Shown here piece by piece: positions 1 to 64,000 of a stretch of DNA of 64,000 nt. The position numbers and the translations under genes were made by a program. The notes beneath the pieces were generated by a model that did no database searches, was not told the origin of the DNA, and worked only from the letters and a program-made list of their open reading frames with translations. How positions within the stretch are numbered: position 1 is the stretch's first letter; each line of letters begins with the position of its first letter. Origin of the DNA: Lysinibacillus louembei (GTDB taxonomy: Bacteria; Bacillota; Bacilli; Bacillales_A; Planococcaceae); NCBI RefSeq assembly GCF_033880585.1, contig NZ_CP137624.1, positions 2,100,001 to 2,164,000 on the forward strand, written 5' to 3'.

Positions 1-79
1 AAGGCGCAAAAACATTGTTAGCCTGTCCGCTTTGCCGTAAGTTCTCCTAGCTTCCGAAGAGAGTTAATACGATAAAATA

Positions 80-262
80 AAGGCAGGTCTCCTGGCTTGT
101 GTATCCTAAAATCAGCACCTTCCCATCTACTAGAGGCATTTTTCCTCGTTTGACAGTGGTATTACGCTGTAGTCATTTACACTTACAGTTGCGGAAACAG
201 CTTCGGCTTTGCACCGAATTCCCTATTAAGCTCTGTGAAAGAGCACCTTTATTCTGCAATCA
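80..262 (-). ncRNA. Cobalamin (B12) riboswitch
   Basis: Read on the minus strand, this segment has the conserved B12-box core (TTTCCGCAACTGT, plus coordinates about 185-198), the GGGAATTCGGTGCAAAGCC segment just 5' of it, and the 3' closing element GCCAGGAGACCTGCC (plus 82-96). Those are the signature blocks of adenosylcobalamin-type riboswitches. It would control a gene transcribed leftwards that is outside the window. An ATG at 15-13 on the minus strand could begin that gene, but too little is visible to call it. The expression platform (about 1-80) is not obvious. An apparent open frame on the plus strand (99-416) is only the reverse of this RNA. Confidence 0.93.
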
Positions 263-350
263 TTATCCACTTGAGGAAAGTATAGCACAAAGTAAGCAAT
301 TAAAAAATAAAGAAAAAGAGATTTCAAGTAGAAACATAGTAAATTCACTA

Positions 351-372
351 GAGAAGAAATTCTCGAGTATGA
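351..372 (+). promoter_or_regulatory. Possible kynU promoter with palindromic operator
   Basis: The sequence holds a 14-base inverted repeat, GAGAAGAAATTCTC (351-364), followed by TATGAT (367-372), which resembles a -10 box. A weak TTCACT at about 344 could act as the -35. The palindrome would sit between the two boxes, a usual place for a repressor site. No cognate repressor is seen nearby, so this is a tentative inference. Confidence 0.3.
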
Positions 373-412
373 TAGTATCAAGAGGAAGACTAGTTAAAGG
401 GGTGGCAATCGC

Positions 413-1684
413 ATGACAACAAATACTTTAGCATATGCCAAAAATTTAGATGAGACATATGAAATTCCCTCAAAAAGAGAAGCCTTTTACATAAAGGAGG
501 GACGTATTTATTTTGATGGTAATTCATTAGGGCTTATGTCAAAGCGTGCAGAGGAAACATTGCATAGCTTGATTGATTCATGGAAGGAATACGGTATTGA
601 TGGCTGGACACAGGGGGAGCATGCTTGGTTTTTCCTTGCTGAAAAGCTTGGTGCACAAATGGCACAAATTGTTGGAGCAAATAACAATGAAGTAATCGTA
701 ACAGGGTCTACAACCAGCAATTTGCATCAGCTTGTTGCAACGTTTTATAAACCTGAAGGAAAGAGAACGAAAATTTTAGCGGATGAGCTGAATTTCCCCT
801 CTGATATTTATGCATTGAAATCACAATTAGCATTGAAGGGCTATGATGAATCGCATTTAATTCGCGTTGCTTCACGTGACGGGCAAACGCTTTCAGAGGA
901 AGATATTATTGCAGCGATGACAGAGGAAGTTGCATTAATCGTTTTACCTGGCGTGCTTTATCGTAGTGGGCAAATTTTAAATATGGAAAAATTAACGAAG
1001 GCAGCGCATGAGCGTGGTATTGTAATTGGCTTTGATTTGTGTCATTCAGTCGGCTCTGTTGTGCATCATTTGCATGCTTGGGATGTTGATTTTGCATTTT
1101 GGTGCACCTATAAGCATTTGAATGGGGGACCTGGCAGTACAGGAGCTCTTTTTGTCCATGAAAAGCATTTTGGTACAGCACCAGGCTTAGCCGGTTGGTT
1201 TGGCTCAAACAAGGAAAAGCAATTTACGATGAGCCATACATTTGAGCCAGCAGCCGAGGTGGGGGCTTTCCAAATTGGTACGCCAAATGTGTTAAGTATG
1301 GCACCACTTTTAGGGGCACTTGAATTATTTAATGAAATGGGCATTGAAAATATTCGCAAACGCTCGCTAGCGTTATCGGATTACATGCTGCAATGTGTGG
1401 AGGATATGTTGAGTGAATATGACTTTAAAGTATGTAGTCCAGTGGCACACCAAGAGCGTGGTGGTCATATTTATTTAGAGCACAAGGATGCTGCGCGTAT
1501 TTGCAAAGCATTAAAGGAACGAGGCATCATTCCAGATTTCCGAGCACCACAAGGCATCCGCCTAGCTGCGGTGGCAATGTATAACACATTTGAGGAAGTG
1601 TATACATGCTTTGAGATATTAAAGGATATTATGGAAACGAAAGCATATGAGAAGTTTAGCAATGAAAGAGAGATTGTTGCGTAA
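413..1684 (+). CDS. kynU: Kynureninase
   Basis: PLP-dependent hydrolase that cleaves L-kynurenine to anthranilate plus alanine (it may also accept 3-hydroxykynurenine). The 423-residue length is normal for the family. Recognisable blocks are [16 protein letters not shown] near the N-terminus, the GSTTSNLHQ phosphate-binding region, GFDLCHSVG, and [13 protein letters not shown], in which K234 should form the Schiff base with PLP. The ATG at 413 follows an AAAGGGGTGG ribosome site. It is the first gene of a tightly coupled kynU-kynB-kynA operon, its TAA overlapping the next ATG (TAATG). A second kynureninase of clearly similar sequence lies at 47237. This copy sits with kynA and kynB, so it probably serves the tryptophan-to-anthranilate route. 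Confidence 0.95.
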
Positions 1685-2304
1685 TGGGATGGATTGATAT
1701 AACACAGCCGTTAAATCAAAATATTGCGACATGGTCAGGCGATACAAAATTTCGCTATGAAACAGTAGCGACAAAGGAGCAAACAGGCTCGGTTAATGTT
1801 GGCATGCTCCAAATGAGCCTTCACTCAGGCACACATATGGATGCGCCATTCCATTTTGATAACGATGGATGCACATTTGAGCACTTAGATTTAGAGCGCT
1901 GTATTGGCAAAGTGGTCGTTGTGGAGTGCTTAGATAATGATTTTATTGAAGTGACCCACGTAAGAGGAAAGCTGACAGGGGTAAAGGCTGTCTTTTTTAA
2001 AACGAAGGCAATCGCCAACGCACATATTTTTCCTGAGGAAGTACCAACATTAACTTTAGAAACGGTAGCCTATTTAAAGGAATGTGGCATTCAATTGATT
2101 GGTGTCGATGTGCCATCCGTTGATAAGGTTGCATCAAAGGAGCTACCAATCCATCACGCATTAGCAAAAAGCGATATTTATATAGTAGAAAATTTATTGC
2201 TAGAGTACATCAAGGCGGGGCGTTATGACATGATTGTTTTACCGCTGTTAATTGAAGGTGCGGACGGTAGCCCTGTCAGAGCAGTCATCAAGGAGGAACA
2301 ATGA
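1684..2304 (+). CDS. kynB: Kynurenine formamidase (arylformamidase)
   Basis: Hydrolyses N-formylkynurenine, the product of tryptophan 2,3-dioxygenase, to kynurenine and formate. It belongs to the cyclase/formamidase metal-dependent family: [12 protein letters not shown] carries the metal-binding His/Asp signature, and the N-terminal [16 protein letters not shown] is typical of KynB. The length of 206 residues fits. The start codon overlaps the kynU stop by one base, and its own stop overlaps the start of kynA, so translation is probably coupled. With kynA and kynU it makes a complete tryptophan-to-anthranilate module in the order U-B-A. Confidence 0.95.
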
Positions 2305-3146
2305 TGTCAAATAATTATAAGCCATTCGAGGATGAGAAAAAAATCGTCACAGATTTTAAAGACCGTATGACATATACGGATTATTTACATTTAAATGAAG
2401 TACTAGCTTGCCAACAGCCGTTGACAGAGGAGCATGATGAAATGCTTTTTATTACGGTGCATCATGTGAGTGAGCTGTGGATGAAGCAAATTTTACATGA
2501 AGTCAAATCGGCTACGGTAGATATCCATAATGGGCGCTTACCTGAGTCATTTAAAAAGCTAGCACGTGTTTCACAGGTGCAAAATCAGTTGAAAAATGTG
2601 TGGGATGTGCTGGCAACGTTGACGCCTGCGGATTATTTGCAATTTCGTGACTCACTTGGTAATTCATCGGGCTTTCAATCGTATCAAAATCGCTTGCTAG
2701 AATTTTATTTTGGCTATAAAACGCCACATATTTTGAAAATTTATGCACATGATGAAAAAATATTAGCGATGCTACAAGAGGCTTATCATGCGCCAAGCTT
2801 GTATGATGAAGCAATTCATACATTAGCGAAGCGTGGCTTTGCGATTGATGAGGAAATATTACAGCGCGATGTGACAGCAAAGTATGAAGCAAATGACAGT
2901 GTCAAAGAAGCTTGGAAGGCTGTGTATCGTGAGCCTGAAAAATACTTTGATTTGTATGAGCTAGCAGAAGAGCTTGTCGATATTGAGGATTTATTCCAGC
3001 AATGGCGCTTCCGTCATATGAAAACAGTGGAGCGCATTATCGGCTTTAAAATGGGAACAGGTGGCTCTGGTGGTGTGAGCTATTTGAAAAAAGTGTTAGA
3101 CCAATATTTCTTCCCAGAGCTGTGGCAGCTACGTACAGAGCTGTAA
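2301..3146 (+). CDS. kynA: Tryptophan 2,3-dioxygenase
   Basis: Haem enzyme that opens the indole ring of L-tryptophan to give N-formylkynurenine, the first step of the pathway encoded here. Family blocks include the [12 protein letters not shown] segment, [18 protein letters not shown], the proximal region [15 protein letters not shown] and the glycine-rich [13 protein letters not shown] near the C-terminus. Length is about 280 residues, normal for bacterial forms. Two ATG codons are adjacent (2301 and 2304). The AAGGAGG site at 2290-2296 lies 4 and 7 bases away respectively, so 2304 may be the true start. A terminator follows at once. Confidence 0.95.
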
Positions 3147-3157
3147 TTTTACTTATT

Positions 3158-3197
3158 AAGAGTGTATCTGAGAAACTTTCAGATGCGCTCTTTTTTA
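3158..3197 (+). terminator. Terminator of kynUBA
   Basis: A hairpin with the arms AGAGTGTATCTGA and TTCAGATGCGCTCT is followed by a T-run ending at 3196. The mcrB remnant begins within a few bases of the T-run, so a deletion endpoint lies here. Confidence 0.85.
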
Positions 3198-3201
3198 ATA
3201 T

Positions 3202-3722
3202 GATAGAGGAAATATTAGTAAAATATTTGGTGAACTATTGATGCTAATAGAGGCTGACAAGCGTGGACCAGAATATGCGATGTCACTGACTTATTCAGAA
3301 AAGGGAGAGACTTTTTATATTCCTAAAATCTTTATATTATTGGTTTAATGAATACAGCGGATCGCTCATTGGCGGTAGTAGATTATGCTTTGAGAAGGCG
3401 CTTTGCTTTTATTTCTATGGAGCCAATATTCGATGACAAGTTCATTCATTTTTTAGAGCAAAAAGGCATTGAACAATCATTTGCGCAATTTATAGTTAAT
3501 GCTATAACACAATTAAATCGAGTAATTGAGCATGACCCTCATTTAGGGAAAGGATTTTTAATTGGGCATAGCTATTTTTCAACAGCTATTCAATCGAAGC
3601 AGCCCATTGCTTGGTATAACCAAATCATTCGTTATGAAATTGGCCCAATGCTAGAAGCGTATTGGTATGATGATATGGAACAAGCACATAGAGAAACAGA
3701 AAAGCTGATTTTTAAGGAGTAA
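3202..3722 (+). pseudogene. mcrB: McrB GTPase remnant, 5'-truncated and frameshifted
   Basis: The frame beginning at 3202 encodes DRGNISKIFGELLMLIEADK, the Walker-B/subdomain block of the McrB AAA+ GTPase of modification-dependent McrBC restriction. It runs to FYIPK and then hits a frame break around 3325-3335, where one A seems to be missing from an A-run. The next frame resumes with LYIIGLMNTADRSLAVVDYALRRRFAFI, the sensor and arginine-finger region. The DNA-binding N-terminus and Walker A are gone: homology starts right after the kynA terminator. This is a deletion product and cannot encode a working NTPase. It is followed by a broken mcrC. The frame from 3348 alone could at most give a 124-residue fragment. 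Confidence 0.85.
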
Positions 3723-3727
3723 ATACG

Positions 3728-4694
3728 ATGGCAAATAATATTCCTATTCATAACATTTATTATATGCTGAGCTATTGTGCGGGTATATTGCCAGAGGTAG
3801 GGGAAACGCAAGTAACAAATATTGATGAAACGGAATTAGTTGAGCTATTTGCAGGAGCATTTGTAAGGCGATTGAATGGCTTTATTAAAAGAGGCTTTTA
3901 TAAGGAATATGTAGTACAGCAAGAAAACTCATCAGCAATACGATGTGTTTTCAGAAAATATTGTACATAATCAAATTTTGAAGGCGACGATTCATACGTT
4001 AACAAAGCATCCTACATTAAAAAAGCCGCTAAAGCTATCTTTGAAAAAAATGTATCCATATTTTCAGCATGTCACACCTATACAGCTAGAACGCCAACAT
4101 TTTCATCAAATCCAGCTGCATAAGCAAAATCAAAACTACCATCTTATGCTAGAAATTTGTCGCATTATATATGAGCATTATTTAATCGATGAGGAAAGTG
4201 GCAAATTAACATTTGTAGATTTTATGCGAGAAGGTAGGGTGCATTATGTGTTTGAGGGCTTTGTACGCAATTTTTACAGGCTGGAGCAACGACAATATAA
4301 AGTGTATCGTGAAACATTAAGCTGGCAGGTTGGAGAGATTTTAGCAGGTGAGCAAGGGTTAATTCCAAAAATGCAGACTGATATTTGCTTATCTGATTCA
4401 ACAACGAAAATAATTATTGATACGAAATTTCATAATCAGCCACTTGCTCGTAATTATTATGAGGAGGAAAAAATTAAATCTGAAAACTTGTATCAAATCT
4501 ACAGCTACTTAAGCAATTCACTACAGTATGACAAAATGGTTGGCATACTGTTATATCCTCAAATTGATAAAGAGGTTCATCAAGTGTTTGAAATGAATAA
4601 TTATCTAATTAAAGTGGTGACAGTGGATTTAGCACAAAGCTGGCAATATATTAAGGAGCGACTATTAGGAATTATTAATGATGCTGTCGAATGA
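3728..4694 (+). pseudogene. mcrC: McrC nuclease subunit remnant with internal deletion/frameshift
   Basis: McrC is the PD-(D/E)XK nuclease partner of McrB. The first frame (3728-3970) starts MANNIPIHNIYYMLSYC, the typical McrC N-terminus, and runs to YVVQQENSSAIR. A second frame (3945-4694) continues with DVFSENIVHNQILKATIHTL and extends to the C-terminus, including the region PKMQTDICLS and IIIDTKFH that carries the nuclease aspartate and lysine. About 35 residues normally present between the two parts are missing and the frame changes, so an internal deletion near 3940-3950 is likely. With the truncated mcrB upstream this is a dead restriction system. Confidence 0.85.
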
Positions 4695-5021
4695 GGGCGT
4701 CGAAAGGGACTATTTTCTCGCTTTTTTATGGCGTTTTTTGCGATATTACAAATAAAAATAGTCTATATGTAACGCTTTCTAATTAACTAATAAAAACTAA
4801 AATCCTGTTTTTTGTAAAAAAATAAATTATTCTTATTATTCTAGGTAAACCTTTTGTATACTAGTAGTATTCTGTTAATCGAGGGATTTGTTACATTTTT
4901 AAATAATCGACATGAAAGTGACATCGTTAGACATTATTCTAATGTTTAAGAAATACATAATGTTTTGTAGCCCTTTCTACTCGGGGATGGAATAAATTAT
5001 AGTTAGGAAAGGTGAAGAAAG
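4695..5021 (+). other. Intergenic stretch, mostly unassigned
   Basis: AT-rich region between the mcrC remnant and the next gene. No convincing open frame, RNA or perfect terminator is seen. A ribosome site (AGGAAAGGTGAAG) lies just before the ATG at 5022, so a promoter should be somewhere in this stretch, but none stands out. Confidence 0.4.
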
Positions 5022-6932
5022 ATGGAAAATCAAGAACAACAACAGCCGAATACAGCCTCTAAAAAGAAATGGTTTATCGGCGGTGGTATAGCTGCGCTTG
5101 TTTTAGCTGGAGGTATTGGCGCGGCGGCGATATTTATGAAATCCCCGAAAGCCGCTTATTTGGCAGCAGAGGCTGAAACGGTTAGCGAAATGGTGGATTT
5201 CTTTGAGGAGAAGTATAAAGAGGAGCTAGCTTGGTCTGAGTTAGCACAAACATCTGTTATTCAAAGTGATTTTAAAATTACTGGGGATATTCAAAGTGAA
5301 GGAATGGAAGACCCAATTTTTGATGTTATTAATTCCGCAGCGATTAACTTATCAACTACGACAGATGTGAAAAATAAGCAGTATGCATTTGGTGTCGGTG
5401 GAGAAATTGCGGATGTGAAAGTCGATAACTTTGAGCTATTTGTTACATCAGAGCAATTTGTATTGAATGCCCCGTTTTTATCTGAAGCGATTGGCGTTTC
5501 AATGGAAAAACTAAATGACTTTACGGATGGGGAACTAAGCTGTAGTAAAGATATTTTATCGCAAACAGAGCTTGTAACGAAGGCACAGCAGGAGTATTTA
5601 ACGAAAAATATAGGCAAAACGATTTATGAAGAATTACCAGATGAAGCCTTTACAAAAGAGAAAAACAAAATTGTGATGGACTTATCTAAGGCAGATGTCA
5701 AAAAAGTAGCAGCTGCACTTGCGAAGAAAATGGAAACTGATCCAGAACTCGAGCTGATTTTAAAGCAGGCGATGGCAACGCAAGGCATTTGTGATGATGA
5801 CACAGTGAAAGAGACGAAACAACAAATCGTCGATGCTTTAGGTGAAATTGAGTTTGGTGTTGTCTCAACAATTTGGGTGGAAAAAGGCAAAATCATTGAG
5901 CGTGAATTAAAGTTCAAAGAAGCTGAGGATTTCGTCATTACAGGTAAGCAATCATTCGGCAAAGAGCTAACATTTAATTATGAATTGAAGGATGATATCG
6001 ACACAGTTTCAATCGAAGGTGTTTTCCAACAAGGGAAAAAAGCCTCTGACCGCGTGCAATTTGCAGTGGAAGGTGTAGAGGTTGCCTATGAATCTGAGGA
6101 AAGCAAGGAGAAAGATACAAAGAGCTTTGAGCGCAAATTTATTGTAGATGCTGAAGGGCAGCAAATTACGCTAAATTGGGATGGCTCAACACAATATAAA
6201 GCAGATAGCGTTACTGGCGAGCATGTTGTATATATTGATATGCCTGAGCTTGGAAAAGCTTCTTTAACAATTGAACATGATGGTAAAAAAATTAAAGCAC
6301 TTGAGCTACCAGCAAAAATTAAAGATATTAGTAATCTAACAGATGATGAGCTGTCAGAATATATGATGACAGTTGCGGAAGAGGCAATGGCTTGGGCAGA
6401 GAATTTTATGGCTGAAACAGGCTTTGATGAATATTTCGCTAATGATGATTACTATTATGATGAAGATTATGATATGAGCTTTGAGGATTATGATTATAAT
6501 GAAATCATCGGCTATCCAGCGCCTGATTTTGAGCTCGTTGACTTAAATGGCAAGACGCATCGTTTAGCTGATTATGAAGGAAAAGGCGTACTGCTATACT
6601 TCTGGGGCACTGGCATTGCATCAAGTGAAGAGGAGCTACAGGCAATTAATCGTCAATATCAATTATACCGAGAGCAAGATGTTGAAGTACTAGCGATTAA
6701 TTATGCGGAGCCTGATGCTGAAGTACAAAGCTTCATTTCTAATTTAGGGCTAGAGTTCCCTGTTGCGATTGATAAGACAATCAGCGTGACAAGTGATTAT
6801 AATATAGGTGAAGATTTACCTGCCACTGTTTTAATAGCACCAGATGGCTATGTAGATGATGTGATTTATGGTGAAATAACAGAGGATGATATTTATTGGT
6901 TTATGGAATTCGTTAAACCATACGAAGAATAA
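5022..6932 (+). CDS. Membrane-anchored protein with cysteine-less thioredoxin-like C-terminal domain
   Basis: 636 residues. A short lysine-rich cytoplasmic tail is followed by one membrane helix (about 17-40) and a large extracellular part. Residues about 45-465 form a lysine- and glutamate-rich domain that I do not recognise. A strongly acidic Asp/Tyr linker (about 470-495) leads to a TlpA/ResA-like domain (about 495-636) starting IGYPAPDFELVDLNGKTHRL. Where ResA has a WCxxC active site, this protein reads FWGTGIASS (527-535), so both cysteines are absent and it cannot be a thiol oxidoreductase. The gene directly precedes an ABC-2 transporter operon (31-base gap) and may be co-transcribed, suggesting an accessory or sensory role at the membrane. 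That role is inferred. Confidence 0.75.
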   Translation: MENQEQQQPNTASKKKWFIGGGIAALVLAGGIGAAAIFMKSPKAAYLAAEAETVSEMVDFFEEKYKEELAWSELAQTSVIQSDFKITGDIQSEGMEDPIFDVINSAAINLSTTTDVKNKQYAFGVGGEIADVKVDNFELFVTSEQFVLNAPFLSEAIGVSMEKLNDFTDGELSCSKDILSQTELVTKAQQEYLTKNIGKTIYEELPDEAFTKEKNKIVMDLSKADVKKVAAALAKKMETDPELELILKQAMATQGICDDDTVKETKQQIVDALGEIEFGVVSTIWVEKGKIIERELKFKEAEDFVITGKQSFGKELTFNYELKDDIDTVSIEGVFQQGKKASDRVQFAVEGVEVAYESEESKEKDTKSFERKFIVDAEGQQITLNWDGSTQYKADSVTGEHVVYIDMPELGKASLTIEHDGKKIKALELPAKIKDISNLTDDELSEYMMTVAEEAMAWAENFMAETGFDEYFANDDYYYDEDYDMSFEDYDYNEIIGYPAPDFELVDLNGKTHRLADYEGKGVLLYFWGTGIASSEEELQAINRQYQLYREQDVEVLAINYAEPDAEVQSFISNLGLEFPVAIDKTISVTSDYNIGEDLPATVLIAPDGYVDDVIYGEITEDDIYWFMEFVKPYEE

Positions 6933-6963
6933 AACAGATTCATTGCACTAGCGAGGGATATGT

Positions 6964-8187
6964 ATGAAAGCATTGAAAAATATATTATTTTTTACAACGC
7001 AAAACGCCCATTATTTAAAGAAGAAGTGGTTCTCACTTCTTCTTCTTTTTATAACGCCCATTTGCATGATCGGCTTATTTTTATTATTAGTGCTACAGTT
7101 TATGACACCTGATGAAAAGCAAAGGTCGACACTAGCGATTGTTGACAATGACCGAACAGAGGAGTCAAAAATATTAACACAGCTACTCATTATGGCATTG
7201 AAGGGCAATGGTCATATCGATATTACCCGCATGTCTGACATGGAAGCACAGCAGGCGATGGAGCGGCAGCAAATCACAAGCTATGTAACTTTTCCACAAG
7301 GCTTAACAAACGATTTATATGCGGGGAGTCCAATTGAATTGCCATTAGTAGGTGATGCCAATAAATCGATTGAAAATGCGATGATTGAAAATTTGCTTAA
7401 CAGTATGGCTTCCTATATTGAATCCGCACAGGCGAATATTTTAACGGTATATGAGTATGCCAAAAAAACACCAATGAGCACAGAGCGATACAATCAGCTA
7501 GTGGAAGATATCTTTATTGACTATGCTATTTACACAGTAGGGAAAAACAATTTTTTAGCAGAAAATACAGTGAACAATACAGCAACAACTATGCCGCGCT
7601 ATTATTATGCGATGTCTACATTATTTATTTGTTTGACAATATGGTTAATCGGCTTTTATTTGCTTTTAATGAGAGAGCAGTCGCAAAGCATTCAAAATCG
7701 GCTGCGGCTTTTAGGGGTAACGATAACGCAAACGTTTATCGCAAAGTCCGTAATTTGTATTAGTGGCAGTGTATTGTTTCTTATCGTGCTATATAGTGTC
7801 ATGAATCGCTGGTTGGCATTAGCGCTGTATCCGCTTGATTATTGGCGCCTTTTATTATTCGTTCTTTTCTATAGCATTTGCGTAGTTTGTTTACAAGGAA
7901 TTGTAGAGCTTCTTAGCACAAATGCAAAAATGCGTATGCTTTGCTATGTAGTAGTAACAACCATCATTATTTTAGTAAGTGGTGCTTTACTGCCAACCAT
8001 TTATTTTCCACATGCTTTGCAGCAGTTACTTTTGTTTACGTTTCCTTATGAAGCCTTTGCATGGATGATTGATATTACGCTGGAAAATCGTAACTACGCA
8101 AATTATATGAGCATGCTCGTTTCGGCAAGCTTAAGCATAGCATTATTCGGGCTACTTGCTTTGTATAAGGAAAGGAGGTTGCGATGA
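6964..8187 (+). CDS. ABC-2 type transporter permease
   Basis: 407 residues with the ABC-2 permease layout: one membrane helix near the N-terminus (about 22-47), a large extracytoplasmic loop (about 50-210), then five or six helices to the C-terminus. It is followed by a second permease overlapping by four bases and an ATPase, so the three form one exporter. The loop contains IVDNDRTEESKILTQLL, similar to the extracellular domains of the YhgE/DrrB-like group. Substrate unknown; drug, peptide or lipid export are all possible. Confidence 0.85.
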   Translation: MKALKNILFFTTQNAHYLKKKWFSLLLLFITPICMIGLFLLLVLQFMTPDEKQRSTLAIVDNDRTEESKILTQLLIMALKGNGHIDITRMSDMEAQQAMERQQITSYVTFPQGLTNDLYAGSPIELPLVGDANKSIENAMIENLLNSMASYIESAQANILTVYEYAKKTPMSTERYNQLVEDIFIDYAIYTVGKNNFLAENTVNNTATTMPRYYYAMSTLFICLTIWLIGFYLLLMREQSQSIQNRLRLLGVTITQTFIAKSVICISGSVLFLIVLYSVMNRWLALALYPLDYWRLLLFVLFYSICVVCLQGIVELLSTNAKMRMLCYVVVTTIIILVSGALLPTIYFPHALQQLLLFTFPYEAFAWMIDITLENRNYANYMSMLVSASLSIALFGLLALYKERRLR

Positions 8188-9290
8188 AGAGGGCAATTTA
8201 TATACGGGCACTGCATTTAAAATATGAATGGAAATCCGCTGTATTTTGGCTGCTATTTCCTTTTGTCGGTACGCTATTTCTTTATCAAATTGCACTTTCT
8301 TTTATAGAGGAAAGCAAGGTGCCTATAGCTATTGTTGTGGAAGAACAATCGCTATCAGCACTAGAAATTACTGAGCATTTACAGCAGGTGGATTATTTAA
8401 ATGTGCAACAGCTTTCCAAAACAGAGGCGCTACGGCTTTTAGAGCAGCATGAGCTAGATAGCGTATTTGTGATTCGGCGTAAATATGAGGAAAATATCAA
8501 GCTAGGACGCAAAAAGCTAATTGAAGCCTATTCCTCAAATCGTTCATATGCATATGAGGCAGCGAAGGAATTGATGAGCTCAGCTGTGATGGCGCAAGCG
8601 TTACGTGCAAAAACGGCAAGAGATATTGAAGCATTGCTACTTGATTATGATATGCAGTATTTATTTGATGAGCAAGTGATTGAAGGGAAGGTACGCACAC
8701 GTCAAGCTGAGGCTGACTTAATTCAAATTCCATTCTCCCTTTTTAATGTCCAAAAAGAGACTGGAGATAAAGTACCGTATGTGTCAAAATGGGCAATTTG
8801 GTCAAGCTTAACGGTGCTCGCAACGTTCTTTTTATTCGATTGGTTAGTAAAGGAGAGCAATGCACCTATAAGACAGCGTTGGCTACTAAGTGCGCAAACA
8901 TACAGAAGCTATGCATTTACACAATTTTTTATTTATTATGTCGTATTTTTATGTGCAGATTTGCTTGCCTTTTTGTTCTTTTCACAAGGGGTGTCCTTTT
9001 GGTCTTTTGTGGTTTTATGCATATGCCGCTTTGTGTTGAATGGCTATGCATTTATTGTAGCTTCACTTTGCAAAAATCCACCTACGTATTATATTTTGTC
9101 TATTTTAGTAACATTGCTATTAGCGTTAACAAACGGTGGGATTGTACCGATTCGCGACAGCGGTTATGTACATCAGCTGCTAGCTCAGTTGCATCCACTT
9201 TATGCATTAGTAAAGTTGGAGCTACCAATCGCTGCATTGCTGTTTTGTAGTGTGCTAATCCTTAGCGTAGGGAGGTTGAAAAATGCTTGA
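8184..9290 (+). CDS. ABC-2 type transporter permease
   Basis: 368 residues, same architecture as the preceding permease: N-terminal helix (about 17-38), an extracytoplasmic domain, and a cluster of helices from about 195. The start overlaps the stop of the upstream gene (ATGA), with an AAAGGAGG ribosome site inside that gene. Its own end overlaps the ATPase start by eight bases. The two permeases probably form a heterodimeric channel. Confidence 0.85.
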   Translation: MKRAIYIRALHLKYEWKSAVFWLLFPFVGTLFLYQIALSFIEESKVPIAIVVEEQSLSALEITEHLQQVDYLNVQQLSKTEALRLLEQHELDSVFVIRRKYEENIKLGRKKLIEAYSSNRSYAYEAAKELMSSAVMAQALRAKTARDIEALLLDYDMQYLFDEQVIEGKVRTRQAEADLIQIPFSLFNVQKETGDKVPYVSKWAIWSSLTVLATFFLFDWLVKESNAPIRQRWLLSAQTYRSYAFTQFFIYYVVFLCADLLAFLFFSQGVSFWSFVVLCICRFVLNGYAFIVASLCKNPPTYYILSILVTLLLALTNGGIVPIRDSGYVHQLLAQLHPLYALVKLELPIAALLFCSVLILSVGRLKNA

Positions 9291-9957
9291 AGTGCAGTCT
9301 ATTTATAAGCGGTATCAGAAAAAAATTGTATTGGAAAATGTTTCATTGACGATTGGACAAGGTGAAATTGTAGGACTTGTTGGAGAAAATGGTGCGGGTA
9401 AATCAACATTGCTGCAAATGCTCGCTACATTAATGAAGCCAGATAAAGGTGAAATATATTGGCAAGGTATGGCATATCATCAGCAGCAAAAAGCGATTCG
9501 ACAAAAAATTGGCTTTGTGCCACAGGATTTAGCGATTTGGGAGCATTTTTCAGTTGAAGATAATATGCGTTATTTTGAACGTTTAAGCTGGAAACGAATT
9601 GGCATCTCAGCATGTCAGCAAATTTGTCAGGATATGCAGCTGACACAGTGGAAGGAGCCTGTTTCAAGCCTATCAGGTGGTATGAAGCGCAAATTAAATT
9701 TAGCGATTAGCTTAATTCATCAACCAGAGCTACTATTATTGGATGAGCCAACGGTTGGTATTGATATGCGCTCAAAGCAGGAAATAGGTCGCTTTTTACA
9801 GCAGCTTGCGAGGTCGCAAGGTACAACGATTATTTATACGTCACATGATATGAATGAAATTGAACAATTTACAGACCGTGTTTTGCTCATTGGCAAGGAT
9901 CGTTATTACGAGGAATTGCTTACGGCGAAAGGCATTCAAGTAGATTGCTTATCATAA
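9283..9957 (+). CDS. ABC transporter ATP-binding protein
   Basis: 224-residue ATPase that should power the two permeases upstream. Walker A is GENGAGKS (34-41), the signature is LSGGMKRKL (from 130), Walker B is LLLLDEP with D154/E155, and the H-loop is YTSHDM. The start codon lies within the last codons of the permease gene, indicating translational coupling. The C-terminus is short, so there is no extra regulatory domain. A strong bidirectional terminator follows directly. Confidence 0.93.
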   Translation: MLEVQSIYKRYQKKIVLENVSLTIGQGEIVGLVGENGAGKSTLLQMLATLMKPDKGEIYWQGMAYHQQQKAIRQKIGFVPQDLAIWEHFSVEDNMRYFERLSWKRIGISACQQICQDMQLTQWKEPVSSLSGGMKRKLNLAISLIHQPELLLLDEPTVGIDMRSKQEIGRFLQQLARSQGTTIIYTSHDMNEIEQFTDRVLLIGKDRYYEELLTAKGIQVDCLS

Positions 9958-9965
9958 AATGAAAG

Positions 9966-9995
9966 GTTGTCGGGAAGTATTTTCCCGACAACTTC
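9966..9995. terminator. Bidirectional terminator
   Basis: Perfect 11-base-pair stem (GTTGTCGGGAA / TTCCCGACAAC) with a 5-base loop, T-rich on the right and A-rich on the left. It ends the ABC operon and also lies at the 3' end of the minus-strand SDR remnant. Confidence 0.9.
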
Positions 9996-9997
9996 TT

Positions 9998-10249
9998 TTA
10001 TATTGCTGTATAGCCACCATCTACTAATAACGTTGCACCTGTCATAAATTTATTTTCACAAACGAATACACAAGCATGTGCGATTTCCTCTGGCTGACCT
10101 AAACGCCCGATTGGGTGGCGTGCCACTAAGCCATCATAAAAATCACCAAGTGCCTCTTTGTTGACCATGCCTGATTCTACATAGCCTGGGCAAATTGCAT
10201 TTGTACGAATATTACGCGAAGAATATTCAGCCGCAAGTGATTTTGTCAT
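9998..10249 (-). pseudogene. 3' remnant of a short-chain dehydrogenase/reductase gene
   Basis: The 83 codons match the C-terminal third of a classical SDR. NIRTNAICPGYVESGM follows the usual catalytic YxxxK helix, and GQPEEIAHACVFVCENKFMTG plus LLVDGGYTAI is the family's closing motif. The Rossmann fold, the NAD(P) site and the catalytic Ser/Tyr/Lys are missing, and an in-frame stop lies just upstream. This is a 5'-deleted relic and should not be enzymatically active. It is one of several deletion scars in the window. Confidence 0.85.
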
Positions 10250-10380
10250 AATAATAACTTCATTTTAGTTTATCGATTGCTATCTAACAATTTCTTTCAT
10301 TATACCACCTATGTGAAAGCGCTACCAATTGCATCTGCCTGCCATGTATTCTATACTTTTTCAAATAAGGGGGAATGGGT

Positions 10381-11139
10381 ATGTGTATTATTGCATTTGC
10401 TTATAAAATGCATCCACAACATGACTTGATTGTTATAGCAAATCGAGATGAATTTTATAAGCGACCGACGAAAGAGCTACATCAATGGGATGATGCGTTA
10501 CATATTTGGGCAGGGCGAGATTTAGAAAAAATGGGCACATGGCTTGCTGTTAGCGATAATGGGCGTTTTGCTGCTGTGACGAATTACCGCGACCCGCGTT
10601 TACCATTAGTTGGAGAGAAATCAAGAGGACAAGTGCCTGTCAACTTTATTAATAGCCAGCTTAGTGCTCATCAATTTGCGCAGCAATTACAGCAGGAACG
10701 ACAGTTGTACGGGGCATTTAATGCCATTTTGTATGATGGTGAGCATTTGGTGCATTACAATACGGTGCTAAATGAGCTAATGATTGTACCACAGGGCATT
10801 CATTGTGTATCAAATGCGACGCTTAATACAGCTTGGCCTAAGGTGGAGCGCTTAAAAGCTAACATGTGTGAAACAATTCAAACAACAACAGAGGAAGAAG
10901 CATTATTTGCATTATTAAAGGACACAATAAGGGCAGAGGATCAACATTTACCAGCAACAGGTGTATCTTTTGAAATGGAGCAAAAGCTTTCACCTATTTT
11001 TATTCATTTTGATGGCTATGGCACAAGAGCTTCTACTGTTGTAAAAAGCACAAGCAACGGTTGGGATATTGCAGAACGCAGTTTTACAGATGGGCAGTAC
11101 AGCAATGACGTGCGTTTTCTAATTGAGAAAGGGAGATAA
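10381..11139 (+). CDS. NRDE family (TANGO2-like) protein
   Basis: About 252 residues. It opens with MCIIAFAYKMHP and has the IANRDEFYKRPT block that names the NRDE family, followed by WAGRD, GTWLAVSDNGRFAAVTNYRDP and SRGQVP, all typical. Relatives include eukaryotic TANGO2; the biochemical role is not settled, and an Ntn-hydrolase-like fold with the cysteine next to Met has been proposed. The ATG at 10381 is preferred over 10375: it puts Cys at position 2 and gives a 7-base gap from AAGGGGG (10367-10373), against 1 base for the earlier codon. Its stop is three bases before the next gene's TTG, so it may be co-transcribed with the ATPase/TOPRIM pair. Confidence 0.85.
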   Translation: MCIIAFAYKMHPQHDLIVIANRDEFYKRPTKELHQWDDALHIWAGRDLEKMGTWLAVSDNGRFAAVTNYRDPRLPLVGEKSRGQVPVNFINSQLSAHQFAQQLQQERQLYGAFNAILYDGEHLVHYNTVLNELMIVPQGIHCVSNATLNTAWPKVERLKANMCETIQTTTEEEALFALLKDTIRAEDQHLPATGVSFEMEQKLSPIFIHFDGYGTRASTVVKSTSNGWDIAERSFTDGQYSNDVRFLIEKGR

Positions 11140-11141
11140 AT

Positions 11142-12449
11142 TTGGCAAAAATGATCAAGATTCAACGTGTAACAATTCGCCACTTAAAAAATGTCAAGCA
11201 CGGCTCTTTTCAAACGAATACAACACAAGAGAAAGCAAATGTTGTTGGCTTTTACGGGCAAAATGGTTCAGGGAAAACGGCTGTTGTAGAAGCTTTTCAT
11301 CTGTTGAAAATATTGCTACAAGCGAAAACGTTGCCTGATAACGAGCAAAGACTTATTTATTTTGAGGAAAAAAGCATTGAATTACACATTGAATTTTTTA
11401 TCATCAACCACTTTGGAGAATACTATGTGAAGTATTTCGTAGAGCTACAAGAAGGAATGAAAACATTAAAGGTTTGTCGTGAAGCTTTATTTTATAAAGA
11501 AAATAAGCGTGGTAAACGATATAAGGAGCTTGTAGCTAAAGATGGCAATGACATTTCCATTCGCAATAAAAAAATGCAATCATTTAGCGAAAGTCAGCGT
11601 GTGAATATAACGGTAGCTAATTATTTAGCAGAGGAAAATGCAACCTCCTTTATTTTTCGGAAAGAGCTTGTATTGTCTTACTCTGAGGAAGAAAAGGAGC
11701 TACTACAAAATTTAAGAGTTGATTTTAATAACGACTTCCATGTAATTGATACGATTCATTACGGCTTACTTGTTGCAAATCTTGTGATGCCACTTAGCAT
11801 TCATACGGATGGAATACGAGGAAATATTCCTTATGAATTAAGGGATACAATGCTCTTGCCAAGAGATATGTTTGCAACGATTGAAAAGGTCATTACGCAA
11901 ACAAATATTGTTTTAACAACGATTATCCCAGGGCTAGTAATTAAAGTTCGAGAAATACATCGAGAGAAAATGCCGAGCGGTGAAGATGGCGTGCGCTTTG
12001 AGTTTTTATCAGTAAAAGGTGAAATTGAGCTTCCTTTGCGCAGCGAATCACAAGGTGTATTAAAAATTATTTCCATTTTAAGCACATTGATTGCCGTTTA
12101 TAATAATCCGAATGCTTGTGTTGTTATTGATGAATTAGATGCTGGGATTTTTGAATATTTACTTGGCGAAATACTAGAGGTCATACATGACAATGGTAAA
12201 GGACAATTGTTTTTCACATCGCATAATTTGCGCATTTTAGAGGTGCTCCCTATGCAAAATTTATGGTTTACGACATTGAATGAGGAGGAGCGCTATTTAC
12301 AGCTAAAAGGTGTGAGAAAATTAAGCAATGCACGCGATGTCTATTTAAGGGCAATTCAACTTGGTGGACAGGAAGAGGCAATATACAACGAAACGAACCT
12401 ATATGATATTAAGAAATCGTTTAGGAAAGCAGGGAAAGTAATTGACTAA
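11142..12449 (+). CDS. AAA/ABC-type ATPase of a two-gene ATPase/TOPRIM-like system
   Basis: 435 residues. The N-terminus ITIRHLKN-like segment leads into Walker A GQNGSGKT (39-46), and late in the protein comes Walker B CVVIDELDAG (D330/E331), preceded by a SESQG signature-like stretch and followed by FFTSHN. This is the SMC/OLD-type head arrangement of the AAA_15/AAA_21 (COG1106-like) ATPases found in OLD, Gabija, PARIS and Rlo systems. The start is probably TTG at 11142 (GGGAG 6 bases upstream); an ATG at 11151 is the alternative. It overlaps the next gene by eight bases. A defence or DNA-repair function is inferred from architecture only. Confidence 0.8.
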   Translation: MAKMIKIQRVTIRHLKNVKHGSFQTNTTQEKANVVGFYGQNGSGKTAVVEAFHLLKILLQAKTLPDNEQRLIYFEEKSIELHIEFFIINHFGEYYVKYFVELQEGMKTLKVCREALFYKENKRGKRYKELVAKDGNDISIRNKKMQSFSESQRVNITVANYLAEENATSFIFRKELVLSYSEEEKELLQNLRVDFNNDFHVIDTIHYGLLVANLVMPLSIHTDGIRGNIPYELRDTMLLPRDMFATIEKVITQTNIVLTTIIPGLVIKVREIHREKMPSGEDGVRFEFLSVKGEIELPLRSESQGVLKIISILSTLIAVYNNPNACVVIDELDAGIFEYLLGEILEVIHDNGKGQLFFTSHNLRILEVLPMQNLWFTTLNEEERYLQLKGVRKLSNARDVYLRAIQLGGQEEAIYNETNLYDIKKSFRKAGKVID

Positions 12450-13161
12450 GGCACAAAAGAAGGTTGTTATTTTGTTAGTCGAAGGTGACACGGATGAATT
12501 GTTACTGATTGAGCGTTTACGACAATTATTTAAGGATAAGGAAATTCGCTTTGAGCCACAGCATGGCGATATTTTTTATCAACGAGATAAAAAGGAGCAG
12601 GCAATTAAAGAGGTTATCAGTGATCGTGTGAAAGAAATATTAATAAAGCGAAAATTTAAACCATCGAATATTTTAGCAGTGCTGCATATACTTGATACAG
12701 ATGGCTGCTTTATCGTACCAGCGCATGTAGCAGTCGACACAGAGCAGTCCAGTTTAACACAATATAATGAAGAAAGCATAACGGTCAATTCAGAGGAGCA
12801 AAAAGGACGAATTGAGGAACGCAATGAAATTCGGTCACGCAATGTGCAAATGATGAGTAGCACGCAAGCTTTGGCACAGTATACGTACCAAGCATATTAT
12901 TTTTCTCGCCACTTAGAGCATGTTGTATTTGATGAAATGAATCCTTGTCGAGAGGAGAAAGTAGAAAAGATAGAGAATTTTTTAGAGGAGCTTACTATAC
13001 CAATTGAGCAATTTTTAGCACAGTATATGCCTGTAGGACAAGATGAGGGGTATGCGACGATGCATCAGGAGAGCTGGGAATTTATAATGGAAAATATCCA
13101 TTCATTGCAGCGCTACACGAATGTTTCGTTAATGTTTGATTTTTTGGATCAATATTCATAA
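12442..13161 (+). CDS. TOPRIM-like protein partnered with the upstream ATPase
   Basis: 239 residues, TTG start at 12442 inside the end of the ATPase gene. VVILLVEGDTDELLL near the N-terminus supplies the conserved glutamate of a TOPRIM fold, and ILDTDG at about 90 supplies the DxD pair. Together these suggest a metal-dependent nuclease or primase-type active site. The rest, including the Tyr-rich YTYQAYYFSRHLEH region, I do not recognise. In known systems (PARIS AriA/AriB, class 2 OLD, Rlo) an ATPase of this type controls a TOPRIM or nuclease effector. Whether this pair belongs to a named system cannot be decided by eye. Confidence 0.65.
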   Translation: MTKAQKKVVILLVEGDTDELLLIERLRQLFKDKEIRFEPQHGDIFYQRDKKEQAIKEVISDRVKEILIKRKFKPSNILAVLHILDTDGCFIVPAHVAVDTEQSSLTQYNEESITVNSEEQKGRIEERNEIRSRNVQMMSSTQALAQYTYQAYYFSRHLEHVVFDEMNPCREEKVEKIENFLEELTIPIEQFLAQYMPVGQDEGYATMHQESWEFIMENIHSLQRYTNVSLMFDFLDQYS

Positions 13162-13175
13162 GGGGGATATTTATT

Positions 13176-14324
13176 ATGGGAGAAGTAGTTATTGTAGCAG
13201 CAACACGAACGGCAATTGGCAGACGTAAAGGGGCCTTGAGTCAAATACGCGCAGATGATTTAGCAGCAGTTGTTTTGGAGGAAGTTGTAAAGCGCGCAGG
13301 CATTGAGAAAGCTGATGTGGAAGATGTCATTTTAGGCTGCGTGACACAAAGTGCTGAGCAGGCAGGCAATATTGCACGCACCGCCTTATTAATTGCAGGC
13401 TTTCCAGTGCATGTACCAGGTGTAACGATTGACCGACAATGCGGCTCAAGTCAGCAGGCGCTTCACTTTGCTGCACAGGCAATTTTAGCAGGGGATATGG
13501 ACATCGTCATTGCAGGTGGAGTAGAAAGCATGTCACGCATGGCGATGGGTTCAAATTATATGGGTGTTATGCCAAGCGAGCAGCTAACAAAGCAGCACGA
13601 AATCATTCATCAAGGCATATCAGCAGAGCGCATTGCTGAAAAGTGGGGACTTAGCGCAAAGCAGCTAAATGAATATGCTGTTAGCAGCCATCAACGCGCA
13701 TTACAAGCAATAGCAGAGGGCAAATTTAAAGAAGAGATTGTTGCGCTCAAAGTAAAAAATGCTGCAGGTGAAACAGTTATTTTTGATACGGATGAAGGGC
13801 CAAGGCAGGATACGACGATGGAAACCTTAAGTAGCTTAAAGCCTGTGTTTAAAGAAGATGGGGTGATTACAGCGGGCAATGCGAGCCAAATGAGCGATGG
13901 TGCATCAGCTGTTTTACTGATGTCACGTGAACGAGCAGAGGAGCTTGGCATCAAGCCATTAGCTCGTATTGTCACTCGTGCGGTTGTTGGCTCTGACCCA
14001 ACGCTGATGCTAACAGGTCCAATTGCGGCAACAGAAAAAGTATTATTAAAGGCGGGGCTGTCTTTAGTAGATATTGATACATATGAGATCAATGAAGCAT
14101 TTGCTCCTGTGCCGCTTGCATGGGCAAGAGATACCGGAGCAGATATTGCAAAATTAAACGTAGATGGTGGAGCAATTGCATTAGGACATCCACTTGGTGC
14201 AACAGGTACGAAGCTTTTAACAACGATGCTTTATCGTATGCAGCGTGAGCAACAACGTTATGGTTTACTCGCTATTTGTGAAGGTATGGGAATGGCGAAT
14301 GCAACGATTATTGAACGATTATAG
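13176..14324 (+). CDS. Thiolase (acetyl-CoA C-acyltransferase)
   Basis: 382 residues, catalysing thiolytic cleavage or Claisen condensation of acyl-CoAs. The nucleophile is C89 in DRQCGSSQQALH; H338 lies in GGAIALGHPLGATG and C368 in ICEGMGMA, completing the triad, and NEAFAP is present. Stands alone between the ATPase/TOPRIM pair and a terminator, 14 bases after the previous gene. A second thiolase, fadA, is in the fad operon at 60837. This copy has no dehydrogenase partner beside it, so its pathway (acetoacetyl-CoA formation or degradation of a specific acyl-CoA) is unknown. Confidence 0.9.
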   Translation: MGEVVIVAATRTAIGRRKGALSQIRADDLAAVVLEEVVKRAGIEKADVEDVILGCVTQSAEQAGNIARTALLIAGFPVHVPGVTIDRQCGSSQQALHFAAQAILAGDMDIVIAGGVESMSRMAMGSNYMGVMPSEQLTKQHEIIHQGISAERIAEKWGLSAKQLNEYAVSSHQRALQAIAEGKFKEEIVALKVKNAAGETVIFDTDEGPRQDTTMETLSSLKPVFKEDGVITAGNASQMSDGASAVLLMSRERAEELGIKPLARIVTRAVVGSDPTLMLTGPIAATEKVLLKAGLSLVDIDTYEINEAFAPVPLAWARDTGADIAKLNVDGGAIALGHPLGATGTKLLTTMLYRMQREQQRYGLLAICEGMGMANATIIERL

Positions 14325-14365
14325 ATTACGAGGATTAAGGCTTTGCATTTTAAAAGATAACAAAG

Positions 14366-14411
14366 GCCATCTAGCAAGTGAACGAATATATCACTTGTTA
14401 GATGGTTTTTT
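14366..14411 (+). terminator. Terminator after thiolase
   Basis: Stem CCATCTAGCAAGTGA / TCACTTGTTAGATGG with a short loop and a T6 tail. Confidence 0.9.
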
Positions 14412-14413
14412 AT

Positions 14414-14588
14414 CTTGGTTCAGTAGAAGACCCCTTCCTCAGTAGGGAGGGGCTGAATGCTATAGGTTTACCTAGTTCAATGGATGTCCAAACATCCACT
14501 GAACCAAGATAAAGCCTCCGGCGGATGTCACAGATTTTTTCAAGCAAGCTTGAAAAAATCTGGACGCAATTACGCCGAGGCGTAATTG
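14414..14588. repeat. Palindrome-rich intergenic element (MITE/REP-like)
   Basis: A compact block of nested inverted repeats: outer CTTGGTTCAGT (14414-14424) with ACTGAACCAAG (14498-14508), enclosing a CCCCTTCC/GGGAGGGG hairpin and TGGATGT/ACATCCA (14481-14498). It is followed by two perfect palindromic hairpins, CAGATTTTTTCAAGC with its complement (14531-14562) and CAATTACGCC/GGCGTAATTG (14567-14588). No coding capacity is seen. The layout suggests a non-autonomous mobile or REP-type element, but only one copy is in the window, so its repetition elsewhere is not shown. Confidence 0.6.
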
Positions 14589-14640
14589 ATAAAAAAATTG
14601 ATTGTAAAGTAGAAATTTTCAGATTATAATAAAGGATAAA

Positions 14641-14660
14641 TAAAGGGTATTTACCCTTTA
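14641..14660. other. Inverted repeat upstream of nhaC-family gene
   Basis: TAAAGGGTA and TACCCTTTA separated by two bases, about 35 bases before the start codon. It could be an operator or a leader hairpin; there is no direct evidence for either. Confidence 0.4.
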
Positions 14661-14694
14661 ATCACTTTACATCATCCAAAAGGGGGATATATGT

Positions 14695-16227
14695 ATGGAA
14701 ACATTCGGATTGATTTCGATTATTCCACCAGTCGTTGCGATTGCCTTAGCGTTTATTACGAGGAACGTTATTATTTCCTTATTTTTAGGGGCTTTCACAG
14801 GGATTGTTATTTTATTGAACGGTAATATTTTCAAGGCTGTAAAATCAATTGTTGGCGATTATATTTTTGTGCAGTCGACAGATAGCTATAATGCAGCTGT
14901 TTTAGCTTTACTTGTGTTTATTGGTGGCTTTGTTGCATTAATGGAGAAGTCAGGCGGTGCAGGGGCATTTGCAGATAAAGTAGCCACATTTATTCGGACA
15001 AAGGTAAGTGCACAATTGTCTGCTTGGATTGGCGGAATTATTATTTTCTTCTCAGATTTAGGTACACCACTGATTGTAGGTCCAGTTTTTGAGCCGATTT
15101 TTGATAAATTGAAAGCATCACGTGAGAAGCTAGCATGGATTATTGACTCAACATCATCACCTGTAGCGGTAATGATTCCTTTCATCGGTTGGGGTGTTTA
15201 TATTATGGGCTTAATCAGCAAAGAGTATGAACGTTTAGGTGTCAAGGAATCTGATTGGGATGCCTTTATGAACGCACTCCCATTTTATATTTACCCGATG
15301 CTAGCAGTGCTAATTGTACCAGTAATGCTATTAACAAAATCAGAATTTGGGCCAATGAGGAAGGCAGATCGACGCATTGAAAAAACGGGAGAAATTTATT
15401 GGCCGCATTCAAAGCCACTACGTAAAACAGAGGCGATGAATGAATATTTAGAAACGAAAAGTAAAGCGAGCCTAGTATTAGTACCAATCCTTGTGCTGCT
15501 TGTTATGTTGTTTGGACAATTAATTCCATTAGGCTTCCCATTCAAGCAAGTGGCAGGTGGGGAATTTAGGGTTGCGTTGAGTATTTCTTATTTAACAGCA
15601 GCAATTGTGCTGATGGCACTCATGGTTGCGTATAAAGTAAAAAAAGTGATGGAAACGTTTGATATTTACGTATCCGGTATGCGTCGTATGATGGATATCG
15701 TCGTGATTCTTGTATTGGCATGGTCGTTAGGTACAGTATTAGAGCAGCTAGGAACAGCCAATTATTTAGTAAGCGTGATGGATGGAGCGATTCCAGTGAT
15801 GCTTATCCCAGCGATTATTTTTATTCTTGGTGCCATTATGTCGTTTGCATGTGGAACATCTTGGGGAACATTTGCCATTATGCTACCTTTAGCAATTCCA
15901 TTAGCGTATCATCTTGATATTTCAGTATATATCGCTATTGGTGCAGTCATTTCAGGTGGTATTTTCGGTGACCATTGTTCGCCAATTTCGGACACGACGA
16001 TTTTATCATCGACAGGTGCAGGCTGTGACCATGTGGATCATAATAAAACGCAAATTCCGATTGCGCTATTTAACGCATGTATTACATTGATTGCCTTTTT
16101 AGTTGCAGGGATGTATGAAAGTGTGTACACAGCAGTATTGGCGATTATTTTAATGATTATCGGTACACTTATTTTAGGGCGAATTGCAAGAAATCGAGAG
16201 AAAAAGGAAGAATTAGAGGGGGCATAA
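14695..16227 (+). CDS. NhaC-family Na+/H+ antiporter or related secondary transporter
   Basis: 510 residues, about 11-12 hydrophobic helices. Blocks typical of the NhaC group are FFSDLGTPLIVGPVFEPIFDKL, ACGTSWGTFAIMLPLAIPLA and GGIFGDHCSPISDTTILSSTGAGCDH, the last being the ion-pathway signature. Preceded by AAAGGGGGATATATGT and followed three bases later by argH. NhaC-family members include Na+/H+ and malate/lactate antiporters as well as amino-acid carriers. The tight pairing with argininosuccinate lyase raises the possibility of an amino-acid-related substrate, which is inference. Confidence 0.88.
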   Translation: METFGLISIIPPVVAIALAFITRNVIISLFLGAFTGIVILLNGNIFKAVKSIVGDYIFVQSTDSYNAAVLALLVFIGGFVALMEKSGGAGAFADKVATFIRTKVSAQLSAWIGGIIIFFSDLGTPLIVGPVFEPIFDKLKASREKLAWIIDSTSSPVAVMIPFIGWGVYIMGLISKEYERLGVKESDWDAFMNALPFYIYPMLAVLIVPVMLLTKSEFGPMRKADRRIEKTGEIYWPHSKPLRKTEAMNEYLETKSKASLVLVPILVLLVMLFGQLIPLGFPFKQVAGGEFRVALSISYLTAAIVLMALMVAYKVKKVMETFDIYVSGMRRMMDIVVILVLAWSLGTVLEQLGTANYLVSVMDGAIPVMLIPAIIFILGAIMSFACGTSWGTFAIMLPLAIPLAYHLDISVYIAIGAVISGGIFGDHCSPISDTTILSSTGAGCDHVDHNKTQIPIALFNACITLIAFLVAGMYESVYTAVLAIILMIIGTLILGRIARNREKKEELEGA

Positions 16228-16230
16228 CAA

Positions 16231-17547
16231 ATGAAGCTTTGGGGCGGACGTTTTCGTAATGAGGAAAATAGTTTAATGGAGGAATTTAATAGCTCACTAG
16301 AAATTGACCAGCGACTTTATTTTGAGGATATTACAGGAAGCTTGGCACATGTGAAAATGCTTGTGTATTGCGAGATACTTTCTGCCACAGAGGGTGAATT
16401 AATTACAGAGGGCTTAACAGGTATTTTAGCGGATATCGAGAGCGGTGCACTGCCAATCGAAGGTGACTATGAGGATATTCATAGCTTTGTCGAAATGAAT
16501 TTAATTAAGCGTATCGGTGATGTCGGGAAAAAGCTGCATACAGCGCGTAGCCGCAACGACCAAACGGCGGTTGATACGAGAATGTATGCACGCAAAAAAG
16601 CACGTGAAATGGTGGAAGTGCTTGAAGCGTTTAAGCAAGTATTAAAGGATAAGGCAGAAGAAAATCCATATATAATGCCAGGCTATACACATTTACAGAG
16701 GGCACAGGTGGTCACATTTAAACATCACTTAATGGCCTATTATCAAATGTTCAACCGCGACCAAAAGCGCGTGCAAAATGCACTGGAATTGTTAAACGAA
16801 AATCCGCTTGGCTGCGGAGCACTTGCGGGGACAACACATAGCATTGACCGCACGATTACGACAAAGGAGCTTGGTTTTACAAAGCCTGTTGATAATTTTA
16901 TGGACGGTGTGAGCGAGCGTGATTATGTACTAGAGTTAACTTCTGATTTCTCAATTATTATGATGCATTTAAGCCGTATGAGTGAGGAATTGATTTTATG
17001 GTGCAGCCAAGAGTTTAAGTTTATCGAAATTGATGATGCCTACGCAACAGGTAGCAGCATTATGCCCCAAAAGAAAAACCCCGATGCAGCGGAGCTAATT
17101 CGTGGCAAAACAGGGAAGGTGTATGGCGCATTATTCTCAATTTTTACAATTATGAAGGGCATACCGTTGACGTATAATAAAGATATGCAGGAGGAAAAGG
17201 AATCGTTCTTCTATGCGATTGATACGACGCTCGCTTCCTTGAAAATTATGACAGAAATGATTCGCACATTAAAGGTCAATGAAGACAAGATGCGTGCCTC
17301 TGTGAAGCAAGGCTTTTTAAATGCGACAGAGCTAGCGGATTATTTAGTCAAAGCAGGAACACCGTTTAGAGATGCACATAGCATTGTTGGCAAGGTCGTT
17401 ATTTATTGTGAAGATCACAATAAAGGGATTGAGGATTTAACATTACAGGAGCTACAGCAGTTTAGCGATGTGATTCAATCGGATATTTATGAATATATTG
17501 ATTATGATAGCATTTTAAATAAAGGGACAAAGGTTCATTTACGATAG
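16231..17547 (+). CDS. argH: Argininosuccinate lyase
   Basis: 438 residues, cleaving argininosuccinate to arginine and fumarate. KLWGGRFRNEENSLMEEFNSS is the standard ArgH N-terminus, HTARSRNDQTAVDTRM binds substrate, TGSSIMPQKKNPD carries the catalytic serine loop of the fumarase/aspartase superfamily, and YTHLQRAQ is present. The usual partner argG is not adjacent; instead the gene sits three bases behind an NhaC-family transporter. It could be the housekeeping gene relocated or a lineage-specific paralogue acting on a related substrate. Confidence 0.88.
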   Translation: MKLWGGRFRNEENSLMEEFNSSLEIDQRLYFEDITGSLAHVKMLVYCEILSATEGELITEGLTGILADIESGALPIEGDYEDIHSFVEMNLIKRIGDVGKKLHTARSRNDQTAVDTRMYARKKAREMVEVLEAFKQVLKDKAEENPYIMPGYTHLQRAQVVTFKHHLMAYYQMFNRDQKRVQNALELLNENPLGCGALAGTTHSIDRTITTKELGFTKPVDNFMDGVSERDYVLELTSDFSIIMMHLSRMSEELILWCSQEFKFIEIDDAYATGSSIMPQKKNPDAAELIRGKTGKVYGALFSIFTIMKGIPLTYNKDMQEEKESFFYAIDTTLASLKIMTEMIRTLKVNEDKMRASVKQGFLNATELADYLVKAGTPFRDAHSIVGKVVIYCEDHNKGIEDLTLQELQQFSDVIQSDIYEYIDYDSILNKGTKVHLR

Positions 17548-17553
17548 AAAGAG

Positions 17554-17590
17554 GCGTGTGTTTGAAAGTAATTTCAGGCACACGCTTTTT
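17554..17590 (+). terminator. Terminator of argH
   Basis: Stem GCGTGTGTTTGAAA / TTTCAGGCACACGC with a T5 tail. Confidence 0.9.
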
Positions 17591-17593
17591 AAT

Positions 17594-17656
17594 GGGCGAA
17601 TTTAAGCGTCTTGCGGGCGAATATGGAAGCTTTACGGGCGAATTATATCTTTTGAA
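17594..17656. repeat. 21-bp-period tandem array, locus 1
   Basis: The core GGGCGAAT begins at 17594, 17615 and 17636, exactly 21 bases apart, with unrelated bases between. On the minus strand the core reads ATTCGCCC, close to the ATTCGCTC core of the array at 57744. Lies between the argH terminator and IS copy 1. Confidence 0.75.
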
Positions 17657-19333
17657 CTAGAAAAATGAGGCTGGGACATAAATAGTTCTAGTCCATACAA
17701 AAAATCGAAATCGCATCAGGTGATTTCGATTTTTTGATGTGTGAAAGGAAGAACTGGAAGAAGATTTCCTCTTCCACCTATACTTTCGTAGATTCACGGC
17801 CATCAAAGCGAAGCCGATTTCGTTTTCCACCTTCGATTGACCACGAACCGAAAAGCGAGTAAAACCTAAATTAGCCTTCAGACAGCCAAAAACTGGTTCT
17901 ACATCTACTTTTCGTTGACGGTAGAGAGTTCCTGCTTTGGCTTCTGAAAGCTTTGTACGTACATATGCTTTTTGTTGTTCCCAGTTTTCATTTACCTTGA
18001 TTTTCCGTGACTTGCCTTCTTGGGCTTTCGTACATTTCTCTCGAAATGGACAACCGGTACAGTCTTCGCATTCATAGATACGAAACGTTCGTTGGAATCC
18101 TTCTTTGTCTTCTTGTGTTGACTCATAGCGGAACGTTACTTTTTGCTGGTATGGACAGATATAGGTATCCAACTCTTCATCATACATCCAGTTACTTGTT
18201 CGGAAGGGGTCTTGTTGGTATTTTTTGCTTTGCTCTTTTCGATAATGCGTATAGGGAATCACAGGTTCACACTTTCGGTTGTTTCGTACATCTTCATAGT
18301 TTGGCTCACTACCATAGCCGGCATCGGCTACGATATGTTGTGGCAATTGAAAATAGCGTCTCTCGATTTCATCCAAGAAGGGAATCAACGTTTTCGTATC
18401 CGTTGGATTCGCATAAATGCCATAAGCCAATGTGTACTGTCCCTCTGTCGCAATTTGTAAATTGTAGCCCGCTTTTAATTGGCCATTTTGCATGTAGTCA
18501 TCCTTCATGCGCATAAAAGTTGCATCAGGGTCTGTTTTGGCATAGCTATTCCGTTTGCCGAAAATCGCAAAATCTCGTTCATATTTCTGTTTGCGGGTGA
18601 TCCACTCGTTTACTTGCTTCCATTGTTGTTTCGGTGTTTTTCGTTCACTTCGTAGCTGCTTTCGCTCTTGTGCCTTTTCGGATTGCTCGATTCTTTCTGT
18701 ATAGTCGGCTACGACTTCTTCTAATTTTTCTGCCACCTGCTTTAATTCAGTGATGGACAGCTGCGTTTCCACTTCTTGTTCGATGGCTGGTATAATTTGT
18801 TGTTGCAGTAATTCCTCATACAGCTGGTTTGATTTTTCCACCAAACTCGCTTCATATTTTTCAATCGAACGTTTCCACACAAAGGTGAATTTGTTCGCAG
18901 TTGCTTCGATTTTCGTGCCGTCAATAAAAATGGCTTCTTGCGCAATCAGGTCCTCCTTCACCAGTTGACAACGGAATTGCACGAAACATTGACGAAGCAA
19001 TTCCTTTGTCAATGGGTGAACACGGAAACGATTGATGGTACGGTAACTTGGTTGATAGCCTTGCGCAAGCCACATCATACGAAGGCTATCTTTCGTCAGG
19101 TCTTCAATTCGGCGACCAGAGAACGCTGATTGGGTATAGCCACATAAAATGAGCTTGAGCATCATACGTGGGTGATAGGCTGGACAGCCGGTTTGTTGCA
19201 GAAAAGGAGCGAAAGCTTCTGTGGGGATACTTTCCACTAATTGATGAATAGAGAAGGCGATATCGTGTTCTTGTAATTTTATTTCAACATCCAGCGGTAA
19301 AACTAATTGATTCATGTTATAATCTTTAAACAT
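17657..19333 (-). CDS. IS1182-type transposase, copy 1
   Basis: 558 residues. N-terminal DUF772-like helix-turn-helix region (FAPFLQQTGCPAYHPRMML to GRRIEDL), DDE-type catalytic blocks FIDGTKIEATANKFTFVW and VADAGYGSEPNYE, a cysteine cluster CEDCTGCPFREKC, and the closing VEPVFGCLKANLGFTRF with VENEIGFALMAVNLRKY. Start ATG at 19333 follows an AGAAAGAAGGATCCTT leader. The frame does not stop inside the element: it passes through the terminator hairpin and the terminal repeat, and ends at a TAG in the flanking DNA (PASFF-stop). The protein is identical to copy 2 up to that point. Confidence 0.93.
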   Translation of the reverse strand: MFKDYNMNQLVLPLDVEIKLQEHDIAFSIHQLVESIPTEAFAPFLQQTGCPAYHPRMMLKLILCGYTQSAFSGRRIEDLTKDSLRMMWLAQGYQPSYRTINRFRVHPLTKELLRQCFVQFRCQLVKEDLIAQEAIFIDGTKIEATANKFTFVWKRSIEKYEASLVEKSNQLYEELLQQQIIPAIEQEVETQLSITELKQVAEKLEEVVADYTERIEQSEKAQERKQLRSERKTPKQQWKQVNEWITRKQKYERDFAIFGKRNSYAKTDPDATFMRMKDDYMQNGQLKAGYNLQIATEGQYTLAYGIYANPTDTKTLIPFLDEIERRYFQLPQHIVADAGYGSEPNYEDVRNNRKCEPVIPYTHYRKEQSKKYQQDPFRTSNWMYDEELDTYICPYQQKVTFRYESTQEDKEGFQRTFRIYECEDCTGCPFREKCTKAQEGKSRKIKVNENWEQQKAYVRTKLSEAKAGTLYRQRKVDVEPVFGCLKANLGFTRFSVRGQSKVENEIGFALMAVNLRKYRWKRKSSSSSSFHTSKNRNHLMRFRFFVWTRTIYVPASFF

Positions 19334-19487
19334 AAGGATCCTTCTTTCTGTATAATTTGGTTATGGTGACTTAATTTTATCAGAAGTGATCCTTATTTTT
19401 TATGAAAAAATTGAAAGCCGGTGAAATTTTACTGATGGTAAAATTTCACCGGCTTTTTAATTTAGAGGTGGGTTTTGTCCCAGCCTC
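17667..19487 (-). mobile_element. IS1182-type insertion sequence, copy 1
   Basis: About 1.82 kb, bounded by GAGGCTGGGACA at the left and TGTCCCAGCCTC at the right. It carries one transposase on the minus strand, a leader hairpin (AAAGCCGGTGAAATTTTAC with its complement) and a terminator hairpin (AAAAAATCGAAATC / GATTTCGATTTTTT). Flanks are AAAAAT on the left and ATTTTT on the right: an A/T palindrome, not a direct target duplication. Its right end forms two bases of the stop codon of the neighbouring regulator gene. A second copy in opposite orientation is at 37648. Family assignment rests on transposase layout. Confidence 0.92.
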
Positions 19488-20787
19488 ATTTTTGTGATAC
19501 AAATCGATACACTTTACGTGGTCTTCCTTTAGCATGGTGCGTAGATTCTCCTACACATTCAATTAGGCCTGCCTTGCTTAAATTCGTAACGATGCGCCTT
19601 GCGTTGCGATTTTCCATAGCTAAATGGTTCGTTAAATCTAGTGTTGTAAAATGCTCTGTGCCTAGTTTTAAAAGTAATGCTTGAATACGATTATATGTCC
19701 GCATGCTAATATTGGCTTCCTTTAAAGCTTCTAGCGATGGTGTATTCAATAATTTATTCGTGTACACAAGCTCTCGGCTATGCCCGAAATGCTCAACTAT
19801 CGTTCCATCCTCCTGCATAATAAATAGCTCATGCTGTTCATGGTGGCGAGAGTGTTGGTTAGCAGTTGCTGCATTCATTTCGGCTGCTAAGGCGGTTTCG
19901 CCATAGCCGATGCCTGCAATAATATGCTTATTAGCTAATAGCTTAAGCTCTTGAATTTTTTGACGCACAATTGAAAAGTTTTTTTCGATGGCGCCACGGG
20001 TACTAAAAATAATGTAGCGATGCTCACCTTGCTCTGTTAAAAAACCGTCGATATGCTCGCTTAAATTAATTAATATTTCCTTTATTTGTAGCGCTAAATA
20101 TTGCTGTGTGTATGGACGAATGGGGGAAATTTCCGCCTCAATTTCTTCCATTGTAATAATACAAATACCAATTTGCGTATCTTTGAAGAACGAGGTTTTT
20201 ATTTTTTCCTCTAGCACTTTACAAGCATGAAGAATTTCTGAATGGCTAATTGAATACCAATAAACGGGAATTCCTATTTGCTGTAGCGCTGTATAAACTG
20301 CCTCGAAGCTTGTAATGGCACCACATGTTTTGCCTTCCTCCCATAGCATTTTATGAAAGGTGACAAGCTCAGCCAATGTTGTCTTCGTATCATAAATTTT
20401 TAAATAGATTTGAGAGGATGCAATATTCAGCTGTGTGAGCGCATCGTCTACTGCCTGCTTGGATAGTTCATCAATGCTTAGTTGCTGCAAAAATATATTG
20501 GAATGATGTGCAACCTCTAAAAAAGCTTTATATAAGCTTGCTTCATTATTTTGAATTGGTATTAAATAGTCATCTGTTTGCAAATATTCCTTTGCGATGG
20601 CATAAGGCAGCTGACCTGTTGGAAACCAAAAGTCGACCTCATGGTCGTGTGCTTGAATAATTTGTTTTGTTTCTTGAAAGCTTTTATAAGGCAATGCAAT
20701 AAAATGTGCTTTTAGGTTTAAATTTTGTGCAAGTGAGATGACTTTATGCACAGATGTTGTAGAGCCGATTACACCAACTGTAAACAT
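19486..20787 (-). CDS. Putative transcriptional regulator with C-terminal winged helix
   Basis: 433 residues. The N-terminal half (MFTVGVIGSTTSVHKVISLA...) looks like a sensory or response-type alpha/beta domain. The middle (about 215-315, IGICIITMEEIEAEIS to AGIGYGETALAAEMNA) resembles a degenerate nucleotide-cyclase-like fold. The last 80 residues have a helix-turn-helix (FTTLDLTNHLAMENRNARRI and KAGLIECVGE). I do not recognise the family. The ATG at 20787 is favoured, with AGGAGG six bases upstream. The TGA stop is formed partly by IS copy 1. If the IS is removed and the flanks joined, the frame would continue about eleven residues, so a short C-terminal truncation is possible. Confidence 0.65.
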   Translation of the reverse strand: MFTVGVIGSTTSVHKVISLAQNLNLKAHFIALPYKSFQETKQIIQAHDHEVDFWFPTGQLPYAIAKEYLQTDDYLIPIQNNEASLYKAFLEVAHHSNIFLQQLSIDELSKQAVDDALTQLNIASSQIYLKIYDTKTTLAELVTFHKMLWEEGKTCGAITSFEAVYTALQQIGIPVYWYSISHSEILHACKVLEEKIKTSFFKDTQIGICIITMEEIEAEISPIRPYTQQYLALQIKEILINLSEHIDGFLTEQGEHRYIIFSTRGAIEKNFSIVRQKIQELKLLANKHIIAGIGYGETALAAEMNAATANQHSRHHEQHELFIMQEDGTIVEHFGHSRELVYTNKLLNTPSLEALKEANISMRTYNRIQALLLKLGTEHFTTLDLTNHLAMENRNARRIVTNLSKAGLIECVGESTHHAKGRPRKVYRFVSQK

Positions 20788-20804
20788 CACATGCCTCCTT
20801 TTTC

Positions 20805-21338
20805 CTAACCTTCAAACGCATCTGAATAACGAACAGTACCTTGTACGTTTTGGAGTGCATTCGGTACTAATTCAAGCGCCATGAAAATTTCACTTGGCAC
20901 TTCAAATGGAGCGAAAATATTCCATTCTCGGGCTTGACGGAAGCCGAATTTAGGATAGTATGCTGCATGTCCTAAAACGATGACAGATTGCTGCCCAATG
21001 TCCGCAGCTTTTTGTAATACTTCTTTAATTAATTGACTGCCAATTCCTTTGTTTTGAAATAACGGTAAAACAGATACGGGTGCAAGCGCTAAAGAATCAA
21101 CCGATTTTTCGCCATCCTCAATCGTAATTTTCGATAGTAAAATATGGCCGATAATTTGATCGTCATAATCAACTGCGACTAACGAAAGCTCAGGAATAAA
21201 AGCGGAGGATTGGCGGATGCGCTGGACAAGGAAATGCTCCTTTTGGTCGCTCATATCTTCATCTAAAAAAGCTTGACGTATTACATCCTCCGTTATTTTA
21301 TAATCAGCGGGACGCTCTTGTCGAATTGAAAAGTTCAT
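20805..21338 (-). CDS. GNAT family N-acetyltransferase (YhbS-like)
   Basis: 177 residues. The acetyl-CoA-binding motif A is LAPVSVLPLFQNKGIGSQLIKEVL; the following segments SVIVLGHAAYYPKFGFRQA and APFEVPSEIFMALELV match the YhbS-type group (COG3153). Lies 17 bases upstream of the regulator gene on the same strand, so the two may form an operon. The substrate is unknown. Confidence 0.88.
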   Translation of the reverse strand: MNFSIRQERPADYKITEDVIRQAFLDEDMSDQKEHFLVQRIRQSSAFIPELSLVAVDYDDQIIGHILLSKITIEDGEKSVDSLALAPVSVLPLFQNKGIGSQLIKEVLQKAADIGQQSVIVLGHAAYYPKFGFRQAREWNIFAPFEVPSEIFMALELVPNALQNVQGTVRYSDAFEG

Positions 21339-21880
21339 ACTATAAAATCTCCTTAATAAAATTCACTATACTAATTATGCACTATATTTGACCGTACTTC
21401 TATAATAATATACAATTTCTCATATTAAGCTGGTGAAAACAGCAACCGATTTGTTGCTCGCGCTTTGCGTTGTGTGCGAGTTGAAAAATTGAAACAACGC
21501 ACTTAACTAATAATCGATGAAACAAACTTGAAGGCTCAAAGCTAAATGTTTAAAGCACAAGGTTCAAGCATCAAAGCTCTTATTTTCTAAAGCTTAATCC
21601 TTAAAGCATAAAGCTCCTTCAAATCCAAGATGCAAGGTTAAGGTTATAACAAATCATGACCGGTTGACAGCCTCTTGGCAGCTATAATAGTGCAAATTTG
21701 TTCTAAAAAAGCAGTCCAAAATGGGCTGCTTTTTTAATTTGAAGCTAGATGCAAGAAAAAGGCTACATTACGATGTTACAAAAATACGAAAAATAGCATT
21801 TATTCAATCAATGCATCTATCTTTTTTATACTTGTACGATATACTTTATTCAAGATATTTTTTGATAGGAGCGTTATAAA
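21339..21880. other. Long intergenic region with AAAGC-rich degenerate repeats
   Basis: Divergent spacer between the GNAT gene and the phosphorelay operon. Around 21530-21640 the pentamer AAAGC recurs about eight times at irregular spacing. A TTGACA and a TATAAT near 21664-21688 are only 13 bases apart, too close for a standard promoter. A terminator-like hairpin lies at 21705-21735. No open frame or known RNA is recognised. Confidence 0.45.
21705..21735 (+). terminator. Terminator-like hairpin with no assigned gene
   Basis: AAAAAAGCAGTCC and GGGCTGCTTTTTT form a stem with a short loop and T-run, about 146 bases before the next start codon. It may end a small RNA or attenuate the downstream operon. 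Confidence 0.6.
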
Positions 21881-23509
21881 ATGGGAGCAGAAAAATACCA
21901 GCAAATGATGTATAAGCGCATGCAGACAAATTTTCTGAGGTGGAGAGAAAGGGAATCGATAAAGGAGAAGGAAGTATATGCTTTTTTGCATCAACTAAAA
22001 GGGACAGCAGGCTCAATTGGCTTACATGGTCTATCTGCTATTGCTACTGAAAAGCTGGTGAATTTAAGTGAAACGAGCGAGCTAGAATGGCTGAAGGAAC
22101 AATGGACAATGTATTTAAGCCCGCTCATCGAGGCACTTTCCTTTTATGAGACGAATCATCATTCAGGAGAAAATGTGGAAGTCGTTCAATCACTTGTCAA
22201 AAGCGATATGTCAAAAGAGTTTATATTAATTATTGATGATGATATGGTCTTTATCGCTTATTTAAAAAGTGCGCTAGAGAAAAAAGGATTTTCTGTCATC
22301 GTGGCACATAATGGAAAGCGGGGGATAGAGCTTATTTATGAAGTGCAGCCTGCGCTCGTCTTTTTAGACATTGCATTGCCAGACATTGATGGCTTTTCCA
22401 TTTTAAACAGCATTAAAAAAATTAAAAAGGACCGCACATTTATTGCGGTGATGAGTAGCTACCATAACAAGGAAAATCGCATTCGTGCTTATGCATTAGG
22501 TGCGATGGACTTTGTGTCAAAGCCGATTGATGAAGATATTTTATTTGCCTATGTGACGAATCGTCTTGCATATCGAAAAGAGCTAGAATATGCCATTGTC
22601 ATTGATGAATTAACACAGGTTTATAATCGCAAGCATTTCGAAGGAAAATTGAAAATACTCATTGAGCGATATAAAAAAATAGGCGAAATGTTCACTGTAG
22701 CTATTATTGATTTAGATTTCTTTAAAAAGGTTAATGACACATATGGACATTTAATTGGTGATGAAGTATTAAAAGGCTTCGCGGTGCTTGTAAAGGAATT
22801 AAAGCGTGAACAAGATATTTTATGCCGATATGGTGGCGAAGAATTTGTGTTACTAATGCCAAATACGGAAGTGGATGAAGCGTATTTACTTGTGGAAAAA
22901 ATCCGTCAAGCAATGGAGCAAAAAGCATTTATAGCAAATGATACTATGTTTCATGTCACATTTTCCTCAGGGTTAATGGGTGTTAATGAGCATTATATGC
23001 ATTCGAAAAAGCTATTAGAGGCAGCTGACCGAGCGCTTTATGCAGCGAAAACGACAGGAAGAAATCGGGCGGTATGCTTTGATCTATCTATTGAGTATAT
23101 GAAAAAGCAAAAGCAAATCAAAGTAATTGTGATTGATGATGTATATATTATTCGCGATATGCTTACAAAGCATTTTGAGGAGCTTGCTCAACATGATGAA
23201 GCCATTGCAGAAGTAGCTGCATTTAACGACGGCTTCACATTTTTATATTCAGGCTGGTACGATGAAAACTATAAATACATTATTTTATTAGATTGGATGC
23301 TACCAAATATAAGCGGTATTGAGGTGCTGAAAAAGATTCGTGCAAATTATTCATCGAAGGAAGTAATTGTGTCAATGCTGACTGGTCAAACAGGTGAAAA
23401 ATATGTGCTAGAGGCATTTCAAAACGGTGCGGATGATTATATTCGTAAGCCATTCCAAATTGCTGATGTGTCATCACGCATCCTGCGCTTAGCAGAGCGT
23501 ATTTTTTAG
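21881..23509 (+). CDS. Hpt-REC-GGDEF-REC hybrid signalling protein
   Basis: 542 residues. Domain order: an Hpt-like helical domain with HQLKGTAGS (phospho-accepting H37), a first receiver with D163 in FLDIALPDIDGF, a GGDEF diguanylate cyclase with intact GGEEF (318-322) and IIDLDFFKKVND, and a second receiver with D471 in LLDWMLPNISG. It should make cyclic di-GMP under phosphorelay control. First gene of a three-gene cluster with a stand-alone receiver and a hybrid kinase; the separate Hpt, receiver and kinase modules together can form a complete relay. The start ATG follows GATAGGAGCG. Confidence 0.9.
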   Translation: MGAEKYQQMMYKRMQTNFLRWRERESIKEKEVYAFLHQLKGTAGSIGLHGLSAIATEKLVNLSETSELEWLKEQWTMYLSPLIEALSFYETNHHSGENVEVVQSLVKSDMSKEFILIIDDDMVFIAYLKSALEKKGFSVIVAHNGKRGIELIYEVQPALVFLDIALPDIDGFSILNSIKKIKKDRTFIAVMSSYHNKENRIRAYALGAMDFVSKPIDEDILFAYVTNRLAYRKELEYAIVIDELTQVYNRKHFEGKLKILIERYKKIGEMFTVAIIDLDFFKKVNDTYGHLIGDEVLKGFAVLVKELKREQDILCRYGGEEFVLLMPNTEVDEAYLLVEKIRQAMEQKAFIANDTMFHVTFSSGLMGVNEHYMHSKKLLEAADRALYAAKTTGRNRAVCFDLSIEYMKKQKQIKVIVIDDVYIIRDMLTKHFEELAQHDEAIAEVAAFNDGFTFLYSGWYDENYKYIILLDWMLPNISGIEVLKKIRANYSSKEVIVSMLTGQTGEKYVLEAFQNGADDYIRKPFQIADVSSRILRLAERIF

Positions 23510-23520
23510 GGGGTATAATT

Positions 23521-23886
23521 ATGGCAAAAATTTTAGTCGTAGATGATGAAGAAATTTTACGCATGTTAATTCGAGATACGCTAGAGGATATGGGCTATGA
23601 AATTGATGAGGCAGAGGATGGGCCAAGCGCTTTGCAAAAGCTAGAGGAAGCAAGCTATGATGTAATGCTACTCGACTATATGATGCCAAACTTAACAGGT
23701 ATTGAAGTCATTGATAATTTGCCATCAAATGTAAGGGAGCAGCTAATAATCATTATGCTAACAGCAAAATCGCAAGAGGCAGATAAGCAACGGGTGTTTG
23801 AAAAAGGGGTCGATTATTTTATGTCGAAGCCATTTAGTCCAATGAAGTTAGCGGAGTTAGTAGAGGAGGCTTTAAATGCCAAATGA
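23521..23886 (+). CDS. Single-domain response regulator (CheY-like)
   Basis: 121 residues, one receiver domain only: acidic pair DDE at 8-10, phosphorylated D52 in LLDYMMPNLTGIEV, conserved Thr in MLTAKSQ and Lys in SKPFSP. With no output domain it probably acts as a phosphate shuttle or by protein contact within the relay formed with its two neighbours. Starts 11 bases after the upstream gene (GGGGGTATAATTATG), and its end overlaps the kinase gene by 11 bases. Confidence 0.93.
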   Translation: MAKILVVDDEEILRMLIRDTLEDMGYEIDEAEDGPSALQKLEEASYDVMLLDYMMPNLTGIEVIDNLPSNVREQLIIIMLTAKSQEADKQRVFEKGVDYFMSKPFSPMKLAELVEEALNAK

Positions 23887-26713
23887 ATCTACTATATTGA
23901 AAAAGAGCATTCGCAAGCAATTTCTTCACACTTTCTTGCTTTTAACGAGTATTTTTTTACTATTTATTTTAGTATTTTATTTTTTAACAAATGCTCGTAA
24001 CCAAGCTTTGGAGGAGCAGCAGGAAGCAATGATGGAGAAGGTTATTATTATCGATGGGCTGTCAGATATTTTTCATGACATTTTTTTTCGCGCTCGAGGC
24101 TACTATTCGTTTAAAAATGAGCAGGAATTACAACTGTTATATGAGGACTTAGACTTCTTAGATGAACAATTGAGAAAATATGGAAACATGGAACTGTCAG
24201 CTGATGAACGTGCTTTATATGACGAGTTGAATGAGTTTGCTGCAAATTATCGTGCCAACATCTTGCCAACAGCGATTTCCTATGTGCAGGCAGATGATTA
24301 TGAGTCGCTTCGCAATTTATCAAATAGTGGAGCTAATGATGTGGTGAATCGGCTTGTCAGCTATACAAAATCCTATAAAGTGCAAACGAATGAGGAGTTA
24401 AATAATTTATTTCGAAAGACCATTCATAGAGTAGAAAATATCGCCTTGTTCTCTTTCTTGTTAAGTATAGGCATCATTCTATTGATTGGCTTTATTACAC
24501 ATCGAGTAACGAAAAAATTAATTAGCCCAATTGAACAATTGACAGCAGCAACAAATGCCTTTGCAGAGGGAAGGCCTTTCGCTGTGAAAAAATTGGAAAA
24601 AATGAATGATGAATTAGGTGTGTTAGCAAATGCCTTTATCAATATGACAAAATCAATTCAAGATAAGGAGGAGGAGCTAACAACACAAAATGAAGAGCTG
24701 TTAATGCAGCAGGATGAATTGCAGGAAAACCAATTACAGCTCCAGCGCTCATTAAATCAGCTTGAAAAATATAATCAGCTAAATCATGCTTTAACTTTTA
24801 CATTGAATAAGCAGCAGCTTGTCGAAAACCTGCATAATTATTTAAATGATGTATATCGCTTTGATGCGAGTATTTTAATGTGGCTTGAGGGAGATGTGCA
24901 GGATGCAAAAGGCTTAGCAGCTAGCTATGCCGCTGAAAGAATGCATAGCTTAGATGCTAATAAGCTGACACGTCTGGAGGAGGAGAAGTCATTTATTATT
25001 AAACGTGAGGTAGATGAGCTGGCACGTGGCATAGCTCAAACTCCGTATTATGCTTATGATATGTATGCATCCATTGTGAATGCACAAGGGAAGCTTGTAG
25101 CAGTTTTAATGGCAACTCGCGAAGGGCATAACTTTGCGGAGGATGAACAAAATGAGCTGAATGGCTTGCTGAAACGTGTATCGATTGCCTTTGATCGTAT
25201 TTTAATGTATGAAGAGGTTGAGCGCTCAAGGCAGCTAAGTAAAAATATTATTGAAACAATTAATGAAGGCTTGCACCTTGTTTCAAGTGAGGGCGATACA
25301 TTATTAATTAACCATGCATTTGAACAAATAATGATCATGCCACAAACAGAGCAGCCATTTATGAAAAAGGTATGGCTACAAAATTTTGAGCTACTTTGCA
25401 AGGAGCCACGACCATTGCTTGAGTTTTTTGAAAAGGCGATTGCGGAAAGCTTTGAGGATAAGCGAACATTGCGTTACGCATTAGCATTTGAGCAGGATAC
25501 GTTTGTAGAGGTGTATGCAACATGTCTATTTGAAGGTAACCAAAAAATTGGTACGATTTTTGTTCATCGCGATATTACGAAAGAATATGAAATTGACAAA
25601 ATGAAATCAGAGCTTGTAAGCACAGTAAGTCACGAATTGCGCACACCACTTTCCAGCATACTCGGTTTTACAGAGCTACTTTTAACAAAAACGTTAAAGC
25701 CTGAGCGTCAGCAAAAATATGTTGAAACGATTCATAAGGAGGCGCAGCGCCTGACGAATTTGATTAATGATTTCCTAGATTTGCAGCGAATGGAGTCGGG
25801 CAGACAGCAATATGTGATGAAGCCATTGCAAGTAAATGAAATTGCAATGGATGTAATTAATCGTTTTCAGCATGAAAAGAATCACCATATTCATTTAATT
25901 GATAAAGCACGCAATGTTATTGTAAAGGCAGACGAGGAACGATTAATTCAAGTATTTTTAAATATTGTGAGCAATGCGATTAAATTTTCACCAAATGGTG
26001 GGGATGTGGCAATTTTACTGGAGAATAAAGAGCAAATGTTACAGGTTGCTATAAAGGATGAAGGAATCGGTATTGCAACAGCTGATTTATCCGATTTGTT
26101 CCAAAAATTTAAGCGCATTGATAATAGCGCTAGGCGGAAAATTGGTGGAACAGGACTTGGCTTAGCGATTTGCCGTGAAATTATTTCAATGCATAATGGC
26201 GATATTTGGATTGAGTCTGTGGAAGGAAAAGGGGCAACCGTGTACTTTACATTGCCATTAGATAATGAGTTAAGCATATTGGAGGAGCCTTCACATTTCT
26301 CAACTTCACAAGGTGCGAATGTTATGATTGTAGAAGATGATGCTAGCTTAGCCTTACTGTTATCAGAGGAATTAAAAAGTAAAGGCTTTACTGTTGTTTA
26401 TCACAATAATGTGCAAAGAGCATATGAAGAAGCATTAACTACACCATTTATCGGCATCGTTGTTGATTTAATGTTAAGCGATGAGATGAGCGGCTGGGAA
26501 TTGATTCAACAGTTGAAAGAAACAGAGCAAACAAGCAAAATTCCAATTGTTATTTCCTCAGCGTTAGATGAAGTGGAGGAGTTAGTGGAGAAATATGGGG
26601 TAGCAAAATATTTAACAAAGCCATATTCGCTAGAAGAGATTTCAAAGGCACTTGTACCATTCCTGATGTCGCAGGAAAATAAAGGCGATATTTTGTTCCC
26701 ACAAGAAGATTGA
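23876..26713 (+). CDS. Hybrid sensor histidine kinase (HAMP-GAF-PAS-HisKA-HATPase-REC)
   Basis: 945 residues. Membrane helix about 17-38, extracytoplasmic sensor to about 185, second helix about 188-208, HAMP, a coiled coil rich in Glu/Gln (about 260-300), a GAF-like domain (about 305-440), a PAS-like segment, then STVSHELRTPLSSILGF with H586, an ATPase domain (NIVSNAIKFSPNGG and GTGLGLAICREI), and a C-terminal receiver with D864. This is the input kinase of the operon, and the receiver allows relay through the Hpt domain of the first gene. The sensed signal is unknown. A terminator follows. Confidence 0.93.
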   Translation: MPNESTILKKSIRKQFLHTFLLLTSIFLLFILVFYFLTNARNQALEEQQEAMMEKVIIIDGLSDIFHDIFFRARGYYSFKNEQELQLLYEDLDFLDEQLRKYGNMELSADERALYDELNEFAANYRANILPTAISYVQADDYESLRNLSNSGANDVVNRLVSYTKSYKVQTNEELNNLFRKTIHRVENIALFSFLLSIGIILLIGFITHRVTKKLISPIEQLTAATNAFAEGRPFAVKKLEKMNDELGVLANAFINMTKSIQDKEEELTTQNEELLMQQDELQENQLQLQRSLNQLEKYNQLNHALTFTLNKQQLVENLHNYLNDVYRFDASILMWLEGDVQDAKGLAASYAAERMHSLDANKLTRLEEEKSFIIKREVDELARGIAQTPYYAYDMYASIVNAQGKLVAVLMATREGHNFAEDEQNELNGLLKRVSIAFDRILMYEEVERSRQLSKNIIETINEGLHLVSSEGDTLLINHAFEQIMIMPQTEQPFMKKVWLQNFELLCKEPRPLLEFFEKAIAESFEDKRTLRYALAFEQDTFVEVYATCLFEGNQKIGTIFVHRDITKEYEIDKMKSELVSTVSHELRTPLSSILGFTELLLTKTLKPERQQKYVETIHKEAQRLTNLINDFLDLQRMESGRQQYVMKPLQVNEIAMDVINRFQHEKNHHIHLIDKARNVIVKADEERLIQVFLNIVSNAIKFSPNGGDVAILLENKEQMLQVAIKDEGIGIATADLSDLFQKFKRIDNSARRKIGGTGLGLAICREIISMHNGDIWIESVEGKGATVYFTLPLDNELSILEEPSHFSTSQGANVMIVEDDASLALLLSEELKSKGFTVVYHNNVQRAYEEALTTPFIGIVVDLMLSDEMSGWELIQQLKETEQTSKIPIVISSALDEVEELVEKYGVAKYLTKPYSLEEISKALVPFLMSQENKGDILFPQED

Positions 26714-26719
26714 TTGTAA

Positions 26720-26762
26720 GAAGGCTGTCCGGAAAGATATTATCTTTTCAGACGGCCTTTTG
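26720..26762. terminator. Bidirectional terminator
   Basis: Imperfect stem AAGGCTGTCCGGAAAGATA / TATCTTTTCAGACGGCCTT with a T-run. It separates the kinase operon from the convergent collagen-like gene. Confidence 0.85.
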
Positions 26763-26763
26763 T

Positions 26764-27460
<697 letters not shown>

Positions 27461-27605
27461 TAAATTCCTCCTCCCTATTATGTCGTTTAAATTAACTTAT
27501 TCGCATGATTTAACAAGGAGGCGGACAAAGAAACTATATTTGTTAAAAAGCTCTTCATAAAATAGATAACGATCGTATGTATAAAATAGGGAGGGGGGAT
27601 AATTA

Positions 27606-28189
27606 ATGGACATGACCAAAATAGAAAAAGGAAAGCCAGTCATACTATTGGATGAAGAGGGTCAGCCTTTAACTGTTATAGGCTTTTCGCCACATTGCCC
27701 ATTTATTTCGCATTTTTTTCACTTATAGCTGTTGCTGAAGACGGTCAGTGTGCCATATTTGAAATCCTTTTTCCATGTTGCTGTAAGAAAAAGCTAATTC
27801 ATACGAAACAAAAAATTATTGTGGATCTAGCTTGCTTTTGCTGTGTAACAATTTGCCAGCCAATTGATGATAACTACGTATGTCATACGACGATACGTGA
27901 GAAAATATGTACGACAATTTCGGGTAGCTCTGATAGAAGTCCAAAATTTATATGGCTAAATAATATGCCTGATGTAGAAAATGTAGTGACAGTGAATGTA
28001 TGTACAACGCAGCCCTTCACGATGAAAATTTATGAACAAGAAGGCATCTTTTCAACTATAGCGGTTGATGAAATATGTAAAGCGTTCACAATGCATAATA
28101 TTTTATTAATAGAAATTCAATCCCATGCTAATAGTACAGTGGAATTGACGATTACATGGAAGAAAATAAAGAACATTGAGCTTGCATAG
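27606..28189 (+). pseudogene. CotZ/ExsY-like spore lattice protein with appendage-like tail, frameshifted
   Basis: The frame from 27606 (strong GGGAGGGGGGA ribosome site) encodes KGKPVILLDEEGQPLTVIGF and reaches a stop at 27726 just after a run of seven T (27713-27719). Adding one T joins it to the frame that continues SLIAVAEDGQCAIFEILFPC and IIVDLACFCCVTICQ. This order (RPFILYTKTG, CAVLR, ITVDLSCFC blocks) matches the CotZ/CotY/ExsY exosporium proteins. The last 90 residues (FIWLNNMPDVENVVTVNV to VELTITWKK) go beyond ExsY and resemble the beta domain of Ena appendage subunits. It may be a true pseudogene, a phase-variable gene or a sequencing error. CATAAAATA at 27556 matches a SigK -10 box. 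Confidence 0.7.
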
Positions 28190-28221
28190 TTCGGTTGACC
28201 GATGTATCAGCATAAATAAAA

Positions 28222-28230
28222 CATACAATA
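28222..28230 (+). promoter_or_regulatory. Possible sigma-K -10 element
   Basis: CATACAATA fits CATANNNTA, the mother-cell SigK -10 consensus, 32 bases before the Ena-like start. A similar CATAAAATA is at 27556-27564 before the CotZ/ExsY-like gene. Clear -35 boxes are not seen. Confidence 0.35.
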
Positions 28231-28261
28231 GCAATGACTTTTAAGCAAAGGAGGGGAAAGC

Positions 28262-28597
28262 ATGGCGAAATTAGGAAGCTGTTGCGGTAATAAAACAAGT
28301 GTACACGACTCTGTCTGTCAAGATTTAACATTAGCTGATGAGACACCAGTAACAGTATGGGAAAATTCTACACCATTTGCGATTAACGGAACAATTTTAG
28401 TGGAAAATGCGAGCTCATCAACTGGCGATGTAACACTATCTGTAACAAGTAATCCCGCAACACCAGCAATTGCAGCAATTGCACCAGGTAATTCTGTATC
28501 AATAACTGCTAATAATATTACTGAAATTCAATTAGCAGGTACAGCTACTGGAGTAGCTAATGTGAAAATTTCTTATTCATTGAACTATAATTTCTAG
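28262..28597 (+). CDS. Endospore appendage (Ena/DUF3992-like) pilin
   Basis: 111 residues. The N-terminal connector has adjacent cysteines (SCCGNKTSVHDSVCQ: CC at about 7-8 and another C at about 19). This is the ZXnCCXmC pattern by which Ena subunits cross-link head to tail. The rest is a beta-rich jelly-roll-like sequence (VTVWENSTPFAINGTILVE, then IAAIAPGNSVSITANNITE) that fits DUF3992. Ena proteins form the extremely stable fibres on spores of the B. cereus group. Neighbours support this: a BclA-like collagen protein and a CotZ/ExsY-like protein, the same company as reported for the L-type Ena3A locus. Good ribosome site AAAGGAGGGG. Confidence 0.75.
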   Translation: MAKLGSCCGNKTSVHDSVCQDLTLADETPVTVWENSTPFAINGTILVENASSSTGDVTLSVTSNPATPAIAAIAPGNSVSITANNITEIQLAGTATGVANVKISYSLNYNF

Positions 28598-28602
28598 TAT
28601 GA

Positions 28603-28635
28603 AGCTGTGTGGAGTCTACTTCCACACAGCCTTTT
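28603..28635 (+). terminator. Terminator of Ena-like gene
   Basis: Stem GCTGTGTGGA / TCCACACAGC followed by CTTTT. Confidence 0.85.
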
Positions 28636-28645
28636 GAATTCAGCA

Positions 28646-29701
28646 CTAGTTATCGCTGCTAAACAGCTGTTGAAAATACTGTTCATTATGCAATATTTGA
28701 GGATGCTGAGGAGAAAAGTTTTTTGCTTGCTTATGATGCTCGTAAGCAAGCGCATATTGTTGTAAACGATCGTAGAGTACACATAGCTGTAAATGAGGTA
28801 GCCATGTGGTAAAGGTCAAATTGCGAAATGCTGCATGTGTAGATTCTGTAATGGATAAAGCTTGCTTATACCAATAAATTGCCTGCTGATTTTTGTGCTG
28901 TTCCATAAAATAAAAGCCTAAACGACAGCATGCTTCAGGGCGTGGGGAATCAAATGTAAGGCTCCTCACAACAGCTCTAATAGCATTTGCTTCATTTTGT
29001 AATGCGTGATGACAATCCGCCAATTTAAAGCAAGCATGTATGCAGTCCTCAAGCCAGCCTTGCTCTGTTGCTAAAAATTTCTCATAGTAGTCAACAGCTT
29101 CCGCATATTTCGCATGATCTTTTAATTCATTGGCATAATAATAAAGGTCGCGTGGTGAAAATGCTTCGCCAGCTTCAAGTAATCGCTCATAAATCGCGAT
29201 ATTGCGCGCAGCATCATGGCTTAGTGGTCGATGACAAATTGCAATATCACTATTGATAATGGTACCATCTACCGCTAAGTATTCATGAACAGCACCGATC
29301 CATTGGAATTGACGTTGTCTTTTCACAAGACGATTTCGTCTCAAAGAATGAATAACTTTTTCTTGCTCATCGAAATCGAGATGATAATCCATTGATACAG
29401 CATCAACCGCAGTCGATAATGTTGATTTTAGCTGCTGTAATTTTGTTTGATTGTCAATTGTTAAGATATCATCTGCATCAAGCCATAAAATATAATCCTT
29501 TGTTGCTTGTTGAAAAGAGAAATTACGTGCAGCGGCAAAATGATGAATCCATGGAAAGTCGAAAATTCTTGAAGTATACTGAGCCGCAATGCTTTTTGTG
29601 GCATCCGTTGACCCAGTATCCACGATATTAATTTCATCCACAACCTGTTGAATAGAATCGAGACATCTGGTAAGTACTGCCTCTTCATTTTTTACAATCA
29701 T
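28646..29701 (-). CDS. Family 2 glycosyltransferase with TPR repeats
   Basis: 351 residues from the first ATG. MIVKNEEAVLTRCLDS and NIVDTGSTDAT give the GT-A nucleotide-binding fold, ILWLDADD is the DxD metal site, and the C-terminal half (about 190-345) consists of TPR-like helices. This layout is shared with SunS-type peptide glycosyltransferases and with enzymes near spore collagen proteins. Placed beside the collagen-like and Ena-like genes, it may glycosylate threonines of the GXT triplets, which is inference. The start is uncertain: conserved residues ITISLC lie in frame upstream of the first ATG, an in-frame TGA precedes them, and the AAAGGAG site (29732-29738) is 30 bases from the ATG. 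Initiation at an ATT around 29719 is possible. Confidence 0.85.
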   Translation of the reverse strand: MIVKNEEAVLTRCLDSIQQVVDEINIVDTGSTDATKSIAAQYTSRIFDFPWIHHFAAARNFSFQQATKDYILWLDADDILTIDNQTKLQQLKSTLSTAVDAVSMDYHLDFDEQEKVIHSLRRNRLVKRQRQFQWIGAVHEYLAVDGTIINSDIAICHRPLSHDAARNIAIYERLLEAGEAFSPRDLYYYANELKDHAKYAEAVDYYEKFLATEQGWLEDCIHACFKLADCHHALQNEANAIRAVVRSLTFDSPRPEACCRLGFYFMEQHKNQQAIYWYKQALSITESTHAAFRNLTFTTWLPHLQLCVLYDRLQQYALAYEHHKQAKNFSPQHPQILHNEQYFQQLFSSDN

Positions 29702-29856
29702 ACATAAGCTAATCGTAATGCAGGCACGTCACTCCTTTTAGGAATTTGGAAGAAAAGCGGAGAATATGTCATTTTTTTAAGAAAAATGTTTATTTTCATT
29801 TATATGCGGTAACACTAGTTGAAAATTCATTGCATCCATAAAGGAGGAGCATTATT

Positions 29857-30561
29857 TTGAAAACTAAACTAGTGATCATGAGCTTGGTGATGTCGTTTTT
29901 GTTGCATATAACAGCAATTTATCCAATGGCGGCAATTCCGTTGCCTCTCAGCGGTGATTTACCTATCGACTATAGCATTCATATGTGGGATGCGTTAAGC
30001 ATGGAAGACTCGCAAGAAACAGGGCCAACGATTTATACTGTAGAAGAAGGAGATAATTTATATCGTATTGCCTTAACACATGGTGTACCACTTCAGTCAT
30101 TAATGGCTTGGAATGATATATCGAATACGTTAATTTTCCCTGGTGATGAGTTGACGATTTATAGCGATGGGGACGAGCCTATTAGAGCTGAAGAAGAAAA
30201 GGTCGTAGCAGTTGTATCACCAAGTAACAAAACGAAAGAGGAAACTGTCGAAGTATACGAACAGCAGCAAGGTGATGAAATGGTTGTTACAGCAACTGCC
30301 TATACGGCTTATTGTGAAGGCTGTTCAGGTACGACTGCCTACGGTATCGATTTGCGAGCAAATCCAAATCAAAAGGTTATTGCTGTTGACCCAAGAGTGA
30401 TTCCACTTGGAACAAAGGTATGGGTAGAGGGCTATGGAGAAGCAATTGCAGGTGATACTGGTGGTGCGATTAAAGGGCATAAAATTGATGTCTTCATTCC
30501 AGAGTATGAAAATGCGATGCAATGGGGTGTCAAAACAGTCAAAATAAAGGTTTTAAATTAA
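29857..30561 (+). CDS. Secreted LysM and 3D-domain cell-wall protein
   Basis: 234 residues. A hydrophobic N-terminus (about 5-27) acts as signal or anchor. LysM is at about 66-108 (YTVEEGDNLYRIALTHGVP and IFPGDELTIY). The C-terminal 3D domain (about 145-233) contains VTATAYTAYCEGCSG, VIAVDPRVIPLGTKVWVEGY and DTGGAIKGHKIDVF with the three catalytic-type aspartates. This is the architecture of YocH/YuiC-like peptidoglycan hydrolases (lytic transglycosylase related). The start is TTG at 29857, with AAAGGAGGAG seven bases upstream; no good ATG is available. Confidence 0.9.
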   Translation: MKTKLVIMSLVMSFLLHITAIYPMAAIPLPLSGDLPIDYSIHMWDALSMEDSQETGPTIYTVEEGDNLYRIALTHGVPLQSLMAWNDISNTLIFPGDELTIYSDGDEPIRAEEEKVVAVVSPSNKTKEETVEVYEQQQGDEMVVTATAYTAYCEGCSGTTAYGIDLRANPNQKVIAVDPRVIPLGTKVWVEGYGEAIAGDTGGAIKGHKIDVFIPEYENAMQWGVKTVKIKVLN

Positions 30562-30571
30562 TCCACATAAC

Positions 30572-30610
30572 AATTAGGGTGTTGAGGAAACTCAACACCC
30601 TAATTTGTTT
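30572..30610. terminator. Bidirectional terminator
   Basis: Perfect stem AATTAGGGTGTTGAG / CTCAACACCCTAATT with a GAAA loop and T-rich tail, between the LysM-3D gene and the convergent gerC. Confidence 0.93.
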
Positions 30611-30618
30611 TGGTTTTA

Positions 30619-31710
30619 TTATTTTAATGTCCCCATACTAACGATAATTGTCCTCACTTGCACATCTACTTCTAATTTGCTTAACACATCCTCTGTCATA
30701 GCGCGTGTCCATTTCCCTCTCGTATGCTTACGGAAGTTTTCGCTTAAACCAATTGGGTCAATTTGCTGTTCATTTAATTTTTTTATAAATGCTTCAATGT
30801 CTTGTGCTAGCTGTTCATTAATTAAGTGTTCGATTTGATTAATTTCTTTCCAACTGTTTAATTTATCTGTATCCTCAATACGATATTCGCTTAAGGTGGC
30901 TTTAATTAGTAAATGGGCAGTGAGCTTTGGCTGCTGATTATCTTTATTGCTGTCTATTTTACACTTGCTTTTAACGAGATTAAGTAATACTTTTGTTTCA
31001 TTAGGTACATCAATAACAAGTGGCGCAAGATTTTGTCTACAAAGCAGTGCTTGAACGTAAACCGCTTCATTAGGTGGAATGACATCTACCATCGCATCCT
31101 CTTTGAACAAGGCAAAGCCTGAAATTTCAACGTTATCACCGTGCAATTCAAGATATGGAACGATAGCATCTCTTGTAGGGTTTGTTGTCGCATAAATAAA
31201 GTCGTGAATGTTAGTGTTAGGATTAAACGCTGTGTTTAAGCTAGGAAGCAGTAAGTCATTTAAATAAAAATTAATATTCGGCTTATCAGGGTATTCAGCA
31301 TATAGAAGATTTGCTGCTTGATCTTTAACAACCGCAATAAATGCTTTATTTCCTACTTCGGCATTGCGATAAATATGTTCGATTATTTTTCTCGGCTGCC
31401 CTTTGCGAGCGAATTCCTCGCTAATTAAGATAACACGTAATTGGTTCAATACGACCTTTCGATCAGATTGTGCCTCTATTTTGACAATCCCTTGTGATAC
31501 CAAATCTGTTTCTACAGAAAATACTTTCGTATCCTTTTCTGCTTCCTGTGAATATTGCGGAATAGCTACAGTTAGTTTTGTGACATTTTCATCAATATAA
31601 TCAAATGCCATAATCCCAATCATATCGACTTCTTCTATTGGAATTTTTCGTTCTTCAGAGCAGCCAGCGACAAATAATAGAAGAAAAATAATCAACAATT
31701 TACTATTCAT
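30619..31710 (-). CDS. Spore germination lipoprotein GerC family
   Basis: 363 residues from the ATG at 31710. The signal peptide ends in LLFVAGCSEE, a lipobox with C17 as lipid anchor. The body has the Ger(x)C family features KVVLNQLRVILISEEFARKG and IDPIGLSENFRKH. It is the C subunit of a nutrient germinant receptor in the spore inner membrane. A frame open farther upstream adds eighteen residues but destroys the signal peptide. Start overlaps the gerB stop (ATGA). The order gerA-gerB-gerC on this strand is the canonical receptor operon. Confidence 0.93.
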   Translation of the reverse strand: MNSKLLIIFLLLFVAGCSEERKIPIEEVDMIGIMAFDYIDENVTKLTVAIPQYSQEAEKDTKVFSVETDLVSQGIVKIEAQSDRKVVLNQLRVILISEEFARKGQPRKIIEHIYRNAEVGNKAFIAVVKDQAANLLYAEYPDKPNINFYLNDLLLPSLNTAFNPNTNIHDFIYATTNPTRDAIVPYLELHGDNVEISGFALFKEDAMVDVIPPNEAVYVQALLCRQNLAPLVIDVPNETKVLLNLVKSKCKIDSNKDNQQPKLTAHLLIKATLSEYRIEDTDKLNSWKEINQIEHLINEQLAQDIEAFIKKLNEQQIDPIGLSENFRKHTRGKWTRAMTEDVLSKLEVDVQVRTIIVSMGTLK

Positions 31711-32786
31711 TGATGCACCTGCTTTTTTCGAAATAAATAAATGATAAATAAAAAAATAGGCCAAAGAAGGAATAAATAAAATATATAGTTATTGATCGTA
31801 AAGATTTTTTCTTTCAAATGCTGAGAAAGAGGTAAAATAAGTAGGATAAAAATAATTGCAATTAAAATATATAAAGGAATGTGTGACTTCGGTAAAATGA
31901 TTGTTTTGAAGCCCTCGTTTGCCGCCCACAAATATAAAGCGACAGTAGAATAAACTAAGAAAACCCATAGTGTCATTCCGATAATATCAGCGCGTTCAAT
32001 AAAGGAATATTCACCAGCCTTAAAAATATTTAGAACAGCAAATTCCACATTGCTTAACTGCCATTCAGAAAAATACATAACACTTACACTTGTAGTAATT
32101 AACATTAAAAAACCAGATATCCAAATGCCTATCGTTGCATATTTGAAGGCGCTTTTTTGCTGAATAATAAACGGAAAATAAAATAGGATAAGTTCATATC
32201 CTAAAAAAGATACGTAGCCTTTTTTTGTGGCCTCATAAAATTCTGGAAATGTAAAATTGAATATAGGGAAAAAATGACTAAACTCTCCTTTTTGCACGGC
32301 CCATTTTATCAGCAATAACATCGGTAATGTAATAAAAAATGTCATAATTGAAAAGCGTGCAATAGTAAAAATACCACCTTTAACTAAATAAATAAGTAAT
32401 ATTAAAAAAAAGATAACAGGGAGAGGGATTGTCTGTTCAGGCAATGCCGTACTTTGAATGAGTAGCATATAGCTATTAATAGCATCCACGCAAATTATTA
32501 CAAATATAATAATGAGTAGAATATTAAAGAACTTTCCAAGCACCTTTCCTAATAATATTTCATTTATTTGAAATAAATTATAATTAGGAAATTTAGAGCT
32601 AAGCTTTACCATTGGCCATAAAGTGATTGTGGCAATACAAGCGAAAAAAAGTGGCATAAACGCTTGACTATAGCCCATGGAACTTAATTTCTGGGGGAGC
32701 TGTAAAATGCCTGTTCCAATTAAACAGCTCTGTACTAAAAATAATACATGCACTTTCGTTAATACTTTCTTTTGGGTTATTTTCAT
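31707..32786 (-). CDS. Spore germination protein GerB family
   Basis: 359 residues, ten hydrophobic helices of the APC/endospore-germination permease family (GerAB-like). It begins VLFLVQSCLIGTGILQLPQKL, where the GxGILxLP motif is typical. GerB subunits bind the germinant. Lies 30 bases downstream of gerA and overlaps gerC by four bases. Which germinant it recognises cannot be told. Confidence 0.93.
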   Translation of the reverse strand: MKITQKKVLTKVHVLFLVQSCLIGTGILQLPQKLSSMGYSQAFMPLFFACIATITLWPMVKLSSKFPNYNLFQINEILLGKVLGKFFNILLIIIFVIICVDAINSYMLLIQSTALPEQTIPLPVIFFLILLIYLVKGGIFTIARFSIMTFFITLPMLLLIKWAVQKGEFSHFFPIFNFTFPEFYEATKKGYVSFLGYELILFYFPFIIQQKSAFKYATIGIWISGFLMLITTSVSVMYFSEWQLSNVEFAVLNIFKAGEYSFIERADIIGMTLWVFLVYSTVALYLWAANEGFKTIILPKSHIPLYILIAIIFILLILPLSQHLKEKIFTINNYIFYLFLLWPIFLFIIYLFRKKQVHQ

Positions 32787-32816
32787 GTTTTATTCATCCT
32801 CATTTTAGCAAGTGCA

Positions 32817-34277
32817 TTAGCTTTTTTGACTTTTAGAAATACCCATTCGATTTTTTAAAAAATTCATTGGAAAGCGAACCACACTATTGAATAAATCTGT
32901 CCATTTACGTGGAATAAAGGGCGCTATATAAGGCTCTCCTAACGAGCGAATGCTTAATAAATGGATGATAAGCCATGCAAATGCTAACATTTGTCCAAAC
33001 AAGCCGAATAAGCCTGCCGCAATAATAAAAAAATAACGAACTAATCTACTTGTATTGCTCATTAAAAAAATAGGAGGTAAAAAAGATAGTAGTGCAGATG
33101 TTGCCACAAGCACAATTAAAATATTACTAATTAACCCTGCTTCAACAGCCGCTGTGCCAATTACGATACCACCAACAATACCAATTGTTTGACCAACCTT
33201 TGCGGGCATTCGTGAACCTGCCTCACGTAATACTTCAATAATTAACTCAATAAACAACACTTCAAACAATGGCGGAAAAGGCACCTGACTTCTAGATTCC
33301 TGTAGATTCAACAATAGCTCATAGGGCAATAATTCAGGGTGAAAGGTCAATGTTGATATATACATCGGTGTAATCATAATCGTTAAAAAAAAGCCAAAAA
33401 ATCGTAGGGAGCGTAACAATGTAGCGGTTGTCCAACGATTGTAATAATCCTCAATCGTAGTAAACATTTCGAAAAAAGACGTCGGACATATAATGACTGT
33501 TGGACTATTATCCATTAATAAAGCAATTCGCCCATCTAATAAATAGTGTGTAATGGTATCAGGTCTTACACTTATATAATATTGAGGAAAAGGAGAAAGA
33601 GGATTATCCTCAATCAGCTGTTTTAACACCGTAATATCTAATAATGGCGGTACCTCAATTTGCTGAAGGCGTTTTCTCAGCCTTTTCAACAACTTTTTAT
33701 TGACGATATTGTCCATATACATAATCGAAATTTGATATTGGTTTTGAGAGCCGAGGCAAATGCTCTCGTTTTTCAAGGAATGCTCTTGAATACGTCTTCG
33801 TATCAATGAAATATTTGTTGTTAATGTCTCTGTAAATGCATCTTGCGGACCGATGACAGTTGATTCAACCTCTGTCTCTGCAATAGCACGAACCGGTGCA
33901 CTATATGTGTCGAGTGCTAAAAACTGCTTTGTTTCATGAAAATATAAAATTGTATAGCCTGCATTAATTTTATTTTCAAGCTTAGCAATTTGGTTATATG
34001 CTAGTTGCTCAGCAGTTTGTTGAATTTGATGTATAGAGTGAGATAACGGTGCAAGCACGACTGCTTGTAAAGTCATTTTTTCAATAAGCGAGCTTGAAAA
34101 TATAATGGTTACAGGCCCTTCACTCGTTAATTTTCTTTGAAAAACGATATCGCTAGAATGATCGGAGAGGAGCTGTAGAAGCTGTAATGTATATTGCGCA
34201 TTGCTGCTATATTTTGTATTGATTTTTTTACGCAACTTACCAGATGAAGTTCGAATTATTATTTTCAATAATACCAT
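32817..34277 (-). CDS. Spore germination protein GerA family
   Basis: About 486 residues from the ATG at 34277. Family blocks are FVYMDNI-like YMDNIVNKKLLKRL, RPDTITHYLLDGRIALLMDNSPTVIICPTSFFEMF and EVLFIELIIEVLREAGSRMPAKVGQTIGIVGGIVIG. A soluble N-terminal domain of about 280 residues is followed by four or five helices. GerA subunits form the ring-shaped ion channel of germinant receptors. AAGGAAAGG lies about 7 bases before 34277; an upstream ATG at 34301 lacks a comparable site. First gene of the gerABC-type operon. Confidence 0.93.
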   Translation of the reverse strand: MVLLKIIIRTSSGKLRKKINTKYSSNAQYTLQLLQLLSDHSSDIVFQRKLTSEGPVTIIFSSSLIEKMTLQAVVLAPLSHSIHQIQQTAEQLAYNQIAKLENKINAGYTILYFHETKQFLALDTYSAPVRAIAETEVESTVIGPQDAFTETLTTNISLIRRRIQEHSLKNESICLGSQNQYQISIMYMDNIVNKKLLKRLRKRLQQIEVPPLLDITVLKQLIEDNPLSPFPQYYISVRPDTITHYLLDGRIALLMDNSPTVIICPTSFFEMFTTIEDYYNRWTTATLLRSLRFFGFFLTIMITPMYISTLTFHPELLPYELLLNLQESRSQVPFPPLFEVLFIELIIEVLREAGSRMPAKVGQTIGIVGGIVIGTAAVEAGLISNILIVLVATSALLSFLPPIFLMSNTSRLVRYFFIIAAGLFGLFGQMLAFAWLIIHLLSIRSLGEPYIAPFIPRKWTDLFNSVVRFPMNFLKNRMGISKSQKS

Positions 34278-34420
34278 TCGCCTTTCCTTCTTGATTATCA
34301 TAGTTTAGACTGTTTATAGAAGTTGTATACGATAATAATTAGAGAAAATACTTTTGAAATAACATAGCACCAGTATTGAGAGGCAATAATTTAGGAATAA
34401 AGTTGTGGAGAGATGGAAAA

Positions 34421-35173
34421 ATGGAAAAGGTGTTTGTCATAGCAGATATACATGGTCACTATAGTCAGCTAGAGAAATTGTTAACACAATGGCGGCCAGA
34501 GGAAGAGCAGCTGATATTTTTAGGAGATTATATCGATCGAGGGCAGGAGAGCTTAGCGGTTTTACAGAAAGTTAAATCACTGACAGAACAAGGTGCTATT
34601 GCATTAACAGGCAATCATGAGCAGTTATTTTTAAGATGGCTAGCTGATGTTGAGTATACGCATTACCTAGGAAATAATATCGGTGGAACAGCGACGATTA
34701 CTAGCTTCCAGCAACCCGAATGGACTGCAAATACACCTGAGGAAACAGCGCAAAACATTACACAACATTATCCTGAGCTAGTACAATGGATGAAAGCTTT
34801 GCCACTATTTTATCGCTGGGATCAATATTTCTTTGTGCATGGTGGCATTGACCCTGAAAAAGAGGATGCAGCACAAACAGAGCCACGCGATTTAATATGG
34901 ATTCGCGATAAATTTCACCATACACCGCATGTGGCAAAGGAAACCGTTATATTTGGGCATACACCAACACCTTATTTAAATGAAGACGGCACAGGAAAGC
35001 TATGGATTTCTCCTTGTGGTAAAAAGATAGGTCTTGATGGCGGTGTCATTATGCAAGGTGGTCAATTAAACGGCATTGTATTAACACAAGGAACGAATGA
35101 AATCATTGTGCACTCTGTTATGGGAGATCACTTAACAACGGTAACTAAAATGCTTCCAGCAACGTCTTGTTAA
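34421..35173 (+). CDS. Calcineurin-like metallophosphoesterase (PPP-type serine/threonine phosphatase)
   Basis: About 250 residues with the PPP metal-binding blocks in order: IADIHGHYSQ, IFLGDYIDRG, LTGNHEQLF, then FVHGGIDP and IFGHTPT. Similar bacterial proteins are protein phosphatases or diadenosine-tetraphosphate hydrolases (PrpA/PrpE-like). The ATG at 34421 is preferred, with GGAGAG upstream; a TTG at 34376 would add fifteen residues of no family resemblance. The OsmC gene follows after 18 bases. Confidence 0.88.
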   Translation: MEKVFVIADIHGHYSQLEKLLTQWRPEEEQLIFLGDYIDRGQESLAVLQKVKSLTEQGAIALTGNHEQLFLRWLADVEYTHYLGNNIGGTATITSFQQPEWTANTPEETAQNITQHYPELVQWMKALPLFYRWDQYFFVHGGIDPEKEDAAQTEPRDLIWIRDKFHHTPHVAKETVIFGHTPTPYLNEDGTGKLWISPCGKKIGLDGGVIMQGGQLNGIVLTQGTNEIIVHSVMGDHLTTVTKMLPATSC

Positions 35174-35191
35174 TAATAGGAGGGATTAGCT

Positions 35192-35623
35192 ATGCAACAT
35201 ACATTTGTTTTACAGACGAAATGGGATGGTGGAAGGAATGCAGTAGGTGATTTGCAGGCACAGCGTTTACAGACGCAAATATCCATTCCACCTGAAATGG
35301 ATGGCCCAGGCATTGGAACAAACCCAGATGAAATGCTGCTAGGTGCAGCAGCAACATGCTATATTATTTCGCTTGCAGCCATGCTGGAAAGAGCAGCTAT
35401 CAAGGCGACAATCGATATGCAGTCAGATGGTATTGTCGATGTAACGAATGGCGTTTTTACATATCAACAAATTATTCATAAGTTAACGCTCAAGCTTGCT
35501 GAGCGCACAGAGAAAAATGAAAAAATGGCAGAGCGACTTGCATTTAAGGCAGAATCTACTTGCATGATTAGCAAGGCATTAAAAGGCAATGTAGAGGTAT
35601 TGGTGAAATTAACGATCGAGTAA
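35192..35623 (+). CDS. OsmC/Ohr-family peroxidase
   Basis: 143 residues, SACOL1771-like subgroup of OsmC. Two redox cysteines are present, C56 in GAAATCYIIS and C124 in AESTCMIS, as required for thiol-dependent reduction of organic hydroperoxides; E-rich NPDEMLLGA is typical. Good AGGAGGG site. It lies between the phosphatase and an AarF kinase in a three-gene run with gaps under 20 bases, so probably one operon. Confidence 0.9.
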   Translation: MQHTFVLQTKWDGGRNAVGDLQAQRLQTQISIPPEMDGPGIGTNPDEMLLGAAATCYIISLAAMLERAAIKATIDMQSDGIVDVTNGVFTYQQIIHKLTLKLAERTEKNEKMAERLAFKAESTCMISKALKGNVEVLVKLTIE

Positions 35624-35635
35624 GGAGAGAAGAAG

Positions 35636-37633
35636 ATGAGCGGCTTACATTTTGTTATACAAGTTGTGTTATTTTCCATCGTCATCTTTTTTCTGAGCGG
35701 ACGTTTAATTGGCTCACAAGTTAATTTATTACGAAGAATTTTATCCGTTGTTTTAAGTGTTGCATTAACGACATTTGTTTTTTGGTACACATATGTACGA
35801 GGAACGGATTATTGGACAGGTGATATGGTGCAAAATGTCATCAATGTCGCAACATTGCTATGGGTCGGTAGTATGCTGCTGATTTCAATGTTATTTTATT
35901 TATTATTTGAGCTATTTGACCCGATTGCAATTGACGAAAATGGCGTACGCATCAAAGGAAGAAAATCCTTGATTATGCGTGTTATACAGCAATGGCGTAG
36001 GCAAAAGCGGCTACGGCAAGTTGTCCAAATTGCCGTAACAAACGGCATTACACGTACTGTGAAATATGCGCGCAATCGAGATAACGACCGTGAATTAGCG
36101 ATTGCCCTACGTGATACACTAGAGCAATGTGGCGGTATTTTTATTAAATTTGGGCAAGTGTTATCAACACGTAAGGAATTATTTTCACCTGTCTTTATTG
36201 ACGAGCTTGAAAAGCTACAGCAAAATGTTAAGCCTTTAACAGAGGAGCAAGTCAACGCTGTATTACAAGCCAACTTAGCACAGCCAATGGAAGAAGTATT
36301 TTCATACTTTAGTCAAGAGCCTATTGCAGCTGCGTCCATTGGGCAAGTCCACAAAGCGGTATTGCGTGCTACAAATGAGCAAGTAGCTGTGAAGCTGTTG
36401 CGCCCTGATGTGAAGGAAATTATGCGAGATGATTTAAGCATTTTAGTAGAATTTGCACAATGGGTATCAAGCAAATCGATGTGGGCTGAAAATTTAGGCT
36501 TCCGCGATTTAGCGATTGGCTTTGCTTCCTCATTGATGGAGGAAATTGATTTTCAAATTGAAGCACGCAATACGCAGCAAGTTGCGAATGTACTGCGAGG
36601 AAGCGAGTATAAAGTTTATATTCCTAAAATTTATACACAATATAGCAATTCCAATATTTTAGTGATGGAATATATAGATGGGAAATCAGTTGCACAGGCA
36701 GACACATTATATGAGCATTTTCAAATTGACCGTCATTTGCTAGCGAAAAATTTATTTCATAGCTTTTTAGAGCAAGCTTTAGTGTCAGGCATTTTTCATG
36801 CAGACCCGCATCCAGGAAATATTTATATTACAAGCCGTACAGGGATGCTGACGATGCTTGATTTTGGTGCAGTTGGACGCCTTGCAGAAAAGCAGCAGGA
36901 TGGCTTAAAGCAATTTTTAATTGGTATTGCCTTGAATGATGCCAGCGTAGTTTATGAGGGAATTACGGAATTGGTAGATAATGCGATGGAAGTGAATGAG
37001 GAAGAGGTGGAGCAGGCAATAGGGCAAGTGTTGCTGAAAATTTCCTATGCAGAGAATGTGCAAACAGATGAGCTAATCTATTCCATCTTCTCAATTGTCC
37101 GCGAGTTTGGCTTGCACTTTTATCCGTCTGTTAGTACTGCATTGCGTGCGCTTGTTACATTGGATGGGACGTTAAGCATAATCGATCCGAAGTTTGCCAT
37201 TTTCCAAGAGGCAAGAGAGTTTTCAAGCCATTATATTGAAGCGAGCATGAAGCGCCCATTTAAAGAGCCCTTAGCGACAAAAAATCGCTTAGAGGAAGAG
37301 CTAGCACTCATTTTGCCAATGGTGAGAAAAATACCGCGCCGTATGAATAGAATGTTTAAAAAGATGGAGAGCGGTAAAATCATTTTGCATCATGATGTAT
37401 TTTCGGATAAGCATAATGCGATGTTCGTGACACAATTATTTTCACGCTTTGTTTTGCTTTTTGTCGGCATTACATTTGGTATTATTTCAGTTGCACTGCT
37501 TGCCATTTCGCAATTTATGCATACAGCCTATGCTATTTATTTAAATACGATTGCTTATGTTGGGTTATTTTTATGTGCAATTTTACTTGTGCGTTTATCA
37601 ATTCAAGCGATTCGTGATATGAAGAGAACATAG
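35636..37633 (+). CDS. AarF/UbiB (ABC1) atypical kinase
   Basis: 665 residues, longer than typical because of an N-terminal part with three hydrophobic segments (about 1-100). The ABC1 domain has FIKFGQVLSTRKELF (the KxGQ motif), AAASIGQVHKAVLR, the lysine in VAVKLLRPD, the catalytic HADPHPGNIYI and the metal site LDFGAVGRL. Two membrane helices end the protein. UbiB/AarF proteins support isoprenoid-quinone synthesis or lipid handling through ATPase activity. IS copy 2 was inserted 14 bases after its stop codon and presumably replaced or separated its natural terminator. Confidence 0.93.
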   Translation: MSGLHFVIQVVLFSIVIFFLSGRLIGSQVNLLRRILSVVLSVALTTFVFWYTYVRGTDYWTGDMVQNVINVATLLWVGSMLLISMLFYLLFELFDPIAIDENGVRIKGRKSLIMRVIQQWRRQKRLRQVVQIAVTNGITRTVKYARNRDNDRELAIALRDTLEQCGGIFIKFGQVLSTRKELFSPVFIDELEKLQQNVKPLTEEQVNAVLQANLAQPMEEVFSYFSQEPIAAASIGQVHKAVLRATNEQVAVKLLRPDVKEIMRDDLSILVEFAQWVSSKSMWAENLGFRDLAIGFASSLMEEIDFQIEARNTQQVANVLRGSEYKVYIPKIYTQYSNSNILVMEYIDGKSVAQADTLYEHFQIDRHLLAKNLFHSFLEQALVSGIFHADPHPGNIYITSRTGMLTMLDFGAVGRLAEKQQDGLKQFLIGIALNDASVVYEGITELVDNAMEVNEEEVEQAIGQVLLKISYAENVQTDELIYSIFSIVREFGLHFYPSVSTALRALVTLDGTLSIIDPKFAIFQEAREFSSHYIEASMKRPFKEPLATKNRLEEELALILPMVRKIPRRMNRMFKKMESGKIILHHDVFSDKHNAMFVTQLFSRFVLLFVGITFGIISVALLAISQFMHTAYAIYLNTIAYVGLFLCAILLVRLSIQAIRDMKRT

Positions 37634-37647
37634 GTCAGTAACAAAAA

Positions 37648-39467
37648 GAGGCTGGGACAAAACCCATCCCCAAATTCAAAAGCCGGTGAAATTTTACAAT
37701 CAGTAAAATTTCACCGGCTTTCATTTTTGGATTAAAAATAAGGATCTCTTCTGATAAAATTAAGTTACCACACAAAATCAATCTAGAAAGAAGGATCCTT
37801 ATGTTTAAAGATTATAACATGAATCAATTAGTTTTACCGCTGGATGTTGAAATAAAATTACAAGAACACGATATCGCCTTCTCTATTCATCAATTAGTGG
37901 AAAGTATCCCCACAGAAGCTTTCGCTCCTTTTCTGCAACAAACCGGCTGTCCAGCCTATCACCCACGTATGATGCTCAAGCTCATTTTATGTGGCTATAC
38001 CCAATCAGCGTTCTCTGGTCGCCGAATTGAAGACCTGACGAAAGATAGCCTTCGTATGATGTGGCTTGCGCAAGGCTATCAACCAAGTTACCGTACCATC
38101 AATCGTTTCCGTGTCCACCCATTGACAAAGGAATTGCTTCGTCAATGTTTCGTGCAATTCCGTTGTCAACTGGTGAAGGAGGACCTGATTGCGCAAGAAG
38201 CCATTTTTATTGACGGCACGAAAATCGAAGCAACTGCGAACAAATTCACCTTTGTGTGGAAACGTTCGATTGAAAAATATGAAGCGAGTTTGGTGGAAAA
38301 ATCAAACCAGCTGTATGAGGAATTACTGCAACAACAAATTATACCAGCCATCGAACAAGAAGTGGAAACGCAGCTGTCCATCACTGAATTAAAGCAGGTG
38401 GCAGAAAAATTAGAAGAAGTCGTAGCCGACTATACAGAAAGAATCGAGCAATCCGAAAAGGCACAAGAGCGAAAGCAGCTACGAAGTGAACGAAAAACAC
38501 CGAAACAACAATGGAAGCAAGTAAACGAGTGGATCACCCGCAAACAGAAATATGAACGAGATTTTGCGATTTTCGGCAAACGGAATAGCTATGCCAAAAC
38601 AGACCCTGATGCAACTTTTATGCGCATGAAGGATGACTACATGCAAAATGGCCAATTAAAAGCGGGCTACAATTTACAAATTGCGACAGAGGGACAGTAC
38701 ACATTGGCTTATGGCATTTATGCGAATCCAACGGATACGAAAACGTTGATTCCCTTCTTGGATGAAATCGAGAGACGCTATTTTCAATTGCCACAACATA
38801 TCGTAGCCGATGCCGGCTATGGTAGTGAGCCAAACTATGAAGATGTACGAAACAACCGAAAGTGTGAACCTGTGATTCCCTATACGCATTATCGAAAAGA
38901 GCAAAGCAAAAAATACCAACAAGACCCCTTCCGAACAAGTAACTGGATGTATGATGAAGAGTTGGATACCTATATCTGTCCATACCAGCAAAAAGTAACG
39001 TTCCGCTATGAGTCAACACAAGAAGACAAAGAAGGATTCCAACGAACGTTTCGTATCTATGAATGCGAAGACTGTACCGGTTGTCCATTTCGAGAGAAAT
39101 GTACGAAAGCCCAAGAAGGCAAGTCACGGAAAATCAAGGTAAATGAAAACTGGGAACAACAAAAAGCATATGTACGTACAAAGCTTTCAGAAGCCAAAGC
39201 AGGAACTCTCTACCGTCAACGAAAAGTAGATGTAGAACCAGTTTTTGGCTGTCTGAAGGCTAATTTAGGTTTTACTCGCTTTTCGGTTCGTGGTCAATCG
39301 AAGGTGGAAAACGAAATCGGCTTCGCTTTGATGGCCGTGAATCTACGAAAGTATAGGTGGAAGAGGAAATCTTCTTCCAGTTCTTCCTTTCACACATCAA
39401 AAAATCGAAATCACCTGATGCGATTTCGATTTTTTGTATGGACTAGAACTATTTATGTCCCAGCCTC
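37648..39467 (+). mobile_element. IS1182-type insertion sequence, copy 2
   Basis: Same element as copy 1, in opposite orientation: ends GAGGCTGGGACA (37648) and TGTCCCAGCCTC (39467), with the same leader and terminator hairpins. The transposase coding part is nearly base-identical to copy 1 (I saw one silent difference), but the 150 bases before the start codon differ at many positions. Flanks are ACAAAAA and TTTATACG, again an A/T palindrome with no direct target duplication. Sits between two convergent genes. Confidence 0.92.
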
Positions 39468-39627
39468 TTTATACGTGGTCGTTCGCATCAATCACATCGC
39501 CACACTCCGGACAGAATTTTGGTACTGTCCCATCGGCTTGCCAGCCACATTTATCACATTTAATATTTGCAGGCTTTGCTGCGCCACATTCTTTACAAAA
39601 CTTACCTTCATTTTGTGTGCCACATGA
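37801..39627 (+). CDS. IS1182-type transposase, copy 2
   Basis: Identical in protein sequence to copy 1 through PAS, the residues encoded by the terminal repeat. Because the element has no stop codon of its own, this frame runs about 53 codons beyond the IS end, antisense to the neighbouring SPFH gene, giving a 608-residue product with an accidental tail. The natural body of the protein ends near VNLRKYRWKRK; the residues after it are encoded by the terminator hairpin. The active-site blocks are as in copy 1. Confidence 0.9.
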   Translation: MFKDYNMNQLVLPLDVEIKLQEHDIAFSIHQLVESIPTEAFAPFLQQTGCPAYHPRMMLKLILCGYTQSAFSGRRIEDLTKDSLRMMWLAQGYQPSYRTINRFRVHPLTKELLRQCFVQFRCQLVKEDLIAQEAIFIDGTKIEATANKFTFVWKRSIEKYEASLVEKSNQLYEELLQQQIIPAIEQEVETQLSITELKQVAEKLEEVVADYTERIEQSEKAQERKQLRSERKTPKQQWKQVNEWITRKQKYERDFAIFGKRNSYAKTDPDATFMRMKDDYMQNGQLKAGYNLQIATEGQYTLAYGIYANPTDTKTLIPFLDEIERRYFQLPQHIVADAGYGSEPNYEDVRNNRKCEPVIPYTHYRKEQSKKYQQDPFRTSNWMYDEELDTYICPYQQKVTFRYESTQEDKEGFQRTFRIYECEDCTGCPFREKCTKAQEGKSRKIKVNENWEQQKAYVRTKLSEAKAGTLYRQRKVDVEPVFGCLKANLGFTRFSVRGQSKVENEIGFALMAVNLRKYRWKRKSSSSSSFHTSKNRNHLMRFRFFVWTRTIYVPASLYVVVRINHIATLRTEFWYCPIGLPATFITFNICRLCCATFFTKLTFILCAT

Positions 39628-40749
39628 GCAAGTCCAGCTAGTCGCTTGAGGCTGTGGCTTTCCACATTCCGAGCAGAATTTACCTGTATTTGTTGCACCG
39701 CATGAGCAAGTCCAGCCTGCTGTTGCATTTTGTGTAGGCTGCTGTTGCCCCATTTTAAATAAATCCTGTGCATTGACACCGCCAGCCTGTGCTGCCATAT
39801 TCATTCCAGCAAAACCAACGAAGGCACCTGCGTCGTTTTGTGCCGCCATTTTCATCGCATCGCTTTGTGCCCCAATCATTGTAGCGGCAGCCATATTTGG
39901 ATTACGCAATACGGCATTTTTTTGTAAATCCTTCATCATTTTTTCGTCTTCTTCAGAGGCTTTTACTGTATTGACACCAAACGAAATAATTTGGATACCG
40001 CGTAATTTACCCCATTTTTCAGACAAGACATCATTTAATGCTTGCGCTAGCTCCATTGTACGTCCTGGTAAAGAGCTGTAGCGAATGCCCATTTCTGAAA
40101 TTTTTGCAAAGGCAGGCTGCAATGCTGTTAATAATTCTGAGCGTAATTGACTCTCAATTTCCTCGCGACGAAATTCCGATTGCACGTTGCCTGATACGTT
40201 TGTATAGAAAAGGATAGGGTCCATAATCTTAAAGGAATACTCCCCATTACAGCGAATGGAAATATCGATATCTAGCCCAATATTTGTATCAATGACACGG
40301 AATGGAACAGGTGTCGGTGTGCCATATTTGTTTCCTGGAATTTCCTTTGTGTTAAAGAAGTAAACGCGTTGATCCTTTGGCGCTGCGCCACCAAACGCGA
40401 CACGCTTACCAAATTGCTTAAATGATTCAATAATATTTTCTTTTAAATCTCCATAGAAAATACTTGGCTCTGTCGATGTATCATAAACAAATTCACCAGC
40501 TTCAGCACAAAACTCAACGATTTGTCCTTGATCCACGATAATCATCGCTTGTCCTTCATTAATCGCAATAATTGAGCCATTGCTTATAATATTGTCGCTA
40601 CCTTTAAAGTTAAAGCCGCGTTTTCCACGTTTATTAACACCTTTTGTAATTAACACATCTGCTGGGATTGACTTACAATAAAAATATTCTCTCCACTGAT
40701 CTGCTAAAACACCTGTTGCTGCTCCAATACCTGCTTTTAATAAACCCAT
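39469..40749 (-). CDS. SPFH-domain protein with zinc-ribbon tail (YdjI-like)
   Basis: 426 residues. The N-terminal two-thirds is an SPFH/virion-core-like domain (GLLKAGIGAATGVLADQWREYFYCKSI at the start, RRNEI-like FRREEIESQLRSELLTALQPAFAKI in the middle). A Gly/Ala/Gln linker leads to three short zinc ribbons with paired cysteines: WTCSCGATNTGKFCSECG, WTCSCGTQNEGKFCKECG and KCDKCGW...FCPECG. The YdjI family in B. subtilis takes part in membrane-stress and PspA-type responses. Its stop codon lies two bases from IS copy 2. Confidence 0.88.
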   Translation of the reverse strand: MGLLKAGIGAATGVLADQWREYFYCKSIPADVLITKGVNKRGKRGFNFKGSDNIISNGSIIAINEGQAMIIVDQGQIVEFCAEAGEFVYDTSTEPSIFYGDLKENIIESFKQFGKRVAFGGAAPKDQRVYFFNTKEIPGNKYGTPTPVPFRVIDTNIGLDIDISIRCNGEYSFKIMDPILFYTNVSGNVQSEFRREEIESQLRSELLTALQPAFAKISEMGIRYSSLPGRTMELAQALNDVLSEKWGKLRGIQIISFGVNTVKASEEDEKMMKDLQKNAVLRNPNMAAATMIGAQSDAMKMAAQNDAGAFVGFAGMNMAAQAGGVNAQDLFKMGQQQPTQNATAGWTCSCGATNTGKFCSECGKPQPQATSWTCSCGTQNEGKFCKECGAAKPANIKCDKCGWQADGTVPKFCPECGDVIDANDHV

Positions 40750-41063
40750 AAAAAAACTCCTCTCTTATATCTACTTATCAATAGTATACTGTCTTTTTTG
40801 AAAAAAAGATTCATTTGTTTTTATTGTCAGTAGAAAAATATCGCTCTGCTTTAGTAGACAATCAAAGGTTATAGGTACAGACAATCGCCTTTTTAGTTTT
40901 TTTGAAAATAGGATAAAAAAACAGAGTGATTATAATTATATTGAAATATTAAATTACTTTTTTGCTCTATTGCAGTAAAGGAATTTGCTGAAAAAATGAC
41001 TAGAAAAATATTATTTTTTAGCTAATAATATGAGGAGAGAAACAAATTAAAGGGGATGGCAAA
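40750..41063. other. Divergent promoter region ahead of hutH
   Basis: AT-rich spacer between the start codons of the SPFH gene and hutH. It should hold both promoters. No riboswitch, palindromic operator or small gene is evident. Confidence 0.4.
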
Positions 41064-42542
41064 ATGATAATTTTAAATGGCAGTGATTTAACAATTGAAC
41101 AAATGAAAGCGATTTTATATAAAGGTGAAACGGTAGCAATTGATGAGGCAGCAAAGCAACGCGTTTTAAAAAGCCGTGAGCATGTAGAGCGCATCGTACG
41201 CGATGATAAAACAGTGTATGGTATTAATACAGGCTTTGGGAAATTTAGCGACGTAAAAATTGAAGAGGCGGAAGTCGGCGCATTACAAATTAATTTAATC
41301 CGCTCACATGCTTGTGGCTTCGGTGAATTATTCCCAGAAGTAGTGACGCGTGCAATGACAGTGCTACGTTTAAATGCCTTATTGAAAGGGTTTTCAGGTA
41401 TTCGCTATGAGGTATTAGAGCGCCTTGCAATGATGGTTAATGAAAAAATTCATCCAGCGATTCCACAGCAAGGCTCGCTTGGCGCATCAGGTGACCTAGC
41501 GCCATTATCTCATTTAGTCTTAACATTAATCGGTGAGGGCGAAGTGTTGCGCGATGGTCAAGTGTTGGCGGCTAAGGATGTGTGGAGCAAATACGATGTT
41601 GCCCCAATCGTTTTACAGGCAAAGGAAGGTCTTGCTTTAATTAATGGTACACAAGCAATGACAGCACAAGGCGTTGTTAACTATATTGAAGCAGAAAAGC
41701 TAGCATATGCGAGTGAATGGATTAGCGGCTTAACATTGGAAAGCTTGCGTGGAATTAAAGATGCATTCCACCCAGCTGTGCATGAGGTGCGTGGCTTTAA
41801 AGAGCAAAGCGATGTAGCAGCACGTATGCGCGAGTTGTTTGAAGGTAGCGAGCTAATGACAGCACAAGGTGAACTACGCGTTCAAGATCCATATTCATTA
41901 CGCTGTATTCCACAAATTCATGGAGCAAGCTGGCAAGTATTAAATTACGTGAAAGAAAAGCTAGAAATCGAAATGAATGCAGCAACGGACAATCCATTAA
42001 TTTTCGATGAAGAGGATATCGTCATTTCAGGTGGTAACTTCCATGGGCAACCAATTGCCTTTGCGATGGATTTCTTAAAAATCGGCGTATCGGAATTAGC
42101 AAATGTATCAGAGCGTCGCATTGAGCGTTTAGTAAACCCAGCATTAAGTGAGGGGCTACCAGCATTTTTAAGCGCACATCAAGGTCTGCAATCAGGTGCA
42201 ATGATTTTACAATATGCGGCAGCTAGCCTTGTATCAGAAAATAAAACATTAGCACATCCAGCCTCTGTCGATTCGATTCCGTCTTCTGCTAACCAAGAGG
42301 ATCATGTTAGCATGGGAACAACAGGCGCACGTCATGCCTATAATATTATTGCGAATACGCGCCGTGTACTAGCAATTGAAGCATTTTGCGCAGCGACAGC
42401 TGTTGAGTATCGAGGTGTGGAAAAAATGGCACCAAAGCTACATGAAAAATGGCAGGAAATTCGTGAGATTGCAGCGGGTATTACAGAGGACCGTGTTTTC
42501 AATAAAGATGTTGAGAAAATTGCACAATATTTAATGCCTTAA
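41064..42542 (+). CDS. hutH: Histidine ammonia-lyase
   Basis: 492 residues. It deaminates L-histidine to urocanate. The MIO prosthetic group forms from A141-S142-G143 in [15 protein letters not shown]; further family blocks are [23 protein letters not shown] and [15 protein letters not shown]. The remaining hut genes (hutU, hutI, hutG) and a hut regulator are absent here, so this is an isolated hutH, either separated from the rest or dedicated to urocanate formation. Start ATG with AAAGGGGATGG. Confidence 0.95.
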
Positions 42543-42554
42543 TTATTTAGGAAG

Positions 42555-42588
42555 AAGCTGTTCGCAAAGGTGGCGAGCAGCTTTTTTT
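42555..42588 (+). terminator. Terminator of hutH
   Basis: Stem AAGCTGTTCGC / GCGAGCAGCTT with a T7 tail. Confidence 0.9.
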
Positions 42589-42632
42589 AGATTTATTCCA
42601 TGTTATACTAGTAAGTGACTGGAGGAATACAT

Positions 42633-43511
42633 ATGGAAAAACCACATTTACTCATTGTTGATGGCATGGCATTATTGTTTCGCTCATTTTTCGCCTCTGC
42701 GGCAATGAACCAATATATTCGCTTAGATGATGGTACGCCAACAAACGGTGTACAAGGCTTTGCACGCCATGTGCTGACAGCGCAAAATTTAATGCAGCCG
42801 ACACATGTCGCCGTATGCTGGGATATGGGGATGCATACATTCCGCAATGATTTATTCGATGGCTATAAGGCGAACCGACCTGCTCCACCTGAGGAAATGC
42901 TACCGCAATTCGATATGGCAAAGGATGTATCACAGTTGATTGGCTGGAAAAACTTCGGCATTAGTGGCTTAGAGGCGGATGATTTAATTGGCTCGATGAT
43001 TGAAAAATGGAAGAGCGATGCGAATATTACAGTCATCAGTGGTGATCGTGATCTATTGCAATTGCTCAATCCTGCGACAACTTTAGCTTTTACGAAAAAA
43101 GGCTATACTGAATATGATACGTATACAGAGCAGCGCTTCCGTGAGGAATACGGCATCGCACCAAAGCAATTTGCAGAAGTAAAGGCATTTATGGGCGATA
43201 CGAGCGATGGTTATCCGGGTGTCAAAGGCATTGGCCCGAAAACGGCTTTGCAGCTTATTCAAACATATCACTCAATTGAAGGAGTATTAGCAGCAATTGA
43301 TGAATTGAAGCCTGCACAGCGCACGAAAATTAATGATAATATGGATATGCTAAAGCTATCGCATCAACTGGCAACAATTCAATGTGATGCAGCAATTGAA
43401 GCAGAGCTACATGAGTTAGCTGTGCCAGCATTTAGTGACTCAGTTGTATTGCAATTGGAAAATCGCGGCTTGCGCTTAATTACGCGCCACGCAAGATCTT
43501 TAGGATTATAG
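42633..43511 (+). CDS. 5'-3' exonuclease (YpcP-like)
   Basis: 292 residues, homologous to the 5'-nuclease domain of DNA polymerase I as a free-standing enzyme. Metal-binding acidic blocks are IVDGMALLFRSFFA, GLEADDLIGSM and ISGDRDLLQLL, then FMGDTSDGYPGVKGIGPKTALQL forms the helix-hairpin-helix region. The ATG at 42633 has GGAGG seven to eight bases upstream; a frame open six codons earlier has no ribosome site. Likely acts in Okazaki-fragment or repair flap processing. Confidence 0.9.
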   Translation: MEKPHLLIVDGMALLFRSFFASAAMNQYIRLDDGTPTNGVQGFARHVLTAQNLMQPTHVAVCWDMGMHTFRNDLFDGYKANRPAPPEEMLPQFDMAKDVSQLIGWKNFGISGLEADDLIGSMIEKWKSDANITVISGDRDLLQLLNPATTLAFTKKGYTEYDTYTEQRFREEYGIAPKQFAEVKAFMGDTSDGYPGVKGIGPKTALQLIQTYHSIEGVLAAIDELKPAQRTKINDNMDMLKLSHQLATIQCDAAIEAELHELAVPAFSDSVVLQLENRGLRLITRHARSLGL

Positions 43512-43560
43512 TATTGACGCCAGATAAAAATTTCGTAATAATAGAATAAAATTGCTTGCA

Positions 43561-43652
43561 CCACTAGGGGAGCCTTTGAGAGAGGCTGAGATGTATCTGT
43601 GCGATATAGACCCTTCGAACCTGATCTAGCTTACACTAGCGTAGGGAAGTGG
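43561..43652 (+). ncRNA. TPP riboswitch (THI element)
   Basis: Contains the conserved thi-box blocks GGGGAGCC, GGCTGAGA, ACCCTTCGAACCTGATC and GCGTAGGGAAGTGG in correct order and spacing. It is followed by an attenuator hairpin (43680-43717) and then thiW, so thiamine pyrophosphate binding should favour termination before the transporter gene. Confidence 0.96.
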
Positions 43653-43679
43653 CGACATTAAATGATACATGTTCATTTT

Positions 43680-43717
43680 ATGCCGTCTCCCTGTATTTTA
43701 GTGGGTGCGGCATTTTT
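43680..43717 (+). terminator. Attenuator hairpin of the TPP riboswitch
   Basis: ATGCCG and CGGCAT, with an inner CCC/GGG pairing, precede a T5 run. Located 28 bases after the riboswitch core, a typical expression platform. Confidence 0.75.
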
Positions 43718-43733
43718 CATTGGGAGAGGGCGA

Positions 43734-43812
43734 AGCGCCAATAGATTCATGAAAAGCGCCAATAGAATTGCTCTAAGCGCCAATAGAAGCGTCCAAACCG
43801 CCAATAAAATAA
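43734..43812. repeat. 21-bp-period tandem array, locus 2 (thiW leader)
   Basis: AGCGCCAATAGA begins at 43734, 43755 and 43776, and a diverged ACCGCCAATAAA at 43797: three exact 21-base steps, each with an 11-12 base core and a variable remainder. The array lies between the attenuator and the thiW ribosome site, so it is part of the read-through transcript. The frame is open on the plus strand and would encode repeated SANR, but it lacks the features of a gene. Confidence 0.85.
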
Positions 43813-43832
43813 AAATTAAAGAGGTGTTGTTG

Positions 43833-44327
43833 ATGTCAGTTCGTAAATTAACGCTGATGGCGTTATTTGTTGCTATCGCAGTAGCAGGTTCTATGTTTGT
43901 AGCAATTCCTACAGGGATAGCCCGTGCCTATCCAATTCAGCATGCGGTCAATGTTGTAAGTGCTATTTTTTTAGGGCCAGTGCCAGCAGTAATCATAGCT
44001 TTTGTTACAGCTTTAGTACGTATTTTTACAGGGACAGGCTCATTGCTGGCGATTCCTGGTAGTGTTATAGGGGCCTTTTTAGCTGCAATGGCGTATAAGT
44101 ATAGCGGTAAAGCATGGTTAGCTGGTGTCGGTGAAGTTATTGGCACAGGTATTATTGCGTCATTAGTTGCTGTTCCATATGCCAAAATACTAATGGGTAC
44201 ATCTGTCGCAGCGTTTGCTTTTATGCCAGCCTTTTTCGTCTCGAGTGCAATCGGTGCGATATTAGGTGTAATTATTGCGGCGAGCTTACGCAATACAGTG
44301 TTAGCAAAACATTTTCAAACAATATAA
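43833..44327 (+). CDS. thiW: ThiW, ECF transporter substrate-binding (S) component
   Basis: 164 residues, five or six hydrophobic helices. Start MSVRKLTLMALFVAIAVAGS is typical of ECF S components, and YPIQHAVNVVSAIFLGP and GTGSLLAIPGSVIGAFLA match ThiW, which supplies a thiazole or thiamine precursor to the shared ECF module. The TPP riboswitch upstream supports a thiamine role. The ATG at 43833 follows GAGGTG; a longer frame from 43662 would include the attenuator and the 21-bp array and is not credible. Confidence 0.92.
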   Translation: MSVRKLTLMALFVAIAVAGSMFVAIPTGIARAYPIQHAVNVVSAIFLGPVPAVIIAFVTALVRIFTGTGSLLAIPGSVIGAFLAAMAYKYSGKAWLAGVGEVIGTGIIASLVAVPYAKILMGTSVAAFAFMPAFFVSSAIGAILGVIIAASLRNTVLAKHFQTI

Positions 44328-44329
44328 TA

Positions 44330-44373
44330 GAGAAGGGCTGTCAGGAAAAACATTATCTGATAGCCCTTCTCTC
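44330..44373. terminator. Bidirectional terminator
   Basis: Stem GAGAAGGGCTGTCAG / CTGATAGCCCTTCTC, between thiW and the convergent beta-propeller gene. Confidence 0.93.
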
Positions 44374-44377
44374 ATAA

Positions 44378-46162
44378 TTAAAGGTCTTGCTCCTTCTCTT
44401 CCTCTTCTTTAGGTAGTCCGATGATTGGCTCACCTAGTAATGGGGAGGACAGGACGTACATGCCGTGATTAGAAAATGCCCAAATTAAATTGCGATCCCA
44501 TTCAACAAAAATGCCATGTACTGGGTTGGAATGGTCGCTTGGACGCGTCGTTTCTCCATCTTCATTTGGAATATCTCCAGACATTTTTGGTACGAAATAT
44601 GCTTCAATTGTTGGGTTTTCAGGATCGGCTAAATCAAATACTTGAACTCCCGCATTATAGAATGCATAAGGCATAAAGCGCTGACTTGGTTCTCCAGGAT
44701 TGATTGTTGCATAGCCACTGCGTTTTGGACCAAAGCTACCACGACGCTGACAATAGTCAGTAAATGGTGCTGACTCAGGTGGTGTTGGACGTTCAAGAGT
44801 CGTGACGATTTTTGGGTTATAAGGATCCTTTACATCAATTGCATAAATATCTTTATAAGGCTCATGACAATCTTCTCCTAATGGATAACCACTAAAGTAA
44901 ACCATACCCGTTGTTTCGACCTTTGTTACATCAATATTGTCACCCTCTGTACCACTAACACTCATCGGCATATCAATATGAGAAACCGCTTTCATGTTGG
45001 CTGGATCAGATATGTCGATGACCCAGAAGCCAAATCCGCCCATTGCTGCATAGCCATATTTCCCGCCTTCTTCAACAGGCGTAGGGATAAATAATGGCAT
45101 TCTAGAACCCATCCAGCTTGTTTTGTTACCAGCGCGAGGGTTTTTGTTGTAGTCAGCCTCTTCTCCTACACGTTGACTAGGAACCCACCAAGTAGACAAT
45201 AGCTTAGGATTTGTTGGGTCTGAAACATCATAAGCTAACTGAGCGCCTGAATACAGATAGCTTTTATACTCTGTATTACTAAAGCTGTCATTCGGTGCGC
45301 CTGCTACAAATAAATATTTATCGCCATTGTATACAGGTACATCCTGACAGCCCGACCCTTGTTGTACTGGGTCTTTAGCAGATGCGTTCACATCTAAAGG
45401 TGTTTCAGATAGTATTTTCCAATCTTCAAAAAATGGACTTGTCACTTCAAACATACGAAAACCACGTAGCATTTCTTTGTTTTTAATATTTTCGACTTCT
45501 TCGGGGTTGCTGTATTTATTGCTTAACACACCGTAGCGTGGTACTTCGTAGCATTGTACAGCAATTGTTTTATCTAATTTTTTATTATATTTGACATTGA
45601 GAGGACCGAATCGCTTATCGCCCGCATCTGAATCAAGGCTTTTATGAACAAGGCGCTCCGCTTTCGTTGGATCAGTAATATCAAAAATGTTATACATATC
45701 TGTTTCATAGTCATATAAATAACGGCGTCCATCTAAATCAAAAGTGGCTTGCCAGCTATGGCCCCATCCGATTACATAAGGATAGAACGCTTCAACATTG
45801 ATGTTTTTTGTGTACTGATTTTGATCCAAATAAGGAAGGTTCCCTTCAAAAGGCTGAGGTCCTTCGTTGTCAGGCGTTGATGATGGATGTGTGAATACAC
45901 CAGTTTCTGGATTGTATCCCCAACTATCTGGTGCTGGCTCAGCAGGTTCTCCTGGTAAGAGCGATGTGTCATCCTTCTCTTTCGGAAGTGGTGCATCAGG
46001 TGCATGTAAATTAAGCCCTGTTCGTGGTGCTTCATAGATGGTTGTTTGTGCTGAATAGGCAGTGATATCGTTACGCGATATCGTCGGTAAATAAAAGCTA
46101 CCAAGTGCAAGAATTGTAACAAGTAAACTACTAAAAAATCGTTGTTTTCTAGCTTTCTTCAT
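44378..46162 (-). CDS. Secreted LVIVD-type beta-propeller protein
   Basis: About 594 residues. The signal peptide (MKKARKQRFFSSLLVTILALG) is followed by an acidic, proline-rich segment and repeated propeller blades with motifs such as YNIFDITDPTKAERL, YDVSDPTNPKLLSTW, WVIDISDPANMKAVS and VFDLADPENPTIEAYF, the LVIVD repeat signature. Paired cysteines near the middle and C-terminus may form disulfides. The ATG at 46162 has AGGAGAGG eight bases before it. A palindrome matching the one ahead of the second kynureninase overlaps its promoter, so it probably belongs to the same TetR regulon. Function unknown; an extracellular binding or enzymatic role in aromatic degradation is possible. Confidence 0.78.
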   Translation of the reverse strand: MKKARKQRFFSSLLVTILALGSFYLPTISRNDITAYSAQTTIYEAPRTGLNLHAPDAPLPKEKDDTSLLPGEPAEPAPDSWGYNPETGVFTHPSSTPDNEGPQPFEGNLPYLDQNQYTKNINVEAFYPYVIGWGHSWQATFDLDGRRYLYDYETDMYNIFDITDPTKAERLVHKSLDSDAGDKRFGPLNVKYNKKLDKTIAVQCYEVPRYGVLSNKYSNPEEVENIKNKEMLRGFRMFEVTSPFFEDWKILSETPLDVNASAKDPVQQGSGCQDVPVYNGDKYLFVAGAPNDSFSNTEYKSYLYSGAQLAYDVSDPTNPKLLSTWWVPSQRVGEEADYNKNPRAGNKTSWMGSRMPLFIPTPVEEGGKYGYAAMGGFGFWVIDISDPANMKAVSHIDMPMSVSGTEGDNIDVTKVETTGMVYFSGYPLGEDCHEPYKDIYAIDVKDPYNPKIVTTLERPTPPESAPFTDYCQRRGSFGPKRSGYATINPGEPSQRFMPYAFYNAGVQVFDLADPENPTIEAYFVPKMSGDIPNEDGETTRPSDHSNPVHGIFVEWDRNLIWAFSNHGMYVLSSPLLGEPIIGLPKEEEEKEQDL

Positions 46163-46331
46163 GTTTTTAATCCTCTCCTGAATCATTAGTTTCAAAAATA
46201 TTAATCGTGCTGCTATAATCAGTGATTGAATAGCTTTATACGATTTTTTCTGATATTACTAAGTTCATCGGCCAATTATTTCTTGCAAAAAAATAGCATG
46301 CTAAAACTACAGTTTCGAAACTAGTTCAAAT

Positions 46332-46359
46332 CTTACAAGGTATATGACGTAGTGTCAAT
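46332..46359 (-). promoter_or_regulatory. Promoter with TetR-type operator for the beta-propeller gene
   Basis: On the minus strand a TTGACA at 46358-46353 is followed 17 bases later by TAAGAT. The imperfect palindrome ATTGACACTACGTCAT (46359-46344) covers the -35 box. It matches the perfect palindrome at 47164-47180 in one half-site exactly, which suggests control by the same repressor. Confidence 0.65.
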
Positions 46360-46392
46360 ATTATTTTTTATTGATTATTTAGAATAATTTGA

Positions 46393-47016
46393 TTATTTAT
46401 TGAGGTATAGCCCATCTATATACATAGTTGTTAAGGTCATAGCGATTTCTTCAAGAGAGGCAGTATTTGTCTCATGTACGATATCCCATTGGTAATTTTC
46501 ATTGGCAAAAAACCAAAATCGTGCAACCAATTCAGCTTTTAAATCAGTTCGTGCTAAGCCAGCATTTTGCGCAAAGGTGATATCCTTCGTGATAAAGTGA
46601 ATATTTGCTTCTCGAATTTCATTCCATTTACTGTTGACAGAAGGAGAAAGTCCGATAGCTTCAGAAAATACCTTCATAATTTTTTTATTAGATTCCGCCA
46701 TTTTTAAAAAGGCTGTTACTTGCTTTAATACAAGCTTCTTCGCCTCTTCCTTTGAAGCTGGGAAGAAAGGGGTCTCCGCCATTTCTAAAAATTCCCGCAT
46801 AACGTTTTCCATCAGCATAATCAGTATATCGTCTTTTCCGTTGAAGTGAACGTAGGCTGTGCCATAGCCAGTTTTCGCTCGTTTAATGATTTGAGTAATG
46901 GTCGTTTTTTCAAAACCGGCTTCGTAGAATAAATCAAGAGCGGCATCAAGTAGTTTTTGACGCGTTAATATGGAGCGCAAAGTTCTTCCATCCATACCTT
47001 TTTCTTTGTTATCCAT
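46393..47016 (-). CDS. TetR/AcrR family transcriptional regulator
   Basis: 207 residues. The N-terminal helix-turn-helix is ILTRQKLLDAALDLFYEAGFEKTTITQIIKRAKTGYGTAY-like (about 13-60), followed by an all-helical ligand domain of about 145 residues. It lies between the beta-propeller gene and the second kynureninase, transcribed away from the latter. Palindromes of one type overlap the promoters of both neighbours. The likely effector is a kynurenine-pathway metabolite, which is inference. GGGGGAG ribosome site before the ATG. Confidence 0.9.
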   Translation of the reverse strand: MDNKEKGMDGRTLRSILTRQKLLDAALDLFYEAGFEKTTITQIIKRAKTGYGTAYVHFNGKDDILIMLMENVMREFLEMAETPFFPASKEEAKKLVLKQVTAFLKMAESNKKIMKVFSEAIGLSPSVNSKWNEIREANIHFITKDITFAQNAGLARTDLKAELVARFWFFANENYQWDIVHETNTASLEEIAMTLTTMYIDGLYLNK

Positions 47017-47163
47017 ATAATCTCCCCCTTGTTTAAGTGTGTGAAACTAAGCTATTAATATATGCTCGTATCCTAATTAATTTTAGCTTAATTTACTTAA
47101 ATGCACAAAGACCTATTCTAAAGGTGATAACAAAGCAATTTACCAAAAAGTAAAAAAAAAGAT

Positions 47164-47192
47164 ATTGACATCATGTCAATATGATTATAGTC
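47164..47192 (+). promoter_or_regulatory. Promoter with perfect TetR-type operator for kynU2
   Basis: ATTGACATCATGTCAAT (47164-47180) is a 17-base perfect palindrome whose left half contains the -35 TTGACA. TATAGT follows after 15 bases (TAGTCT after 17). Repressor bound here would block RNA polymerase. The site lies about 60 bases before the kynureninase start, and the regulator gene is divergent. Confidence 0.75.
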
Positions 47193-47236
47193 TAATATGG
47201 AATTCTGAAAAATTCAAAAATTGGGGGATGAGGAAT

Positions 47237-48523
47237 ATGGGGGAAGAAAAAAATGTATTAACAAGAGAACATGCAAAAGCACATGATGCGACAGATGCGT
47301 TTGCTCGTTATCGTGAGGAATTCTACTTACAGCCTGAGGTTATTTATCTCGACGGAAATTCACTCGGGCTTATGTCAAAACGTGCAGAACTAAAAGTAGC
47401 TGAATTGATGGATTCTTGGAAAACTCTTGCAATTGAAGGGTGGACAAAAGGAAAGTATCCATGGTTTTTTTTATCAGAAAAATTAGGTGCAATGTGCGCA
47501 CCACTAGTAGGAGCACTTGAGGACGAAGTAATTGTAAGCGGTTCCACAACCTCGAACATTCATCAGTTGATTGCAACGTTTTATAAGCCAGAAGGAAAGC
47601 GCACTAAAATTTTGGCGGATGAATTGACGTTTCCATCTGATATTTATGCACTTCAAAGTCAAATTAAGTTGCGTGGTTATAATCCCGATGAAGAGCTTTT
47701 GCGAGTGAAAAGTCGTGATGGCAAGTTTCTTGCGGAGGAAGATATTATTGTGGCAATGACAGATGAGGTTGCATTAATTTTTCTACCAACAGTGCTTTAT
47801 CGAAGTGGGCAATTACTAGATATTAAGCGGTTAACAGCTGAGGCAAATGCGCGAGGTATTTGTATTGGCTTTGATGCGTGTCATTCAATTGGTGCCATTC
47901 CCCATCATTTTAGTGAATGGGGTGTAGATTTTGGGGTATGGTGCAATTATAAATATTTAAATGGTGGACCAGGCTCTGTTGCAGGGCTGTATGTTAACAA
48001 AAAACATTTTGGGATATATCCAGGCTTGGCAGGGTGGTACAGCTCCAAAAAAGATAAACAATTTGATATGGAGCACACATTGGATGTAGAGCTGTCAGCA
48101 GGTGCTTTCCAAATAGGTACACCGCATGTACTGAGCTTAGCACCAATTTTAGGCTCTTTCGAATTATTTGCTGAAGCAGGCATTGAGCAAATACGTCAAA
48201 AATCATTGAAAATTACTCAATTTTTAAGTGATTTAGTTGAACAGGAGCTAGAGGGACTTGGCTTTTCTATCGGCAATCCGCAGGAAGATGATCGACGTGG
48301 GGGACATATTTGTTTGGAGCATGAAGAAGCAATTCGCATTTGTAAAGCATTAATTGAAAATCGCATTATTCCCGACAATAGACCACCGAATATTATTCGT
48401 CTTGCACCAGTTGCGTTTTATACATCCTACGAGGAGATTTGGGATACAGTTCAAGTATTGAAGACAATCGTTAAAGAAAAGCAATATGAAAAATATAGCA
48501 AGGAACGAAATGTTGTCTCTTAA
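47237..48523 (+). CDS. kynU: Kynureninase (second copy, catabolic locus)
   Basis: 428 residues from the ATG at 47237, strongly similar along its length to the kynureninase at 413 (shared [38 protein letters not shown]). PLP lysine is K239 in [12 protein letters not shown]. The GGGGGATGAGG stretch lies before 47237; an ATG at 47228 is too close to it, and the frame open to 47165 starts inside the operator. Followed by an amino-acid permease and remnants of a meta-cleavage pathway that ends in 4-oxalocrotonate decarboxylase. This suggests it acted on 3-hydroxykynurenine to give 3-hydroxyanthranilate. Confidence 0.92.
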
Positions 48524-48552
48524 AATACAAAATAGCGAGAGGGGAATTCCAT

Positions 48553-49956
48553 ATGAAACCAACCGATAATTTTCAAGATATTATTGAAAGAGAAAAAGGT
48601 TTAAATCGTAGTTTAACAACTAGGCAACTGACAATGATTGCAATTGGTGGAGCGATAGGAACAGGGCTATTTTTAGGAAGTGGGCTAGCTATTGGTTTAG
48701 CTGGTCCGAGTGTTATTGTCAGCTATGCGGTAGGAGCAGTAATTGCCCTATTATTAATGGGATGTTTAGCTGAAATGACGGTGGCACACCCCGTAACAGG
48801 CTCTTTTGGAGCATATGCAGAGCGATATATCAATCCATGGGCGGGATTTGCAGTGCGTTACTCCTATTGGTTCAGCTTAGTCTGTGCAATAGGGACGGAG
48901 GTAACCGCTGTTGCCGTTTATATGAAATACTGGTTCCCAACTGTGCCAGCGATTGTTTGGATTGTATTGTTCGCTGCTATTCTCATATATGTCAATGCAA
49001 CAACCGTTAAAATGTTTGGCTTTGTTGAATACTGGTTCTCATTAATCAAGGTGATTGCCATTACAGGCTTTATTATTTTAGCTGTTTTTGTCATTGTTGG
49101 ATCAAATGATGGTTCTGTTGGTATACAAAACTACACAGTTAGTGGTGGATTCTTCCCAAATGGACTTTGGGGCATGTGGATTGCTATCTTTATTTCACTT
49201 TTTAGCTATTTAAGTATTGAAATGATTGCTGTTAGTGCAGGAGAAGCGGAAAACCCTGAGAAAGCTGTACCGATAGCGCTCAAATCAGCAGTTATTCGAT
49301 TGGTGTTATTTTATTTATTAACATTGTCGTTAATGTTAATGATTGTTCCATGGAATGCAGCTGGCATTGATAAGAGTCCATTTGTAAAAGTGATGGAAAT
49401 GTTAAATATACCTGGAGCGGCATCTATCATGAACTTTGTTGTTTTAATTGCAGCTCTTTCAGCAATGAATAGCCAGTTATATATTTCAACACGTATGATG
49501 TTTTCTCTTTCACGCGGTGGCTTTGCACCAAAAGTATTTGGAAAATTAAACAAAAAATCCGTTCCTACGATGGCTTTATATGTATCAATTATTGGTATTT
49601 TTATTGCTACAATTTTTACAGTTGTGAAGCCAGATACTGCTTTTGCAACGATGATTTCGCTTTCTAGCTTTGGTGCAATGTTTGCTTGGTTTATGATATT
49701 TGTAACGCATTTATTTTTCCGTAAAAAATGGAATGAAAGCAATGGACATAAGCTTCCAGTCAGAATGATCGGCTACCCGTATTTAACAATTTTTGGAGCG
49801 CTTTTACTTGCTACCGTTGTACTCTCTACATGGTTTTCACCCGATTTTAGAGCGACGTTAACACTAGGGTTCCCATGGTTAATCTTTATTACAATCTGCT
49901 ACTTCCTTTGGAAAAAGGCTAACGGAAAAAAGATTGTAAGTGACAAGGAGCAGTAG
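48553..49956 (+). CDS. APC-family amino-acid permease
   Basis: 467 residues with 12 predicted membrane helices. The N-terminal RSLTTRQLTMIAIGGAIGTGLFLGSG is the signature of the AAT subfamily of amino-acid/proton symporters, and EAENPEKAVPIALKS is the conserved loop after helix 6. Thirty bases downstream of the second kynureninase, in the same presumed operon, so kynurenine, 3-hydroxykynurenine or tryptophan are likely substrates, by context only. Confidence 0.9.
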   Translation: MKPTDNFQDIIEREKGLNRSLTTRQLTMIAIGGAIGTGLFLGSGLAIGLAGPSVIVSYAVGAVIALLLMGCLAEMTVAHPVTGSFGAYAERYINPWAGFAVRYSYWFSLVCAIGTEVTAVAVYMKYWFPTVPAIVWIVLFAAILIYVNATTVKMFGFVEYWFSLIKVIAITGFIILAVFVIVGSNDGSVGIQNYTVSGGFFPNGLWGMWIAIFISLFSYLSIEMIAVSAGEAENPEKAVPIALKSAVIRLVLFYLLTLSLMLMIVPWNAAGIDKSPFVKVMEMLNIPGAASIMNFVVLIAALSAMNSQLYISTRMMFSLSRGGFAPKVFGKLNKKSVPTMALYVSIIGIFIATIFTVVKPDTAFATMISLSSFGAMFAWFMIFVTHLFFRKKWNESNGHKLPVRMIGYPYLTIFGALLLATVVLSTWFSPDFRATLTLGFPWLIFITICYFLWKKANGKKIVSDKEQ

Positions 49957-50019
49957 TTTTAAAAATCGTACAACTAGCTTTCGGTTTGAAATGAAAAAAT
50001 GATAAGTAGGTGGGTTCTG

Positions 50020-50190
50020 ATGATTATTGAATCTGTAAAAAAAGCTTGTCAAATCATTAGCTGTTTTTCAAATGAAGAGCCTGTGCTTGGTGTTGGAGAA
50101 ATTGCTGATAAGCTCAATATGAATATTAGCACAGCCCATCATTTAGTTACTACGCTTTGCCATGAAGGCGTTTTGATTAAAGATAAGCTT
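50020..50190 (+). pseudogene. IclR-family regulator, 3'-deleted
   Basis: MIIESVKKACQIISCFSNEE and VLGVGEIADKLNMNISTAHHLVTTL form the winged helix-turn-helix of IclR regulators. After KDKL the sequence joins the middle of an aldolase gene in another frame (around 50187-50195). The ligand-binding domain, about 190 residues, is missing. The product would be an 80-residue DNA-binding fragment with a nonsense tail ending at 50262. IclR proteins commonly control aromatic catabolic operons, fitting the neighbours. Confidence 0.82.
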
Positions 50191-50858
50191 CCGAGGCAGA
50201 TGTTTCGGCTCAGCATATTCATAAAGCGCGAGAACTTGGGATGGAGGCATTGGGCTTTTTAATGATGGCCCATTCCGTACCAATTGAGAAGCTAGTAGAG
50301 CAAGCAAAATTAATGGAGAGCTATGGGGCAGAGGCTGTCTATATAACAGATTCGGCTGGCGCTTTATTGCCAAATGAAGTACGTGAGCGAGTAAAAGCAC
50401 TGCGCGATACCTTGAACATTGAAGTAGGCTTTCATGCACACAATAACTTATCTCTAGCCGTTGCAACTACAGTAGCGGCAATTGAAGAGGGTGCTACACG
50501 TATTGATAGCAGTGTGCGTTGTTTAGGAGCAGGGGCAGGCAATACACAAACAGAGGTTTTACTTGCTGTGTTAGAACGAATGGGGATTGATTTATATAAG
50601 ATGATGGATTTAGCAGAAGACATTGTGGCTCCTATCCTACCAGTTGCACAGGAAATTCGCAAAGGTAGCCTCGTATTAGGCTATGCAGGTGTTTACTCAA
50701 GTTTCTTATTACATGCAGAGCGAGCAGCAAAAAGGTTTGGACTGGATGCAAGGGATATTTTAATGGAGTTAGGCAGAATGAAGGTTGTAGGTGGTCAAGA
50801 AGATATGATTCTTGATGTAGCGGCTGATATGGCGAAAAGCATGAAGGTGAGGGGATAG
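50191..50858 (+). pseudogene. mhpE: 4-hydroxy-2-oxovalerate aldolase, 5'-deleted
   Basis: From the junction the frame encodes EADVSAQHIHKARELGMEAL, then FLMMAHSVPIEKLVEQAKLM, ITDSAGALLP, GFHAHNNLSLAV (metal-binding histidines) and GAGAGNTQTEVLL, all HMG-CoA-lyase-like aldolase blocks. The normal enzyme splits 4-hydroxy-2-oxovalerate to pyruvate and acetaldehyde. The first hundred or so residues, with the catalytic Arg-Asp-Gly-His block, are deleted, so activity is not expected. An internal ATG at 50241 could give a 205-residue fragment. Its stop is one base before the decarboxylase gene. Confidence 0.85.
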
Positions 50859-51653
50859 ATGATGAAACTAGTGTCGGAAAAAGAAATAGAGATTATTAAT
50901 TATTTGTTGGCTGCTGAACAAAATGTCTGCGAAGTTATCAAGGTAACAGATGACTTTCCTGAACTAACATTACCACAAGCCTATGAAATTCAAGAACAAT
51001 TACTAGTGCGTAGACAAGTGGAGAAAGATGTGAGGTTCATTGGTGTAAAGCTAGGGCTGACGAGCAAGGCAAAACAGGAAATGATGGGTGTTGATAAGGC
51101 AATTTACGGATTTTTACAAAGCGATATGCTCGCTTTTGAGTGGGAGGCTATACAATATACTGCACTTATTCATCCAAAGGTTGAGCCAGAAATTGCTTTT
51201 TTAATAGCAGAAGATTTACAGGGCACCAATGTTACAGCAGCAGATGTACTGCGCGCCACAAAATATGTAGCACCTGCTCTTGAAGTGATTGATAGTCGCT
51301 ATAAAGATTTCCGTTTCACTTTAGTTGATGTTATAGCAGATAATTGTTCCTCTGCCAAATTTATTATTGGCAGTACATGGGTCTCACCAGACGCTATTGA
51401 TTTAGAAAATATCGGCATGGTGCTATCTAAAAATGGAGAAGTGGCACAAACGGGCTCGAGTGCAGCTGTTCTAGGGCATCCTGCAAATGCTATCGCTTGG
51501 GCAGTAAACGAATTGGGTGCTAGAGGAAAAGGGCTTAAAAAGGGTGATATTGTATTAAGTGGTGCGATGTCAGAAGCGATTACCTTTCAAGCAGGTGATG
51601 CCGTTACTGCACAATTTGATAGTTTAGGCAGTGTGGCGATGTATTGCAAGTGA
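50859..51653 (+). CDS. 4-oxalocrotonate decarboxylase (DmpH/NahK-like)
   Basis: 264 residues of the 2-oxopent-4-enoate hydratase/decarboxylase family. VIKVTDDFPELTLPQAYEIQ near the start, GVKLGLTSKAKQEMMGVDKA, YGFLQSDML, IHPKVEPEIAFL, APALEVIDSRY and DVIADNCSSAKFI resemble DmpH decarboxylases more than MhpD/DmpE hydratases, though the two are close. It would convert 4-oxalocrotonate to 2-oxopent-4-enoate in the 3-hydroxyanthranilate or catechol meta pathway. The enzymes before and after it in the pathway are gone or broken here, so it may be stranded. Appears intact. Confidence 0.8.
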   Translation: MMKLVSEKEIEIINYLLAAEQNVCEVIKVTDDFPELTLPQAYEIQEQLLVRRQVEKDVRFIGVKLGLTSKAKQEMMGVDKAIYGFLQSDMLAFEWEAIQYTALIHPKVEPEIAFLIAEDLQGTNVTAADVLRATKYVAPALEVIDSRYKDFRFTLVDVIADNCSSAKFIIGSTWVSPDAIDLENIGMVLSKNGEVAQTGSSAAVLGHPANAIAWAVNELGARGKGLKKGDIVLSGAMSEAITFQAGDAVTAQFDSLGSVAMYCK

Positions 51654-51698
51654 GCCAGTAAGAAGACAGCTAGTCTGTTGCTTCATTACGAATAGAGA

Positions 51699-51745
51699 AA
51701 AAACGTGAACAATCAATGTGTGAAAAATTGATTATTCACGTTTTT
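51699..51745. terminator. Bidirectional terminator
   Basis: Stem AAAACGTGAACAATCAAT / ATTGATTATTCACGTTTT with T-run and A-run, between the decarboxylase and the convergent C39-like gene. Confidence 0.9.
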
Positions 51746-52253
51746 ACTTTTTCTCAACCTTCACAAAGCTAAGTACATGCTTTTGATCCTCATAGCGAAA
51801 TGTACGTATTTGACTGCTCCGCCCTTGTCCACCATTATCGTGAATAATAAAATAAAGCTCCCCATCTTTGCGCTCATAGCCAATTAACGGAACCCAATGA
51901 TATTTAAATAAAGGCTTCTTTTTTGAACGCCATTGAAAGCGGAAATATTGGTCAAATTTGAGTGCAACGGGATTGCCACGGTTCAGCTGTGCTAAAGCTT
52001 CAGCAAGTGAGCAGCTGTTAATTGTAAAATGACTGCCTAGCATATGACGAAGCCTTTTGATTAAGCGCCATTTAAACAAGCCAATTTTCGTTGTGCCGAG
52101 CTGTTTATATAAGTCATTAATATTTTTGTCTATATTAAAGGATCGCAAAATGACATGCATCGTTGTCGGTCCACATGCTGAGCTTTGATAATTTGGATGA
52201 ACGCTCCTATCATATTGTGATTTTCCTTCTATATTATTTAGCATCACGCGCAT
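51744..52253 (-). CDS. C39-like cysteine peptidase family protein
   Basis: 169 residues. A papain-like/C39-like fold is suggested by SSACGPTTMHVIL (nucleophile cysteine), FKYHWVPLIGYER (histidine) and FIIHDNGGQG (aspartate). No signal peptide is obvious. Three in-frame starts lie close together (52262 GTG, 52259, 52253); AGGAG is eight bases from 52253, which is therefore chosen. Substrate and role are unknown. Confidence 0.78.
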   Translation of the reverse strand: MRVMLNNIEGKSQYDRSVHPNYQSSACGPTTMHVILRSFNIDKNINDLYKQLGTTKIGLFKWRLIKRLRHMLGSHFTINSCSLAEALAQLNRGNPVALKFDQYFRFQWRSKKKPLFKYHWVPLIGYERKDGELYFIIHDNGGQGRSSQIRTFRYEDQKHVLSFVKVEKK

Positions 52254-52362
52254 TGTCATCACTCCTTGATTAATATACGTGTAAAATAAAATATAGTTTC
52301 AATTTTGAAACCAAATCAACTAGTGCTCCGTCTAACGTGAAACAACAAAGGGGGGATGGCCG

Positions 52363-52980
52363 TTGTCACAGCTAGAGCAATTTATTCGTGAGCATGGTGA
52401 GGAGCTGCTGCGGCTCGCCTTTACATATGTCAAAAGCAAGGAAATAGCAGAGGATATGATTGAACAAGGCAATAATACGATTGGATATAGCGGAATATTT
52501 TTAATACTTGAAAAAGATGGGAAGTACTATGAAATTACTTCTTTCAGAGACGATCCACAAACACAATATTCTATTGTAGGAAGAATGAACACAATTCATG
52601 TAATGAATGAACCAATAGGAGATTCTTTAAAAGATGTAGACTACGAATTAATATACTATAATGAGCATATCGATAATTTCCAATCTGTCAGAGGGCAGTT
52701 GAGCAAAACAAATGGTCCAGCTTCTTTTCAAACAAATTTGACAGAGGAGCCTTTATATACTTTTGATGGAGCTCATGCAAATATTGCCTTTGTTCAAGAC
52801 GGGACATTAAAGCAAATTAATATTTTAGATGCACTGAATATGCCTTTATTGCTGAAAGAGCTATTAGCAGTGCGTATGGTAGGTGGAGAGGTTTTTGATA
52901 TCCAGTATCAAGAGCTATATACGGAAAGGTCAACGCCTTATTATTATTTACACTCCTTAGAGGAAGCATCAATGAAGTGA
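52363..52980 (+). pseudogene. Deletion fusion: ECF sigma N-terminus joined to an unknown protein
   Basis: The first 32 residues, SQLEQFIREHGEELLRLAFT to KEIAEDM, are the beginning of an ECF sigma factor region 2. At about codon 33 they pass in frame into an unrelated sequence (GYSGIFLILEKDGKYYEITS to the end) that looks like the extracytoplasmic part of another protein, perhaps the sigma factor's original partner. Regions 2.3-4 of the sigma factor are missing, so it cannot direct transcription. The 205-residue chimera may still be translated (TTG start, GGGGGGATGG upstream). I do not recognise the C-terminal family. Confidence 0.72.
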
Positions 52981-52994
52981 GAGGAGGAATTTTA

Positions 52995-53045
52995 ATGCTT
53001 TGGAAGCCATTATTTGAACAGGATGTACCAGTAAACCTTCGCTAA
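52995..53045 (+). CDS. Short open frame, 16 codons, possible remnant or leader peptide
   Basis: ATG at 52995 follows a very good GAGGAGGAAT site and encodes MLWKPLFEQDVPVNLR before TAA, 15 bases after the previous stop and 26 bases before the EamA gene. It could be the stub of a deleted gene belonging to the sigma-factor locus or a translated leader. No homology is recognised. Confidence 0.35.
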   Translation: MLWKPLFEQDVPVNLR

Positions 53046-53077
53046 TATTATATTTTAATTAGACGGAGGATATGAAA

Positions 53078-53941
53078 ATGAATCTATTACCATATATCGC
53101 AGTGCTACTTGCTGCTGTTTTATGGGGAACGACAGGAACAACACAAACATTTTTACAGGGGAATATTTCACCATTTGCGGTCGCATGTGTGCGCTCAGCT
53201 ATTGGTGGCGGTACGTTATTAATTTTTGCACTTTTAGCAAGGAGCATTCAATGGAAAACATGGCCTTGGAAATGGAATTTACTGGCGGCGCTATCCATTG
53301 CACTTTTCCAATGCTTGTTTTTTTCTTCTATACGCTATACTGGTGTGGCCATTGGAACGGTTATAACAATTGGCAGTGCCCCAGTTTTTGCAGGCATTAT
53401 TGAATGGCTTCTTTGGAAGGTTAAGCCGACACGTGTTTGGGCAATTTCTACAAGCTTTGCTATTGTTGGCTGTGTGCTGCTTTTTGCAATTGGTGGTGAT
53501 ACGACAGTCAATGGCTTTGGGGTGCTGCTTGCACTATGTGGTGGCATAATGTTTGCGTTTTATACGAATGTTAGCAAACGTTTGACGGAGCATGCTGCGA
53601 CATTGCCTGCAGTAGCCATGACCTTTACATTAAGCGCATTATTTTTAGTACCGCTTGCATGGTCTGATGGCTGGAGCTGGCTAGGAGAAACGACAAACCT
53701 ATTGACAATGGGCTATATGGGAATAGCAGCGACAAGCATTGCCTATATTTTATTTTTAACAGGCTTGCGGGCGGTTCCATCCTCTGCGGCAGTAACGTTA
53801 AGCTTAGCGGAGCCATTGACAGCAGCACTACTCGGTGCGTTTTTCTTGAATGAATATTTAGCGTGGACATCATGGCTAGGTGTTGTGCTGATTTTTGCTG
53901 GAATTATCGTATTAACTGTAGGAAATAAAGTGAAAGCTTAA
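53078..53941 (+). CDS. EamA/DMT-family transporter
   Basis: 287 residues, ten membrane helices in two EamA repeats. The first repeat begins LAAVLWGTTGTTQTFL, with PFAVACVRSAIGGGTLL; the second is around GGIMFAFYTNVSKRL and ends in SAAVTLSLAEPLTAALLGAFFLNEYL, the family's most conserved segment. Substrates are usually amino acids or metabolites, generally exported. The ATG at 53078 has GGAGG eight bases upstream, against two for the ATG at 53072. A terminator follows. Confidence 0.92.
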   Translation: MNLLPYIAVLLAAVLWGTTGTTQTFLQGNISPFAVACVRSAIGGGTLLIFALLARSIQWKTWPWKWNLLAALSIALFQCLFFSSIRYTGVAIGTVITIGSAPVFAGIIEWLLWKVKPTRVWAISTSFAIVGCVLLFAIGGDTTVNGFGVLLALCGGIMFAFYTNVSKRLTEHAATLPAVAMTFTLSALFLVPLAWSDGWSWLGETTNLLTMGYMGIAATSIAYILFLTGLRAVPSSAAVTLSLAEPLTAALLGAFFLNEYLAWTSWLGVVLIFAGIIVLTVGNKVKA

Positions 53942-53943
53942 TG

Positions 53944-53983
53944 AAAAGGTACTAGAGGAGCTCATTCTTCTAGTACCTTTTTT
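53944..53983 (+). terminator. Terminator of EamA gene
   Basis: Stem AAAGGTACTAGAGGA / TCTTCTAGTACCTTT with a T-run. Confidence 0.92.
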
Positions 53984-54089
53984 ATTTAAAAAATATTCAA
54001 ACAATTCTAAATACCCATTAAATAAAAAGTTCTTTTATACTATAATTAATAATAACAAGCATGTACTTTCTCATAGGGAGGGATAGAAG

Positions 54090-56681
54090 ATGAAAGAAAT
54101 GTACAATAAAAACCGTTTTTTCAATGTTTTTTCTAAAAGAAAGAGCGATAGCACGTATGTAATGGAAACAACACATGATGATTTACTGCAAATTTATACT
54201 TCACTTGTAACGAATGATCCAGAAATCGTCTTTGTTTTTTCACGTCAAGGTGAGCTATATGTTGCAAACAGAGAGAAAATGGAAGCGTTTTTTGGAACGG
54301 AAATTACATCGACAAATGACTTTCGAAAATTTACTTCCCCTGAAACATTGAAACAATTAAAAATTAGCTTTATCAATGCATTAAAAGGAATAACGACACA
54401 AGTTGATATTACTGTTCGCAATAAACAGCTAGAGGAGCTACCGCTTACTTTATCATTTGTGCCAATTAAAGAGGGCGATCAAATAACGAGTGTCTATGTG
54501 AAGGTAAGCAGCAATTTAGAGAAATATTTACTTGAGCAGCAGCTTACGTTAAAGAAAAGTCGCGATGAATATCAATATATTTTCGATCATTTGACTTCGG
54601 GAATTTGGATGCGAGAATCAATGGATGGGCCGTTTATTTACGCTTCAAAAGGGCTGGAGGACATATTAAACCTTCCAACTAATACACTTTATGAAAATGA
54701 GCAAGCTTGGTTTGAGCTTGTTAATGAAGAGTATATTGATGTGATGAATAAAGCAAAGGCACGTGTTGTGGCAGGAGAAAAAATACAGGAAATCTATGCA
54801 ATTACTTGTCAAAATGGCGAGAAAAAATGGCTGCTTGAGCAAATTGTACCACGCTTTAATCAGCAGGGAGATGTCACAAATGTTTTTGGACTTGTGCTTG
54901 ATATTACACGGGAAATTGCAATGGAGCAGGAATTACTATATTTAGCGCAATATGATGCATTAACAGGTTTGCCGAATCAAACGAAAATGAGAAAAGTATT
55001 GGGGCAATATACAAAAAAGCAAGAGCCTTTCACTATTTTAAACATTGATATCGACCGGTTCCATGTTATTAACAATTCATTAGGATATTCAACAGGTAAT
55101 GAAGCATTGAAAATATTAGCGCAAAGATTGAAACAAATAACACCTCAAAATGGTGAAATTGCCCGCATGAGCAATAATAACTTTTTAATGCTTGTGCCTC
55201 ACATATGGCAAAAAGAGATCATCACATTAGCTGAACAAATTTTAAAAACAATTCAGCAGCCTTTTACGATTCAAGAATTTGAATTGAATGTGACAGCTAG
55301 CATAGGAATTTCATTTTATCCAGCAGAGGCAGGAGACGAAAGAACATTGCTTGAAAAAGCATATAATGCTTTACAGGAGGCAAAGAAAAAAGGAAAGAAT
55401 ACGTATGAGCTTTCATCACATGTTGCAAGTATTTCAACATTTAAGCAATATATGCTAGAGCGAGATATGAGAAAAGCTATTACTGAAAAGCAATTTGCCG
55501 TTTTTTATCAGCCGCAAGTTGATACGAGAAAAGGGCTGTTGACGGGGGCACAAGCTTTTATTCGCTGGAATCATCCAGACTGGGGACTTGTCATGCCAGA
55601 TGAGTTTCTCCCATTAGCAGAAGAAAATCATTTAATTAATCCCATTACCGACTGGCTACTAGAAAAAGTGCTGCAATCGATGCAGGAGTGGCAGGCTGAA
55701 CAGCTGTCATTAAAGCCTATTACGGTCATTATTCCAGCGCTTCGACTATTGAAAAAGGGCTTTTATGATTTAGTTATTCGATTGCTTGAGCAGTACAATA
55801 TAAATCCAGCCTTCTTACGCTTTGAAATGAATCAAAATACATTTTTACATGAAGACATTATTCATGAATCAATAGAAGCATTTAAACAGCTAGGCATTCA
55901 AGTGGTTGTTGCTGATTTTGGCAAAGGACATTCCTCATTAGATTATATTCGAAAAATAAGGCCGAATATTTTGAAAGTAAACAAAGTGTTCGTTCAAAAT
56001 TTGTTTGAAGAAAATAGCATTGATGATGCGATTATTAAATCGACTATCTATTTAGCAAAGTCGCTTTCGATGGAAGTGATTGCAGAGGGGGTGGAAACGG
56101 TAGAGCAGCTCGAATTTTTAAAGCAATTGGAATGTGATGCTGTCCAAGGATATATTTTCTCAAAGCCTGCAAAAGAATCGACATTTAAAGCCATTTTAAA
56201 AACAGGCTATGTTATACCAAAAAGCAAATATAAAAGAGCAGTCACTGTAGAGAGACGGCAATATTACCGCTATCGTTTCCAGCATCTATTACAAGGGTTT
56301 TTAACAATTACTGAGTTCAATGGACAAGCGATAACGCTTGGGAAAACACCTGTGTTAATTGAAAATATAAGCTTAGGTGGCGTGAAAATTTTATCTAATT
56401 TAAAGCTACCAGTCCATCAGGATATGAAGTTTAATGTGACATTTAATATTATGGGCGAGCATTTTGAAGTGGCAGGACAGCTGCGCTGGTGGGAGGAGAA
56501 AAAGCTCGATGTATTCGGCTACGGCATTCACTTTATGACAAATATAAATGTAGAAAATCGACTAGCCGCAACGATAAATAAATTAAGTCGCTATGAGCGA
56601 AAAATGGAGGCAATTCCGAATACGCTCTTTATTTATACAGAGCCGCACAAATATTTTCGTGAAATGAATTTAATCCATTGA
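54090..56681 (+). CDS. PAS-PAS-GGDEF-EAL-PilZ protein with degenerate cyclase and phosphodiesterase sites
   Basis: 863 residues. Two PAS-like domains (about 25-150 and 150-285) precede a GGDEF-fold domain in which the active-site motif reads RMSNNNF (359-365), and an EAL-fold domain in which EAL reads QAF (488-490) in GAQAFIRW. The paired aspartates of the EAL metal site are also altered (VADFGKGHSS, KVNKVF). A C-terminal PilZ domain (about 720-835) keeps RxxxR (R723-R727) and ENISLGGVKI, both needed to bind c-di-GMP. It is therefore more likely a c-di-GMP receptor than an enzyme. No membrane helix; monocistronic, with its own terminator. The GGGAGGGATAG site precedes the ATG. Confidence 0.88.
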   Translation: MKEMYNKNRFFNVFSKRKSDSTYVMETTHDDLLQIYTSLVTNDPEIVFVFSRQGELYVANREKMEAFFGTEITSTNDFRKFTSPETLKQLKISFINALKGITTQVDITVRNKQLEELPLTLSFVPIKEGDQITSVYVKVSSNLEKYLLEQQLTLKKSRDEYQYIFDHLTSGIWMRESMDGPFIYASKGLEDILNLPTNTLYENEQAWFELVNEEYIDVMNKAKARVVAGEKIQEIYAITCQNGEKKWLLEQIVPRFNQQGDVTNVFGLVLDITREIAMEQELLYLAQYDALTGLPNQTKMRKVLGQYTKKQEPFTILNIDIDRFHVINNSLGYSTGNEALKILAQRLKQITPQNGEIARMSNNNFLMLVPHIWQKEIITLAEQILKTIQQPFTIQEFELNVTASIGISFYPAEAGDERTLLEKAYNALQEAKKKGKNTYELSSHVASISTFKQYMLERDMRKAITEKQFAVFYQPQVDTRKGLLTGAQAFIRWNHPDWGLVMPDEFLPLAEENHLINPITDWLLEKVLQSMQEWQAEQLSLKPITVIIPALRLLKKGFYDLVIRLLEQYNINPAFLRFEMNQNTFLHEDIIHESIEAFKQLGIQVVVADFGKGHSSLDYIRKIRPNILKVNKVFVQNLFEENSIDDAIIKSTIYLAKSLSMEVIAEGVETVEQLEFLKQLECDAVQGYIFSKPAKESTFKAILKTGYVIPKSKYKRAVTVERRQYYRYRFQHLLQGFLTITEFNGQAITLGKTPVLIENISLGGVKILSNLKLPVHQDMKFNVTFNIMGEHFEVAGQLRWWEEKKLDVFGYGIHFMTNINVENRLAATINKLSRYERKMEAIPNTLFIYTEPHKYFREMNLIH

Positions 56682-56685
56682 AATG

Positions 56686-56724
56686 GCTGACTGAAAAGAT
56701 AATATCTTTTCAGTCAGCTGTTTT
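56686..56724. terminator. Bidirectional terminator
   Basis: Perfect stem GCTGACTGAAAAGAT / ATCTTTTCAGTCAGC with T-run. The stem includes the last codons of the convergent DUF3221 gene. Confidence 0.93.
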
Positions 56725-57027
56725 AATTTCAATTTTAGTTGCACTTGCCTGTGCCTGTGCAGGATCACTTGTCTCAACGAAATTTACCCACACAGAGACA
56801 GTTTGACCAATTTTCAAAGAATCCATTGAATTGCTAGCAATCCAAACTTTGTAGCTGCTTTGCAGTAAAAACCTACCGCTCTCTAGCTCTATAATTTCTC
56901 CAGTAATAACAAGCAATTCCTCATTATTTGTTGTAGGAGAAGCTGCATTATCCATAATCATTTGTGAAAAAGCGATGAGGAGAATAGAGATGGTTATTAA
57001 AATGATGAATGTAATATTCTTTTTCAT
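56710..57027 (-). CDS. DUF3221-like exported protein
   Basis: 105 residues. The N-terminal helix (about 4-24) is a signal or anchor, then comes a small OB-fold-like domain with VITGEIIELESGRFLL, YKVWIASN, IGQTVSVWV and a closing TKIEI. These are the features of DUF3221 proteins, small exported or membrane-anchored proteins of Bacillales with no assigned function. AAGGGGG ribosome site. Its stop codon lies within the terminator hairpin. Confidence 0.7.
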   Translation of the reverse strand: MKKNITFIILITISILLIAFSQMIMDNAASPTTNNEELLVITGEIIELESGRFLLQSSYKVWIASNSMDSLKIGQTVSVWVNFVETSDPAQAQASATKIEIKTAD

Positions 57028-57137
57028 CTTTATAGCCCCCTTCTATTATCTTATTAAGAAGTTTTGTATAGGTAAAGCTGCAACTTATAAGGCAGGAAAA
57101 ACGTTGTGATTTTGGAAAGGAAATGGAGGGACAAGAA

Positions 57138-57734
57138 ATGGGCTCGAGAATTATGCATTTGATTATCTCACAGAAGATAGCAGAACGGATCGCAATAAAG
57201 GACAAAGCGAGCTTTTTAGCAGGTGGCATCGCACCGGATGCTGCATTAGACAAAGAGCGCTCGCATTTTTATATTGGTCAACAGGAAGATTATACACGAA
57301 AAATTGATTATACAGGTTTTTTAGAAAAATATAATACACACAAAGAACAGTCATACATACTTGGCTACTATACGCATTTAATTACAGATGATTTATGGCT
57401 GCAAGGCTTCTATCTACCTTGGCTAAAAAATCGTATGGAAAATGACCAAAATCTAGGAAGGCTTTATCATCAAGATTTTATGCTACTAAATGGGCAGCTA
57501 TTAGCATATTACGGCTTCAATGAATCTATATTGCCATCTAAAGCAACCATTGTGAATTTAGAGGAAGTAACTGAACAGGAGGTTATGCAGTTTTTACCTT
57601 ATGTACAAGGTGACATGGTGTATGATGAGGATATGCTAAAGCAAAATTTACAGGTTTTCACATTGCCACAAATCATCGGCTATATTGAAACATCGGTTGA
57701 AAAGGGACAGCAGTTAATGAAAGAATTGGTTTAA
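57138..57734 (+). CDS. Zinc-dependent phospholipase C-like hydrolase
   Basis: 198 residues. MGSRIMHLIISQKIAERI, FLAGGIAPDA, RSHFY, YILGYYTHLITDDLW and the following helices correspond to the zinc-dependent phospholipase C/D (PF00882-like) fold, with histidines and aspartates in the expected places (H7, D in APDA, H in YYTHL, DD in ITDDLW). No signal peptide is seen. The ATG at 57138 has GGAGGG six bases away; 57123 has none. Confidence 0.78.
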   Translation: MGSRIMHLIISQKIAERIAIKDKASFLAGGIAPDAALDKERSHFYIGQQEDYTRKIDYTGFLEKYNTHKEQSYILGYYTHLITDDLWLQGFYLPWLKNRMENDQNLGRLYHQDFMLLNGQLLAYYGFNESILPSKATIVNLEEVTEQEVMQFLPYVQGDMVYDEDMLKQNLQVFTLPQIIGYIETSVEKGQQLMKELV

Positions 57735-57743
57735 AAGTAGAGA

Positions 57744-57845
57744 TTCGCTCAACGAATGGTGGAATTCGCTCAACCAAACACGAAATTCGCTCATCGACCA
57801 ATGCAATTCGCTCAACCAAATGTAAAATTCGCTCATCGAAACGCA
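57744..57845. repeat. 21-bp-period tandem array, locus 3
   Basis: ATTCGCTCA begins at 57744, 57765, 57785, 57806 and 57827: steps of 21, 20, 21 and 21 bases. After the core, alternate units carry ACCAA or TCGA. It lies between the phospholipase-like gene and the thioredoxin terminator. The core is near the reverse complement of the locus-1 core. Confidence 0.85.
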
Positions 57846-57882
57846 AAAAACAAGCTCCCGACCAAGCGGGAGCTTGTTTTTT
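57845..57882. terminator. Terminator of thioredoxin gene, bidirectional
   Basis: Stem CAAGCTCCCG / CGGGAGCTTG flanked by an A-run and a T-run. Confidence 0.93.
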
Positions 57883-58198
57883 ATGCTTGCGCGTCTAAAA
57901 ACTCAGTTACTTGTGCAGGTGATTTAGCATTGGCACTATGTAAGTGTGCTAATTTTTCACCATTTTTGAAGATTAATAATGACGGGATGCCCATTACTTG
58001 ATATTTTTCAGCTAGCTCTGGGAAATCATCGCGGTTGATAGAATACCATTTATATTGGTTGTATTCCTCGATAATTGGGTCAATAAACATATCCATGCGT
58101 GTGCAATCAGGGCACCAGCCTGCAAAAAATTTAATGATAACTGCTTGCTCTGTTGAAGTTAATTCGTTAAATTGCTCTAATGTTGTTATTTGTTCCAT
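57881..58198 (-). CDS. Thioredoxin-family protein (YtpP-like)
   Basis: 105 residues, thioredoxin fold with active site FFAGWCPDCTRMD and cis-proline in MGIPSLLIF. The WCPDC motif and short length match the YtpP group of Bacillus, which handles thiol exchange, including bacillithiol-related disulfides. The ATG at 58198 has AAAGGAG eight bases upstream; the frame is open to 58252 without a ribosome site. Monocistronic. Confidence 0.9.
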   Translation of the reverse strand: MEQITTLEQFNELTSTEQAVIIKFFAGWCPDCTRMDMFIDPIIEEYNQYKWYSINRDDFPELAEKYQVMGIPSLLIFKNGEKLAHLHSANAKSPAQVTEFLDAQA

Positions 58199-58388
58199 TG
58201 ATCTCACTCCTTTATGATTAGTGTACCGATTTTCAAATGTGAACGAAAGCAATTTGCTTGTCGATAGAAAAAATTTTGAAAATACTGTGAAAAAAATATT
58301 GCTTTAATAAAAGAAATACACTACACTAAAAACAGAAATGATGTGAAAAAAATATTTTAGTAGTGAGCTATTTTTTTTCGTTACAAAA

Positions 58389-58406
58389 TGAATGACTGTT
58401 CATTCA
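58389..58406 (+). promoter_or_regulatory. FadR operator of the fad operon
   Basis: TGAATGACTGTTCATTCA is an 18-base palindrome that fits the Bacillus FadR (YsiA, TetR family) consensus TGAATGANTANTCATTCA in both half-sites. It lies 27 bases before the fadN start. Long-chain acyl-CoA would release the repressor. The fadR gene itself is not in the window. Confidence 0.88.
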
Positions 58407-58432
58407 AAGAATTGCACAAGGGGGAATTGCTC

Positions 58433-60817
58433 GTGGCTTACAGCATTAAAAAGGCAGCCGTTTTAGGCTCAGGGGTTATGGGATCAGGTATTGCAGCACA
58501 TTTAGCGAATATCGGTATTCCGACATTATTGTTGGATATTGCACCGAAGGAATTAACAGCGGAGGAGCAAGCGAAGGGGTTAACGCTTGAGCATCCTGTA
58601 GTACGCAATCGTTTTGCACAAGGGGCAATGCAAAAACTATTAAAACAAAAACCAGCACCACTATCTTCGAAGCAAAACTTAGCTTTAATCACACCAGGGA
58701 ATTTTGAGGATGATTTAGAGAAGCTAAAAGATGTGGATTGGATTATTGAAGTTGTTGTTGAAAATTTAGATATTAAAAAGAGCTTATATGAAAAAATTGA
58801 TGCTGCGAGAACAGCTGGCACAATTATTACATCAAATACATCAGGTATTAGCATTAATGCGATGGCAGAGGGACGCTCAGAGGATTTCCAAAAGCATTTC
58901 TTAGGAACGCATTTCTTCAATCCACCGCGCTATTTAAAGCTTTTAGAAGTTATCCCAGCAAATACAACTGCACCAGAAGTGGTCGCATTTATGCGTGAAT
59001 TCGGTGAAGATGTGCTTGGCAAAGGGGTTGTTATCGCAAAAGATACGCCAAACTTTATTGCAAATCGTATCGGTACATACGGTTTACTTGTAACGATGCG
59101 TGAAATGCAGGAGCGTGGCTATTCAATCGGAGAAGTTGATTCCGTAACAGGTCCTTTAATCGGTCGCCCAAAATCAGCAACTTTCCGTACGTTAGATGTT
59201 GTAGGATTAGATACATTTGCGCATGTTGCTAAAAACGTTTATGACAATACGACAGGTGAGGAGCAACAAGTATTTGCAGAATCAGCAGTCGTGAAAAAGA
59301 TGATTGCCAATGGCTGGCTAGGTGCGAAGTCAGGTCAAGGCTTCTTCTTAAAGCAAGGCAAGGAAATTCTTGAGCTAAACTTACAAACATTTGAATATGA
59401 GCCAGTGAAAAAGCTGAAAACGCCTTCTATGGAAATGGCAAAGCAAGCTAGAGGCTTAGCCAATAAAGTAAAAACACTGGTTTATGCAAATGACCGTGTA
59501 GGCGAGTTATTATGGAATGTTTTTGCACCGACATTGATTTATTCAGCACAGCTACATGGCGAAATTGCAGATGACATTGTGGCAATCGACAATGCGATGA
59601 AATGGGGCTTCGGCTGGGCACAAGGGCCATTTGAAATGTGGGATGCAATTGGTGTGAAAGACTCTGTTGCAAAAATGGAGGCAGAAGGTCGAGAAGTGCC
59701 AGCATTCGTGAAAGGTTTATTAGAAAAAGGCTTTGATACATTCTACTCAGAAATTGATGGTGATTTAGCCTTCTATAATGGGACAGAATATGAAAAAGTG
59801 CCAACGAATCCGAAAGTAATTGATTTAAAGCGCTATAAGAAAAAGCATGGTGTCATTAAATCAAATACGGGTGCTAGCTTAATTGATTTAGGTGATGGCA
59901 TTGCATTATTAGAATTCCACTCACAATCAAATGCCATTGGCTTAGACATTATTCAAATGCTGAACTTCGCAATTGACGAAGTAGAAGCAAATTACAAAGG
60001 CTTAGTTATCGGTAACCAAGGCAAGAACTTCTGTGTTGGGGCGAACTTAGGCATGATTTTAATGGAAGCACAGGATGATAATATTTTCGAGCTAGACTTC
60101 GTCGTGAGCGCATTCCAAAAGGCGATGCGTCGCATTAAATATTGCACAAAGCCAGTTGTCGCAGCACCTTTCCAAATGGCTTTAGGTGGCGGAGCGGAAG
60201 TGTGCTTACCAGCAGCGCATATTCAAGCGTCTGCTGAAACATATATGGGTCTTGTAGAAGTAGGCGTTGGCTTAATTCCAGGGGGCGGCGGTAATATCGG
60301 TCTTTATCAAAAGTTCTTAAAAGGCTTGCCAAATGGGGTAGAAATCGATTACCAAGCAATCGCAACAAAAGTATTTGAAACAATTGCGATGGCGAAAGTA
60401 TCAACGTCTGGTGAGGAAGCACGTGAAAACAACTTCTTAAACTTTGCGGATGGCATTTCTGTTAATGCAGATCATCAACTTTATGATGCAAAGCAAGCAG
60501 CGCTAGCATTATATGAGGCGGGTTATACTGCACCGTTAAAGCAAAAGGTGAAGGTTGTTGGGGCACCAGGCTATGCAACATTGCTGTTAGGTGCACAGGG
60601 CATGTTCCAATCAGGCTATATTAGTGAGCATGATTTAAAAATTGCCAAAAAGCTTGCATATGTGATTGCAGGGGGCTTAGTACCATATGGAACAGAAGTG
60701 ACAGAGGAATACTTATTAAACTTAGAAAAAGAGGCATTTTTACAATTAGTTGCTGATCCAAAATCGCAAATGCGTATGCAGCACATGCTTGTAAAAGGAA
60801 AGCCATTACGTAACTAG
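58433..60817 (+). CDS. fadN: 3-hydroxyacyl-CoA dehydrogenase / enoyl-CoA hydratase
   Basis: 794 residues from GTG at 58433, bifunctional beta-oxidation enzyme. The N-terminal NAD domain begins AAVLGSGVMGSGIAAHLANIG, with TSNTSGISI and GTHFFNPPRYLKLLEV. A second dehydrogenase helical region lies in the middle, and the C-terminal crotonase domain (about 495-700) has LVIGNQGKNFCVGANLGMI and GGGAEVCLPAAHIQA. The length matches B. subtilis FadN. An ATG at 58388 is within the FadR operator and without a ribosome site; AAGGGGG is eight bases from the GTG. First gene of fadN-fadA-fadE. Confidence 0.95.
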   Translation: MAYSIKKAAVLGSGVMGSGIAAHLANIGIPTLLLDIAPKELTAEEQAKGLTLEHPVVRNRFAQGAMQKLLKQKPAPLSSKQNLALITPGNFEDDLEKLKDVDWIIEVVVENLDIKKSLYEKIDAARTAGTIITSNTSGISINAMAEGRSEDFQKHFLGTHFFNPPRYLKLLEVIPANTTAPEVVAFMREFGEDVLGKGVVIAKDTPNFIANRIGTYGLLVTMREMQERGYSIGEVDSVTGPLIGRPKSATFRTLDVVGLDTFAHVAKNVYDNTTGEEQQVFAESAVVKKMIANGWLGAKSGQGFFLKQGKEILELNLQTFEYEPVKKLKTPSMEMAKQARGLANKVKTLVYANDRVGELLWNVFAPTLIYSAQLHGEIADDIVAIDNAMKWGFGWAQGPFEMWDAIGVKDSVAKMEAEGREVPAFVKGLLEKGFDTFYSEIDGDLAFYNGTEYEKVPTNPKVIDLKRYKKKHGVIKSNTGASLIDLGDGIALLEFHSQSNAIGLDIIQMLNFAIDEVEANYKGLVIGNQGKNFCVGANLGMILMEAQDDNIFELDFVVSAFQKAMRRIKYCTKPVVAAPFQMALGGGAEVCLPAAHIQASAETYMGLVEVGVGLIPGGGGNIGLYQKFLKGLPNGVEIDYQAIATKVFETIAMAKVSTSGEEARENNFLNFADGISVNADHQLYDAKQAALALYEAGYTAPLKQKVKVVGAPGYATLLLGAQGMFQSGYISEHDLKIAKKLAYVIAGGLVPYGTEVTEEYLLNLEKEAFLQLVADPKSQMRMQHMLVKGKPLRN

Positions 60818-60836
60818 TCATAAAAGGGGGATATGA

Positions 60837-62012
60837 ATGATGCGTGAAGCCGTCATTGTAGCAGGTGCTCGTACACCGATTGGGAAAGCAAAGAAGGGGT
60901 CGTTAGCAACAGTCCGTCCAGATGATTTCGGTGCACTTGTTGTCAAAGAAGCATTGAATCGAGCAGGTTACGAAGGGCCGATTGATGATTTAATTATAGG
61001 CTGTGCGATGCCAGAAGCAGAGCAGGGCATGAATATAGCACGTAATATTGGAGCATTAGCAGGGTTACCAGATACAACACCTGCATTAACAGTCAACCGT
61101 TTCTGTTCATCAGGCTTACAAACAATTGCCTATGCTGCAGAGCGCATTATGCTAGGACATTCCAAGGCGATACTAGCAGGTGGCGTTGAGTCGATGAGTA
61201 TGATTCCGATGACAGGAAATACGATCCGCTTGAATCCGAAGCTTGCAGAGGAAGCACCACAGTATTATATGAGCATGGGACATACGGCAGAGGAAGTAGC
61301 ACAGCGCTATGAAGTGAGCCGTGAAGACCAAGATAAATTTGCGGTACGTTCACATGAATTAGCTGAAAAAGCGATTAAAGAGGGCAAATTTAAGGACGAA
61401 ATCGTAGCTGTAGAAGTTGTCCAGCATTATGTAGATGAGAAAAACAAGCTACAGGAAAAGAAATTTATTTTTGATACAGATGAAGGTGTGCGTCCAGGCA
61501 CTTCTGTGGAAGGCTTAGCTAAATTACGTCCAGCCTTTAATGTTAAAGGCTCTGTTACAGCAGGAAACGCTTCTCAAACTTCAGATGGCGCAGCTGCTGT
61601 CTTGGTAATGGATAAGGAAGAAGCAGAGGCACAAGGCTTAAAGCCACTTGCAAAGTTTTTAGGCTTTGCGGTTGGTGGAGTAGCGCCAGAAGTAATGGGC
61701 ATTGGTCCGATTGTCGCTGTGCCAAAAGCGTTAGAAATTGCTGGCTTAACGCAGGAGCAAATTGATTTATGGGAAATCAACGAAGCGTTCGCCTCACAAT
61801 CATTGCAGGTTGTACGTCATTTAGGCATTGATGAAGAAAAAGTAAACGTCAATGGTGGAGCGATTGCATTGGGGCATCCACTTGGTGCAACAGGCACGAT
61901 TTTAACATTGAAATTAATTCACGAACTAAAGCGTCGTGGCGGCAAATATGGCGTTGTGACAATGTGTATCGGTGGCGGCATGGGCGCTGCTGGTGTGTTC
62001 GAAATACTATAA
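60837..62012 (+). CDS. fadA: Acetyl-CoA C-acyltransferase (3-ketoacyl-CoA thiolase)
   Basis: 391 residues, last step of the beta-oxidation cycle. C90 in NRFCSSGLQT is the nucleophile; H347 in GGAIALGHPLGATG and C377 in MCIGGGMGAAG complete the site; NEAFASQ is present. Starts 19 bases after fadN; two consecutive ATGs (60837, 60840) are both compatible with the AAAAGGGGG site. Clearly distinct from the thiolase at 13176, which lacks adjacent partners. Confidence 0.95.
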   Translation: MMREAVIVAGARTPIGKAKKGSLATVRPDDFGALVVKEALNRAGYEGPIDDLIIGCAMPEAEQGMNIARNIGALAGLPDTTPALTVNRFCSSGLQTIAYAAERIMLGHSKAILAGGVESMSMIPMTGNTIRLNPKLAEEAPQYYMSMGHTAEEVAQRYEVSREDQDKFAVRSHELAEKAIKEGKFKDEIVAVEVVQHYVDEKNKLQEKKFIFDTDEGVRPGTSVEGLAKLRPAFNVKGSVTAGNASQTSDGAAAVLVMDKEEAEAQGLKPLAKFLGFAVGGVAPEVMGIGPIVAVPKALEIAGLTQEQIDLWEINEAFASQSLQVVRHLGIDEEKVNVNGGAIALGHPLGATGTILTLKLIHELKRRGGKYGVVTMCIGGGMGAAGVFEIL

Positions 62013-62027
62013 CAAGGCTAGATTGGA

Positions 62028-62061
62028 AATTGTGTGAGAATTGTGTGAGTGCCTGGCACTC
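62028..62061. repeat. Tandem 11-mer and 15-base palindrome in the fadA-fadE gap
   Basis: AATTGTGTGAG occurs twice head to tail (62028-62038, 62039-62049) and runs into GAGTGCCTGGCACTC (62047-62061), a perfect palindrome around a single T. Similar GTGCCTGGCAC palindromes are widespread as intergenic repeats in bacteria. It may be a transcript-stabilising hairpin within the operon. Confidence 0.7.
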
Positions 62062-62081
62062 AAAATAAGGGGGAACTAATA

Positions 62082-63854
62082 ATGACAAACATTATTAAAG
62101 GTGGAAGCTTTTTAGTAGAAGAAGTAGATATTAATCGCGTAATTACACCAGAGGATTTCATGGATGAGCAAAAAATGATTGCGAAAACAACAGAGGAGTA
62201 TGTAGCAAACGAAGTACTACCAGTTGTAGAAAATTTAGAAAACCATGAATTCGACCACTCTGTACGTTTATTAAAAACAGCAGGTGAATTAGGTCTTTTA
62301 GCAGCAGATGTACCAGAAGAATATGAAGGCTTAGGCTTAGACAAAATTTCCTCTGCACTAATCGCAGAAAAAATGTCTGTAGCAGGTGGCTTCTCAATCA
62401 CACATGGTGCACATGTTGGTATCGGTTCATTACCAATCGTATTGTTCGGAAACCATGAGCAAAAATCAAAATACTTACCAAAGCTTGCTTCAGGTGAATT
62501 AATTGCAGCATACGCCTTGACAGAGCCAGGCTCAGGTTCCGATGCATTGGGCGCAAAAACGACAGCAAAGCTAAACGATGCAGGCACACACTACGTATTA
62601 AATGGTGAAAAGCAATGGATTACGAACGCAGGCTTTGCGGATGTCTTCGTTGTTTACGCTAAAATTGATGGCGACAAATTCTCTGCATTTATCGTAGAGC
62701 GCTCATATCCAGGCGTTTCTGTAGGTCCTGAAGAGAAGAAAATGGGGATTAAATCATCTTCAACACGTACATTAATTTTAGAGGATGCAGAAGTACCTGT
62801 TGAAAACTTATTAGGTGAAGTAGGACGCGGTCATATTATTGCCTTCAACATTTTAAATATCGGACGCTATAAATTAGGTGTAGGTACTGTAGGGGGCTCA
62901 AAGCGTGCCTTTGAATTAGCTGTACAATATGCCAACCAACGTAAGCAATTCAATACGCCAATTTCAAGCTTCAATTTAACGAAAGAAAAGCTAGCAACGA
63001 TGGCTTCACATATTTATGCATCTGAATCGTTAAACTATCGTACAGTAGGCTACTTCGAAGATCGTCTAGGTCAATTATCAGCTGAAGAACAAAAGGATGG
63101 CAAAGCAATTGCTGGTGCAGTAGCTGAATATGCAATTGAGTGCTCAATCGCTAAAGTATTCGGCTCTGAAACGTTGGACTATGTAGCAGATGAAGCAGTG
63201 CAATTACACGGCGGCTACGGCTTCATGGCAGAATACGAAGTAGAGCGCATTTACCGCGACTCTCGTATTAACCGTATTTTCGAGGGTACAAACGAAATCA
63301 ACCGTATGATTGTACCAGGCACATTTATGAAAAAGGCATTAAAAGGTGAGCTACCATTATTACAAGTTGCGCAAAACCTGCAATCAGAGCTATTAATGAT
63401 GATGCCTGAAGAAGTGGGTGATGAGCCATTAGCACAAGAGCTATACTTAGTGAAAAACGCCAAGAAAATTGGCGTATTAGCAGCAGGCGCAGCAGCTCAG
63501 CGTTTCGGTGTGAAATTAGAGACGGAGCAAGAGGTATTGGTGAAAATCGCCAACATCGCCAACCAATTATACGCAATGGAATCAGCAGTTATCCGCACGC
63601 AAAAAGCAATCGAGCGTGATGGTGCAGAAAAAGCAGCACAAAAGCTTCTATATACGCAAATTTTCTGTCAAGAAGCATTTGCAGAAATCGAAAAAGAAGC
63701 AAAGGATACATTGCTTGCGTCAGTTGAAGGTGATGCAGGTCGTATGACATTATCAGCACTGCGCAAATTAACACGCAACAACCCATACAACTTAATCACG
63801 AAAAAACGTGAAGCTGCTGAGAAATTAATCGAGGCAGAGAAGTACATCGTTTAA
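62082..63854 (+). CDS. fadE: Acyl-CoA dehydrogenase
   Basis: 590 residues, flavoenzyme for the first oxidation of fatty acyl-CoA. YALTEPGSGSDALGAKTTA and QWITNAGFADVFVVYAK bind FAD/substrate, and IFEGTNEINRMIVPG carries the family's C-terminal signature. The catalytic glutamate is expected in the YEVERIYRDSRI/EGTNE region. The extra C-terminal 170 residues are typical of the FadE/ACAD group in Bacillales. ATG at 62082 with AAGGGGGAAC. Third gene of the operon under the FadR site. Confidence 0.95.
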   Translation: MTNIIKGGSFLVEEVDINRVITPEDFMDEQKMIAKTTEEYVANEVLPVVENLENHEFDHSVRLLKTAGELGLLAADVPEEYEGLGLDKISSALIAEKMSVAGGFSITHGAHVGIGSLPIVLFGNHEQKSKYLPKLASGELIAAYALTEPGSGSDALGAKTTAKLNDAGTHYVLNGEKQWITNAGFADVFVVYAKIDGDKFSAFIVERSYPGVSVGPEEKKMGIKSSSTRTLILEDAEVPVENLLGEVGRGHIIAFNILNIGRYKLGVGTVGGSKRAFELAVQYANQRKQFNTPISSFNLTKEKLATMASHIYASESLNYRTVGYFEDRLGQLSAEEQKDGKAIAGAVAEYAIECSIAKVFGSETLDYVADEAVQLHGGYGFMAEYEVERIYRDSRINRIFEGTNEINRMIVPGTFMKKALKGELPLLQVAQNLQSELLMMMPEEVGDEPLAQELYLVKNAKKIGVLAAGAAAQRFGVKLETEQEVLVKIANIANQLYAMESAVIRTQKAIERDGAEKAAQKLLYTQIFCQEAFAEIEKEAKDTLLASVEGDAGRMTLSALRKLTRNNPYNLITKKREAAEKLIEAEKYIV

Positions 63855-63862
63855 TATTGTGG

Positions 63863-63893
63863 GGCTATCCAAATATTTTGGATAGCCTTCTAT
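63863..63893 (+). terminator. Terminator of fad operon
   Basis: Perfect stem GGCTATCCAAA / TTTGGATAGCC, with a modest T-rich tail. Confidence 0.85.
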
Positions 63894-64000
63894 TTATGTT
63901 TGGTAGAGCGAATTGTTACTTTTGAATTAAAAAATAACAGCACTACCCTTTACTGAATAGGCACTAATATTTCGCATAAATGCTGATTAATCATTTGAGC

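Follow-up and report, generated by a model that had tools for sequence, protein, structure and literature searches.

The genus Metasolibacillus carries an exsL-type gene that encodes one protein made of a CotZ-type and an Ena-type (DUF3992) domain, spread over two reading frames, and the break between the frames lies at the same place in every copy found. The fusion is real and it is of a known kind, ExsL; the frame break is what is new at this locus. We consider it rather likely that the gene encodes an ExsL-type anchor and that, since a one-base deletion was fixed before the species split, slippage on a run of seven T has supplied the full-length product. The gene was found in a window of 64,000 nucleotides, the whole stretch analysed here, from a genome of 3.96 Mb in a single contig that we assign to the genus Metasolibacillus.

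The first reading frame of exsL (27606-27728, forward strand) starts with ATG at 27606 and encodes 40 amino acids, which comprise the CotZ-like N-terminal part MDMTKIEKGKPVILLDEEGQPLTVIGFSPHCPFISHFF followed by HL and the stop codon TAG (27726-27728); read in frame 0 up to the stop at 27728 it gives MDMTKIEKGKPVILLDEEGQPLTVIGFSPHCPFISHFFHL. The frame changes at the T run at 27713-27719, which is phased T_TTT_TTT in frame 0 and is identical in three species. The second reading frame (-1; 27719-28189, forward strand, 156 codons plus stop) encodes the remainder of the CotZ-like domain together with the Ena-like domain; its open stretch extends from 27695 to 28189. The composite protein would thus consist of 38 residues from frame 0 (27606-27719) and 156 residues from the -1 frame (27719-28186). 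The CotZ/ExsY-like domain (27639-27860), supported by a match to NF040827, by hhalign and by a profile search, runs across the frame break, and the Ena-type jelly-roll domain (DUF3992, PF13157; 27887-28186) was identified by Pfam and structure matches. A Shine-Dalgarno-like purine stretch, agggagggggg, is located ahead of the ATG (27589-27599). Motif resemblance points to a candidate sigma-K-like -10 element, CATAAAATA, at 27556-27564, with the motif CATANNNTA present 45-50 bases upstream of exsL in all three species and at the same place in the two others.

Directly downstream of exsL lies an ena gene (28262-28597, forward strand) that probably encodes the fibre subunit. Its product matches the Pfam family Enas (E 1.8e-21), and among solved structures it is nearest to Ena3A from L-type fibres (8pdz, E 1.6e-19 versus 2.8e-4 for Ena1B of S-type fibres, 7a02). 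The motif CATACAATA at 28222-28230, about 40 bases upstream of ena and at the same distance in two of the three species, might be a separate sigma-K-like -10 element for this gene. Upstream of exsL and divergent from it is a gene for a collagen-like protein with a C1q/BclA-like C-terminus (26764-27459, reverse strand), which could form a tip fibril. Its start codon is GTG in the window species and ATG in M. meyeri, and the number of its GXY repeats varies within the window species. On the other side, ena is adjoined by a gene for a family 2 glycosyltransferase with TPR (28646-29701, reverse strand), conserved in M. meyeri, whose product might glycosylate the collagen-like protein.

For the domain analysis no base was restored in the window gene; its pieces were searched separately, and the sequences folded were unbroken orthologues and the -1 frame of the window. 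The frame-0 piece matches model positions 13-48 of NF040827 (CotZ_rel) weakly (E 0.039) and the -1 piece matches positions 44-191 (E 1.1e-15), so that the pieces adjoin each other along a single family model. The bit scores for the two pieces are 57.7 for one and 13.4 for the other, and the genome search gave 63.4 bits; all of these values are below the cut-off of 90 bits, and we therefore treat the gene as a divergent, frame-broken ExsL-type relative that falls outside this model. The N-terminal domain of the unbroken orthologues aligns with Metasolibacillus CotZ (hhalign probability 94.9, E 4.4e-8), and the family profile finds the CotZ of its own genome with E 8.8e-9. This bears out the CotZ/ExsY-like N-terminus proposed in the first-pass annotation, and its second proposal, a C-terminal Ena domain of jelly-roll fold related to DUF3992, held as well. 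The C-terminal 100 amino acids of the window protein reach 17.6 bits against Pfam Enas (E 0.0039), below the cut-off of 22, which the G001 orthologue exceeds with 27.4 bits. A sequence search of the PDB with a six-row ExsL profile returned a weak match (8pdz, E 0.091), so folds were compared instead. AlphaFold models had a mean pLDDT of 81 for an unbroken orthologue and 76 for the -1 piece of the window, and for both the top five Foldseek matches in the PDB were all Ena structures, namely the Ena1C ring, the Ena2A fibre (two chains), the L-type fibre Ena3A and Ena1B. In the unbroken orthologue, the Ena-like half was closest in structure to Ena1C (9t3p, E 2.8e-7), the nonameric anchor ring of S-type appendages, which differs in having no CotZ domain (as described in PMC12921279). 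The lattice proteins CotZ, CotY and ExsY (PF10612) share the N-terminal domain but are without the Ena domain. At the break site, where a beta strand begins, the residues FF align with FF of the unbroken orthologues and of plain CotZ. The break is thus located inside one domain, and both parts are probably needed in a single chain.

The counterpart that the first-pass annotation had named, ExsL, proved well chosen. In the description of Bacillus paranthracis ExsL in PMC12921279, the protein has an N-terminal CotZ domain and a C-terminal DUF3992 domain and tethers L-ENA to the exosporium, and the gene is found, as in Metasolibacillus, beside an L-type ena and a collagen-like gene. Since both architecture and neighbourhood match, there is nothing new in the fusion as such. 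The two loci differ in gene order and orientation, with the collagen-like gene divergent upstream and exsL directly before ena in Metasolibacillus. They also differ in that the Metasolibacillus coding sequence is spread over two frames, something of which the published accounts of ExsL consulted give no hint. As stand-ins for ExsL of the B. cereus group, we used three members of NF040827 (L046-L048) in the comparisons, which are unbroken and of full length, pass the cut-off of that model and have ena directly or shortly downstream. A search for B. cereus-group ExsL among plasmids returned a single match, a Klebsiella record resembling contamination. In this record (CP079755.1, Klebsiella grimontii 'plasmid', 9342-11604) an ExsL-like gene is followed by ena, and the stretch is most likely contaminating sequence from a spore-former.

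The genus was represented by five genomes, four of which are assemblies with the gene, from three species; they include Metasolibacillus sp. BHI2-bin.1, of the same species as the window, and M. meyeri WS4626 as a second species. The four genomes with exsL also have ena, and their exsL copies are all broken at the same T7; in all three species frame 0 ends in a stop no more than three codons after the T run. The first-pass annotation had treated the break as a slip to be mended by one added T. The break at 27713-27719 is real, recurring identically in three other assemblies, and being conserved across the genus it is not to be repaired. The fifth genome has neither exsL nor ena but has kept CotZ; a separate ordinary CotZ is present in all five. 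Unbroken orthologues, which the annotation had suggested looking for, exist and have retained the C-terminal Ena domain. The 11 relatives found outside Metasolibacillus all have a single open frame: five at full length (G143, G185, G186, G219 and G222), three more diverged (G245, G181 and G211) and three in other families of the class (G324, G273 and G390). Ena follows the unbroken exsL-type gene at loci L009, L011-L013, L025 and L046-L048, and collagen-like genes stand beside ena in L011-L013, L046 and L047. In the tree, the Metasolibacillus copies group together in a single clade, for which one origin of the break is enough. The retention of T7 is by itself weak evidence and, by this sequence comparison, not special, because 4 of 12 other A/T runs have likewise persisted in all three species and two unbroken orthologues also have T7 at the break site. 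A description of a conserved exsL frame break was not found in the literature consulted. Two further relatives were seen in the course of this search. The diverged ExsL-like protein of G211 (308 amino acids; L027, 1189-2115, reverse strand) seems to have a second Ena-like domain at its C-terminus, and elsewhere in the window genome there is a second small CotZ-like ORF of 130 amino acids beginning with PVVLLTKQGTPL (G000:C1:3164927-3165157, reverse strand; L007, 1456-1848), followed by an ORF of 156 amino acids.

Among the three species, dN/dS was 0.10-0.33 for the frame-0 part (38 codons) and 0.15-0.23 for the -1 part (156 codons), the latter at a dS of about 0.9-2.0. Neighbouring intact genes have values of 0.05-0.19 at similar dS, and the two halves of exsL are level with them or slightly above. 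Fisher tests gave p 1e-11 to 1e-16 for the C-terminal part and p 1e-5 to 1e-4 for the N-terminal part in two of the three species pairs, with p 0.06 in the closest pair for this short part. As judged from these codon comparisons, purifying selection acts on both halves. There are no stops in the -1 part, and frame-breaking indels are absent from either part; in a neutral simulation with 0.9 substitutions per site, the -1 part stayed free of stops in 0.2% of the runs. Together, purifying selection and the lack of further frame-breaking indels indicate that in every lineage the broken exsL is functional, or was so until very recently. The stem branch of the Metasolibacillus copies is long (1.32 changes per column), and a phase of relaxed selection on this branch is thus possible. 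Between the window and M. meyeri, the dS of the frame-0 part (27606-27719) is 0.25, low beside 0.93 for the -1 part; a hidden constraint at the RNA level near the start of exsL is possible. About 25 bases past the T run, the DNA at 27744-27772, GGTCA(A/G)TGTGCCATA(T/C)TTGAAATCCTTTT, is nearly invariant in the three species, and no stem accounts for it.

These data bear on several other explanations of the break. Homopolymers are prone to sequencing and assembly errors, but the same tract was read in four separate assemblies of three species, among them a metagenome bin at 174x and an isolate assembly at 64x, and an error is scarcely credible. That exsL was broken in the common ancestor and has been drifting away since would agree with the broken frame in every Metasolibacillus copy and with the long stem branch; both halves have been under strong purifying selection since the three species separated, with no added stops or frame-breaking indels, which makes such decay highly improbable. 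As far as sequences can tell, the same break in four assemblies of three species and the selection on both halves make an assembly error or a simple pseudogene very unlikely, and the cross-species comparison led us to reject both.

It might also be that the gene is split, with the 40-amino-acid peptide and a protein of 164 amino acids, started at an NTG codon at 27695 within the first frame, assembling together. The -1 frame is indeed open from this position, where the three species have TTG, ATG and CTG. The candidate start is therefore CTG in one species, a Shine-Dalgarno stretch at usable distance was not found, the residues between NTG and T7 are conserved in frame 0 and not in -1, and the cut would fall within a small beta domain, all of which renders a split gene improbable. 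In a different scenario the T run changes its length in the DNA by replication slippage, so that an in-frame subpopulation makes anchored appendages and the sequenced isolates are off. Short homopolymers in genes for surface structures are typical of phase-variable loci, according to PMC3711429, and such switching would fit the persistence of purifying selection on a gene that is broken in every genome seen. An identical tract length in all four independent assemblies and a run of seven bases, short for a fast switch, speak against it, and we regard phase variation as unlikely.

The explanation we favour is slippage on the T run in the expression of the gene. The one-base deletion at this run would have been fixed in the ancestor of Metasolibacillus before its species diverged. 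Since then, -1 ribosomal frameshifting on U_UUU_UUU could yield the full-length anchor, or RNA polymerase slippage could lengthen the T run in some of the transcripts and give the same protein, although T7 is short for the latter. T_TTT_TTT at 27713-27719 is a slippery heptamer (X_XXZ_ZZN) in the correct phase, and the frame transition is conserved with selection on either side of it, as expected of programmed -1 frameshifting. Downstream of T7, no stem that beats shuffled sequence is common to the three species, and 10-14 nucleotides upstream of it no purine stretch was found that could be a Shine-Dalgarno-like stimulator, so that a low rate of frameshifting is expected. For U_UUU_UUU, more than 0.10% of -1 frameshifting has been reported in E. 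coli without stimulators (PMC4066793). The majority of chains would terminate after about 40 residues. A low rate of slippage may nevertheless be enough, because far fewer copies of the anchor than of the fibre subunit would be needed, and it may serve as a throttle. According to PMC5009743, an indel in a homopolymer can be compensated by low-level frameshifting. The slippage-dependent genes treated there ('savior' indels, bacterial dnaX, Shigella spa13) likewise change frame at a shift-prone run and need the in-frame product; they differ from exsL in that slippage in exsL is predicted and no stimulator was found. An exosporium or appendage gene was not found among such examples in the literature consulted. 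Recoding in spore genes in general does have a precedent, a 'spore germination protein' cluster with a frameshift (PMC3711429).

In the anchor formed by slippage, the CotZ-like half would take its place in the outer spore layer, inserted in the CotZ/ExsY lattice. The Ena-like half would present an Ena-type domain as the base for the L-type fibre that the neighbouring gene encodes. The protein would thereby act as an adaptor between lattice and appendage. When the S-type anchor Ena1C was overexpressed in B. paranthracis, fibres became more numerous and shorter, as described in PMC12921279, and by analogy the number of anchors probably determines how many appendages a spore has. Tentatively, and with slightly less than even confidence, we suggest that slippage on T7, ribosomal or transcriptional, is a fixed dosage valve that provides few full-length CotZ-Ena anchors against an excess of fibre subunits and thus controls how many fibres each spore bears.

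With this locus, the range of ExsL-type anchors and their L-type ena reaches beyond the B. cereus group to Metasolibacillus (Caryophanaceae). It also indicates that genes in spore-coat loci that look like pseudogenes may be functional. With slippage as apparently the sole route to its anchor, the genus offers a natural test of anchor dose against fibre number. If true, the dosage valve would be a case of recoding in the assembly of the spore surface, born of a one-base deletion and then kept by selection.
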